IMG/VR virus record: IMGVR_UViG_3300049734_000434
Location: 1 to 37,884 of that record
From: a virus
Reading direction: 5' to 3' (one strand)
DNA length: 37,884 nucleotides
Both the position numbers and the translations under genes were made by a program. The notes beneath the pieces were generated by a model. The model saw only the letters and a program-made list of their open reading frames with translations, was not told where the DNA came from and made no database searches. Shown here one piece after another: positions 1 to 37,884 of this stretch (position 1 is the first letter of the stretch; each line of letters begins with the position of its first letter).

Positions 1-2003
1 GCGCGCGCCGCGGCTGCGGCCGCCCGGGCGCGCCCCCCCCCACGGCGTTCCCAGGCCGAATAGGCGATGTCGCCACGGGCAGCGGCGCGCACGACGCCGC
101 GACCCACGGCGCGGGCGGACATGCCGCGTAGGCGCGTGCCCACCTTGTCGACGGCAGTCTCGACACCGTACATCGCCTTCATCCCCCAGGCGGGATTCAG
201 GATGCCGCGCGCGGCGATGCCGATGGGCACGGCAGCGGGGCCGAGGGAGATGCCGGCGGCGCCAGCCAGGCCTGCGATGATGCCTCCCTCACCGGAGCCC
301 TGCGCGAGCTCGGCGTATTGGCGCTTGAGTGTGGCGGCTTCTTGGATCTGCTCGATGGCTCCACGCGCCTTCGTCAGACTCTCACCGTACCCACCAGCCC
401 CCATCGGCGCATCGAGCGCGTGTCTGGCGCGGGTCGTGACGAAGTCGTCACCCTTCTTCATGTGCTCGAGCAGCCCCGTGATGACCGCCTGGCCTTCGTC
501 GCTGGCGGGGTTGGCAAGAATCTGGTCAATCGCCTCTTCGTTGAACACCCGCTTGACGCTGAATGGATCCTTGCCGGGGGCGTTCTTGAGGAGCTTTCGA
601 AGCGCAGGATTCTCGTCGAGATGGCGGAACAGCTCCGTCCACTTCTCGTTTACCTCGCGCTGGAACTTCGCTGCGTCACCCCAGAGGTCCTCTCGCTCGA
701 GCAGGCTGCGCAGATTCTCGCGACCCTCCACCAGCTTGCTCTTGGTGGCACGCTGCGTCTGCGTGAGCGATTCGTCGACCTTGTTTCGGAACTTGCCGAG
801 CCCCGCCTTGTCGACCTCGCGCTTCAGATCGTCCGCGACCATGAATGCGTCCGCCGCACCGCCCTTGGCGATCTTCTGCTCCGCTATCTCAGCCCGCTTC
901 ACGAGCTTCTTGAGCGTCTTGGCGTGCTCGAATTCACCGGGGCGCTTCGCCATGTCAGCGAGCTCGGCGCGGATTGTCCGCACCGCATCCGCCGTCTCCT
1001 GAATCGCCACTGGAGCGGAGGCAGGATTGATGGCGCGCGCCACGTCGCGGTACTTCGGCGCGCCCTTCGTGGCCGATTCCGCGTCCAGCAACGTGGTGAA
1101 CATTTGCTTGAGCGAGCCGCGGGCGGCGTCGCGGCCTTGGGCGATCTTCTCATCCGCGTTGAACATGACATTGCGGATGCGCTTGCCCTCTTTCGTCAGA
1201 GGGCCGGCGCGCTCGATGAGCTCCGTAGGTCCACCAACGCCAGCCAGCTCGGAGCCGCGCCGCCACGTGCGAGACACCGCGTCTCCCACCTCGGGTGCAG
1301 CGTCGCCATAGACCTGCATGGCCACGCTCTCCACACCCTCGGCCGTCGGACGGCGAAGCGCGCTGCCAAGCTTTTCCATGCCACCGCGAACGAGCTTGCC
1401 GCTGCCGGCGATTGCTGTGCCGAAGATGCCGCCGGTGGCTGCGCCGTAGCCCACGTGCGCGAGGAGCGACTGCCCAGTGAGCTCGCGCTCTCCGAGCGCA
1501 TCTTCGGTGATCGCTTGCTGCACACCAAACGCAGCACCTTCGGTGACGCCGCGCAGCGCTGCACCGGTCACGGGCCCCAGACGCGTACCGAGTGCGCCGA
1601 CACCTTCAGCCACCCGCGTCACCCCGCGCGCCGGGGCGGAGAGCGTGCGCAGGCCGCGGCTGAGAAGACCTGGACCCTTCAGCTTCCCGGCGCCAAGGAG
1701 CGAGCCGCCGACTTCACCGAGCAGCGACACGCCGGGGTGAATCTCGCGGTACGCCTTCAGCGTCTCTCCCGCGCCGAGCTCCGCCAGCGCCACGTCCGAT
1801 AGGCCCATCGAAGCGCCGCGGGCGATACCAGCGGCGGCTGCGCCGGCCACATCCAGCGGGCCGCCGTAGGCCTCGAGCTTGGACAGGCCGGCCTCTTGTG
1901 CGCCGGTGGCAGTGTTCCACCCGCTTGCCTTCAGGCGCGCGGCCTCGTTCGGGTCATCGACCCGCATCGGCGTCCCAGCCGGGCTGACGAGTGTTTCGGC
2001 CAT
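1..2003 (-). CDS. Large internal virion protein candidate, 3' end beyond window
   Basis: Read from ATG at 2003, which overlaps the previous gene's stop (TAATG), the frame stays open for 667 codons to the left edge. The N-terminus is MAETLVSPAGTPM. Alternating Ala/Gly-rich, possibly membrane-active segments (around residues 55-70, 165-185 and 570-600) flank a charged, helical middle with Lys/Glu-rich coiled-coil character (about 290-480). A long late protein placed after the tail nozzle gene matches the position of the T7 gp15/gp16-type ejection proteins of short-tailed phages. I recognise no enzyme motif. The final residues are an Arg/Ala run encoded by an almost pure G/C stretch. If the window is circular, the frame continues at 37,884 and stops at 37,692, giving about 731 residues. 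The function rests on position and composition, not sequence similarity. Confidence 0.72.
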   Translation of the reverse strand, partial: MAETLVSPAGTPMRVDDPNEAARLKASGWNTATGAQEAGLSKLEAYGGPLDVAGAAAAGIARGASMGLSDVALAELGAGETLKAYREIHPGVSLLGEVGGSLLGAGKLKGPGLLSRGLRTLSAPARGVTRVAEGVGALGTRLGPVTGAALRGVTEGAAFGVQQAITEDALGERELTGQSLLAHVGYGAATGGIFGTAIAGSGKLVRGGMEKLGSALRRPTAEGVESVAMQVYGDAAPEVGDAVSRTWRRGSELAGVGGPTELIERAGPLTKEGKRIRNVMFNADEKIAQGRDAARGSLKQMFTTLLDAESATKGAPKYRDVARAINPASAPVAIQETADAVRTIRAELADMAKRPGEFEHAKTLKKLVKRAEIAEQKIAKGGAADAFMVADDLKREVDKAGLGKFRNKVDESLTQTQRATKSKLVEGRENLRSLLEREDLWGDAAKFQREVNEKWTELFRHLDENPALRKLLKNAPGKDPFSVKRVFNEEAIDQILANPASDEGQAVITGLLEHMKKGDDFVTTRARHALDAPMGAGGYGESLTKARGAIEQIQEAATLKRQYAELAQGSGEGGIIAGLAGAAGISLGPAAVPIGIAARGILNPAWGMKAMYGVETAVDKVGTRLRGMSARAVGRGVVRAAARGDIAYSAWERRGGGRARAAAAAAR

Positions 2004-3961
2004 TACTTCGCCAACGTCTCCAGTCCTTTGCGCGTTTGCTGCTGTTGGACTTGCTGTTGCTGTTGCTGGATTTGCTGTTGCTGCGCCGGGTCTTCGACGG
2101 TCACCTGCCAGCCGAAGCCGCCATCCTTCTTGCGGATGGGTTGGCGGAATCCGCGGATACCACCGGCCGACTTGATGGCCGTCTGCTCGCCCTGAATGAG
2201 CGCGGCGCGGGTGTTCTTGAGCGCGGCGAGCGCGGAGCCGGTCACTGTGTCACCGCTGAGGATTTCGTCGATGCCAGCGCCGAGCTGGTTGACGGCGCGC
2301 TCGCCGTCGTCCCCGGAGACGGCGCCCTGCTTCTGCGCGACGGAGATTTGCGAGATGCCGCGTCCCTTGGCGGCCTGGATTGATGCCTTGAGCTCCGGGG
2401 TAATCTTGCTTCCGGGTAGCCCCGCGAGCGCGATGAGCTCGTCCACGGTGGAAAGCGCGGCGCGCGAATTCTCGAGCCCCTGGGAGATTTGATTGAACCG
2501 CGTTTCGTTGGGAATGAACACCCCAAAGTGCTCGAGATAGAGGTTGCCCATCTTCTCGTCGGTCGCCGTGACATATCCCGGCGGACCCTGCGGCACGGGT
2601 GCTCGCTGCGCACCAGCAAGCATCTGGAGCTCGTTCTGCGCGAAACTCAGCTTCGCCTGGTTCTTGAACTGCTCGGCGCGGTTTTCCATCTCCGCGGCAA
2701 TGGACTCGCCAGCTGCAACCGCGCGCTTATTGCCGTAGTAGGCCGCGGTGGCGCGCATCGACTGCGCAGCCTCGGAGTAGTAGCGCGAGCGCAGGGCAGC
2801 GTGTGCCGCTTCGGTGTTCTGATAGCCCTCGCGAAACGCGGCGAGGTCGCTTCGGACGCGAGCCACCTTGCCTTGGCGCTTCTGTAGCTCAGCCTCCTGG
2901 GCAGCGAATTGGCGATCCATCCGCTTCTCGAAAGCGTTCGCCACGTTCTGTGCAATCGACGGGTCGCGCGTGAGCTGCGAGGCAAACTGCCCAAGCGCGA
3001 GGCTGAACATGTCCATCACGACTTGTCCGCCCGTTCGCCGGTCCTTGATGCGGTAGTCCTCGAGCTTGCGGTCAGCTTCCATCGAGCGCTCTTGGAACAC
3101 GCGCTCGCCGCGACTCTGCGCTTCCAATCGGAGCCGGGCCTTCTCCGTCTCTTCACGCTCGAAGGCCATCGCCTCCTCGGCCTTGCGCGCGTAGTCGGCC
3201 TGTTCGTCGGCGACGAACTGTGCCTCTTGTGCCCGCGCTTGCGCCTGGAGTCGCGCACCCTCGAGCTGGTTGCGAGCCACGCTGGCATTCAGGTCGGTGA
3301 TGCTGGTCGGCTGATCGAGGCGCTGCTCGAGCCCGGCGGCCTCCTCATCGGTGCGCTTGCCCTGGAGGCGATCCACCTCGACGGCCGAACGGAAAGCATC
3401 TGGGTCGGTGAGGTAGAGCTCCTCGAGCTCGGGCGAGAGCCGCTTGCCGATGAGCGCAGCCATGGGGCTAACCCCGCCACCTCCACCGCCGCCTCCGCCA
3501 GTAGCCGGCGTGGCGCCAGGAGGAGTGGCGCCGGGTGGCGCGGCCGCTGGGTCCGGCCCCATCTGAGCCAGACGTTGCTGTGCTGCCCAGCCAATGGGAT
3601 CGTGCAGCGGACTTTTCCCGCCGGTGGGCGCTGCCGCTGTCGGCGCAGCTGACGCGCGTGGCGCAGACGTGCTCGAGCTATAGCCCTTGAACGCCGGCTC
3701 CTTGCCGATGCGCGGTTTGCGTGGGCCACCCTCGTTGATGGCGCGAAGCTCAGCCAGTGCAGGGTCGGGGCGATTCGTGATCGTCAATCCCTGTGACCTG
3801 GCGTAGGCCTCGAGCTCGCCTTGGTCCCACCCACCGCCACCCTGCCCCGTTTCCTTCAACCGACGTTGGATCCAGTTGTTCCGCGCCTCGACCGTCGGAA
3901 ACGAGAGCTCTGCCCCGGTCTCAGGATCCAACGCCGTAATTTGGCCCATGCCCGCCATCAT
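2003..3961 (-). CDS. Internal virion / tail-associated protein candidate (652 aa)
   Basis: This is the penultimate structural gene. It starts at ATG 3961 or ATG 3958; the upstream stop lies inside ATGATG, so the genes are coupled. The first 200 residues are Pro/Ala/Gly-rich linkers with a run of nine glycines. The middle (about 225-450) is a long charged helix rich in Arg, Glu and Gln, probably a coiled coil. The tail is Gln-rich, ending with blocks of four to six glutamines near residue 635. No catalytic motif is visible. Size, coiled coil and place between the nozzle gene and the last virion gene suggest a DNA-ejection or inner-core protein. This is inferred from order only. Confidence 0.68.
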   Translation of the reverse strand: MMAGMGQITALDPETGAELSFPTVEARNNWIQRRLKETGQGGGGWDQGELEAYARSQGLTITNRPDPALAELRAINEGGPRKPRIGKEPAFKGYSSSTSAPRASAAPTAAAPTGGKSPLHDPIGWAAQQRLAQMGPDPAAAPPGATPPGATPATGGGGGGGGGVSPMAALIGKRLSPELEELYLTDPDAFRSAVEVDRLQGKRTDEEAAGLEQRLDQPTSITDLNASVARNQLEGARLQAQARAQEAQFVADEQADYARKAEEAMAFEREETEKARLRLEAQSRGERVFQERSMEADRKLEDYRIKDRRTGGQVVMDMFSLALGQFASQLTRDPSIAQNVANAFEKRMDRQFAAQEAELQKRQGKVARVRSDLAAFREGYQNTEAAHAALRSRYYSEAAQSMRATAAYYGNKRAVAAGESIAAEMENRAEQFKNQAKLSFAQNELQMLAGAQRAPVPQGPPGYVTATDEKMGNLYLEHFGVFIPNETRFNQISQGLENSRAALSTVDELIALAGLPGSKITPELKASIQAAKGRGISQISVAQKQGAVSGDDGERAVNQLGAGIDEILSGDTVTGSALAALKNTRAALIQGEQTAIKSAGGIRGFRQPIRKKDGGFGWQVTVEDPAQQQQIQQQQQQVQQQQTRKGLETLAK

Positions 3962-4590
3962 CCACCTGCCTGCATGCCAGCTGCTGCGCCGCTGATGGCG
4001 CTGCCGATGGCAGCTTCCTTCTCCGCCGCACGCTGCGCATCCTTCGCGTGCTTCGCCTCGGAGGCAGCCGCCTCCTCCTCCATGTTCACGCGGTTGTATT
4101 CGTCCAGCACCGCTTGCACGGCCTCCTCATAAGAGGCGCCACGGGCGAGTAGTTCTTGCATGAGGTTTTCGAAGTAGAGGTCCTGTGCCGCGCGCGCGCT
4201 CTCGAGCGCCACTGCCCCCTGTCGCGCAATGTCCCCGCGCGCATACGAACCACCGCGGAGCATCGCCGCGCTGCCCCCGGCGGCCTGCCCAGCCGCAGAG
4301 AGCTGCGCTGCACCAATCTCTCGCCCGTAAGTCTCCTCGAGCCGCTCACGCTCGCGCGCTTTGTAGGCCTCGAGCGTCTCTTCGGCTTGCCGGCGCGCCT
4401 CTTCCATCCGGTCACGCGGACCACCCTCGAGATACCCAAGCCGCTCGCGGTCCTTCGCGCGGTCGTATTCGGCCCACGTCTTGTAAGGAGGCGGAGGCGG
4501 GCCACCACGCTGATAGCCAGGCGGGGCAGCATACTGCGTATTGGTCTGCGTCTGCTGCCCGCCGCCGGCATCTCCGAAGTAGAAAGGCAC
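3958..4590 (-). CDS. Small virion protein candidate (210 aa)
   Basis: The start is GTG at 4590, directly after the preceding TAA, and the end overlaps the next gene as ATGA. The N-terminus is Gln/Pro/Gly-rich with a run of five prolines. A highly charged helix (about 55-95) follows, then an Ala-rich helical half ending in AAAGMQAGG. The Ala/Glu/Arg helical make-up and the setting between nozzle and large internal proteins resemble small inner-core proteins of podoviruses (T7 gp14 position). I recognise no family. It could equally be a tail-assembly accessory protein. Confidence 0.62.
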   Translation of the reverse strand: MPFYFGDAGGGQQTQTNTQYAAPPGYQRGGPPPPPYKTWAEYDRAKDRERLGYLEGGPRDRMEEARRQAEETLEAYKARERERLEETYGREIGAAQLSAAGQAAGGSAAMLRGGSYARGDIARQGAVALESARAAQDLYFENLMQELLARGASYEEAVQAVLDEYNRVNMEEEAAASEAKHAKDAQRAAEKEAAIGSAISGAAAGMQAGG

Positions 4591-5214
4591 TTACATCCCT
4601 CCGTATCCGTAGCCGGTTTGGTCGGTCTCTTCTTTGCGCTGCTTCTGCGCACGCTCATACGCGCTGAGCTCGCCGTCGCCCTGGCCCTGAAAGTAGTCGC
4701 TGCCCGCGCTCATCGCGCCGGACGCCGCGCCCACCGCTGCACCGGCATAGCGACCCATCGCCTCGCGTGTGCGCTGCGCCGCTGCGCGCTTCGCCTCGTT
4801 GATTCTTGCCAGCGCCGCCGACTCGGCCCCGCGCTGCGCAAGAGCACTCTCCTCAACGGCGAGCTCGTACCCGGAGCGCTTGTCTTGTATGTCTTGCGCC
4901 ACACCCAGCGCCTCGAGCCGCGCGCCCTGCGCAGCGGAGAGCCCCGCCGTCGTCGCGCTGAGCACGCCCTGCGACGTGCCTTGCAGCGCGCCGAGAGCCC
5001 CGAGCCCGCCGGCAGTAGCAGCGGCTCGCGCTCCCTGCTCCGCGGCAACACCACGCGCGATGGCACCCTCGAGCAGCGCTTGGCGGTCGCTCGCACCATA
5101 CACGTTGAGCGCCTGGTCCATCTCCTGGCCGTGGATATCGAGCAGCCGATTGCGATAGTCCTTCGCATTCATCGGCTCGTAGTCCGTGTAAGGAGGTCGA
5201 GGCCCAATCGCCAT
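4591..5214 (-). CDS. Small Ala-rich virion protein candidate (207 aa)
   Basis: ATG at 5214 overlaps the nozzle stop (TGATG); a GTG one codon earlier is the alternative start. Residues 15-60 form a charged helix. A long Ala/Gly-rich, moderately hydrophobic stretch (about 60-180) carries small-residue repeats such as AAVGAASGAMSAG that could insert into membrane. The C-terminus is polar with a YGYGGM end. It is the first of four consecutive late genes after the nozzle, a typical place for ejection-machinery proteins. No domain is recognised. Confidence 0.62.
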   Translation of the reverse strand: MAIGPRPPYTDYEPMNAKDYRNRLLDIHGQEMDQALNVYGASDRQALLEGAIARGVAAEQGARAAATAGGLGALGALQGTSQGVLSATTAGLSAAQGARLEALGVAQDIQDKRSGYELAVEESALAQRGAESAALARINEAKRAAAQRTREAMGRYAGAAVGAASGAMSAGSDYFQGQGDGELSAYERAQKQRKEETDQTGYGYGGM

Positions 5215-8200
5215 CACACCACCGCCTGTCTCGTGCCACGCGGACTGCCACCGCGCGGAACCACGTTGAAACCAAGCTCCACCATCGCGAAGCCTGCGCC
5301 CGTCACCGGAGTGTCGGACGTGTCCCTGAGTCGGATCGAAACCGCCTGCCCCTGCGCCACCTGCAAGTCATGCGCGAGCTCGAGACGCGTTGCCGGAGCA
5401 GGGAGCTCGTCGATTTGAGCATTCGTCCAGGTAATCGTCTCGACCGGGGTCGCGGTGTCGTAGTCGAGATACACTTCCATACTGACAGAGCACGCGTCGC
5501 GCCGGTCACCAAGCAGGTCCACGCGCGTCACGTTCTGCCAGCTGCCTGGACCCGTCGACTGAAGCCACCCGGTCCACACATCCGATTCGATGTAGCGCGT
5601 CGTGTCGTCGAAGTAGGTCTCCGTCTCGCGCCACACCGTCCCATCGGACTCAACCGTGCAATATGTCCCGTTGTGCAGCGTGGCTCCAACGAACGCCGTG
5701 GCGCTGCCACCGGAGTCGAGCACGTTCCACTCAAACCATTCATCGATGCGGTAGTCGTAGACGAGGATGCGACCTTGCCCGCCGGCTGCGGTGGTGACAG
5801 TGAACCGAACTTGCTGTCGCTCAGGCACCACGACGGCGCTGGTGGTGGTGGGGAACTGGTCGGAGAGCAGGCGAATGCGCTCGCCCACGGCCTCGAGACC
5901 TTGACCGCGCGTGAATTTGTAGAAGCAGCGCGTGGAGCGAAACAGTGCCCCGCCCGGGTAGGAAACGACGCTCCGCGGGTCGACGCTGCCGGCATCCGTC
6001 GGGAGCTCGATGGCTCGGCTGGTAGCATCGAATGCACCGGTGGGGTCGGGCGGCTCGCCGCTCACGATGTAGATACGGTTCTGCGTAAGAATGCCCACCG
6101 AGTCATCCACGCGAAACAGGCCTCGTACCTGCTCGCCACCAAGGAGCACGCGCCCCTGGAGCTCGAGCATCTGCGGCGCCACGATGACGCTGTTCGCGTC
6201 GTCTGGCGTGATACGTCGAGAAAACTGCACGCGCGCGCGCCGCGCGAAAGCACCCAGCCACAGCATCTCACCCGCCACCAGCGGCACCTGCGCACCCTCG
6301 GGGGACACGGTCGGGATGACGCCGCCAGTCGTGTAGAGCTGTGCCACCGGTACGGCGGTGTGAAAGAGGCCATCTTCGAAGGCTTCTCCGCGGTCAGCCG
6401 TGAATAGGTTATCGCCCATTGAATTCGATTTGCTGATGCGCAGCTGCGTCGCGTTGGCCGTGCTCGAGCGGTAGTAGCGCCAACCCATGTAGTGAAGGTC
6501 ATGGTGCGAGAGCTGGTAGGTGGCGGGACGAACCTGGATATGCTGGGAGCCCCCGCCTCCGATGGTGATTTCTCGCAGTGGGCTCGGCGGGGAGCGGTGC
6601 AGTATGCCAGCGTGGTCCTGATGCTCGAGCAGCACGCTGTAGAAGTACGTACCATCGGCAAGGCCACCGGTCCCGTTGACCTCGGTGAGGCTATCGAGGA
6701 ACGCCGTCGGCATGTGGAGCTCCATCGTCTCCACGCCGTCGTACCAGCCGACGAATCCTCCACCGAAAACGAGGCATCCGGGCAGGCACGGCGCCGCAAG
6801 GATGGGCGCGTCGAATTCGAGACGAACCTCGTCCCACGCCACATCGATTTCGTCCGTGGGCTCTCCGGGGATGGCCTCTGCGATGCCAGGGAACATCCCC
6901 ACGAAGGTCACGTTGTCGTCGAGCACGGTCCACTGTGCGCAGTTGCCGTTCCGCAGAATCTCGCTCGCCGGTACCGCGAGCCCAACGTCCCACATCGCCG
7001 CCATCTTGTTCGGCTGCCGCGCACCCGCGCCGCCCGTCGCCCAATCGATGAGCATGTGATGACAGAATCCGATGGCATTGTTCGCGAGCGGGCTCGCTGC
7101 CGCAGCAGAGGCACCAACGTTGTACGATAGATGTTGATAGACGCGGTTTCGGTATCCGAATGGGCGCCCGATGGGGACCATGTTCGGTACGTAGACCGCC
7201 GTCTCTTGGATGGCCCCCGATGCCTTCACCACTGTGGCGTTCACCGACCGGCAAAAATCGGATGCGCCCACGTTGATGATGCTCGTGAAGTGCATCCATG
7301 AGCACGTGAGCCGGCTCGTTCCCGCCGAGTCGTTCACCACCTTGCACGAGACGTTGTCGAACTCGTCATCGGCAGCGCCCGTCTGGAGAAGCGTCGGGCC
7401 CCAATCCGGGGTCAGGTCCGTGCTGCGCGCAAAGACATGCACTTCGTCCAATGTGGTGATGACGAAGTCCTGAACGGCGATCACAAAGAGCGACGCGGTG
7501 CCGTCCTCGAGCCCCACGCGGATGTAGTTCTCCTCTGCGTCTCCTGTAATGGTGGCCGTGTCGACCGGCGTGTCGGTGTCGTCGAAGGACGCGAGCTCGA
7601 TGTCGAAGGTCGTGTTGTCGATCCATGCAATCGCCCACCCACCGTTGAAAGGCACACCGTCAAACGTGCGCGCGGGACGCCCAGTCTCGAGGTAGAGGTT
7701 GGTTGTCGCGGCCGCTCCCAACGCATCGACAGGGGATGTGAATGGTGTGGCCTCGGGCCACTTATAGACGAGCAGATTTCCCGGTGCGGCCAGGTCTTGC
7801 GCAAACACGATGTAATGGGTGTTCGTCGCCGGAAGGAAGAAGCACCGCGGAGCGCGCGGGATGACGGTGCTCGTGACGAGGAGGAGCCGGTCGCGCATCA
7901 CCACCTCACCCGTGGCGATGCTGCGTGCCTGCACTTCGAGGTAGCGCTCTTGAGTGCTTGCAGTGCTCACGCCAAGGCGCTCTGCCTCGGCAGCGTAGAG
8001 CATGTATTCGGTGCCCACCGACACGTCCGCGGCGTTGTACTTGGGTCCGCCACGAAACTGCTCCCGAATCTCAGGCACACAAGGGGACACGCGTCCGCGG
8101 TCAATCCATTTGTCCTCGAGCTCGTGATACGCGTAGAGCGTTCGATGGCCGAGGATGAGCAGCTCACCGCCATCGCTCGTCTCGGTGTGCGCCAGTCCAC

Positions 8201-8405
8201 GCACCGGACCCTCGGCATCCACCTGTCCACTGGTCGACCGATTGCGCGACACCGGCTTGAAGCCGTTGCGCTTCTCGAGACGCCCGGCCACCGGCGAATA
8301 GACGTTCTGTGCGCGAATGAGCTTGGAGGCCTCGCGCACGCGCGGGTCCATGTCCTCGCCAACGCCGCGGGCGAGCGGAACGCGAAGCCGTTCGGTCGCG
8401 CCCAC
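5214..8405 (-). CDS. Tail nozzle / packaged-DNA stabilisation-type protein (1063 aa)
   Basis: A large beta-rich protein, probably the distal tail tube or stabilisation protein of a short-tailed phage (T7 gp12 or P22 gp10 role). The N-terminal part reads like such proteins (RAQNVYSPVAGRLEKRNGF). Propeller-like signatures include GILTQNRIYIVSG and a Trp-rich region near the C-terminus, plus many short beta-type segments. The start is set at GTG 8405, which overlaps the upstream TAG (TAGTG). A longer reading to 8519 would add 38 Arg/His-rich residues that are only the shadow of the preceding gene. The next gene overlaps as TGATG. Family assignment is by length, beta-rich character and order, so a receptor-binding function cannot be excluded. 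Confidence 0.68.
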   Translation of the reverse strand: MGATERLRVPLARGVGEDMDPRVREASKLIRAQNVYSPVAGRLEKRNGFKPVSRNRSTSGQVDAEGPVRGLAHTETSDGGELLILGHRTLYAYHELEDKWIDRGRVSPCVPEIREQFRGGPKYNAADVSVGTEYMLYAAEAERLGVSTASTQERYLEVQARSIATGEVVMRDRLLLVTSTVIPRAPRCFFLPATNTHYIVFAQDLAAPGNLLVYKWPEATPFTSPVDALGAAATTNLYLETGRPARTFDGVPFNGGWAIAWIDNTTFDIELASFDDTDTPVDTATITGDAEENYIRVGLEDGTASLFVIAVQDFVITTLDEVHVFARSTDLTPDWGPTLLQTGAADDEFDNVSCKVVNDSAGTSRLTCSWMHFTSIINVGASDFCRSVNATVVKASGAIQETAVYVPNMVPIGRPFGYRNRVYQHLSYNVGASAAAASPLANNAIGFCHHMLIDWATGGAGARQPNKMAAMWDVGLAVPASEILRNGNCAQWTVLDDNVTFVGMFPGIAEAIPGEPTDEIDVAWDEVRLEFDAPILAAPCLPGCLVFGGGFVGWYDGVETMELHMPTAFLDSLTEVNGTGGLADGTYFYSVLLEHQDHAGILHRSPPSPLREITIGGGGSQHIQVRPATYQLSHHDLHYMGWRYYRSSTANATQLRISKSNSMGDNLFTADRGEAFEDGLFHTAVPVAQLYTTGGVIPTVSPEGAQVPLVAGEMLWLGAFARRARVQFSRRITPDDANSVIVAPQMLELQGRVLLGGEQVRGLFRVDDSVGILTQNRIYIVSGEPPDPTGAFDATSRAIELPTDAGSVDPRSVVSYPGGALFRSTRCFYKFTRGQGLEAVGERIRLLSDQFPTTTSAVVVPERQQVRFTVTTAAGGQGRILVYDYRIDEWFEWNVLDSGGSATAFVGATLHNGTYCTVESDGTVWRETETYFDDTTRYIESDVWTGWLQSTGPGSWQNVTRVDLLGDRRDACSVSMEVYLDYDTATPVETITWTNAQIDELPAPATRLELAHDLQVAQGQAVSIRLRDTSDTPVTGAGFAMVELGFNVVPRGGSPRGTRQAVV

Positions 8406-8719
8406 TAGAACACCTCGACGCGGATGTTGACGGCTCCGCTCGCCTCGAGCGTGATGGTGCTCGAGGTCCACGCATTGCGCCACACGCTCTGATTGGCGTC
8501 GATGTCGACGATCCTCCACCCACGCGGCAGCCGGCGCAGATGATGGTGGAGCGTGAGAGAACCTGCCCCAGCGAAGGCGATTGCCTCGTCGCCGGTGATG
8601 GTGAGAGCGATGCGCGTCTCGACGTCGTGACGCTTTCGGTCGTTGCGGTCCTTATCCTTGGCGTAGCGCGCAAGCGTGCGCGTGTCTGGATCGTGAGGCA
8701 GCGGAGGCAACCGAATCAT
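8405..8719 (-). CDS. Small tail/adaptor-region protein (104 aa)
   Basis: ATG at 8719 overlaps the stop of the upstream gene (ATGA), and the stop overlaps the nozzle start. The N-terminal third is strongly basic and polar. The rest looks beta-rich (ALTITGDEAIAFAGAGSLTL). It lies between the adaptor-like gene and the nozzle gene, so a tail-completion or collar role is likely. No family is recognised. Confidence 0.62.
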   Translation of the reverse strand: MIRLPPLPHDPDTRTLARYAKDKDRNDRKRHDVETRIALTITGDEAIAFAGAGSLTLHHHLRRLPRGWRIVDIDANQSVWRNAWTSSTITLEASGAVNIRVEVF

Positions 8720-9438
8720 GACGGCCACATCTCCGAGAAGTCCGGCCAATCATCTTCGAAGGTGTCGTCGCGCGCGCCGCGCACGGCCAGTGCTCGCGTC
8801 ACTCTTCGGCCGGCCAGCGCCATGATGCGCGCGTCCTCCGCGTTGAACTCGGCGGCGAGAGCCACCGGAGGCTGGTCAGGAAAGCGCTTGCTCACCATCC
8901 CCATCGCGCAATGCAGCACTGGCCAGAGCCACCAGCCATAGGGGAAGACGAGGGATTGACCCGTCGTCTTCTCCTCCCAGTCGGGCAGGTAATCGACGGT
9001 GAGTGTGAGCGGCGAGGTTGGCGTCGGAAGGATGCGGAGCTCCTTGCCGATGACACGGTAACGGTAGCGCCAACGCATCGATTCGTACCAGCCGGCATCC
9101 ACGCCCTCGTACTGCCATCGCTCGCTGTGGTCGTAGGGGATGACGGGCTCGCTCCAGTTGCCGTCCGAGACGCGCGCGGCCTTCACGGCCATGGCCTCGG
9201 CTGGGAGGAGGTAGAGAGAAGTGCCGGCGATGAGTGAGACGGCGCACTCTTTCGCCGGCACAATGGACCATTCGTGGCGCTGGAGCTCGAGGATGCGATT
9301 GTGGAACGCGGAGCAGGACTCGTTCAAGCGACGGTCGAGCTCGGTGTCTGTGATGAAGGCTTTGGTGGCTTGCTGCGTTTTCTGATCGGCACGCTCACGC
9401 GCCCGCTCGCGCAGCTCCTCCCAAAGAATGACCGCCAC
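8716..9438 (-). CDS. Head-tail adaptor / tail tubular protein A-like (240 aa)
   Basis: Start GTG 9438, with AAGG and GGTGG upstream. It begins with an Arg/Glu helix (LREERARERADQKTQ region), then a Tyr/Trp-rich middle (about 95-155) with WRYRYRVIGKELRILP and VDYLPDWEE. Conserved-looking WP, FP and YGWW turns are typical of the T7 gp11-type adaptor family. Length (about 200-240) and position between capsid genes and nozzle fit. Its stop overlaps the following ATG. I am fairly sure it is an adaptor or gatekeeper, less sure of the exact family. Confidence 0.62.
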   Translation of the reverse strand: MAVILWEELRERARERADQKTQQATKAFITDTELDRRLNESCSAFHNRILELQRHEWSIVPAKECAVSLIAGTSLYLLPAEAMAVKAARVSDGNWSEPVIPYDHSERWQYEGVDAGWYESMRWRYRYRVIGKELRILPTPTSPLTLTVDYLPDWEEKTTGQSLVFPYGWWLWPVLHCAMGMVSKRFPDQPPVALAAEFNAEDARIMALAGRRVTRALAVRGARDDTFEDDWPDFSEMWPS

Positions 9439-9450
9439 GTTCCACCGCCT

Positions 9451-9654
9451 TCATCCCTTGATCATGACGTTGAGCCCACCACCGCCGTGCTCCTCGAGAC
9501 AATGGAGCACCATCTCCTTGAAGAGCGCGTAGGCCTCGGCATCGTCGCCAGCCTCGAGCGCTTCGCGGTACGCAGCGTGGACGTCCTCGCCGTCGTACTC
9601 CTCGCTCGACTCTTCTGCCTCTTCTGAGCCTGCGTACTTCATGGCGTCCAACAT
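9451..9654 (-). CDS. Small acidic protein in head module (67 aa)
   Basis: ATG 9654 starts just after the previous stop at 9657. The protein is very acidic (EEAEESSEEYDGED), then an amphipathic helix and a glycine run ending LNVMIKG. It lies between a beta-rich head protein and the adaptor, so head completion or a chaperone-like role is possible. No domain is recognised. Confidence 0.55.
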   Translation of the reverse strand: MLDAMKYAGSEEAEESSEEYDGEDVHAAYREALEAGDDAEAYALFKEMVLHCLEEHGGGGLNVMIKG

Positions 9655-9656
9655 GG

Positions 9657-10064
9657 TCAGCCTTTCAGGCGCACGGCCTTGACGAGCTCGAGCACGACGC
9701 GGACCTTTCCGGCTGGATCGGCTGCGGCGCCGGCCGTGAGCACCTCCACGGTCACGACGCCTGCCGTACCGCCGCCTTCGGTGGTGGTGCGCACGTTGAC
9801 GTGGTGGAGGGTGACGTCACAGGAGCCGTGGCCGCGAATGAACTTGAACGCGCTCGTGAGGGTGACGACGTAGATCCCAGCACCCGAGCGGGAAATGCTG
9901 GCCACCAAGCCGCCAGCCAGAGCGGTAGCCGTTCCGCCCTCGTCCTCGATGAGACCAGTCGGCGGGTCAGCGCCCGTGAATGTGAAGCCATACTGGCTGA
10001 CATTGGGCGCCCAAGAGCCCATCCCAATGTCGCTGTACGGTGCATCTCGATTGAGCAGCGCCAT
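9657..10064 (-). CDS. Head decoration/completion protein candidate (135 aa)
   Basis: ATG 10064 has GAGGGA four bases upstream. The sequence is beta-rich with Gly/Thr/Val strands (GAGIYVVTLTSAFKF, TTTEGGGTAGVVTVEVLTAG), as in small capsid-decorating or trimeric head proteins. It is the second small beta protein after the capsid gene. Function is inferred from composition and position. Confidence 0.55.
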   Translation of the reverse strand: MALLNRDAPYSDIGMGSWAPNVSQYGFTFTGADPPTGLIEDEGGTATALAGGLVASISRSGAGIYVVTLTSAFKFIRGHGSCDVTLHHVNVRTTTEGGGTAGVVTVEVLTAGAAADPAGKVRVVLELVKAVRLKG

Positions 10065-10070
10065 GGTCCC

Positions 10071-10538
10071 TCACTCGTACTCGACGAGCACGTCAGCCAT
10101 GATGTCGAGCGCGAACCCGCAACCATTGGCCGTTGACTCGATGTAGATGCGGCTTCCCGTCGGCACGATGACACCAGCCGTGATGGTCAGGGCGTTGCGC
10201 ACGTCCTGAGTCATCGCGACCGCAGTGCCGTCGTAGAGAGACGAGAGCGCGACAGCGGTGCCTCCGGCGCCGTCGTCATACTTCAGCTGCGCGTCACGAC
10301 TGTTCGCGTCGGCGGCCGAGGTAGCGAGCACCGCGAAGCTTCCCTCGAGGATGCGAAGCGGCGCCTTCGTCTTCTGGCACAGCGTGACCTCTTGGGTTCC
10401 GGTTGCGGCAAGCTGTGCCGCGCCGGAGAAGTTGTCGCGGGCGAGCTTCTCCAGCGCGAGCGCATCGTTGTCGCTCAGGTTGGTGATGCTCTTTGCGAGG
10501 ATTCGCAGGAGCGATTTCAGTGAGACTGTGGCAGCCAT
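10071..10538 (-). CDS. Head decoration/accessory protein candidate (155 aa)
   Basis: ATG 10538, 13 bases after the capsid stop, is preceded by GAGGAGAAGGGA, a strong ribosome site. An N-terminal helix (SLKSLLRILAKSITNLSDND) leads into a beta-rich body. This is a plausible capsid cement or vertex protein translated at a high level together with the capsid gene. No family is recognised. Confidence 0.57.
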   Translation of the reverse strand: MAATVSLKSLLRILAKSITNLSDNDALALEKLARDNFSGAAQLAATGTQEVTLCQKTKAPLRILEGSFAVLATSAADANSRDAQLKYDDGAGGTAVALSSLYDGTAVAMTQDVRNALTITAGVIVPTGSRIYIESTANGCGFALDIMADVLVEYE

Positions 10539-10550
10539 GGTCCCTTCTCC

Positions 10551-11804
10551 TCACCAGGTGATGTGGCAGGCGTGCCACGGCTCGGTCATCATCGATTGGA
10601 TGTAGGCTTCCTGGCGGCTCTGGATGGCGAACTTCGAATCCTCCACCTTCCAGGTTTCGCCGTAGCCGACTTCGTGCGGAACAGCTCCGATGCTGCCGAG
10701 GATGAAGTCCTCGCGCTTCAGGAGGTTCGACGTGAGAGAGTCGTACGCGGGCGTCGCGACGACATCGAGCATCATGCCGCCGGTGTGGATCTTGTAACCC
10801 ATCACACCGACGTTCGGGTACTGCGTGGTCATCTGGAATTCCTGCTTGGCCCCGATGGCCTGCTCGATTTCCTCATCCTTCTGGATGCCGACCAGCAACG
10901 TGTTCGGCTTGCCACGTGCGATGCGCACATCGCCCATCGCCTGACGGAGCACGTCGAACACGTGCGCGCTGTTGCCCACCGTGCGCGAGCCAGCGTAGGC
11001 CGCGACGTTGACAGAGCGGTCGACGCCGTACCAGAGAGGTGTCGCAGCCGGCGCCGTCGCCGGGTTCCAGGCCTTCACGCCCTGGAGAATGCGCTCCTCA
11101 TCGTTGTCGTAGTCGTCCTCTTCGAAGATGAAGTCAGTCGCGCCCGCACCGGTGTCGTCGAATCCGGGGATGCCGGTGGCCGGTGCCTGGTCGACGGTGA
11201 TGGTGCAATCGGTGCCATCGAAGGCGATGCCGACAACCTCGAGCGTGCCCGACCGTACGCCGGCAGGGGATGTTCCCTTGCCGTTGTCGGTGCTCGCTTG
11301 GAGGATCATGCCCTCATAGAAGAAGTACCGGTGATCGGCATTCTCCAGCTTGAACGTCGAGCCCGAGACGCTCGAGGCCTTCACGCGTGCACGTGACCCG
11401 CCGCCGTCGGTCCCGAGCTTGTGCTCGAGAGACAGCGCGATGGCCTTCAGCATCTCGTCTACGGCGTCCTCGATGATCTTGAGAAGTGCCGCTTCGGTCG
11501 TGCATGACTCGGCCGCCTTCAGCGGCACGGACACGACGGCGAACTCGTCGGCCATGTTCTCTAGTTGGATCTTGAACGCCTTGTAGTTCGGCGCATTCCG
11601 CCTCGAGATGGCGGTCTCACCACGGCTCGAGCGCCGTACGGCGTTCGACGTGATGACCTTGATCCAATTGTCTTGGCTCTTGTCCGATTCGTTCGGAAAG
11701 ATCGCGAATAGGTCGGACTTCGTCGGCAATACATGCCCGACTCCCTCTTGGAATCGGTCTTTGTACAGCTCGATGATGTCCGTGGTGTTGAACGTACCAG
11801 CCAC
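10551..11804 (-). CDS. Major capsid protein (417 aa)
   Basis: The start is GTG 11804 with a strong GGAGG eight bases upstream, one of the best ribosome sites in the window, as expected for the most abundant protein. The protein has features of HK97-fold coats: an N-terminal arm, a long amphipathic helix around residues 95-130 (spine helix position), a beta-rich acidic insertion about 160-230, and the MGDVRIARGKPNTLLVG region (about 290-310). It follows scaffold and portal directly. Assignment is by order and general character, so the exact coat family is open. Confidence 0.85.
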   Translation of the reverse strand: MAGTFNTTDIIELYKDRFQEGVGHVLPTKSDLFAIFPNESDKSQDNWIKVITSNAVRRSSRGETAISRRNAPNYKAFKIQLENMADEFAVVSVPLKAAESCTTEAALLKIIEDAVDEMLKAIALSLEHKLGTDGGGSRARVKASSVSGSTFKLENADHRYFFYEGMILQASTDNGKGTSPAGVRSGTLEVVGIAFDGTDCTITVDQAPATGIPGFDDTGAGATDFIFEEDDYDNDEERILQGVKAWNPATAPAATPLWYGVDRSVNVAAYAGSRTVGNSAHVFDVLRQAMGDVRIARGKPNTLLVGIQKDEEIEQAIGAKQEFQMTTQYPNVGVMGYKIHTGGMMLDVVATPAYDSLTSNLLKREDFILGSIGAVPHEVGYGETWKVEDSKFAIQSRQEAYIQSMMTEPWHACHITW

Positions 11805-11892
11805 AGCAAAATCCTCCGGTGGATCGCAGCTCTCGCCGCGCTTTCACAACCGCTGGATTTCGAGCCCGTGGCCCGCGGGTCCCGCTCTGCCC

Positions 11893-12855
11893 TCAGCCCT
11901 GGCTAGCCTTCGCCTTCGCCAGCTCTGCTAGCTCGCGCTCCAGGCGCCGCTCTCGCGCGCGCTGAATTGCGAACTCTCGCCGCTCCGCCTCGGTCATCGG
12001 TCCCGTGGCAGCCGGCTCGCTCTTACCTCGCGCGCCCACCGCGCGCGTCGGAGCCTTTGGCGTGCCATTGCTCGCCCGGCGCTCCGGTGCCTCCCGCATC
12101 ACGGGCTTCTGCCCATAGCTGCGGATGTGGCGGACATCGTCCGCGCAATCTTCGTTCAATGCCTCGACCACATCCTTGTGGGTGAGACCCTTGATGCCGC
12201 GACGAACGGCATCGCGGATGAATGCATCAGCGCGGCGCATCTGCTCGCGCTCGGGCAGCGCCGCAAACTCAGGCGCAAGTTCAGGCACGAGCGCCATCAC
12301 TTTGGCGGTGTCGCTCGATACGCGCCGGTCGAAGTCCACGCGCGCCTCACGCTCCTCGATACCACGGAACGCCTCATCGAAGCGCTTGGCGTATCCCTCG
12401 ATACGCTGCTCGAGCGTCTTGATGTAATGCATCGCGCGAGGAGGGATATCCTCCTCTTCGGTCTGGCGCGCCAGAATCTCTTCGCGCGGCACGCCGAGCT
12501 CGCGCAGCGTGCTCACATGGTCGCGCTTGAACGAGTCGACCAGACGCTCGCGCTCCGCCTTCGCCTCATCGCGCTCGCGCTCCGCGCGCTCCCGCGCCTC
12601 GCGCTCCTGATGCACCGAACCACTGAGCTCGCGCATCTGCCGCTCGAGCTTGCGCAGCTGCGAAAACTTCAGCGCCTCGGCCTTGGCCTTGCTCGGCTTG
12701 CCGCGCGGACGCTCCTCCGACTCGGCAGCCTCCGGCATCTCCTCTCCGCCGGTTTCCTCCGGAGCGACCTCGACACCGGCATCGGCCGGCGCATCGACGG
12801 CGACAGGCTCGGCGCTCACCGCTTCAGCAGGCTGCGGCTGTGCCTCGACCGTCAT
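11893..12855 (-). CDS. Scaffolding protein (320 aa)
   Basis: The start ATG 12855 overlaps the portal stop (ATGA). The N-terminus is an acidic Ala/Pro/Glu-rich disordered stretch. A long Arg/Glu coiled coil follows (about 60-200), then a basic C-terminus with Lys/Arg helices ending LAELAKAKASQG, as in scaffolds that contact the coat through a positively charged C-terminal helix. It sits between portal and coat genes, the usual scaffold slot. About 90 bases without a gene follow before the coat gene. Confidence 0.8.
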   Translation of the reverse strand: MTVEAQPQPAEAVSAEPVAVDAPADAGVEVAPEETGGEEMPEAAESEERPRGKPSKAKAEALKFSQLRKLERQMRELSGSVHQEREARERAERERDEAKAERERLVDSFKRDHVSTLRELGVPREEILARQTEEEDIPPRAMHYIKTLEQRIEGYAKRFDEAFRGIEEREARVDFDRRVSSDTAKVMALVPELAPEFAALPEREQMRRADAFIRDAVRRGIKGLTHKDVVEALNEDCADDVRHIRSYGQKPVMREAPERRASNGTPKAPTRAVGARGKSEPAATGPMTEAERREFAIQRARERRLERELAELAKAKASQG

Positions 12856-14714
12856 ACTCCCCGAAGAGGTAGCACGTTACCCTGGGGTGGCACAAGTGGC
12901 TCAGGTTGGCCCATCCCATTTGTGCCAGGTGGGCCGGGGATGCCTGGCTCAGGGGGCGGGAGGCCTGGGGTTTCGAGCGGAGCTTGTTCGGCCTTGGCCT
13001 CGTCGCGGGACTCGTTGAGTTTTTTGGCGATCCAAGTGACCCACCGCTCAAGCTTGGCGAGGCGGCCGCGGAGCTCTTCTTGTCGCTCTTCGGAGCCGTT
13101 CTCGATGTCGTCGCGGTAGTCCTCTTCGGCGCGGGCAAGGGCCAGGGTGCCTTCGCGGATCATGCGCTCCCCGGCGAGCTTCACGAAGATTTCGCGCGGC
13201 ATGCGGAGCTTCCCCTCGTACACGATGTCGTCGATCATCGAATCGATCTGGTCCGTGATGGCCGTCTTCCGCCGCCGGCTCTTCTCAAACTCGATGACAT
13301 CGGCATACGCGTGCCACTCCTCGTCGTCGATGAGACCATCGTTGCGCAGCGTCGTGAGCACTTCCAGCCGTGCACTCGGCTCGAGCGGGAGCGAGCCCGC
13401 GGGCTTGGCCTCGACTTGCAACGAGTCCACATCGAGCTCGAGGATGCTCGGCACGATGTTCTTGGTGATGCCGCTCACCTTCACAGTGATGCGGTAGTCC
13501 GGGTTGCGCTCGCTCACGCGCCCCTCGCCGCGCACGCGCTCCTTCATCGCGGTGGCACCGAACTCGGCCACGGCAGTGTGTTGCGGCAGGAGCTTGCGCA
13601 CGCCCACGTCGCGCTTCAGCTGCAAGTGCTTGCCGCTGGTGGTGCCGTCGTCGGTGAGGCCGGAGGAGAAGAGCTCGGAGGCAAGACCGTCTTCTCGGAT
13701 CTTGTTATCCAACCACTCCTCCCGCTGATAGAGCTCCGGCTGCGCACTCGGCATCGTCACGACGCGAATGCCAGCGGGGTCGCCCTTCGTGCGCACCACA
13801 AGCTTCGTGTCGTCAGTGAGCTCATCGTCCTCGATGATGTTCCTGTCGGCGAATAGATGCGGCACGACCCACCGGAGACCGCGTTGGATGGTGCGCCCCG
13901 CGTAGTTCCGCGCAGACTGCATCGACGAGATGCGATCCATGAGCGACAACCCCCAAAGCCCGCGCGGCGCAAAGAGCAACGTCAACGTCGCGCCGGGCCA
14001 GCGCCCCTCCCATGCTTCGTCAATAAGCGCACCGCGTACGCCATCACACGCGAGCACATGGCGCTTGTCCGCGTACCAGGCTTCCATGCAGGTCACAACG
14101 TCGCGCCCTCGCGCGCTGGCTGGAGAGATGCCGCGGTCGGCAATCATCGCCGCGTGCTTCGGGTACTCATCCATTAGCACCTGGCGTGAGACCACGTGAC
14201 GCAAGACGAGCTCTGGGGGCTCGGAGCCGCTGTCGCAACCAGCATCGTCGAGCAGTACATCGCCTGGGTGCATGCGTTCGATGGTGGGGCCGTCATCGTA
14301 ATCGCGACAGATGGCGAGGCCGAGACCGGAGACCCATGCGTCCTTGGTGCAGCGCATGTAGATCGCCACCATCTGCGCGAAGTGCGCATCCTGGTACCAC
14401 TGGTAGTAGCGCGCCTGCTCCTTCGCCCTGAACCCAGCGTCGCGCAGCGTAACCGCCAGCATCGGCGGATTGCCGGCTACCTCGCTCGCGAAGTCGTCGC
14501 ACGCACGCGCGGCAGCGTTGCGTCGCATCGTCTTGGCCAACCGATTCGTCTGCGCGTTGGGCGAGCCCGACGTGTAGAGCCGGTACATCCGCTCGATGTG
14601 GTTGTAGCGGTCGGCATACTGCGTGAGGATGTGGCGCCCACGCGCCAGAACAAGCTCGGCAACGCGGTCAGACTTCGAGTTCTGCCACTGATTCTCGCGC
14701 TTCTTCGCAACCAT
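12852..14714 (-). CDS. Portal protein (620 aa)
   Basis: The dodecameric ring at the head vertex through which DNA is packaged. The start is ATG 14714. The N-terminal region (RYNHIERMYRLYTSG, then NRLAKTMRRNAAARACDDF) and the central YAGRTIQRGLRWVVPHLFAD segment look like large portals of short-tailed phages. Residues 480-580 form the charged C-terminal helices. A Pro/Gly-rich tail (about 585-615) follows. The 620-residue length is typical. It lies directly upstream of the scaffold gene with a four-base overlap. Confidence 0.82.
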   Translation of the reverse strand: MVAKKRENQWQNSKSDRVAELVLARGRHILTQYADRYNHIERMYRLYTSGSPNAQTNRLAKTMRRNAAARACDDFASEVAGNPPMLAVTLRDAGFRAKEQARYYQWYQDAHFAQMVAIYMRCTKDAWVSGLGLAICRDYDDGPTIERMHPGDVLLDDAGCDSGSEPPELVLRHVVSRQVLMDEYPKHAAMIADRGISPASARGRDVVTCMEAWYADKRHVLACDGVRGALIDEAWEGRWPGATLTLLFAPRGLWGLSLMDRISSMQSARNYAGRTIQRGLRWVVPHLFADRNIIEDDELTDDTKLVVRTKGDPAGIRVVTMPSAQPELYQREEWLDNKIREDGLASELFSSGLTDDGTTSGKHLQLKRDVGVRKLLPQHTAVAEFGATAMKERVRGEGRVSERNPDYRITVKVSGITKNIVPSILELDVDSLQVEAKPAGSLPLEPSARLEVLTTLRNDGLIDDEEWHAYADVIEFEKSRRRKTAITDQIDSMIDDIVYEGKLRMPREIFVKLAGERMIREGTLALARAEEDYRDDIENGSEERQEELRGRLAKLERWVTWIAKKLNESRDEAKAEQAPLETPGLPPPEPGIPGPPGTNGMGQPEPLVPPQGNVLPLRGV

Positions 14715-14717
14715 GGC

Positions 14718-14987
14718 TCATCGCGTGGTGCGTCGCTTGCGAGGCGGGGGCGGAGGCAGCTCGAACTCATCCGGCTCGTGCACACGCCTCGCTGCCGGAG
14801 GCGCAAGCATCTCGGGCACCATGGCCAGGGCGCGGCCGAGGAGAGGACTCGTTACCTCGCAAAACATCTCCCCGTTCGCATCGACCAAGCCGCCGCTTAG
14901 GCCCTCCCCGGCGGCGTACGTCCACGGCCCCGGTGGCAAGAGGCCACGCGCATCAGCGATGGATAGCTTACTCAAAGTACTTCCCAC
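14718..14987 (-). CDS. Small packaging-module protein (89 aa)
   Basis: It ends three bases before the portal start. The best start is GTG 14987, overlapping the GroES-like gene by 20 bases; TTG 14975, inside an 8-base TTGAGTAA overlap, is an alternative. It has a short N-terminal helix and a Pro/Arg-rich end with six prolines then RKRRTTR. The basic tail could bind DNA or RNA. No domain is recognised. Confidence 0.5.
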   Translation of the reverse strand: MGSTLSKLSIADARGLLPPGPWTYAAGEGLSGGLVDANGEMFCEVTSPLLGRALAMVPEMLAPPAARRVHEPDEFELPPPPPRKRRTTR

Positions 14988-15366
14988 AGGCTGAGAGCTT
15001 GCGTCCGCCGATTTCCTCGGGGTGGATGTGCGTGTCGCTCTGGAGCTCGGGGCGGTCTTGGTCCTCGGTGAGCTTCGCCCAGATGTGCCGCTCACGAACG
15101 CCGCACCACTTCTCGCCGCCGTACTCGGTCACGATGGCTGTGGCGGCCTCGACGTTCACGGCGTCCCCGACCGCCACACTCTTCACGCGCGGACCCACGG
15201 CGACGACACGCCAGCGCGCGACGCGGGGCGAGCCCCACGCAGTCTCCGGAACGAGCAGGCCAGATGCGGTCTGGGAGCGCTTGCGCTCGCGGCACAAGAT
15301 CCAATCTCGCATCGGCTTGAGCGGCAGCGACGGGGTGATGACCGGCTCTTCGATGTCTGCGCTCAT
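14968..15366 (-). CDS. GroES-like co-chaperonin (132 aa)
   Basis: A Cpn10-family protein that should cap host GroEL. Residues 17-100 follow GroES: PMRDWILCRERKRSQTASG corresponds to the roof and mobile loop, with the hydrophobic GLLV at 36-39 in place of the GroES GIVL that contacts GroEL. VVAVGPR (54-60) matches the VLAVG strand, and SVAVGDAV (63-70) the KVGD turn. A 30-residue C-terminal extension is extra to the usual ~97. ATG 15366 overlaps the preceding micro-gene (ATGA); an in-frame extension to 15537 is only shadow sequence. Its place beside portal and coat genes suggests help in folding the capsid protein, as T4 gp31 does. Confidence 0.78.
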   Translation of the reverse strand: MSADIEEPVITPSLPLKPMRDWILCRERKRSQTASGLLVPETAWGSPRVARWRVVAVGPRVKSVAVGDAVNVEAATAIVTEYGGEKWCGVRERHIWAKLTEDQDRPELQSDTHIHPEEIGGRKLSACGKYFE

Positions 15367-15509
15367 AGCTTCGTCTCCGGCAGCAGAAAGCCCGTGTCCG
15401 GCCAGAAGTAGATCGCTCCGAGCAACGCATTGATCACGTAGCTCTTCGTCACGCCGCGGAACACGCGGTGCGGCAGCGAGATGCTGAACTCGACGTGGAT
15501 GCCGCTCAT
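15363..15509 (-). CDS. Micro-gene, 48 aa, unknown
   Basis: ATG 15509 has GAGGAGGAG just upstream and overlaps the previous stop (ATGA); its own TGA overlaps the GroES ATG. The product starts MSGIHVEFSISLPHRVF and has one hydrophobic patch (INALLGAIYFWPDTGFLL) that could be amphipathic or membrane-associated. Coupling on both sides and the strong ribosome site support that it is real. Function unknown. Confidence 0.6.
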   Translation of the reverse strand: MSGIHVEFSISLPHRVFRGVTKSYVINALLGAIYFWPDTGFLLPETKL

Positions 15510-15625
15510 CGCCACTCCTCCTCATCGGCAAGCCCATTAATGTGAGACTTGTACAGTGCGACGATGGGAATAAGCTGCTCCAGTTCGGAGCGAGAGAACT
15601 GCTCGCGAATCGGCTCGCCGCTCAC
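15506..15625 (-). CDS. Micro-gene, 39 aa, unknown
   Basis: GTG 15625 forms a GTGA overlap with the gene before it, and its stop forms an ATGA overlap with the next. The product is VSGEPIREQFSRSELEQL followed by an aliphatic helix and an acidic end. The longer in-frame reading lies over the neighbouring gene and is Arg/Gly-rich shadow. No function can be named. Confidence 0.5.
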   Translation of the reverse strand: MSGEPIREQFSRSELEQLIPIVALYKSHINGLADEEEWR

Positions 15626-15882
15626 GGCTCGAACTCCAACACCGCTTCGAACGGCACCACGCGCTGGAGAACCTTGTCCCTGTCCAACCGGACCGTCACC
15701 CACACGACGCGCAACGTCCAATCCACCTCAAGCGCGCTCACGGTGCTCACGGCTCCGGTGGTCCCGACCGTCATACGCTCGCTCATCTTCGACCCACCGG
15801 GGAACCGAATCGGAGCAGAGAAGCTCACGCTCTTGATCGGAAGTAGGTCATCCTGTGCCAGCTTGCGCGCCGCCTGTGCCAT
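15622..15882 (-). CDS. Small beta-rich protein (86 aa)
   Basis: The start is probably ATG 15882; a GTG at 15909 is less likely for lack of a ribosome site. After a short helix come strands typical of a small beta fold (LPIKSVSFSAPIRF, WTLRVVWVTVRL, VVPFEAVLEFEP). It is the first of four chained genes leading to GroES. Unknown family. Confidence 0.52.
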   Translation of the reverse strand: MAQAARKLAQDDLLPIKSVSFSAPIRFPGGSKMSERMTVGTTGAVSTVSALEVDWTLRVVWVTVRLDRDKVLQRVVPFEAVLEFEP

Positions 15883-15915
15883 TGCGCCTAGGCTGACACA
15901 GCCTGGCACACTAGG

Positions 15916-16218
15916 TCAAGGCGGACAGTCGCAGTGACCGTTGCCGCTGCACACCCCGTCGTCGCACCCCACCCACGAACACGGCTCACCCGCTGGCACA
16001 GTCCCCACCTGGCACTCCCCCGCACCGTCGAGGTAGGAGAACAAGCACGGCGGCGTCTCGGCACATGGGCCGCCACCTGAGCCACCCATGCCGGCTGTGC
16101 CACCCTGGCCACCGTCGCCCTCGCCACCAGTGCCACCCTCCGGGCCCCTGACGCGCTTGGTGTCGTCACCAGCGTCACATGCCAGGAGAAGCGCGAGAAG
16201 GCAGATAGCGAGGCGCAT
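15916..16218 (-). CDS. Phage lipoprotein with Cys-rich C-terminus (100 aa)
   Basis: From ATG 16218 the protein begins MRLAICLLALLLACDAG, a lipoprotein signal peptide with the lipobox LLAC; the mature protein would start at Cys14 with lipid attached. Asp at +2 often marks inner-membrane retention in enterobacteria, but the rule may not hold in this host. A Gly/Thr/Ser linker (about 25-50) precedes a domain with eight cysteines, probably disulfide-bonded outside the cytoplasm. This architecture is common in myxobacterial secreted proteins. In a phage late operon, superinfection exclusion or lysis aid (spanin-like) are options. Nothing in the sequence decides between them. Confidence 0.65.
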   Translation of the reverse strand: MRLAICLLALLLACDAGDDTKRVRGPEGGTGGEGDGGQGGTAGMGGSGGGPCAETPPCLFSYLDGAGECQVGTVPAGEPCSWVGCDDGVCSGNGHCDCPP

Positions 16219-16265
16219 TCGGCCATGGTAACGCCCACGCTGCCCGGGCGAAACTGCGCGCACGC

Positions 16266-16538
16266 TCAGTCTACCGGGACCATGTCCACGGCCTCACCGT
16301 CGAGCTCGAGCCACACGGTCACACCGCGCGAGGCCTCGCTTGGGTTGCGGGCGTTCATGGCGATGGGCCGCTCGGGCCAGTAGCCGATGCGGCCGAGGAC
16401 GCGGCCATCCTTGGCACGGAGCTCCGCCACGCGGCACAGCGTGTCGGCCCCGTCGCGTCCATCTCGGATGGCGATGGGCGCTTCACGGTCGGCCGTTTCG
16501 CTCTGGACGCGGCGGTTGTCGACGCAGACAACGATCAT
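16266..16538 (-). CDS. Small conserved-looking protein (90 aa)
   Basis: The start is set at ATG 16538. GGAGGA at 16545-16550 is six bases away and the codon overlaps the upstream stop (ATGA); ATG 16544 abuts the ribosome site and is unlikely. It begins MIVVCVDNRRVQSETAD, and GYWPERPIAMNARNP with VTVWLELDGEAV suggests a compact alpha/beta fold. Unknown function within the terminase-portal interval. Confidence 0.58.
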   Translation of the reverse strand: MIVVCVDNRRVQSETADREAPIAIRDGRDGADTLCRVAELRAKDGRVLGRIGYWPERPIAMNARNPSEASRGVTVWLELDGEAVDMVPVD

Positions 16539-16753
16539 GGCCATTCCTCCCCCTCGTCCACGACTTTCACGCTACCACGTCCGGTTAGGTTGACTTGGCA
16601 CACATCTGGATCACCGGTGCGGAGGTGTTTGAGTAGTTGGCCGACGAGATTCCAGGCGCTCTTGTCGTCGATGGTCAGCGTAATCTGATCAACAACGACT
16701 TCCCCATCATAGAGCTCCTGCGGGTCCTCGGAGTAGTAAACACGCTTACCCAT
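16535..16753 (-). CDS. Small acidic protein (72 aa)
   Basis: ATG 16753 overlaps the terminase stop (TGATG) with GGAGG four bases before it. It begins MGKRVYYSEDPQELYDG, then a strand-helix pattern (VVVDQITLTIDD, SAWNLVGQLLKHL). A longer in-frame reading to 16861 lies over terminase and is rejected. No family is recognised. Location directly after TerL suggests a packaging accessory. Confidence 0.58.
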   Translation of the reverse strand: MGKRVYYSEDPQELYDGEVVVDQITLTIDDKSAWNLVGQLLKHLRTGDPDVCQVNLTGRGSVKVVDEGEEWP

Positions 16754-18306
16754 CAATCCTCCACCTGCGCGCGCCGCATCTGGCGGATGAGCTCGCGCTT
16801 GCGTGTCTGGCCGTAGGTCTCCCGAAGCGTGAGCTCGGGAGCTTCGACACTCTGCGCGCAAGCCAGGGCCATGGCCGAGGCCATATCACAGTGTCGGCCA
16901 CCGACGCGCGGGAACTCGATACGCACACCAGTGGCCATGAGCTTCTTCCGCACCCGCCGCAGGTCCTCGAGCAGCTCATCGTTAGGGGCGAGCACGATGC
17001 GCCGGTCAGCCACCAGCGTCTTCAACGACTCAAACATGTCGACCTTGATTGGCTGCGTGATGGTGGTGACCTCGAGCGCAAGCCCATGCTGCCGTGCAAG
17101 GTCCTTCAGCGCCGCGGCGCTCCACTGGTCGGTGTGCACCGTGGTGACGCGATAGGGGCGGAGGATGGTGGCGATCCTGCCGAGCACCTCATCCGGCGAC
17201 AGCGGCGGCTCCCACGACCGCGCCAGCGCCACGCTCAGCACATCACCCCAACGCTCATCAGGAACGCGCGTCACCACCACCAGCGAGAATGCATCCGCTT
17301 GTGCAGCAGGGTCGATGGCTGCGACGAAGTCCAGGTGCTCGCTCGGCTGAATCTCCGCTGGCGCGCGACGACACAAGCTCTCGAGCTCCCACGCACCGAA
17401 GAGCGACGACTCTGCGTCTGCGAATTCGCCGAGCACGTCAGTGCGGAAGGCAATCGGGTCCCTCCGCTTCAGCGCTTCGCACTCCTCCGACGTCCAATGC
17501 TCCGGCCACATCGCTGGCCCCGTCGCACGCATCACCACGACGTCCCTGGTCGGCTTCCCGAAGTGCTCCTTCACCACCTTGAACGCTGGCCCGAATGGCG
17601 CCCATGGTGAGCCAATCGCCGCTATCTGCGCACCGGGGAGCAGGCGACCGATGACACCGCGCCTCGCATCGTCGAAGTTGATGACACCGTCCTCGCTCCC
17701 CACCATGCGCGGAAACTCGTCGAAGATGGCACCAGCACTCCAGCGTGCGACGAGAGATGCGCCTGCGCGTGAGCCAGCCACGACGCGAATCTCTATCGGC
17801 ACGCCACTCGGGTGCATCAGCGTGAGCCCATCGGCCACGGGGTCGCCCATGACGAGCTCTGCGAGACGCCGGCTGCGTTGCACTGCACCAAAAAGATGCT
17901 GAAGCACGACGGTCGCGAGGTCGAGCTTGAGCGACACCACTGACACGCGCGCAATCTCTCCAGTGCGCAGCGTGGACACGTCACACGTCTGCGATGCGCG
18001 CACTGCAAGCGCAGCGGCAAGCAAGCTCTTGGCTGTGCGGATAGCCGCAAGCAAGTAGAGCTCGAGCGGTTGCTCTTCGGGTGGCCTCGCTCCGCCGAAC
18101 GCCGTTTGCACATCGTCGCGGTGCCAGAGCTCACCGAGCGGCAGACCGTCGGCTACACGACAGATGGCACGCTGCAATGGTGACGCCGTCTCGAGCCCGA
18201 ACCACTCGGTGCTCGTCAGCACTTCCTCGAGCGTGAGACGCTTGTCGTCGACCGCCTGACGCTGCATCGCCTCATGAAAGGCACGGGCTAGGGCGATGTC
18301 GGTCAT
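16753..18306 (-). CDS. terL: Terminase large subunit (517 aa)
   Basis: The DNA-packaging motor ATPase and nuclease. From ATG 18306 (ATGA overlap; GTG 18321 is an alternative): a Walker-A-like AAIRTAKSLL at 87-96, deviant but with the Lys-Ser; Walker B AGAIFDE at 191-197 with catalytic Glu; the coupling motif IGSPW at 231-235; then an RNase-H-type nuclease with Asp332 (FVAAIDP), Asp393 (VHTDQW) and Asp474 (HCDMASA). Length is in the normal 450-600 range. It is followed at once by small packaging-module genes and the portal. Confidence 0.88.
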   Translation of the reverse strand: MTDIALARAFHEAMQRQAVDDKRLTLEEVLTSTEWFGLETASPLQRAICRVADGLPLGELWHRDDVQTAFGGARPPEEQPLELYLLAAIRTAKSLLAAALAVRASQTCDVSTLRTGEIARVSVVSLKLDLATVVLQHLFGAVQRSRRLAELVMGDPVADGLTLMHPSGVPIEIRVVAGSRAGASLVARWSAGAIFDEFPRMVGSEDGVINFDDARRGVIGRLLPGAQIAAIGSPWAPFGPAFKVVKEHFGKPTRDVVVMRATGPAMWPEHWTSEECEALKRRDPIAFRTDVLGEFADAESSLFGAWELESLCRRAPAEIQPSEHLDFVAAIDPAAQADAFSLVVVTRVPDERWGDVLSVALARSWEPPLSPDEVLGRIATILRPYRVTTVHTDQWSAAALKDLARQHGLALEVTTITQPIKVDMFESLKTLVADRRIVLAPNDELLEDLRRVRKKLMATGVRIEFPRVGGRHCDMASAMALACAQSVEAPELTLRETYGQTRKRELIRQMRRAQVED

Positions 18307-18569
18307 CGCATCTTGCGCCACACCTCGGTCAAGATGTTGTCGGCCTCTTCGCTAAACGTCTTGGCATGCCCGAGCCGATAACGAATGGGTCCAGCAAACA
18401 CCTTCACTGCGGTAGCTCCGCAGGCGCACTCCACATACGCCTTGTGGTACACGCGATCGAGCTCTATGCGGATGTGAGCATCGCTACTCCCGCAACAGAA
18501 GCACACGTACTGCGGCATGCTCTCCATGAGCATATCGTGCACCGCTGATGTGACATCTTCGTCAGTCAC
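18303..18569 (-). CDS. Zinc-ribbon-like small protein upstream of TerL (88 aa)
   Basis: GTG 18569 overlaps the preceding stop (GTGA) and lies at the end of a 31-base repeat that supplies GGGAG as ribosome site. Cys23, Cys25, Cys26 and Cys48, Cys50 (YVCFCCG and VECACG) form a probable zinc ribbon. The C-terminal half is helical. It may bind DNA or TerL, but it does not look like a classical small terminase. Confidence 0.6.
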   Translation of the reverse strand: MTDEDVTSAVHDMLMESMPQYVCFCCGSSDAHIRIELDRVYHKAYVECACGATAVKVFAGPIRYRLGHAKTFSEEADNILTEVWRKMR

Positions 18570-18596
18570 GGCTCCCAATCTCCCTCACACCGAATC
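18566..18596 (-). repeat. 31-base junction repeat, family 1, copy 1
   Basis: Identical to 19,210-19,240. In minus-strand order it encodes IRCEGDWEP and stop, and contains GGGAG plus the GTG start of the next gene. Confidence 0.88.
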
Positions 18597-18823
18597 GCAC
18601 CCAGCGTGATGCACGAGAGCAGCACAGCGGCGAGCTCATGCGTAAGTAGCTTGAGTGCGTCCAGCTGCCACATGCATCCGCGCACCCTTCCGCGGTACCA
18701 GAGTCCCCGCGACCAGACGTCGAACGGACCATCGGGGTAGACCTCGACGGTGCGCAATGGCCACATGCCGATGCACGCGAAGAGACCAGACTGGCCGAGG
18801 CGGAAGCTGGGAAGCGCGTTCAC
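18566..18823 (-). CDS. Small protein ending in tag IRCEGDWEP (85 aa)
   Basis: GTG 18823 starts right after the previous TGA. The body has aromatic segments (DVWSRGLWYRGRVRG) and a hydrophobic helix (LLTHELAAVLLSCITL). Its last residues IRCEGDWEP and stop come from a 31-base sequence repeated exactly at 19,210-19,240, so the C-terminus is a shared junction tag rather than part of the fold. Function unknown. Confidence 0.52.
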   Translation of the reverse strand: MNALPSFRLGQSGLFACIGMWPLRTVEVYPDGPFDVWSRGLWYRGRVRGCMWQLDALKLLTHELAAVLLSCITLGAIRCEGDWEP

Positions 18824-19213
18824 TCAATCCTCCCCATGGTCGCAGCGAATCACCACACGCCGCGGCGGCTCGATGGTGCGGGTGGCGAGGGTGCTTTCCT
18901 GCGGCTCTTGGTCGAGCGATCCACAGATAGCGAACAGCTGCTCACGGGAGATGACGTCTCGTTGGTAGGCACCTTCGAGAACCTCGATCAAGTACGCCGG
19001 CCACTCCCGCTCGTACGGCTTCGGGTGCGCAAGCTGGTCACAGCCACCATTGTCGATAGCCCGCGACTGCCACTCCTCAAGCTCCTTCACCCGTGTACGA
19101 GAGAAGAAAAACCACGCATGCGGCAGCTCTCCACTTGTTGCACCACAGCGCACATCACCAACGAACTGCTCATCCGGTTCACTCTGCTCGGCAGCTTGCC
19201 GGTAAGGGCTCAC
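18824..19213 (-). CDS. Hypothetical protein (129 aa)
   Basis: GTG 19213 overlaps the upstream stop (GTGA) immediately after the second copy of the 31-base junction repeat. It begins VSPYRQAAEQSEPDE and has an aromatic AWFFFSRTRVKELEEW helix. It ends RVVIRCDHGED, a diverged version of its neighbours' VVIRCEGDWEP tag. Function unknown. Confidence 0.55.
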   Translation of the reverse strand: MSPYRQAAEQSEPDEQFVGDVRCGATSGELPHAWFFFSRTRVKELEEWQSRAIDNGGCDQLAHPKPYEREWPAYLIEVLEGAYQRDVISREQLFAICGSLDQEPQESTLATRTIEPPRRVVIRCDHGED

Positions 19214-19240
19214 GGCTCCCAATCTCCCTCACACCGAATC
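19210..19240 (-). repeat. 31-base junction repeat, family 1, copy 2
   Basis: Exact copy of 18,566-18,596 at the next-but-one gene boundary, with unrelated genes on either side. Confidence 0.88.
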
Positions 19241-19677
19241 ACCACCTTCTTCGGCGCGGGTAGGTTGCGCTTGGCCAGGGTGCTTGGAAGCTGACTGTTG
19301 AGACAATCGCTGGTGTCTGGACTGCCGTTCCCGGTCCTCTCTTCGGTCTCACGCCTCACTTTTGCCGCGCTCTCATCGATGATGGTGCCCTCGAACTCCT
19401 TCACCCTCGCCGCATGCAGCTCCGCCCGCTGCTTCTCGTGGGCGAGCTCGAGCTTCAGGGCGTCGCGTTCTCGTGTCGCCAGAAGCATATCCGCGTAGCA
19501 CGTGCAACACAGGGCCTTGCTAAGTGCATCCCGCAACTGCTCCGCTGTGGTGATGTTGGCGTCGCGGAGGATGCGCACGAGCTCTACGTTGGCTCCGTTC
19601 AGCTCCTCGAGAGCAACACCGTTGGGCACATTGATGAGACGCACGACTTCCTCGTTGATGGTTACATACCAGCTCAC
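19210..19677 (-). CDS. Coiled-coil hypothetical protein ending in VVIRCEGDWEP (155 aa)
   Basis: GTG 19677 forms a GTGA overlap with the preceding gene. An N-terminal domain (about 1-60) has VELVRILRDANITTAEQL, a helix-hairpin-like pattern. CCTC at about 57-60 and a charged coiled coil (about 65-115) follow, then a Ser/Thr-rich linker and the repeated C-terminal tag. Possibly an assembly or regulatory factor; no family is identified. Confidence 0.55.
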   Translation of the reverse strand: MSWYVTINEEVVRLINVPNGVALEELNGANVELVRILRDANITTAEQLRDALSKALCCTCYADMLLATRERDALKLELAHEKQRAELHAARVKEFEGTIIDESAAKVRRETEERTGNGSPDTSDCLNSQLPSTLAKRNLPAPKKVVIRCEGDWEP

Positions 19678-20012
19678 TCTCCACTCCCATTCTGCTGCGC
19701 CTTCCACCTCGCGATGGAGACTTCGAGGTCTGCGACGAATTCAGCGGTAAAGGTCTCTCCCTCATCCACGACACGCGACACTTCGCTATGACCAAGCACC
19801 GCAACAGCAGCAGCAAACGCCATGCGCTCGTCTGTGCTGTCGATGAGCGCGAGCAGCTTCTTTGCTGCTTTGATGGTGCCTTCGCGTAGGAGGCGCTTGG
19901 CTTCGCGTTCTTGTGGGGTGGCGCGCTGTCGCCCTCCTGGGTTTGCAACCATGCCGGGACCGAATCGTCCGCGGCCATCTCTGTGGTCAGAAAGTTTGAG
20001 AGCTGCACCCAT
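19674..20012 (-). CDS. DUF5681-like protein, terminase small subunit candidate (112 aa)
   Basis: The N-terminus (RGRFGPGMVANPGGRQ, about 14-29) matches the pattern GRFxPGxSGNPxGR of the DUF5681 domain often seen beside phage terminases. A basic helix (REAKRLLREGTIKAAKKLL) and an Ala-rich helical region follow, suitable for DNA binding and oligomerisation. ATG 20012 has AAGGAG about eight bases upstream. It is first in the packaging block but separated from terL by four genes, so the role of small terminase is a hypothesis. Confidence 0.55.
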   Translation of the reverse strand: MGAALKLSDHRDGRGRFGPGMVANPGGRQRATPQEREAKRLLREGTIKAAKKLLALIDSTDERMAFAAAVAVLGHSEVSRVVDEGETFTAEFVADLEVSIARWKAQQNGSGE

Positions 20013-20017
20013 TGGTC

Positions 20018-20338
20018 CTACTCCTTGTCCCGCTTCTCCAGCCGCTCATAGTACCCATCTGGTCTCACCATCCTCAGGGCGGTATCCAGTTCACCAACCG
20101 CCTTGGTTGCCGCTTCCCACCGATTCCAAACCTTGGACTCCTTGACCAGCTCCGTGAAGAAACTCTCGTCACAGAAGATGTCGTCCACAATCTTGTAAGC
20201 GATGTCGCAGATCATGTCGTTGATTCGTGTCTCTTCGGCACTGTCCTCTGGTGGCTCCACCCCCAAGCTCTTGAGCAGCTCCCAGATATGCTGGCTCAGT
20301 GGCTCAACAACTACGCGACAAACTTCGCTATCGCCCAT
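20018..20338 (-). CDS. Helical hypothetical protein (106 aa)
   Basis: ATG 20338 overlaps the previous stop (TGATG) with GGAG upstream; GTG 20341 is the alternative start. It is predominantly helical and acidic at the N-terminus, with DEIRINDM-like and IVDDIFCDESFFTELVKESK segments. There is no recognisable motif. It is placed between the RusA-like gene and the terminase-small-subunit candidate. Confidence 0.55.
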   Translation of the reverse strand: MGDSEVCRVVVEPLSQHIWELLKSLGVEPPEDSAEETRINDMICDIAYKIVDDIFCDESFFTELVKESKVWNRWEAATKAVGELDTALRMVRPDGYYERLEKRDKE

Positions 20339-20805
20339 CACTCCACCTCGACTCTCACGGCGTACTCCGCCGGCTTGCCCTTCCTCTTCGCCGCGCCCTT
20401 CTCCTGGCGATAGATCCAGGTGAGACGCGGGTCATCATCATCGATGCCGAGCCAGTCTGCTACGCCGTCACGCACGGCTTTGAGTGTAGCTGCGATTGCC
20501 TCATCGCTCACTCTCCCCGGCGATATGCGTGTCAACGTGATCGTCAACGACGGTAGTGGCTTCTTGAGATTGAACCCACCCTCTGCGCACATATTGGCCC
20601 AGGTGTGCTTGCGCTGGGCAGCCCGCCCTGCCTCCCTCGCCCTGCGTCCGTTGAGCGTCCGACCCTGCGAGCCATTCAGCGGATTCTTGGTGCGCATCGG
20701 GATGAGCACCGAGAGCAGCGGAGCCATCTTGCAGTCGGCTGGCTCGCTAGCCTCGTCTCCGAAGATGCCGAGGGTGAGCGGGAGTTGGGTGGCGGGGGCG
20801 GTCAT
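20338..20805 (-). CDS. RusA-like Holliday junction resolvase candidate (155 aa)
   Basis: The C-terminal half resembles RusA-family endonucleases: a beta strand (LTITLTRI), helix LKAVRDGVADWLGIDDDDPR (about 108-127) with clustered Asp, then strand LTWIYRQEKG and a final AVRVEVE strand. RusA uses acidic residues in a DxDN..K..D pattern; only part is visible here, so activity is uncertain. ATG 20805 has GGGAG eight bases upstream. Resolving branched DNA before packaging fits its place ahead of the terminase block and next to the replication gene. Confidence 0.5.
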   Translation of the reverse strand: MTAPATQLPLTLGIFGDEASEPADCKMAPLLSVLIPMRTKNPLNGSQGRTLNGRRAREAGRAAQRKHTWANMCAEGGFNLKKPLPSLTITLTRISPGRVSDEAIAATLKAVRDGVADWLGIDDDDPRLTWIYRQEKGAAKRKGKPAEYAVRVEVE

Positions 20806-20819
20806 TGGAAGCTCCCAAG

Positions 20820-20993
20820 GTGGTCCGCCAAGTGGTCCGCCCAAAGTGGTCCGGAATTGGTGGTCCGGTCTGCCGGTCCGGAAGTGGTCCGCCGGTGGTC
20901 GGTCCTATCGGACCGTACCACTCCGCTGGGACCACGTTCCAACCACTTAGCGGTACATTTTAGGGTGGTCCGGAAGTGGTCCGGACTGGTCCG
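20820..20993. repeat. GTGGTCCG repeat array, possible origin iterons or operators
   Basis: Seven exact copies of GTGGTCCG start at 20820, 20832, 20846, 20860, 20884, 20965 and 20976. Near-copies lie at 20873, 20895 and 20986, an inverted copy (GGGACCAC) at 20928, and a GGTCC-TATC-GGACC palindrome at 20901-20914. Spacing is 10-14 bases, often close to a helical turn, and not a multiple of three, so the words do not arise from a protein repeat. The array fills the gap between the RepA-like gene and the RusA-like gene. A 64-codon minus-strand frame (20802-20996) spans it and meets the next gene as ATGA, but its composition is dictated by the repeats. Confidence 0.7.
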
Positions 20994-21007
20994 CATACCT
21001 TTCCCTA

Positions 21008-22318
21008 CTATGTTAAAGCCACCCAACGAGCACCACCTTTCGTCGCCATGTTTTGTACCTGACCATCGGTCTCGAGCTTGTCGAGGGCAGCCAAGATTTC
21101 GTTCGTGCCACCCACCACGCCTGCTCGGATCCTTCTACTTGAGCACTTCGGGTTTGCCCTGACGAAGGCAATGACCCGACCGGCGAGCTCACGCTGCTCC
21201 TTCTGGAGAGACTCCATGCGTGCGTCGGCGGCGTTGTCGACACGCACACGTAGCCCCCATCTGTCGTTCCCGTCTTCGCCGATGACGTCGACCACGGTGA
21301 GCGAGAGCTCTTCGAAGGTACGACCAGTAAGACGCGCCTTGCCATTCTCGAGCACGATGGTCCCCTTCGTCCCCATGAAGGCCCAGAAGCACTGGCATGC
21401 ATCGAAGAGGGCGCTCGATCCACGGAGAATCTGCCGCACGTCGCGGTCGCCCTCGGTGGCCTTTCTTGCATGATGGAGAAGCACGATGGTGCAGCCTGTA
21501 GCTTCTGATACTCGACCTAGCATGTCGAGCGGTATGCGCGCCTTGCTGTCGTTCTCATCCACCGTGGGTGCGCCGGCGCGGAAGCTGTCGATGATGGCGA
21601 GCGTCACCCCAGTAAGCTCCCGCTTGAGCAATGCTTCGATCGCTGCATCGTCAAGCCGGTCGGGAGGGAGTGCCACGAAGCTGAGTGCGTCACCAACATC
21701 GAGCAGGTTGAATCCCTCTGCGCGCGCCAAGCGCTGATAGCGCTCGGCTGTGAGCCTCCAACCCTGCTCATAGTCGACATGCCGGACCTTGCCGGACTTG
21801 GTTGGGAAGCGTCCCCATAGTCGCGTACCAGTGGCCACGGACAATGCCAGCGATTGAGCGGCGACCGTCTTGCCGCTGTAGCCGTAGCCAGCAAAGAGCG
21901 TGGGCAACCCAGGGGCTAGCTCGAGCGCTTCCACCACCCAAGGGACTTCAGGAAGCGGCTCAGCAAGTTTGCTAGCAGATGTCCACGGCCAACCGGTGAA
22001 CTCCGCAGCCTGCTTGAGTGCATCAAGCTCGCGGGCGATCTTGGCTGCACGGGTGTAGTCGGAGCGCTTGAGCGCGAGGTCGAGCGCCTGCTCCTTGCTG
22101 GTCTGTAGCTGCTCACAGATGGCTGCCACGGGCGCGAAGATGCCAAGCCGGGAGATTTCGCCCAATGCCCCGCGCATCGCCGGTCCTTTGGTCTCGTGAG
22201 ACGAGATTTCGCGCAGCTCCTCGATGGGCGTGTTGAGCAATCGGCGCACCTGCACGGCGGCGCTGGGGGGCTCCCCCTCGCCCGCAATCGCATCCCGCTC
22301 GATGTCGTCGTAGGCCAT
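21008..22318 (-). CDS. RepA-like RecA-fold ATPase/helicase (436 aa)
   Basis: A replicative or primase-associated ATPase of the AAA_25/RepA group. Walker A is GYGYSGKT at 144-151, Walker B LAIIDS at 240-245, and TIVLLHHARK at 277-286 is the sensor-like strand typical of hexameric RecA-fold helicases. The last 70 residues (REL..RVIAFVRANPK to the end) look like a winged helix for DNA binding. ATG 22318 overlaps the stop of a small zinc gene (TGATG); an in-frame extension to 22585 is Arg/Gly shadow. No DNA polymerase or primase is seen, so it presumably recruits the host replisome. The adjacent repeat array is a natural origin candidate. Confidence 0.75.
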   Translation of the reverse strand: MAYDDIERDAIAGEGEPPSAAVQVRRLLNTPIEELREISSHETKGPAMRGALGEISRLGIFAPVAAICEQLQTSKEQALDLALKRSDYTRAAKIARELDALKQAAEFTGWPWTSASKLAEPLPEVPWVVEALELAPGLPTLFAGYGYSGKTVAAQSLALSVATGTRLWGRFPTKSGKVRHVDYEQGWRLTAERYQRLARAEGFNLLDVGDALSFVALPPDRLDDAAIEALLKRELTGVTLAIIDSFRAGAPTVDENDSKARIPLDMLGRVSEATGCTIVLLHHARKATEGDRDVRQILRGSSALFDACQCFWAFMGTKGTIVLENGKARLTGRTFEELSLTVVDVIGEDGNDRWGLRVRVDNAADARMESLQKEQRELAGRVIAFVRANPKCSSRRIRAGVVGGTNEILAALDKLETDGQVQNMATKGGARWVALT

Positions 22319-22437
22319 CACCTGAACACCAACACCACCCGCAAGCACTTCCAACACCAGTACAGCGACGCCCGCGGCTTCAGATGCGCCGGGCGTGTGA
22401 GCTCCTTCCGGCAGACGGTGCAGGTGGGCGCTGTCAC
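22318..22437 (-). CDS. Tiny zinc-ribbon protein (39 aa)
   Basis: GTG 22437 forms a GTGA overlap with the frame before it, and the stop overlaps the RepA-like ATG. The product has two CxxC pairs (CTVCRKEL at 6-13, CWKCLRVV at 28-35) spaced as in a zinc ribbon. Too short for anything but a small nucleic-acid- or protein-binding factor. Confidence 0.55.
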   Translation of the reverse strand: MTAPTCTVCRKELTRPAHLKPRASLYWCWKCLRVVLVFR

Positions 22438-22538
22438 CGCTGGCTCCAGTTGACGCAGTCCAGGTTGTCGGCGTCGGCACCGTGTCCCCACGGCAACGGA
22501 CTCGCCGGCTCCGGCCCCCTCTCCACGCGGTTACCCAT
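22434..22538 (-). CDS. Micro-ORF, 34 aa, leader of replication unit
   Basis: ATG 22538 is preceded by GGAGG about ten bases upstream, and the TGA overlaps the next GTG. The product MGNRVERGPEPASPLPW and onward has no recognisable motif. Tight coupling argues that it is translated, perhaps only to deliver ribosomes to the zinc-ribbon and RepA-like genes. Confidence 0.42.
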   Translation of the reverse strand: MGNRVERGPEPASPLPWGHGADADNLDCVNWSQR

Positions 22539-22605
22539 CGCTCTCGCCCTCCGTCGAATAACCGTGAGCTTTCACGCACTTGCAACTTTCTTCAGAAATC
22601 GACAT
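22531..22605 (-). CDS. Micro-ORF, 24 aa
   Basis: ATG 22605 to TAA 22531 encodes MSISEESCKCVKAHGY plus eight more residues ending ESDG. It overlaps the next ATG in an ATGGGTAA arrangement also seen at 34,685-34,692. It may be the first translated element of the replication operon. No further evidence. Confidence 0.25.
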   Translation of the reverse strand: MSISEESCKCVKAHGYSTEGESDG

Positions 22606-22613
22606 GGGACCAC

Positions 22614-22641
22614 TTGCGCTACTGGTAATAATACGTATACT
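22614..22641 (+). promoter_or_regulatory. Sigma-70-type promoter for plus-strand pair, probably leaderless
   Basis: -35 TTGCGC (22614-22619), 16-base spacer, -10 TATACT (22636-22641), in a locally A/T-rich patch. Seven bases later comes ATG 22649, so the transcript should start at or next to the codon. The -35 touches GGGACCAC (22606-22613), an inverted near-copy of the GTGGTCCG word of the 20.8-21.0 kb array. ATACGTAT (22631-22638) is palindromic. Confidence 0.6.
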
Positions 22642-22648
22642 AATAGGC

Positions 22649-22993
22649 ATGACGACGCGCTACTACAGGATCCAGCCGGCCGGCCTTGAACTCAGCGGGC
22701 ACCGCAGTCTCTCGTCGAACGACGAGACTCCCTTCGGAGTCGACGTGTTTGAGCTTCCGTGGCAGGCCGCTTTCCCCGAGGGTCCGCTTGACTCGTACGG
22801 CGACGAAGTTGTCGTGATCGAGACAGACGAAGATTGCTGGGACAACGGCGACGCCGAGGGGTGCCGCATTGATCCCGAGGGAGCTTGGATCGTAGCCAGG
22901 TTCCCCGTGGCTAAGTGGGTAGCCGCTTGGGACGTTCCAGACTGCGACGACGTCGACGTCGTGGCCGAGGTCCTCAGTGGGTTGGGTCTGTAA
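22649..22993 (+). CDS. Acidic protein, unknown (114 aa)
   Basis: It starts at ATG 22649, seven bases after a -10 box, so probably leaderless; an in-frame start at 22580 would lie upstream of the promoter. The N-terminus MTTRYYRIQPAGLELSG is basic. The rest is strongly acidic (VVIETDEDCWDNGDAEG, PDCDDVDVVAEV). A ribbon-helix-helix gene follows after one base. Acidic DNA-mimic inhibitor or the partner in a toxin-antitoxin-like pair are possibilities; neither is shown. It lies close to the presumed attP, where phages often carry lysogen-expressed genes. Confidence 0.65.
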   Translation: MTTRYYRIQPAGLELSGHRSLSSNDETPFGVDVFELPWQAAFPEGPLDSYGDEVVVIETDEDCWDNGDAEGCRIDPEGAWIVARFPVAKWVAAWDVPDCDDVDVVAEVLSGLGL

Positions 22994-22994
22994 G

Positions 22995-23165
22995 ATGGCC
23001 CGCCCCAAACTCCCCCGCGGCGCCCACCGCGTGAAACTCACGATCACTGTCTCCCCCGAGGCGCGCCGATTGCTCGCCCAGCTGGCGCGGCGCGCTAAGA
23101 CGAGCGCATCGCAGCTCGTTGACGAGCTGGTGCGCCGCGAGGCGGACCGGGTAGAACAGGGCTGA
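22995..23165 (+). CDS. Ribbon-helix-helix DNA-binding protein (56 aa)
   Basis: MARPKLPRGAHRVKLTITV, then helices PEARRLLAQLARR and SASQLVDELVRRE: the beta-strand plus two-helix pattern of Arc/MetJ/CopG dimers. ATG 22995 follows the preceding TAA by one base. Two close paralogues lie on the other strand at 25,283-25,498 and 25,798-25,992. It probably autoregulates the promoter at 22,614-22,641. It ends four bases from the convergent gene. Confidence 0.7.
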   Translation: MARPKLPRGAHRVKLTITVSPEARRLLAQLARRAKTSASQLVDELVRREADRVEQG

Positions 23166-23169
23166 GCTG

Positions 23170-23376
23170 TCACGTCTCGCCCTCCGTCGACTGGTCGCGG
23201 GGTGGGGTGTGCACCGCCAGCCATGCCTCTGCATCGGCAACCGCGTTCTTGGTTCGGTCCAGCTCCGTGAACGTCTTGGCGCTCGGAGCCGACTGGAGCC
23301 GGTAAGCCGCAAGCACCTTGTCCTTGGCAGCCAGACGACGCAGTAGTGCACGAACGATCTTGGTAGCGTCGCTCAC
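23170..23376 (-). CDS. Small helical protein, last gene of accessory block (68 aa)
   Basis: GTG 23376 overlaps the upstream stop (GTGA) next to a CTCCTTCTCGGCACG junction repeat. The product is a helical bundle candidate (DATKIVRALLRRLAAKDKVL). It ends HTPPRDQSTEGET, a diverged form of the TPPRAE tag shared by this block. Function unknown. Confidence 0.5.
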   Translation of the reverse strand: MSDATKIVRALLRRLAAKDKVLAAYRLQSAPSAKTFTELDRTKNAVADAEAWLAVHTPPRDQSTEGET

Positions 23377-23579
23377 GTCGCCTCCTTCTCGGCACGGGGT
23401 GGGGTGGTGTCGATTGCACAGCCACCAACCCCATGGCAGCAGCGAACGTGCTCGCCCTCGGCGTCTACCTCGTAGCATCCAAGGATCGATTGGCAGAACG
23501 CGCACGCCTTGCATGCCTGGTACAGACTATCGATGCTGTTATCCGGCACCAAGCGGCCGCAACAATCACACCGGCTCAC
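23373..23579 (-). CDS. Cys-rich zinc-binding protein, copy 1 (68 aa)
   Basis: GTG 23579, GTGA overlap. Cysteines are arranged as CDCCG, CKACAFC, CY, RCCHGVGGC, enough for two zinc sites. A paralogue with the same layout is at 24,019-24,213. Both begin VSRCDCCG and both end PPRAEKEA plus one residue. The upstream genes of the two copies are unrelated although the joints are identical. Confidence 0.6.
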   Translation of the reverse strand: MSRCDCCGRLVPDNSIDSLYQACKACAFCQSILGCYEVDAEGEHVRCCHGVGGCAIDTTPPRAEKEAT

Positions 23580-23615
23580 AGCGACCCCCGTCGGTTCTCG
23601 GCACGGGGTGGGGTG
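23557..23615 (-). repeat. 59-base junction repeat, copy 1
   Basis: Identical to 24,191-24,249. In minus-strand order it encodes the end of the upstream gene (TPPRAENRRGSL and stop) and the start of the Cys-rich gene (GTG and first codons). Nineteen of its bases (23576-23594) recur at 24,518-24,536. Confidence 0.85.
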
Positions 23616-24022
23616 TCGTAGTGCTCGTTCAGCATCTCCAGCGCTTGGTGCAGCACGCGACGCAGGTCTCGCTTCCCCCAGAACGTGACGGCTGCCGAGT
23701 CGTCATCGCCATCGCGATGCATGAACGGACCCTGCGCATGTGTGCCATCGGGTAGCGTCGTCGGAAGGTAGAGGTAGAAGCGCAGGCCGGTGAAGGTGTG
23801 GCCGTCGATCTCTTTCGAGATGATCTCGATTCGGTCCGTCATCTCCTCGGCGTAGACGTTCACTCTCATTTGGTTCCTCCGGTGCATTCCAATCTGTTCT
23901 TGCAGGAGTTCGATGGCGCTGATCAGTTTCAGGATTGGGATGGAATCGCGTCCCATCGAACCGGCGTACATGGATCTGGCGCGCCACACCCGAAGCTCCT
24001 CCGAGCTTGGTATCCTGATCAC
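23576..24022 (-). CDS. Hypothetical protein with TPPRAENRRGSL tag (148 aa)
   Basis: GTG 24022 overlaps the previous stop (GTGA). It begins VIRIPSSEELRVWRARS. The middle has a helix (ILKLISAIELLQEQIG), the centre is beta-like (TFTGLRFYLYLPTTL), and the last helix is DLRRVLHQALEMLNEHY before the shared C-terminal tag. Longer readings lie in the repeat and are rejected. No family is recognised. Confidence 0.52.
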   Translation of the reverse strand: MIRIPSSEELRVWRARSMYAGSMGRDSIPILKLISAIELLQEQIGMHRRNQMRVNVYAEEMTDRIEIISKEIDGHTFTGLRFYLYLPTTLPDGTHAQGPFMHRDGDDDSAAVTFWGKRDLRRVLHQALEMLNEHYDTPPRAENRRGSL

Positions 24023-24213
24023 ATCGCCTCCTTCTCGGCACGTGGTGGGGTGTCGTCGCTGCACCCGCCTAGGCCGTGACAGCATCGGATATTCTCGTCA
24101 CGATCCTCGCCCTCGTAACACTGGCGAAGCGACTGGCAGAATGCGCACGCCGGGCAGACCCCATAGATGCCGTCGAGCACGGCGTGGCACCCGCAACAAT
24201 CACACCGGCTCAC
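24019..24213 (-). CDS. Cys-rich zinc-binding protein, copy 2 (64 aa)
   Basis: GTG 24213, GTGA overlap, lies inside the second 59-base repeat. It starts VSRCDCCGCHAVLDG; CPACAFC, CY and RCCHGLGGC keep the same cysteine spacing as the paralogue at 23,373-23,579. It ends DDTPPRAEKEAM. The pair arose by duplication and has since diverged in the loops. A zinc-stabilised adaptor or nucleic-acid binder is likely. Confidence 0.6.
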   Translation of the reverse strand: MSRCDCCGCHAVLDGIYGVCPACAFCQSLRQCYEGEDRDENIRCCHGLGGCSDDTPPRAEKEAM

Positions 24214-24249
24214 AGCGACCCCCGTCGGTTCTCGGCACGGGGTGGGGTG
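24191..24249 (-). repeat. 59-base junction repeat, copy 2
   Basis: Exact copy of 23,557-23,615, again joining a gene ending TPPRAENRRGSL to a Cys-rich gene beginning VSRCDCCG, but the gene body upstream is different here. Confidence 0.85.
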
Positions 24250-24521
24250 GTGTTGCAAAGCATCCACGGTGGCAGCCCGGCCAAGACGCGCCGCCCCTTG
24301 GACGTAATCGTCCAGCCAGGTCCTCCGCGCCATCCGGTACGCACGTAGCTAGCGAAACCCTGCGCGCGGAGTAGTCCGAGCGCCTCGACGGTGCGGAGCC
24401 GCGTGAGGCGCTCGTTGTTGCCAAACCACCACACCAATGCGCACATGCGAGCCGCGATTTCGCGTGTGGCCAGCGGCCTCGAATCGAGCAATCGCAGCGC
24501 CATGAATGAGTTGAGGCTCAC
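24210..24521 (-). CDS. Winged-helix-like protein (103 aa)
   Basis: GTG 24521 overlaps the upstream stop; ATG 24503 (MALRLLDSRP) is the alternative. LLDSRPLATREIAARM, then RTVEALGLLRAQGF and GPGWTITSKGRRVLAGL follow a winged helix: helix, recognition helix, wing and the KGRRVL end common in MarR/PadR-type domains. The C-terminal TPPRAENRRGSL is the junction tag. A local transcription regulator is likely. Confidence 0.58.
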   Translation of the reverse strand: MSLNSFMALRLLDSRPLATREIAARMCALVWWFGNNERLTRLRTVEALGLLRAQGFASYVRTGWRGGPGWTITSKGRRVLAGLPPWMLCNTTPPRAENRRGSL

Positions 24522-25171
24522 AGCGACCCCCGTCGGGGCTGGGCGGGGGTGGTGTCCTTCACCGCCTGAAGGATGAGCGCGAACACCTCGGGCTCAAGCA
24601 TCTGTCTTGCGGCATCTATGAACCGCTGTGGGAACGAGTCATCCGATCCGTTCCGCCGAGCCTCGCGCAGGGCCCCAAGGCGTTCTTGCAGGGCAAGCGA
24701 TTCGTTCTTGAGTGTGACGATTCGCTGCTCCAGCTTTCGGTACTTGTGCGGGTCCATGTAGCGACCGCTGGCGAAGGCGTCCGACTTGGCCTTACCCAGC
24801 CGGGCCTTGCACTCCCGCAACTCCTCATCGATGGTTTTCTTCTCACCGACGAGGGCTGCCCGGTCTCGCAACACCTGATCGTCGGAGGCGGCATACCCGA
24901 GGAGCACAGCCGCCTCGGTCTGCTGCGTCCGCTGCCGGCGTTCGGCCCGGCCCTCTCTGGCCATCTTGCCAAGAGACTGGGTCCAGCGCCCGGGAGTGCC
25001 CTCCGTCACCCTGGCTTCAACTTCGTGATCCCGGCATGCCTCTAACAGCGCCTCGCGGTTCAGTGGAGCGCTTAGCGGCGGTAGAAGAATCTCCTCGTCT
25101 TCGTCCTCAGGCAGAAGAACGAGTAGCGCCTCGGGCCACTCCGGGAAAACCGTCAACCTGATCGGCTTCAC
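24518..25171 (-). CDS. Coiled-coil protein next to attP (217 aa)
   Basis: GTG 25171. The N-terminus is hydrophobic-acidic (EALLVLLPEDEDEEILL), then a charged coiled coil (about 75-165) with KKTIDEELRECKARL and YRKLEQRIVTLKNESLALQ. It ends with a DTTPAQPRRGSL variant of the block's tag. First gene left of the tRNA-like fragment, so it would lie at a prophage end. It could be structural or regulatory; no family is recognised. Confidence 0.52.
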   Translation of the reverse strand: MKPIRLTVFPEWPEALLVLLPEDEDEEILLPPLSAPLNREALLEACRDHEVEARVTEGTPGRWTQSLGKMAREGRAERRQRTQQTEAAVLLGYAASDDQVLRDRAALVGEKKTIDEELRECKARLGKAKSDAFASGRYMDPHKYRKLEQRIVTLKNESLALQERLGALREARRNGSDDSFPQRFIDAARQMLEPEVFALILQAVKDTTPAQPRRGSL

Positions 25172-25227
25172 GAGGACACCCCGTGGCCACTCAGGCAGTC
25201 ACCCGCGCGGCAATGCGGAGAAACTCT

Positions 25228-25274
<47 letters not shown>

Positions 25275-25282
25275 CAGCATCG

Positions 25283-25498
25283 TTACTCATTCTGAGCCGG
25301 CCCTTTCTGGGAGTGTCCCGAGTGGCCTTTTAGTGTCCCCTTGGTCGAGGTCTTTTCGGACACCCAGATCTCGACAAGTTGCGACGCGCTGACGCCAGCG
25401 GCGCGTGCCAGCTTTTGCAGCGCCTTCCACGACGCTGGCGTCAGCGTCAGATTGACGTGAATGCGCCTGGCTCTTGCTGGCAGACTGGGCCTAGGCAT
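25283..25498 (-). CDS. Ribbon-helix-helix protein, second paralogue (71 aa)
   Basis: ATG 25498 with GAGAGGTGG upstream. MPRPSLPARARRIHVNLTL, then SWKALQKLARAAG and SASQLVEIWVSE, the same strand-helix-helix plan as at 22,995 and 25,798. The C-terminal extension is Lys/Gly/His-rich (KGTLKGHSGHSQKG). It is in the same frame as the gene before it, so as sequenced the two read as one 172-residue protein. I treat them as two genes because the preceding gene makes sense only after a frame change (see 25,491-25,801). Confidence 0.58.
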   Translation of the reverse strand: MPRPSLPARARRIHVNLTLTPASWKALQKLARAAGVSASQLVEIWVSEKTSTKGTLKGHSGHSQKGPAQNE

Positions 25499-25801
25499 CG
25501 GGCCACCACCTCTCACGTGCAGCCACACAGCCGCGATGCTGGCACAGCATGCGTGAATCGCGCGGCGCGGGCTCAATAGCATCGACCGCGTCACCGAGGT
25601 ACGTCCCGCAAAAGGCGCGGCGCCCATCGTCTCATTAGGATCGGCGTACCTTGCGCCTCCGTCGACAACTCGCGCCGCCCACTTCCACGGATCCTTGATG
25701 GGCTTCCCACAACGCACGCACGGCGTCTCATCAGGGCCGCACCCCCGATCTCCGTAGACCGTTGCAAACGGTTCTGCGTCTTGGTTCGTGCGCTCAGTCA
25801 C
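25491..25801 (-). pseudogene. Zinc-finger-like gene with apparent -1 frameshift
   Basis: GTG 25801 (GTGA overlap) opens MTERTNQDAEPFAT with CVRCGKPI and a Trp-rich turn up to about residue 60. Beyond that the frame becomes Ser/Arg/Cys-rich shadow. The -1 frame from about 25,615 reads CGTYLGDAVDAIEPAPRD, MLCQHRGCVAARERWW and stops at TAG 25,491, overlapping the next ATG by eight bases (ATGCCTAG). One extra T in the TTTT at 25,611-25,614 region would restore a ~103-residue protein. This may be a sequencing error, a real mutation, or programmed slippage at CCTTTTG. Confidence 0.5.
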
Positions 25802-25992
25802 GGCTCATCTCCCATCGGGTAACGCAGCTTCTCAACCTGGTGCACCCGAAGCCACACCAGCGACTCCACCATCTGCGACGCAGACATGCGCTCGCGCCGC
25901 GCCAGCTTCTCCAGCGCGCGCTTTGCCTCGGGCGACAGCGTGTAGTGGACCTGCACGCGTCGCGCGCTCTTGGGTAGCTTAGGGCGTGGCAT
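25798..25992 (-). CDS. Ribbon-helix-helix protein, third paralogue (64 aa)
   Basis: ATG 25992, inside the end of the preceding gene. MPRPKLPKSARRVQVHYTL, helix PEAKRALEKLARRE, turn MSASQ, helix MVESLVWLRV. It is very close in plan to the paralogues at 22,995 and 25,283. Probably an Arc-like repressor or antitoxin. Longer in-frame readings (to 26184) are Cys/Ser/Arg-rich shadow. Confidence 0.68.
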   Translation of the reverse strand: MPRPKLPKSARRVQVHYTLSPEAKRALEKLARRERMSASQMVESLVWLRVHQVEKLRYPMGDEP

Positions 25993-26332
25993 GGTCACCC
26001 ACGATCGTCTCGATGTCGTCAAGTACGGCGCCAGGAGGCGCCGCGTAACGCAGTCGCAGAGCCTCCCTAATCCGCGCCACCACCTGCTCCAACTCCTCGC
26101 GCTGTCCACATGACATCGCATCCACGTCACGCAGGTGCTGCACGGTCTGACGCAGCTGGCTCTGCTGCTTGAACATGTACTCAACGGCCTGGAGTACAGC
26201 GCAGTCGCAAAGAAAGGCTCCGTCGCTGGTCCGGTAGCTGCAAACGTCGTTGTGCCACTCGGCCGTGGTCGCCCGAACTGCGTCCCATGCAGTCGGGAAA
26301 TCTACTCCAGCCCCTAGGGGCCGGTGGCTCAC
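25979..26332 (-). CDS. Hypothetical protein (117 aa)
   Basis: GTG 26332 (GTGA overlap). The N-terminal half has Trp/His/Cys residues (AEWHNDVCSYRTSDG, FLCDCAVLQAVEYMF) and the rest is a helical hairpin (QSQLRQTVQHLRDVD, EELEQVVARIREAL). It is compatible with a small dimeric regulatory protein. No family is recognised. Confidence 0.55.
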   Translation of the reverse strand: MSHRPLGAGVDFPTAWDAVRATTAEWHNDVCSYRTSDGAFLCDCAVLQAVEYMFKQQSQLRQTVQHLRDVDAMSCGQREELEQVVARIREALRLRYAAPPGAVLDDIETIVGDHATP

Positions 26333-26532
26333 GAGAGCCTCGCAACGTCACTTGTCCACTGGCGACATACGCGCTCCTGGTTACTCCACTGCACAAGGAG
26401 GTCGCCGCTGTCGGTATGACCGACGACGATGCCGGTGACATCGGCAAACCAAGCAGGGTTGCGCTTGATGTGCTTGGAGGCAAAGCGGACCTTGGTGCCA
26501 ATCGCGAGAGCCTTTTTCGACGTCGTCTTCAT
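26329..26532 (-). CDS. Small basic SH3/KOW-like protein, first of accessory operon (67 aa)
   Basis: ATG 26532 lies seven bases after a -10 box and has no ribosome site, so the mRNA is probably leaderless. ATG 26538 would precede the transcription start. IGTKVRFASKHIKRNPAWFADVTGIVVGHTDSGDLLVQWS (residues about 11-50) alternates strands and turns as in SH3/KOW-type barrels. It leads a leftward operon running to 23,170. Confidence 0.6.
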   Translation of the reverse strand: MKTTSKKALAIGTKVRFASKHIKRNPAWFADVTGIVVGHTDSGDLLVQWSNQERVCRQWTSDVARLS

Positions 26533-26539
26533 AGACATG

Positions 26540-26567
26540 ATTATGGCTACGTTTTCGAGAGAGTCAA
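26540..26567 (-). promoter_or_regulatory. Sigma-70-type promoter of accessory operon
   Basis: In minus-strand orientation: -35 TTGACT (26567-26562), 16-base spacer, -10 CATAAT (26545-26540), then seven bases to ATG 26532. Spacer and distance equal those of the 22,614-22,641 promoter. Confidence 0.68.
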
Positions 26568-26576
26568 GCGCTCAGC

Positions 26577-27731
26577 CTAACTTTTTTTGAGATTCGCAAT
26601 TCCCTCATGGTTCTGCGGCGTTGCCAGGCTGTGCAGCCAGTCCGGACACAAATGGGAATATCGTTCCGTGACTCTGATCGTGCTGTGCCCCATCCAGACC
26701 CTGCACTCCTCCAGTCTCAGCGGCCGCTCGGTCCAGCTCCCCATGACGAGGTGGCTCGCGCACGTGTGCCGCAGGTCATGAAACCGCACCGGCCGCACGA
26801 TGCCCGCTCGGCGCTTGGCGCTCTCCCAGCCTGCATCGAAGGCCCGGTAGTGACAGCCGCCGCTCGCGGCAGGGAACACCAGCGCCTCCCCGACACCAGG
26901 GCGGAGCTTGCGCCAGGTTTTCAGCGCGGCAAGCGCCGGCGGCAGCAAGGGCACGCGTCGTATCCTCTTGCTTTTGGTGGCATTCCGGTAGGAGCGGCAA
27001 ACGACAAGTTCACAACGATCACCGTCGAGGTGCACGTCGCACCACCTGAGCCCCCAGAGTTCCCCGCCGCGTAGCCCCGCGAACACAGCAACGGTGAAGA
27101 TTGCGCGCTGCTCCGCGCGGAGTCGTAGTGAGAGAACTGCATCAATCTCCTCCAACGTCAAAAACGTCCACGGTACCTCCCGCTCCTCACCCTTCGGTGG
27201 TCTCACATCGGCAGCAGGATTCGTCTCGATGAGCTCTTCATCCGCCGCTGCACGCAAGCAGCAACGGAGCAACGACAGTGCCCGGCCGATGACATCGCGG
27301 GAGAGCCGGCGCTCCGTCTCGATGCGCTCACCACCGGGTGACACCACCGTGGCGCGCTTCTCCTGGAGAGACTTCACCCAGCGGAGCACCATGCGCCGTG
27401 TGATGCTGCGCATCGGCAGGTCGTAGAACGGTGCCGGCTCGACATGCGCATGCCAGCATGACCGCTCCTGGTCGATGCCGCGAACGCGGTCGATGACCTC
27501 ACGATCGTCCAGCCACTTCTTGGCGAACCTACGCAGCGTCCAGTCGCGCTCCCCGCGGAGCTCGAGCATGGCCGCGCGGACGCGGTCGTGCGCCTCTTCC
27601 TCGGTGTCGGATAGGCCGAGACTGTGACGCTTCCCGGCGGCGACGATGCGCGCGCGATACTTGATGCTGCCGTCGGGGCAACGGTGCTTACTGACGGAAC
27701 CTTCTCCACGTTTTCGCATGGGGTCGTGCAT
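26577..27731 (-). CDS. int: Tyrosine integrase (384 aa)
   Basis: Site-specific recombinase that inserts the phage at attB. The N-terminal arm-binding region (GEGSVSKHRCPDGSIKYRAR) is followed by a SAM-like core-binding domain (about 65-165) and the catalytic domain. It carries Arg221 (FAGLRGGELWGLRW), Lys in the ATKSKRIRRVPL hairpin, His318 and Arg321 (FHDLRH), His349 (WMGHS) and nucleophile Tyr358 (TERYSHL). All are intact and the length is normal. ATG 27731 has GAGGA about eight bases upstream. Last gene of the lysogeny operon, which would tie its level to the repressor promoter. Confidence 0.92.
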   Translation of the reverse strand: MHDPMRKRGEGSVSKHRCPDGSIKYRARIVAAGKRHSLGLSDTEEEAHDRVRAAMLELRGERDWTLRRFAKKWLDDREVIDRVRGIDQERSCWHAHVEPAPFYDLPMRSITRRMVLRWVKSLQEKRATVVSPGGERIETERRLSRDVIGRALSLLRCCLRAAADEELIETNPAADVRPPKGEEREVPWTFLTLEEIDAVLSLRLRAEQRAIFTVAVFAGLRGGELWGLRWCDVHLDGDRCELVVCRSYRNATKSKRIRRVPLLPPALAALKTWRKLRPGVGEALVFPAASGGCHYRAFDAGWESAKRRAGIVRPVRFHDLRHTCASHLVMGSWTERPLRLEECRVWMGHSTIRVTERYSHLCPDWLHSLATPQNHEGIANLKKS

Positions 27732-27734
27732 ACG

Positions 27735-27926
27735 TCAGTCCTCGATGGGGGCACCAGACTTGAGGAGTCGTCGGCGAACGTCGGCTTGGATGTCCGCGCG
27801 CGGCTTGCGCTTCTTCCTCGGCTCCACCGGAGCATCCATCTCCCGCAACTGCTTCTCCAAGTCAGCCACCACCCGGCGCGCTTGGCGAAGCTCGAGCTCG
27901 AGGAAGATGCGGGCGAAGTCCGTCAC
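27735..27926 (-). CDS. Small helical basic protein before integrase (63 aa)
   Basis: GTG 27926 forms a GTGA overlap with the methyltransferase stop. A single long helix (RIFLELELRQARRVVADLEKQLREM) is followed by a Lys/Arg-rich segment (EPRKKRKPRADIQADVRRRLL). It could be a small DNA-binding or recombination-directionality factor given its position, but there is no excisionase signature. Confidence 0.55.
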   Translation of the reverse strand: MTDFARIFLELELRQARRVVADLEKQLREMDAPVEPRKKRKPRADIQADVRRRLLKSGAPIED

Positions 27927-29338
27927 CTGAAAAGCTCCACTTGCCAGGGGTCCGCCTTTTTTGGCTCGCCGTCGCGTGGCAGCTGGCCGTGGATCGCATG
28001 GACGTGCGCGATGCGCGCCTCCGCGATCTTGATGTGCACCGGGTCAGCGTCGATGCCAAAGAAACGCATGCCCTCGATGATGGCCGCGCAGCCCGTCGAA
28101 CCAGAGCCCGTGAAGTGGTCGAGCACCAGGCCACCGCGTGGCGTCACGAGCCGCACGAGCCATCGCATGATGTCCAACGGCTTGACGGTGGGGCACGTGT
28201 TGCGCCTCAGCTGTCCGCCACGGTTGCGCGGATTGTTTGCGCCTGGCGCATCGGCGGTGCGCCCGTCGTCGCGTTGTGCGGCGGTGAGTTCCTCGCAGCC
28301 TGCCTCGCGCTCGGCGGTGCTTGCCTTGGAGCAGTAGCGGAAGCGAGGGAAGAAGCGGGAGGCGGTGCCGCATTCACTGTTGATTTTCCGTTCGCGGTGA
28401 GCGTTAGCCGCCGCACCACCGTAACCCATGGTGGGCACGACGATGTGACCGCCGTGCGTGTGTAGGACGCCCGCCTGCTCATCGAGCATGCGTACCGGGC
28501 ACCCGTCCACGCACTCGGCACCGCAGTTCGCGTCATGCGTCAGCAGCACATTCGGCGGCCAGCGCCCGCCAGGATGGCACTCGATGCCGTTCCCTGGTGG
28601 CGCAGCGATCTTGTCGGCATCCGCGTCGGCCGTGTGGCCGCTGCGCTTCCAGCTGTCGGGGCGGTCCGGCTCGTTCCAATCCGTCGGCACGCGGCACCCG
28701 TCGATGTTGATTGCGCCCGTGCCGTGTGCGAGCACGTTCGCAGCGACGGTTCCGGACAGCGGCTTGCGCGCGAGAATAATGGGCTCATAAGCGGGCTTGA
28801 GCGCGGTGCCCCAGCCGTCCCATTGTTCGGCTTCGGGTGTGGCTGGCGCCGTTATCAGCTCAGCAGAGCCGCCACGTACAGGCTCCATGATACGATTGCT
28901 CCGCTTGGCCTCGCGCCACGTAGGATTGGCGCCAATAATTTTACGATCGCCAGCGGCACCTGCCGCATTATCAATCGCCTTGCTCACGTTGAGGCTCTTA
29001 GGAAACCCGGAGCCAAACAGCCACTGCAGGCAATCGCGAATCTCAAAGCCAGCAGCCTCGACGGCGCACGCAACGCGGTGATGTGTTCGTGTGCCGCCGA
29101 ACGCTACGAGATGCGCGCCCGGCTTCATCACACGCAGCACCGCGCGCCACATGTCGACGTCGTAGGCGATGCCGGTGCGGTCCCACGCCTTGCCCATGAA
29201 GCCGAGCTCGTAGGGCGGATCGCACACCACCGAGTCCACGTACGCCTCGGGCATGAGTGGAAGTACCTTGCGGCAATCTCCGAGCTGCACCGTCCAGGTG
29301 GCATCGTCGGGAGGCATCTTGGGGATCTTTAGGCTCAC
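27923..29338 (-). CDS. DNA methyltransferase, N6-adenine/N4-cytosine type (471 aa)
   Basis: Motif IV DPPY at 40-43 comes before the AdoMet motif FTGSGSTG at 409-416, the permuted (beta-type) order. VKPLDIMRWLVRLV precedes motif I as is usual. TPEAEQWDGWGTALKP and EPIILARKPL are characteristic of phage orphan methylases. A ~200-residue insertion (about 180-370) with Cys pairs and Gly/His-rich loops probably forms the target-recognition part. GTG 29338 makes a GTGA overlap; the longer reading to 29380 is shadow. No restriction partner is present, so it likely protects phage DNA or modifies host DNA in the lysogen. Confidence 0.85.
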   Translation of the reverse strand: MSLKIPKMPPDDATWTVQLGDCRKVLPLMPEAYVDSVVCDPPYELGFMGKAWDRTGIAYDVDMWRAVLRVMKPGAHLVAFGGTRTHHRVACAVEAAGFEIRDCLQWLFGSGFPKSLNVSKAIDNAAGAAGDRKIIGANPTWREAKRSNRIMEPVRGGSAELITAPATPEAEQWDGWGTALKPAYEPIILARKPLSGTVAANVLAHGTGAINIDGCRVPTDWNEPDRPDSWKRSGHTADADADKIAAPPGNGIECHPGGRWPPNVLLTHDANCGAECVDGCPVRMLDEQAGVLHTHGGHIVVPTMGYGGAAANAHRERKINSECGTASRFFPRFRYCSKASTAEREAGCEELTAAQRDDGRTADAPGANNPRNRGGQLRRNTCPTVKPLDIMRWLVRLVTPRGGLVLDHFTGSGSTGCAAIIEGMRFFGIDADPVHIKIAEARIAHVHAIHGQLPRDGEPKKADPWQVELFR

Positions 29339-29520
29339 ATCCGCCTCCCGCGTTCCCCAATCAACGGCAGCACCCGCCACGTCTCGCGCGGGTCAATCCT
29401 CGCCACCGGCTCAGCGGCGCAAGAGGGCACGCAAGAGCCAACCCGGGGGGGCTGGGCTTCGACTCTTGCGCGCACGCTTGCGTCGTTGAGCTTCATGGTG
29501 GCGAGGATGGTGGTGGTCAC
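29335..29520 (-). CDS. Small protein before methyltransferase (61 aa)
   Basis: GTG 29520 and the stop are both in GTGA overlaps with neighbours. It begins VTTTILATMKLNDASVRARV, contains CVPSC (possible metal knuckle) and ends LIGERGRRM. No family is recognised. Double coupling is the main support. Confidence 0.5.
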   Translation of the reverse strand: MTTTILATMKLNDASVRARVEAQPPRVGSCVPSCAAEPVARIDPRETWRVLPLIGERGRRM

Positions 29521-29861
29521 GGTGCCGCCTGCTCCTTGACCGCCTCAGCCTGAAGCGCGTTGTAGAGCTGGGGGCGCTTGGCGAGGATTCGGATGCAGCG
29601 TTCGCAGCTGATCTCACCATCGAACCTCACGCTCATGCGCTTGTGCTCGCCGCACAGTGTCGTCGGATCCTTGTCCTGGTCGACGAGCTTCCCCGATCGC
29701 ACGACGCTGAACCCACGCACGGCTGCAAGATGCACAGCACGCGGACCAACGAGATGCACGCGAAGGTGGCAGTGCGTGCATCGCCACTGCTCCCTGTCGC
29801 CGTCCCATGCGAGCTCTCGGTTGGTGCACTTGCACCGAGGCGGGGCCTTGCGCTTCTTCAC
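29517..29861 (-). CDS. Zinc-finger protein (114 aa)
   Basis: GTG 29861 with GAGAGG five bases before it and a GTGA overlap; TTG 29879 is rejected. Zinc sites: CKC (about 10-12) with CTHC (28-31), and CGEH (about 70-73) with CERC (86-89). Basic N-terminus VKKRKAPPR. Probably nucleic-acid binding. No named family. Confidence 0.6.
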   Translation of the reverse strand: MKKRKAPPRCKCTNRELAWDGDREQWRCTHCHLRVHLVGPRAVHLAAVRGFSVVRSGKLVDQDKDPTTLCGEHKRMSVRFDGEISCERCIRILAKRPQLYNALQAEAVKEQAAP

Positions 29862-30034
29862 GACAACCTCTCGCCGCAATCCGGGCAGCGCCGCTGCAAC
29901 TCACCATCCCAGTGGTACCGGTGATCGCCCAGCCGGCAGCACACCTTCCGAAACAGCCACATCGCAGCCACGCGCGCCGCTCCCTCGACGATGTCGCGGA
30001 TGATGTGGCCGGTGGAGTAGCCGAGGAGAATCAT
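29858..30034 (-). CDS. Small zinc-ribbon protein (58 aa)
   Basis: ATG 30034 (ATGA overlap) to TGA 29858 (GTGA overlap). MILLGYSTGHIIRDIVE is an N-terminal helix; then KVCCRLGDHRYHW and RRCPDCGERLS bring CC/H and CxxC ligands, the common phage zinc-ribbon pattern C-x3-(G/D)-H-x-(Y/W)...CxxCG. Likely a small transcription- or host-interaction factor. Confidence 0.62.
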   Translation of the reverse strand: MILLGYSTGHIIRDIVEGAARVAAMWLFRKVCCRLGDHRYHWDGELQRRCPDCGERLS

Positions 30035-30498
30035 GTGCCGTCGACCGCCTTTGCTTCTGCCAATAGCTCCACCAAGAGGGTCAATTGGTCATCGAGCAGA
30101 AGGGTGTCGAGGGCAGCCTCGAGCATGACCTTGACCCGGGCGCGCTTTCTGGCTCGTTCAATCTCCAGTTGCAGCTCGCGCGAGAGCTCCGGTGAGAAGT
30201 GGTCGAGCCCAAGGCATCGGCGTCCTGCTCGCGACACCGTGAGACCGCGGGCCTTGGTCTCTTCACGACGAATCAAGCCGCGCCGCTCGAGAGCCCGAAG
30301 GTGATCGTTGACACCGTTGGTGCTTCGGATCCCGATGTGCCCACCAATCTCCCTCATGGTCGGCGGCCATCCAAACTTCTCCACCGTGTCGTGGATGAAT
30401 CGCAACACCGCCAGCTGCCTTTCCGTCGGAGGCCGCATCGAAAACACCGGAGCCGGCAGATCGGCCGATGCAGGGATACCCATATGTTCACCATTCAT
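30031..30498 (-). CDS. LexA-like DNA-binding protein without peptidase domain (155 aa)
   Basis: TERQLAVLRFIHDTVEKFGW, PPTMREIGGHIGIRSTNGV and NDHLRALERRGLIRREE match the LexA N-terminal winged helix. The C-terminal half is a charged helix pair and leucine-rich end (ALDTLLLDDQLTLLVELL), not the Ser-Lys autoprotease, so it cannot cleave itself. ATG 30498 is the start implied by an ATGA overlap with the frame before; ATG 30483 is an alternative. It may bind SOS-type or its own operators; a 7-base-arm palindrome lies at 30,536-30,551. Confidence 0.7.
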   Translation of the reverse strand: MNGEHMGIPASADLPAPVFSMRPPTERQLAVLRFIHDTVEKFGWPPTMREIGGHIGIRSTNGVNDHLRALERRGLIRREETKARGLTVSRAGRRCLGLDHFSPELSRELQLEIERARKRARVKVMLEAALDTLLLDDQLTLLVELLAEAKAVDGT

Positions 30499-30692
30499 CG
30501 GCATTCGACGAATACCCCAATGGCTGCGCATGCCAATGAATGACCATTCATCGGACGACCATCCGCGCGTGCAGGTGAGCAGCTATGGGCGCGCATGGGT
30601 GCGTACCTATTTTTGCGCTCACCACCTGTGCACTCTGAACAGCCGAGCCGTGGCGAAAAGGAAACGTCGAGCACATGCTTGCTTTTCGTCAT
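30495..30692 (-). CDS. Possible small Cys-containing protein (65 aa)
   Basis: ATG 30692 has GAGG about eight bases before it and begins 10 bases after the preceding stop. The TGA overlaps ATG 30498 of the LexA-like gene. It starts MTKSKHVLDVSFSPRLG with a CSEC pair; the rest looks poorly structured, and the palindrome at 30,536-30,551 lies within. It may instead be a leader region. Confidence 0.35.
   Translation of the reverse strand: MTKSKHVLDVSFSPRLGCSECTGGERKNRYAPMRAHSCSPARADGRPMNGHSLACAAIGVFVECR
30536..30551. promoter_or_regulatory. Palindrome ATGAATG-AC-CATTCAT, possible operator
   Basis: Perfect 7-base arms around AC. The related word CCATTCATCGG occurs at 30,491-30,501 and 30,544-30,554, so two half-sites flank the LexA-like gene start. 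A binding site for that protein is the simplest reading. Confidence 0.45.
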
Positions 30693-30702
30693 GTGGATTG
30701 CC

Positions 30703-31044
30703 TCAGGCAGAACCGCTCGGATCGCCAGCGTCCCCGTCGGGCACGCGCGGGCTCTTGTACCCGCCGCCGCGGGTGAGTCCACATCGACTACAAAAGTCTC
30801 TCGGGGGCGGAAGAAAGGCGTGGTCCGTGGGCGAGCACGGGATCACTGTGCCCGCGTCTTCCCAACCGGGCATGCGACGGAAGAACGCTATCCTGGATCC
30901 GCCATCGAGAACGGCGGCGCGAAAAGCGGCTTCGCGACCAGCGTCGTCGTGCTCTTCAAAGAAGTGTATGCCGAGGATACGACCGTGCTTACGGCCAGAG
31001 GTCGGGTCCTTTTCGATATGAATGCTCTTGATGTAGTTTCTCAT
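30703..31044 (-). CDS. Hypothetical protein with C-terminal Cys motif (113 aa)
   Basis: ATG 31044 with AAGAGG just upstream; TTG 31068, directly after the repressor stop, is the alternative. It begins MRNYIKSIHIEKDPTSG; GRILGIHFFEEHDDAG follows, then a PCSPTDHAFL and CSRCG pair that could bind zinc. It is the second gene of the lysogeny operon. No family is recognised. Confidence 0.55.
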   Translation of the reverse strand: MRNYIKSIHIEKDPTSGRKHGRILGIHFFEEHDDAGREAAFRAAVLDGGSRIAFFRRMPGWEDAGTVIPCSPTDHAFLPPPRDFCSRCGLTRGGGYKSPRVPDGDAGDPSGSA

Positions 31045-31068
31045 CGCCTCTTCAACTTGGTTGAGCAA

Positions 31069-31398
31069 TCACGCAGCCGAGGAGCCGCTCGGCGCGTCGC
31101 CTTCGCCGGGTCCGCTCTTGGCCGATGCGGGAGCGGGGTCGGTGTCGGCGACCACCAGCTCCATCTCCCCGGTGCCGAACGCCAGCCACTCGGCGCGCAC
31201 CCCGAGTACGTCGGCCAGGCGCTCGATCGCATCGGTTCCTGGACTCTGAATGACACCCTTGGCCCCCTCGGGGGCCGTGGTGGCCCGCTCCACCTGGGTC
31301 ACATACGCGTTGGAGAGACCGGCCTTCAGCGCCAGGTCGCGCTTCGCAAGGCCCAACCGAAGACGCGCCATCTCCAGGCGCTCAGCAACAGAGCTCAC
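31069..31398 (-). CDS. CI/Cro-type phage repressor (109 aa)
   Basis: An XRE-family helix-turn-helix fills residues about 7-75: RLEMARLRLGLAKRDLALKAGLSNAYVTQVER, then AIERLADVLGVRAEWLAFGTG. The C-terminal 35 residues are a short disordered tail, with no peptidase or large oligomerisation domain. GTG 31398 is nine bases after a -10 box. The operator CTTAG-ACAG-CTAAG overlaps its promoter, suggesting autoregulation. As first gene of the operon that ends with int, it is the likely immunity repressor. Confidence 0.8.
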   Translation of the reverse strand: MSSVAERLEMARLRLGLAKRDLALKAGLSNAYVTQVERATTAPEGAKGVIQSPGTDAIERLADVLGVRAEWLAFGTGEMELVVADTDPAPASAKSGPGEGDAPSGSSAA

Positions 31399-31399
31399 A

Positions 31400-31413
31400 C
31401 TTAGGGCTCTATA
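31400..31413. promoter_or_regulatory. Degenerate operator copy
   Basis: CTTAG-GGCT-CTATA: the left arm is exact and the right arm keeps three of five bases of CTAAG. It lies beside the perfect copy on the repressor side. A second weak copy (CTTTT-TTCT-CTAAG) is at 31,457-31,470. Confidence 0.35.
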
Positions 31414-31434
31414 TTACTTAGACAGCTAAGGCAA
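31408..31434 (-). promoter_or_regulatory. Repressor promoter overlapping operator
   Basis: In minus-strand orientation: -35 TTGCCT (31434-31429), 15-base spacer, -10 TATAGA (31413-31408), nine bases to GTG 31398. The perfect operator at 31,417-31,430 lies in the spacer and -35. Confidence 0.5.
31417..31430. promoter_or_regulatory. Operator CTTAG-ACAG-CTAAG
   Basis: Perfect inverted repeat with four-base spacer in the gap between the divergent repressor and regulator genes. The same arms recur twice at 32,095-32,126. Confidence 0.72.
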
Positions 31435-31453
31435 GCCTGAACGAAGCGCCAGC

Positions 31454-31939
31454 ATGCTTTTTTCTCTAAGTGCTGAGACAGTGGCACCTGTGGAGCAGCC
31501 GGAGCGACCGCTAGACCGCCTTCTCCGGCTCATGGACGAGGCGGTGGATCGCGGAGACTTCTCAAGCCGTGCGGACATTCTGCGCCGCGCGGGGCTCTCG
31601 AGCGGCTACCTGGGCGAGCTCCGGCAGCGAGACGACGCGGCCAAGGAGCGCGGTGCCCCACCAGCGGACATGTTGGCCCCGACCCTGCGCGCGCTCGCCT
31701 CCACCCTTGGGATCACCGTTTCCGAGCTTTCAGGGGCCGAGGAGCCGCCCCCGGACGACGACGTGGACCCGAATCGGTCCTGGGCCGTCCTGGCCGCCAG
31801 GGCTCTCCTATTCCCGGAGACGGCGATTCGGATCGTACAAGCGGAGCCGCCGGGCGGGTCGCGCTGGTACTGGTTTCGGAGGATCGAGGTCGAATCCGAG
31901 CGCCTCGCTCCAACCTCCGGCGGCGACCGCGGCCGCTAA
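31454..31939 (+). CDS. Second XRE-type regulator, Cro/CII-like (161 aa)
   Basis: Divergent from the repressor. Residues about 20-92 form a helix-turn-helix domain (SRADILRRAGLSSGYLGELR, then TLRALASTLGITVSELSG). An acidic linker (EEPPPDDDVDP) and a C-terminal domain with RSWAVLAARALLFPETAIRI and RWYWFRRIEVE follow. No ribosome site is obvious before ATG 31454. Placement suggests a lytic-switch protein. The 3' end is overlapped by a possible gene on the other strand. Confidence 0.72.
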   Translation: MLFSLSAETVAPVEQPERPLDRLLRLMDEAVDRGDFSSRADILRRAGLSSGYLGELRQRDDAAKERGAPPADMLAPTLRALASTLGITVSELSGAEEPPPDDDVDPNRSWAVLAARALLFPETAIRIVQAEPPGGSRWYWFRRIEVESERLAPTSGGDRGR

Positions 31940-32068
31940 CACCGACTGCGCGGCAGCTAGCGCCCGCAGCAGGTTCTCTTGCCGCCCACGTATCGTGCGC
32001 CAGTGCACGGCCTTGCCGCGAATCAGCCGGTAGAGCCTAAGTTCCCGCCCACAAAAAACACCGAGCAT
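31808..32068 (-). CDS. Possible opposite-strand gene (86 aa)
   Basis: ATG 32068 has GGGGAGG three bases upstream and a TAAAAT box at 32,090-32,085, so it could be expressed from the operator region in the other direction. MLGVFCGRELRLYRLIRG and ENLLRALAAAQSVLAAA look protein-like. The last third overlaps the regulator gene antisense and reads as shadow. Low confidence. Confidence 0.33.
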   Translation of the reverse strand: MLGVFCGRELRLYRLIRGKAVHWRTIRGRQENLLRALAAAQSVLAAAVAAGGWSEALGFDLDPPKPVPARPARRLRLYDPNRRLRE

Positions 32069-32094
32069 CGGCCTCCCCGCGTCGATTTTAGTTG

Positions 32095-32108
32095 CTTAGA
32101 CTCCTAAG
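32095..32108. promoter_or_regulatory. Operator CTTAG-ACTC-CTAAG
   Basis: Perfect inverted repeat before the early operon, 18 bases upstream of the next copy. It overlaps a possible -35 TTGCTT (32092-32097). Confidence 0.72.
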
Positions 32109-32112
32109 AGAG

Positions 32113-32126
32113 CTTAGGGTCCTAAG
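32113..32126. promoter_or_regulatory. Operator CTTAG-GGTC-CTAAG
   Basis: Perfect inverted repeat (arms extend to GCTTAG/CTAAGC) ending two bases before ATG 32129 and covering a possible -10 TAGGGT (32115-32120). Bound repressor would block initiation of the early operon. Confidence 0.72.
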
Positions 32127-32128
32127 CG

Positions 32129-32503
32129 ATGCAACGACACCAAGACTCGGACACGGCAATTCTGGGAATGGCCCATCATCAGTCGGAAGCGGCCCGAGCG
32201 CATCCGGCCAAGGTGCCATCCGGGGTGGCAGAGGTCAACGTGGCAGATCGCCCCGCGCCTGCCCGCTTCCTCGACGACGAACGCATCTCCACCTGCGTCG
32301 ACTGTCACCAGGAGTTCGACACCGACTGGGTAGACGTCTGCGAGGACGGCTGGTGGTACCGCCGGCCGAAGCACGAAACCTGTCCATCCTGCGAAGAGGC
32401 TGCGCACAGCGCGGCGATGGACGCGGAGGAATGCTCACACTGTCGTCGCGGCCCGTATCAGGACGTGTGCGACTTCTGCAACGCTACGGGGAATGCGCGA
32501 TGA
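32129..32503 (+). CDS. Zinc-finger protein, first gene of early operon (124 aa)
   Basis: ATG 32129 follows the double operator directly; the transcript is probably leaderless. The first 45 residues are polar and unstructured. Then CVDCHQEF (about 56-63), CPSC (85-88), CSHC (102-105) and CDFC (115-118) give four CxxC knuckles, a two-zinc arrangement like DnaJ-type or RING-like ribbons. An early host-interaction or DNA-binding role is plausible. The stop overlaps the next ATG. Confidence 0.65.
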   Translation: MQRHQDSDTAILGMAHHQSEAARAHPAKVPSGVAEVNVADRPAPARFLDDERISTCVDCHQEFDTDWVDVCEDGWWYRRPKHETCPSCEEAAHSAAMDAEECSHCRRGPYQDVCDFCNATGNAR

Positions 32504-32886
32504 CCCCCGAATACATCTGCGACTCCTGCGGCTCCTCCTTCGTCTCCACCGAGCAAGTCAAGCGCTGGCAACGACTCTGCCCCTGCGGCGACGGCAAGCT
32601 GCATCGCCATGCAGTGCGGCGGATGCATGTCGTCGACCAAGAGACAGCGGACAAGCTTTACGCCGTCTCGTGTCGCCTGGTGCAGAAGCTTCGCGAGGCG
32701 CGCGCGAAGGAGCGTTCGACGATGCGACAGCTCCAGGCTGTGCGCAAGTCGGTCGCCACAATGGTCGACTCAGCTCTCGCCTCTGGCGACCCAGAGATTT
32801 ACGAGATCGCCTTGAAGCGTCTCAAGCAGCAGGGCCAATTCATGCAAGCAACACAAGAAGAACAAGCACAGGAACAGCAATCATGA
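32500..32886 (+). CDS. Zinc-ribbon coiled-coil protein (128 aa)
   Basis: ATG 32500 (ATGA overlap). YICDSCGSSFVSTEQV and RLCPCGDGKLHRH make an N-terminal zinc ribbon (about 5-40). A long helix (EARAKERSTMRQLQAVRKS) and Gln-rich end (QEEQAQEQQS) follow. It precedes the ssDNA-binding candidate and overlaps it (ATGA). It could be a replication or recombination mediator. No family is named. Confidence 0.6.
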   Translation: MTPEYICDSCGSSFVSTEQVKRWQRLCPCGDGKLHRHAVRRMHVVDQETADKLYAVSCRLVQKLREARAKERSTMRQLQAVRKSVATMVDSALASGDPEIYEIALKRLKQQGQFMQATQEEQAQEQQS

Positions 32887-33440
32887 CCTCATGGCAAGAA
32901 GCACTCAAAACAGCAGAATCAACCGGCGGCTCCTTCATCCGACTTGGCGATGGCCAATCGGTGACGATGTGCATCTCCGGTGAACCTCTCTACCGGCGCG
33001 TGCACTGGGTGGACAAGCGCCCTTGGCTCTGCGCGGGGAACGACTGCGCGCTCTGCGCCGATGGTGAGAAGGTGCAGAAGAAGTACGCGATGCACGCGTA
33101 CGACGTGAACGCAGAAGAGTGGAAGGTGCTCGAGCTCGGACCGCGCGGCTTCCAGGAGGTGGCGGAGAACTGGGAAGACTTCCCGAAGCACCAGATCAAT
33201 CTCAAGCGCACCGGCGCGGGAATGAACGACACCCGCTACCGCGCGCGGCTGGGTGAGAAGATTTCCGACGAGCTGAAGAAGAAGATGGCAGCGGCGAAGA
33301 AGCTCGACCTGAAAACGCTATTGCTCGATTCGATCGACACGGCGGACAAGAAGGACGGCAACGGGAAGCAAGCGGGCCGTGCCCGCAAGAGCGGACCGGC
33401 CTACGACGAAGAGCAACCCCCCGATTCGACGCCGTTCTGA
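32883..33440 (+). CDS. ssDNA-binding protein candidate, gp32-like layout (185 aa)
   Basis: ATG 32883 (ATGA overlap); an in-frame extension upstream is shadow. The core has a Cys cluster (WLCAGNDCALCADGEKVQKK, Cys50, 55, 58), then YAMHAYDVNAEEWKVLELG and FPKHQINLKRTGAGMNDTRY, the order seen in phage gp32/OB-fold-type SSBs. The Lys-rich stretch (135-145) is followed by an acidic C-terminal tail (DEEQPPDSTPF), typical of SSBs that recruit partners. The next gene is an exonuclease, fitting a recombination/replication pair. Assignment is by pattern, not alignment. Confidence 0.55.
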   Translation: MTSWQEALKTAESTGGSFIRLGDGQSVTMCISGEPLYRRVHWVDKRPWLCAGNDCALCADGEKVQKKYAMHAYDVNAEEWKVLELGPRGFQEVAENWEDFPKHQINLKRTGAGMNDTRYRARLGEKISDELKKKMAAAKKLDLKTLLLDSIDTADKKDGNGKQAGRARKSGPAYDEEQPPDSTPF

Positions 33441-34108
33441 TGACCACACTGCGCGGCCCCGGACGCCCAGAGTCCGGATACAAACTAGCCGACGGTACCC
33501 GCGTCCCTGGCGTCACCACCATCACCGGCCGCTACAAGCGGAGCGAAGGCCTCGTGCACTGGGCTTGGGATTGTGGAATGAAAGGCCTCGACTACCGCAA
33601 GGTGCGGGACGATGCGGCAGCCGCCGGCACCCTTGGCCACGAGATGATCGACGCCCGCATTCACGACGTGCCGCCAGCGGTGCCTGTGGATGCCACCGAG
33701 GAGCAGATTGCACAGGCCAAGGTAGCGCTGCGCGCATTCGACCGCTGGAGCCAGTCGGTGGGAATGAAAATCCTCGTGACAGAGCTCCCGCTGGTGAGCG
33801 AGAGACATCGCTTCGGGGGCACGCTGGACGGTCTCGGGCGTGTCGCCGATGGTGCTCTCGCCATCCTCGATTTCAAGACGGGGAAGGTGTTTCCCGAGCA
33901 CATCTTGCAGCTCGCGGCCTACGCCGAGCTCGTGGGTGAGTGCAGAGGGGAGACGGTGGAAGAGGCGTACCTCCTGCGCGTCTCTCGCGAGAGCGGAAAC
34001 TTCTCCTACCACCAGTATGACCGCGCGACGCTGGACACTGGGATAGAGGCATTCCTGCTGATGAGGAAGCTCTACGACTACGATTCGAAGCTCAAGAAAG
34101 CGTGCTGA
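33440..34108 (+). CDS. Cas4/RecB-type PD-(D/E)XK exonuclease (222 aa)
   Basis: All nuclease motifs are visible: His67 (AGTLGHEMI), Glu115 (ILVTELPLV), Asp130 (FGGTLDGLG), Asp144-x-Lys146 (AILDFKTG) and Gln157...Tyr161 (QLAAYAEL). No Fe-S cysteines are seen, so it is RecB-like rather than true Cas4. ATG 33440 overlaps the SSB-candidate stop (TGATG). Likely 5'-3' processing of DNA ends in phage recombination. Confidence 0.82.
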   Translation: MTTLRGPGRPESGYKLADGTRVPGVTTITGRYKRSEGLVHWAWDCGMKGLDYRKVRDDAAAAGTLGHEMIDARIHDVPPAVPVDATEEQIAQAKVALRAFDRWSQSVGMKILVTELPLVSERHRFGGTLDGLGRVADGALAILDFKTGKVFPEHILQLAAYAELVGECRGETVEEAYLLRVSRESGNFSYHQYDRATLDTGIEAFLLMRKLYDYDSKLKKAC

Positions 34109-34110
34109 AG

Positions 34111-34347
34111 ATGGGGAAAATATCTGCATATGAGTCAGCGTATGGTCGCATCTTCAAAGACCGCGCCCTCTACCGAAAGCACTGCGCGTGGCTGGAGCTG
34201 CGGCGGATTGTGGAGGCGACGGTCTGCGCCGCAGGCAACTGCAAGTGCGATACACCGTACGACATCAAGAACGCCACACGCGAGCTCCTCAGCGACCGCG
34301 ACGAGCTCATCAAGCTCCTACGCGTGGCGGAAGAGGTGGAGCCGTGA
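34111..34347 (+). CDS. Small helical protein (78 aa)
   Basis: ATG 34111 just after the exonuclease stop; GTG 34102 is an alternative. MGKISAYESAYGRIFKDR, then CAAGNCKCDTPYD with three Cys and a Leu/Asp/Glu helix (ATRELLSDRDELIKLLRVAEE). Unknown function in the recombination operon. Confidence 0.55.
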   Translation: MGKISAYESAYGRIFKDRALYRKHCAWLELRRIVEATVCAAGNCKCDTPYDIKNATRELLSDRDELIKLLRVAEEVEP

Positions 34348-34394
34348 CGGCTGACAATGCGGCTTCTACGCGGTCTGGAGGCGAGCATGGGTGA
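34344..34394 (+). CDS. Tag-only micro-ORF (16 aa)
   Basis: GTG 34344 (GTGA overlap) encodes VTADNAASTRSGGEHG, stopping in ATGGGTGA over the next start. The peptide is almost only the C-terminal tag found on the following genes (ETAASTGSSDG), so it looks like a cassette that has lost its body. Confidence 0.35.
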   Translation: MTADNAASTRSGGEHG

Positions 34395-34692
34395 CGATCA
34401 TCTAGAGGCAACTCTATGTCCCGTCGGGCACGTGAAGCTCGCCGCGCAAGTCGGGTGCGACGCGTGCGGCTGGCAGGAAGCGTATGGCCACCTCGCCAGC
34501 GGCCTCGAGAGGCTGTGCACCGCGTGGCAGAAGGAAGCCGAGGAGCTGAAGGAGAGGAAAACATCTCGCGGGGAGATAGCCTGGGCGGCCGTCGGGGTCG
34601 CGGGAGTTATCGAGGGGGCCGTTAGACGGCTGCGCGAGCTGCACAAACCCATCGTGGAGACGGCGGCTTCTACGGGGTCCAGCGATGGGTAA
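34387..34692 (+). CDS. Small Cys/His protein with ETAASTGSSDG tag (101 aa)
   Basis: ATG 34387 has GGAGG five bases upstream, a clear start. CPVGH and CDACGW (about 9-30) form a probable zinc knuckle. A helical region (LERLCTAWQKEAEELKER) and a hydrophobic-then-basic segment (AAVGVAGVIEGAVRRLREL) follow. It ends in the repeated tag. Function unknown. Confidence 0.6.
   Translation: MGDDHLEATLCPVGHVKLAAQVGCDACGWQEAYGHLASGLERLCTAWQKEAEELKERKTSRGEIAWAAVGVAGVIEGAVRRLRELHKPIVETAASTGSSDG
34647..34687 (+). repeat. Gene-end repeat, family 3, copy A
   Basis: ACCCATCGTGGAGAC, then GGCTTCT and GGTCCAGCGA shared with 35,034-35,073. Weaker copies end the frames at about 34,358-34,390 and 34,802-34,831. 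It encodes the C-terminal P-IVET-(A/T)AS..SS tag and supplies the GAGG/GGGG ribosome site for the next ATG. Confidence 0.65.
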
Positions 34693-34834
34693 CGTGGCCT
34701 TTTACCTTCTGATTGCGTGCATTGTGACCGTGCTGCTTATGATCACGTCCCTCGCCTTTCCGTGTTTCGGGCGCTGGTTACTCAAGAGGCCACGCGCAAC
34801 CGAGAAGACGGCTTTCACGAGGTCCAGCGAATGA
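34685..34834 (+). CDS. Single-pass membrane protein (49 aa)
   Basis: ATG 34685 to TGA 34834. VAFYLLIACIVTVLLMITSL (about 4-23) is a strong transmembrane segment, followed by FGRWLLKRPR and a soluble tail KTAFTRSSE. The ATGGGTAA and ATGA overlaps chain it to both neighbours. It could be a small holin-type or superinfection-exclusion protein. It is in the early operon, not beside the lysin, which weakens the holin idea. Confidence 0.58.
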   Translation: MGNVAFYLLIACIVTVLLMITSLAFPCFGRWLLKRPRATEKTAFTRSSE

Positions 34835-35079
34835 AGGCCTGGAAAACCGAGCTCTTCGGGATCGTTTCGCTCGTGGTGACCGCCACGCGCGAGCGGGCGC
34901 GGGTGATCACGCTTCGTGCGGCGCGCGATGCCAATTACTGCGCGCGATACACCGAAGTGCGCGCCACGCGCGCCCCTGGGTGGGATCGCGTCGCGAGCTT
35001 TCAGCACGACAAGTGCCTCATCTGGCCCGGGGAACCCATCGTGGAGACGACGGCTTCTCATCGGTCCAGCGACGACTAG
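34831..35079 (+). CDS. Small basic protein with ETTASHRSSDD tag (82 aa)
   Basis: ATG 34831 (ATGA overlap). MKAWKTELFGIVSLVVTAT, then an Arg-rich region (RERARVITLRAARDAN), CLIWPGEPIVE and the family-3 tag. Its TAG is one base from the convergent endolysin stop. Function unknown. Confidence 0.52.
   Translation: MKAWKTELFGIVSLVVTATRERARVITLRAARDANYCARYTEVRATRAPGWDRVASFQHDKCLIWPGEPIVETTASHRSSDD
35034..35073 (+). repeat. Gene-end repeat, family 3, copy B
   Basis: Second strong copy of the element at 34,647-34,687, ending the last gene of the plus-strand operon. Confidence 0.65.
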
Positions 35080-35080
35080 C

Positions 35081-37066
35081 TCACATCGCCGCGAGTACCA
35101 GGTCGAGATACTCATCCCACGGCCAGCGCGAATCCGTCGCCCCACCAGGGTCCACGTGCGAGCTCTTCTTGTACGCGAGCGACACCGCCGCATGCGACGT
35201 GATGCCGCGTGCGCCGGCTAAGAGCTGCTCATGGTCGACACGCACCGGTGGAATGCTGAGCTCGCGACATAGCGTTGCCACCAGCATCGCGCTACGGGTG
35301 AGCACGGCCCGCCCAGCCGTGTCGCCCTTGCCATTCTTCAGCCAGTCGGTGCGCAGCGCCTGGCCAACCTGCTCCACCTGCACCCCGTCGTGATTCGCAC
35401 CTGGAGCTGCCCAGGCAGCATGCTCAAGCGGAACGCATGCGATCACTTCCTCGGGCCCGACAACGAAGTGCGCGCTTGCTCGCGGCGCAGACGGCCCACC
35501 AAACCAGCGAGCCACGTTGCGCGCCACACCGGTGCGTACGGGGTTTTCTGTGCTGTGAAGGACGATGAGCCGGATGCTCTCGAGCGGTCGCTTTGCCGCC
35601 GTGTAGTTCTTGGCGAGGATGGTGTCAGCGACGAGCTCGGCGAGCTCTGGAATCACCACCGGCATCCTGTCCGTGTCGTGTTCCCGCGGCACCATCGGCG
35701 GCGGCGGTATCACCGGTGTCGAGCTCATTGCCTCCGGTGTCGCTGGCGATGTCACCGGTGTGCTCGGTGGATACTTCTCGAAGCCGCCATCCACGTCGCG
35801 CACGGCGTACCCGAGCTGCGAATTGTGAGATAGCAGACCCTCGGCGATCAGCGTTCCTGTACTGGTGCCAACGCCGATGACGGGGCGCGGTCCCAGGGGG
35901 CGTATCGACAGAATTTCCGCCGGTGGCGACTTGGAGCTGTAGCACCGGCTTCCCTCCCACAGCGTGGCGCTCTTCGCGAGCAGGCGAATTGGACGGAAGG
36001 TACCGATTGCGCGCATTCCTGCGCGTGCTCCGGTTGGGCACACCCTCATGCATCCGTACTTGTTGGCCTGAGCAGAAGTGGGCATGCCTGCTCGTGCGAA
36101 GAGTTGCAGTGCTCGGTCCAGAAGCGCGCCCGGGTTCTGCCCAACTCCGAATGTGCGACCACTGCACCACCCCTCACCATCAAGAAACCCGGCCATCCAT
36201 GCGCCATCCCATGACGTGTCCTGCTCCCACGGCTGACAGAGGTACGGGATCATGTCTCCCACTCGCAGAGATGCCGTGTGCGTCCACCTGAGATTGGAGC
36301 GAGAAATCTGCTTGCCGGTGGGCGTGCGACGCCTAGTAGTCGGCCACCTATGCTCGGCACTTGCCACCACGGTCGCCGCCGATGTGGCAATCTCGAAGCA
36401 CTCCGCGATCGTCTGAGACACCGACAGAACGGCCGAGCGTCGCAAGCGGCAGTTGTGCCCCAGTGACTCATCGAATCCAATGAGCTCGTCCCCTAGTCCC
36501 AGCCCGGCCACCGGTACCCATCGCAGGTCTGACGTAAGCACCCTTGTGTCCGGGGCTAGGCAGTAATCGACATGGTCAGGCCCGTGTGCCGCCCCCGGCG
36601 GCTGAATGACGTAGCCATCGCCGCTAACGTTCTTGTGCACCTTGATGCCTCGCCACTTGGCCTCACCACCGACGTGGCGCACTTCTCCGATGGGGACTTT
36701 CCAGCCGTAGTTGACCGCACCCTTTTCGCGAATGCGCGGGTGAGCAATCCACGTCTTCCCCGCGCACACCGTCTGCTCTGGGAAGCGCCTGGCGTGCCTG
36801 ATGTCGTCATCGAGCGCTGTGAACGCAGCCAGCTCTGGGTCGCGCGGCGTGGGATCGACGAGCACGTCTGCCTCGCGCGCAATAGCGTCGAACTCCTCAG
36901 CGGTGGGAAGGCGGGCGTAGAGGAGCAGACACCAACCCTCCTGCTCCCTCGCGGTCATGGCTGTGACCACACCATCTTTCTCGTACGGCCCGCAGACCTC
37001 GATGTACCGCGGGCTCTCGTCCACCCGACACGTCCACCAATGGGAGTCGTGCTCGCCGTAGGTCAC
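35081..37066 (-). CDS. Endolysin: N-acetylmuramoyl-L-alanine amidase interrupted by an intein (661 aa)
   Basis: Cell-wall hydrolase for lysis. GTG 37066 overlaps the upstream stop (GTGA). Residues 1-168 plus 416-430 form an N-terminal domain (AVNYGWKVP, YVIQPPGAAHGPDHVDY joined to SQLGYAV) that I cannot name. Pro/Thr-rich linker 433-465. Residues 495-650 are an Amidase_2 domain: IVLHSTEN with His504, ASAHFVVG with His533, ITSHAAV with His625 and HVDPGG with Asp639, the likely zinc ligands and active site. Residues 169-415 are an intein; spliced enzyme about 414 residues. It has no signal peptide, so it would need a holin or other export. Confidence 0.85.
   Translation of the reverse strand: MTYGEHDSHWWTCRVDESPRYIEVCGPYEKDGVVTAMTAREQEGWCLLLYARLPTAEEFDAIAREADVLVDPTPRDPELAAFTALDDDIRHARRFPEQTVCAGKTWIAHPRIREKGAVNYGWKVPIGEVRHVGGEAKWRGIKVHKNVSGDGYVIQPPGAAHGPDHVDYCLAPDTRVLTSDLRWVPVAGLGLGDELIGFDESLGHNCRLRRSAVLSVSQTIAECFEIATSAATVVASAEHRWPTTRRRTPTGKQISRSNLRWTHTASLRVGDMIPYLCQPWEQDTSWDGAWMAGFLDGEGWCSGRTFGVGQNPGALLDRALQLFARAGMPTSAQANKYGCMRVCPTGARAGMRAIGTFRPIRLLAKSATLWEGSRCYSSKSPPAEILSIRPLGPRPVIGVGTSTGTLIAEGLLSHNSQLGYAVRDVDGGFEKYPPSTPVTSPATPEAMSSTPVIPPPPMVPREHDTDRMPVVIPELAELVADTILAKNYTAAKRPLESIRLIVLHSTENPVRTGVARNVARWFGGPSAPRASAHFVVGPEEVIACVPLEHAAWAAPGANHDGVQVEQVGQALRTDWLKNGKGDTAGRAVLTRSAMLVATLCRELSIPPVRVDHEQLLAGARGITSHAAVSLAYKKSSHVDPGGATDSRWPWDEYLDLVLAAM
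35822..36562 (-). mobile_element. Intein in the endolysin (247 aa)
   Basis: Splicing block A begins at Cys169 (CLAPDTRVLTSDLRWVP). Block B is VVASAEHRW with His239. A DOD-type homing-endonuclease motif is AWMAGFLDGEGW (289-300). Block F is VIGVGTSTGTLIAEG and the end LLSHN at 411-415 with splice-junction His-Asn followed by Ser416. All residues for class 1 splicing are present. At 247 residues it is short for a two-motif LAGLIDADG intein, and I see only one clear endonuclease motif, so homing may be reduced. The host site DHVDY/SQLGY is in the N-terminal domain, not the catalytic amidase. Confidence 0.88.
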
Positions 37067-37695
37067 GTGCTGCCCTTCGCCACGACCGCCACCACTTCCA
37101 CCACGGGCTTATTGAGCAGCTGCCGTGCACGCTCGTAGCTGCGCACGCGGGCGCGGATGCGCTTGTCTTTCGAGTGCGTGGGTAGGCCACCGTAGCAAGC
37201 TACCGCGCAGGCAAAGTCGGTGGTGCCGACGATGCGGGCGCAGTAGCCGCGGGCGCGGGTTAGGTCGTCTGCGATGGTGACGATGGCTCGGCGGGTGGAG
37301 ACGATGTCGAGTCCAACGATGTCCGCGCAGCGGAATCCGCGGTGTGTAGCACCCCGATCCCCAAGAAGACGTTGACCAACTCCGCAGCTTCGGCCTCTGT
37401 CTCCTTTGGCGTGCTTCCCGACGCCGCTATGGACGTCCTTCCGCATACCACTCTCTCCATGGACGACGGCCAAGATGCGCGCAGCCAAGTCCCTGCTCCC
37501 ACCACTCACCTCCGCTATCGCCTGAGCAACCACCGCGTACCGCGCGCGCCCCTCCTCCTCCGTCTCGCGTCGACACCCGCGCGTGTACTCGGTGTCGCAG
37601 ACAACACCCGGCTCGACGGCCACGGCGCTGTAGCTGCTCCGGCCAGCCGGCTGGAGCGACAGCATCGCCGCGAGGATGAGCTCGGCCAACGTCAT
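37063..37695 (-). CDS. Secreted lytic-transglycosylase-like protein (210 aa)
   Basis: ATG 37695 overlaps the preceding stop (ATGA). MTLAELILAAMLSLQPAG is a possible signal or anchor segment. The middle (about 55-120) has ILAVVHGESGMRKDVHSG and GDRGRSCGVGQ, the Glu-Ser and GxxQ landmarks of SLT/lysozyme-like folds. The catalytic Glu would be Glu80. It precedes the amidase, so it probably gives a second wall-cleaving activity or aids DNA entry. Family call is tentative. Confidence 0.62.
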   Translation of the reverse strand: MTLAELILAAMLSLQPAGRSSYSAVAVEPGVVCDTEYTRGCRRETEEEGRARYAVVAQAIAEVSGGSRDLAARILAVVHGESGMRKDVHSGVGKHAKGDRGRSCGVGQRLLGDRGATHRGFRCADIVGLDIVSTRRAIVTIADDLTRARGYCARIVGTTDFACAVACYGGLPTHSKDKRIRARVRSYERARQLLNKPVVEVVAVVAKGST

Positions 37696-37884
37696 GAGCC
37701 GAGCCGATGAGCCATCACATCCGGCGGCGGCAACGCCAGCGGCCCCGGCTCCGGCCCCGACGACTCCGCCCCACCATCCGGTGGCTTGCCATCGAGAATG
37801 CGCAGCGCCTTGAGCAAGTCGAACAGCTCCGCGTAGGCCTCGAGCGCCTTCGTGCGCGCAGCGGCCAGGTCGCCTTTCTCCCCG
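37692..37884 (-). CDS. Open frame at right edge, likely 3' end of the left-edge virion gene
   Basis: Read in from 37,883 the frame gives GEKGDLAAARTKALEAYAEL, FDLLKALRILDGK, then an acidic Pro/Gly stretch, and stops at TGA 37,692, overlapping ATG 37695. It has no start of its own in the window. Joined to position 1, it continues the 1-2003 gene in frame and adds 63 residues. This is either that gene's end in a circular genome or the end of a separate gene cut by the window. Confidence 0.6.
   Translation of the reverse strand, partial: GEKGDLAAARTKALEAYAELFDLLKALRILDGKPPDGGAESSGPEPGPLALPPPDVMAHRLGS

Follow-up and report, generated by a model that had tools for sequence, protein, structure and literature searches.

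The window, meaning the whole stretch of DNA analysed here, is a 37,884-base IMG/VR record with a GC content of 64%, and the contig ends among lysis genes. Genes for an integrase, a terminase and a LexA-like regulator were recognised in it, along with a weak match to an SU10-type portal, so that the virus is probably a tailed phage with a temperate lifestyle. Near the contig end, a stop-free minus-strand open reading frame of 661 codons (35081-37066) encodes a lysin whose parts are arranged as N-terminal domain, intein, Pro-rich linker and Amidase_2 domain. Its GTG start codon shares the letters GTGA with the stop codon of the upstream gene. The following features were assigned, with residue numbers referring to the precursor protein.

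35081..37066, minus strand: lysin gene, 661-aa precursor (414 aa if spliced), from ORF reading and Pfam scan
36563..37066, minus strand: N-extein (residues 1-168) with the bulk of the N-terminal domain (NYGW ... HVDY), from alignment with relatives
35822..36562, minus strand: intein, residues 169-415, 247 aa, class 1 (Cys1 ... His-Asn / Ser+1), from alignments and profiles
36518..36562, minus strand: intein block A, CLAPDTRVLTSDLRW (169-183), with nucleophile Cys169, from alignment
36344..36376, minus strand: intein block B, ATVVASAEHRW (231-241), from alignment
35978..36208, minus strand: LAGLIDADG-type endonuclease region with a single motif, AGFLDGEG (block C) to GTFRPIRLL, from alignment and profile
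35822..35884, minus strand: intein blocks F and G, PVIGVGTSTGTLIAEGLLSHN (395-415), from alignment
35783..35821, minus strand: start of the C-extein, SQLGYAVRDVDGG (416-428), the remaining N-terminal domain, shorter than in homologues, from alignment
35660..35773, minus strand: Pro/Thr-rich linker (432-469), from sequence reading
35144..35578, minus strand: Amidase_2 domain (497-641), Pfam E=1.3e-12
37063..37695, minus strand: upstream gene for a 210-aa protein, recognised by eye only as lytic-transglycosylase/lysozyme-like (HGESG ... GDRGRSCGVGQ)
37692-37884: incomplete ORF at the edge of the contig (GEKGDLAAARTKALEAYAELFDLLKAL...), which by eye looks like the C-terminal end of the lipobox lipoproteins that lie upstream of the lysin in the homologous loci L004 and L005

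The 210-aa upstream gene occupies the same position as an SLT-like gene in L004 and gave no match in Pfam or PHROGs. In both L004 and L005, lipoprotein, holin-like and SLT-like genes (recognised by eye) precede the amidase gene; among these neighbours only the SLT gene of L005 scored in Pfam (6.6e-7). The truncated ORF is possibly a spanin-like gene. Elsewhere in the window, a LexA DNA-binding domain was found at 30031-30531 (Pfam E=3.2e-22) in a protein whose C-terminal part has no LexA peptidase match, and a terminase large subunit at 16753-18321 gave a weak PHROG match (E=2.7e-7). The other structural candidates of the window scanned against PHROGs had no match. Judged by these weak or absent matches of its structural genes, the virus is a member of a poorly sampled phage lineage.

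The Amidase_2 domain matched its Pfam model with 48.7 bits against a curated cut-off of 26. In the predicted model of the precursor, the structures nearest to the amidase part were PlyL (Z 16.9), LytA (16.8) and XlyA, at Z scores of 16-17, and a fold search with the whole-precursor model returned amidases and related PGRPs only. Placed by motif position, the zinc ligands are probably His504, His625 and Asp639. An amidase domain with probable H/H/D ligands is common to the window protein and to the phage Amidase_2 endolysins PlyL, XlyA and phrog_12609, whereas the N-terminal domain of the window protein represents an unlisted family and is interrupted by the intein. Judged by the amidase domain and the neighbouring genes, the lysin is a putative endolysin. 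At the position of the linker, two homologues (L005 and L022) contain a PG_binding_1-like domain at subthreshold scores and L004 contains a similar segment. The initial annotation had described an intein in the N-terminal domain of an amidase lysin. The gene does encode a lysin of this type; its amidase forms a domain of its own towards the C-terminus, approximately 80 residues downstream of the intein junction, and the part of the protein that hosts the intein is the N-terminal domain.

The intein segment is in frame with the lysin and contains no stop. All standard class-1 splicing residues are intact, namely Cys1, the block B His, the penultimate His, Asn and Ser+1. Block B reads SAEH, with the His kept and a Ser where the Thr of TxxH is commoner, and the same holds for the inteins of the phage contig L001 and of Gordonia phage Newt. 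The C-terminal stretch TSTGTLIAEGLLSHN ends in LLSHN (His414-Asn415) and is followed by Ser416 as the +1 residue; this Ser is native to intein-free relatives and thus belongs to the host protein. Block C reads AGFLDGEGW, the acidic residue is present in the LAGLIDADG-type motif AGFLDGEG, and profile matches were obtained to I-MsoI, I-HjeMI and I-AniI. Across the intein, AlphaFold modelled the whole precursor poorly (pLDDT 25-85). The GC3 value of the intein is 0.68, compared with 0.76-0.78 for its flanks, a weak sign that points towards mobility.

When 50,697 phage records were searched in six frames at the protein level, full-length relatives of the intein (1-247) turned up at E<=0.01 in 137 of them, 120 from Mycobacterium and 17 from Gordonia phages. 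The matches in Mycobacterium phages were terminase-like proteins (37-38% identity, best E 1e-37) and those in Gordonia phages were portal proteins (32% identity, E about 1e-20). The NCBIfam model of the intein-containing Rv2578c (NF038136) matched the segment 1-247 with E=4.8e-10; the 700-bit threshold of this model covers the whole host protein and is therefore not expected to be reached by an intein alone. With a profile of four inteins, the ends matched the solved inteins DnaB (2.7e-4), gp41-1 (9e-4) and Mxe GyrA (1e-3), and the middle matched LAGLIDADG enzymes. The Pfam Hint/intein and LAGLIDADG models gave no score on the window sequence, and the Pfam models reached the Gordonia relative weakly. 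Sequence comparison confirmed residues 169-415 as a complete class-1 intein, with chance similarity excluded. The element had been proposed from Cys169, SAEHRW, LLSHN and Ser+1, and its boundaries at 35822-36562 proved exact; the intein profiles recognised it in the form of the NCBIfam and four-intein models and not in that of the Pfam Hint/intein models.

The class-1 intein of the terminase-like protein gp248 of Mycobacterium phage Ngannou aligns end to end over 247 residues and is 38% identical to the window intein. Inteins of this type and the window intein have the same single-motif LAGLIDADG-type middle and the ending TSTxTxxAEGLL(S/T)HN, but the Ngannou host is a DNA-packaging ATPase-like protein rather than a lysis protein and the insertion site differs as well. 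From its cluster and annotation, the Ngannou protein corresponds to Pham3880, whose 'terminase-like' inteins occur in cluster C1 mycobacteriophages according to Kelley et al. (2016, PMC5050341); the window intein is approximately 20 aa shorter than these. The inteins of Rv2578c-type radical-SAM proteins have the start CLAPDTxVL, the block B (S/T)AEHRW and the end TSTGTxxAxGLxxHN, as does the window intein, but they differ in host protein and use Cys as the +1 residue instead of Ser. The Newt portal intein is a full-length homologue (32% identity) that likewise differs in host protein and has Thr at +1. Related inteins were also detected in three of the 284 Myxococcota genomes searched, and in both cases read the host was an Rv2578c-type radical-SAM protein. 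Because relatives are found in Myxococcota as well as in actinophages, soil bacteria or actinophages are a possible source of the window intein.

IMG/VR records and chromosomes of Sorangium cellulosum contain intein-free relatives of the N-terminal domain. The domain spans about 250 aa in these relatives, in which K-x-W, N-x-G-W, Q, H and HVDYSQ are invariant; by comparison the window copy is shorter at either end. With the motif GKxW...N[YF]GW...Q...H..HVDYSQ, it recurs at these positions:

L004, 4599-6125
L005, 2085-3620
L007, 4581-5384
L011, 4932-5675
window, 36563-37066

The HVDY-SQ sequence was uninterrupted in 12 of the 12 intein-free loci compared. Three of these (L004, L005 and L022) have the same domain order as the window protein, with the N-terminal domain followed by the amidase, while L006-L010 and the Sorangium loci L011-L014 encode stand-alone N-domain proteins. 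After in silico splicing of the query, the alignment with L004 extended across the junction (residues 31-175) and its E value improved from 3e-18 to 1e-20. Intein-free homologues therefore align without a break over the junction, and the refuting outcome named for them in the initial annotation did not occur. A second copy of the intein was detected at the same codon in L001 (IMG/VR contig 3300028920_000035, 147 kb), where the host is a stand-alone N-domain protein with no amidase. Identity between the two inteins is 58% and 73% in the two parts that align, against 26% between their N-exteins, and most of the endonuclease region of L001 (approximately 60 residues) is deleted. L007, which shares 45% identity with L001 in the N-terminal domain, has a similar arrangement and no intein; the gene that follows its N-domain gene resembles part of the next gene in L001. 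An intein search of IMG/VR yielded L001 and no further copy, and the DNA pattern HVDYC-[LV..]-[AST]-P, run over IMG/VR, recovered L001 and two chance matches only, of which one lay in a portal-like protein and the other in a spurious ORF. Only two genomes, the window and L001, are known to have an intein at the HVDY/SQ site.

An intein similarity that exceeds host similarity, a patchy presence, a site in the most conserved motif and endonuclease decay together form the usual signature of a homing element. These observations very probably reflect the entry of a mobile class-1 intein into HVDY/SQ, the most conserved motif of an accessory lysis-protein domain, by endonuclease-driven homing or horizontal transfer. 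From the sequence we infer that the window intein splices and that its endonuclease cuts or once cut DNA, although the enzyme could by now be dead. Splicing would start with an attack of Cys169 on the Tyr168 peptide bond, the chain would be transferred to Ser416, Asn415 would then cyclise, and the product would be a 414-aa lysin composed of N-terminal domain, linker and amidase. The invaded HVDYSQ motif probably marks the functional centre of the N-terminal domain. As the insertion breaks a motif that is invariant in the relatives compared, the domain probably works only after splicing; an inactive unspliced domain would select for efficient splicing and would in this way keep the intein functional. 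Neither the sequence nor the comparisons made lent support to a regulatory role of the intein.

Such a role had been suggested tentatively in the initial annotation, in which splicing could act as a timer that keeps the lysin inactive until it is processed. In this reading lysin maturation would be delayed, the amidase would become active only after splicing and premature lysis would be avoided. This would require slow or conditional splicing together with an inactive amidase in the precursor. The interrupted motif does make the N-terminal domain of the precursor probably non-functional, and phage inteins have been argued to be able to tune the output of host proteins (Kelley et al. 2016, PMC5050341). 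However, the amidase is a distinct domain downstream of the junction, the N-terminal domain exists without an amidase, the same-codon intein of L001 interrupts an amidase-free protein, relatives of the same layout have no intein, and the complement of standard splicing residues is complete with a canonical penultimate His. No hint of slow or conditional splicing was detected in the splicing residues, the domain boundaries or the relatives of the same architecture. Lysis timing is normally set by the holin or by export control, not by enzyme maturation, and a timing function is considered highly unlikely. A splicing-defective element that cuts one junction without ligation would instead free the amidase (416-661) from the N-terminal domain; the C-terminal fragment would contain the linker and a complete amidase, and the Ser in place of Thr in block B could be read in this sense. 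With that Ser also present in two of the three other aligned inteins, all five splicing residues intact and the N-domain motif preserved on both sides of the junction, this outcome is difficult to credit. Equally slim is the chance of a domesticated intein that serves as a lysis switch, with conditional splicing gating the N-terminal domain until a late-infection cue lets the lysin bind or reach its target. An ordinary non-splicing insertion or another Hint domain (e.g. bacterial intein-like or hedgehog-like) has a negligible probability, since the weak matches to hedgehog Hint domains in the profile search (E 0.5-0.6) are opposed by the full-length alignment to phage inteins, the LAGLIDADG region in mid-segment, the identical insertion point in L001 and the exact empty sites.

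Phage inteins are known mainly from DNA-packaging, replication and nucleotide proteins. A lysin is an unusual home for such an element, and no case of an intein in an endolysin, lysin A, amidase or lysozyme was found in the open-access literature. The element is therefore regarded as one of a known kind in a host protein that is new for it, with any claim to priority limited to that literature. According to a survey of 224 mycobacteriophage endolysins, introns and inteins are absent from all of them (PMC3314691); in Kelley et al. (PMC5050341), the entries consulted in the intein host table include no lysin, and the word does not occur in the text. With a lysin as host, the range of inteins extends to cell-wall enzymes, in favour of the idea that homing inteins pick conserved motifs rather than functions. 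The finding also highlights an unlisted domain that occurs repeatedly within phage cell-wall hydrolases or next to them, both in large phages and in Sorangium.

Sequence searches with this N-terminal domain gave no match in Pfam, PHROGs or PDB and none in plasmids, and one distant phage match was obtained, to the 485-kb LR745208. The L007 protein (267 aa) was modelled with high confidence (pLDDT 89, pTM 0.89), and a Foldseek search of PDB and BFVD with this model yielded nothing at E<0.001. VIA-align of the same model gave Z scores of up to 8.2, and the matches listed were CarF, EgtB-type enzymes, Mtd, intimin, FGE and CTLDs, which we take to belong to the C-type-lectin fold. As VIA-align Z scores under 8 can reflect a common arrangement, a C-type-lectin-like fold of the N-terminal domain is regarded as likely but tentative. 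Four phages have the domain joined to an amidase, and in a second Sorangium protein, a putative transglycosylase, it is preceded by an SLT-like region (subthreshold, E=0.019). In L007 and L008 its gene adjoins or is near a gene for PG_binding plus M15 peptidase. This context of amidase, SLT-like and M15 hydrolases points to cell-wall lysis, in which the domain may act in cell-wall binding or positioning. Distant relatives with a signal-peptide-like start and the motif YGWH..G.PIQPLS.VHG..YADYSHGIRLV were observed in Myxococcota (L028, L030 and L032), and suggest that the N-terminal domain may be part of a wider bacterial superfamily.
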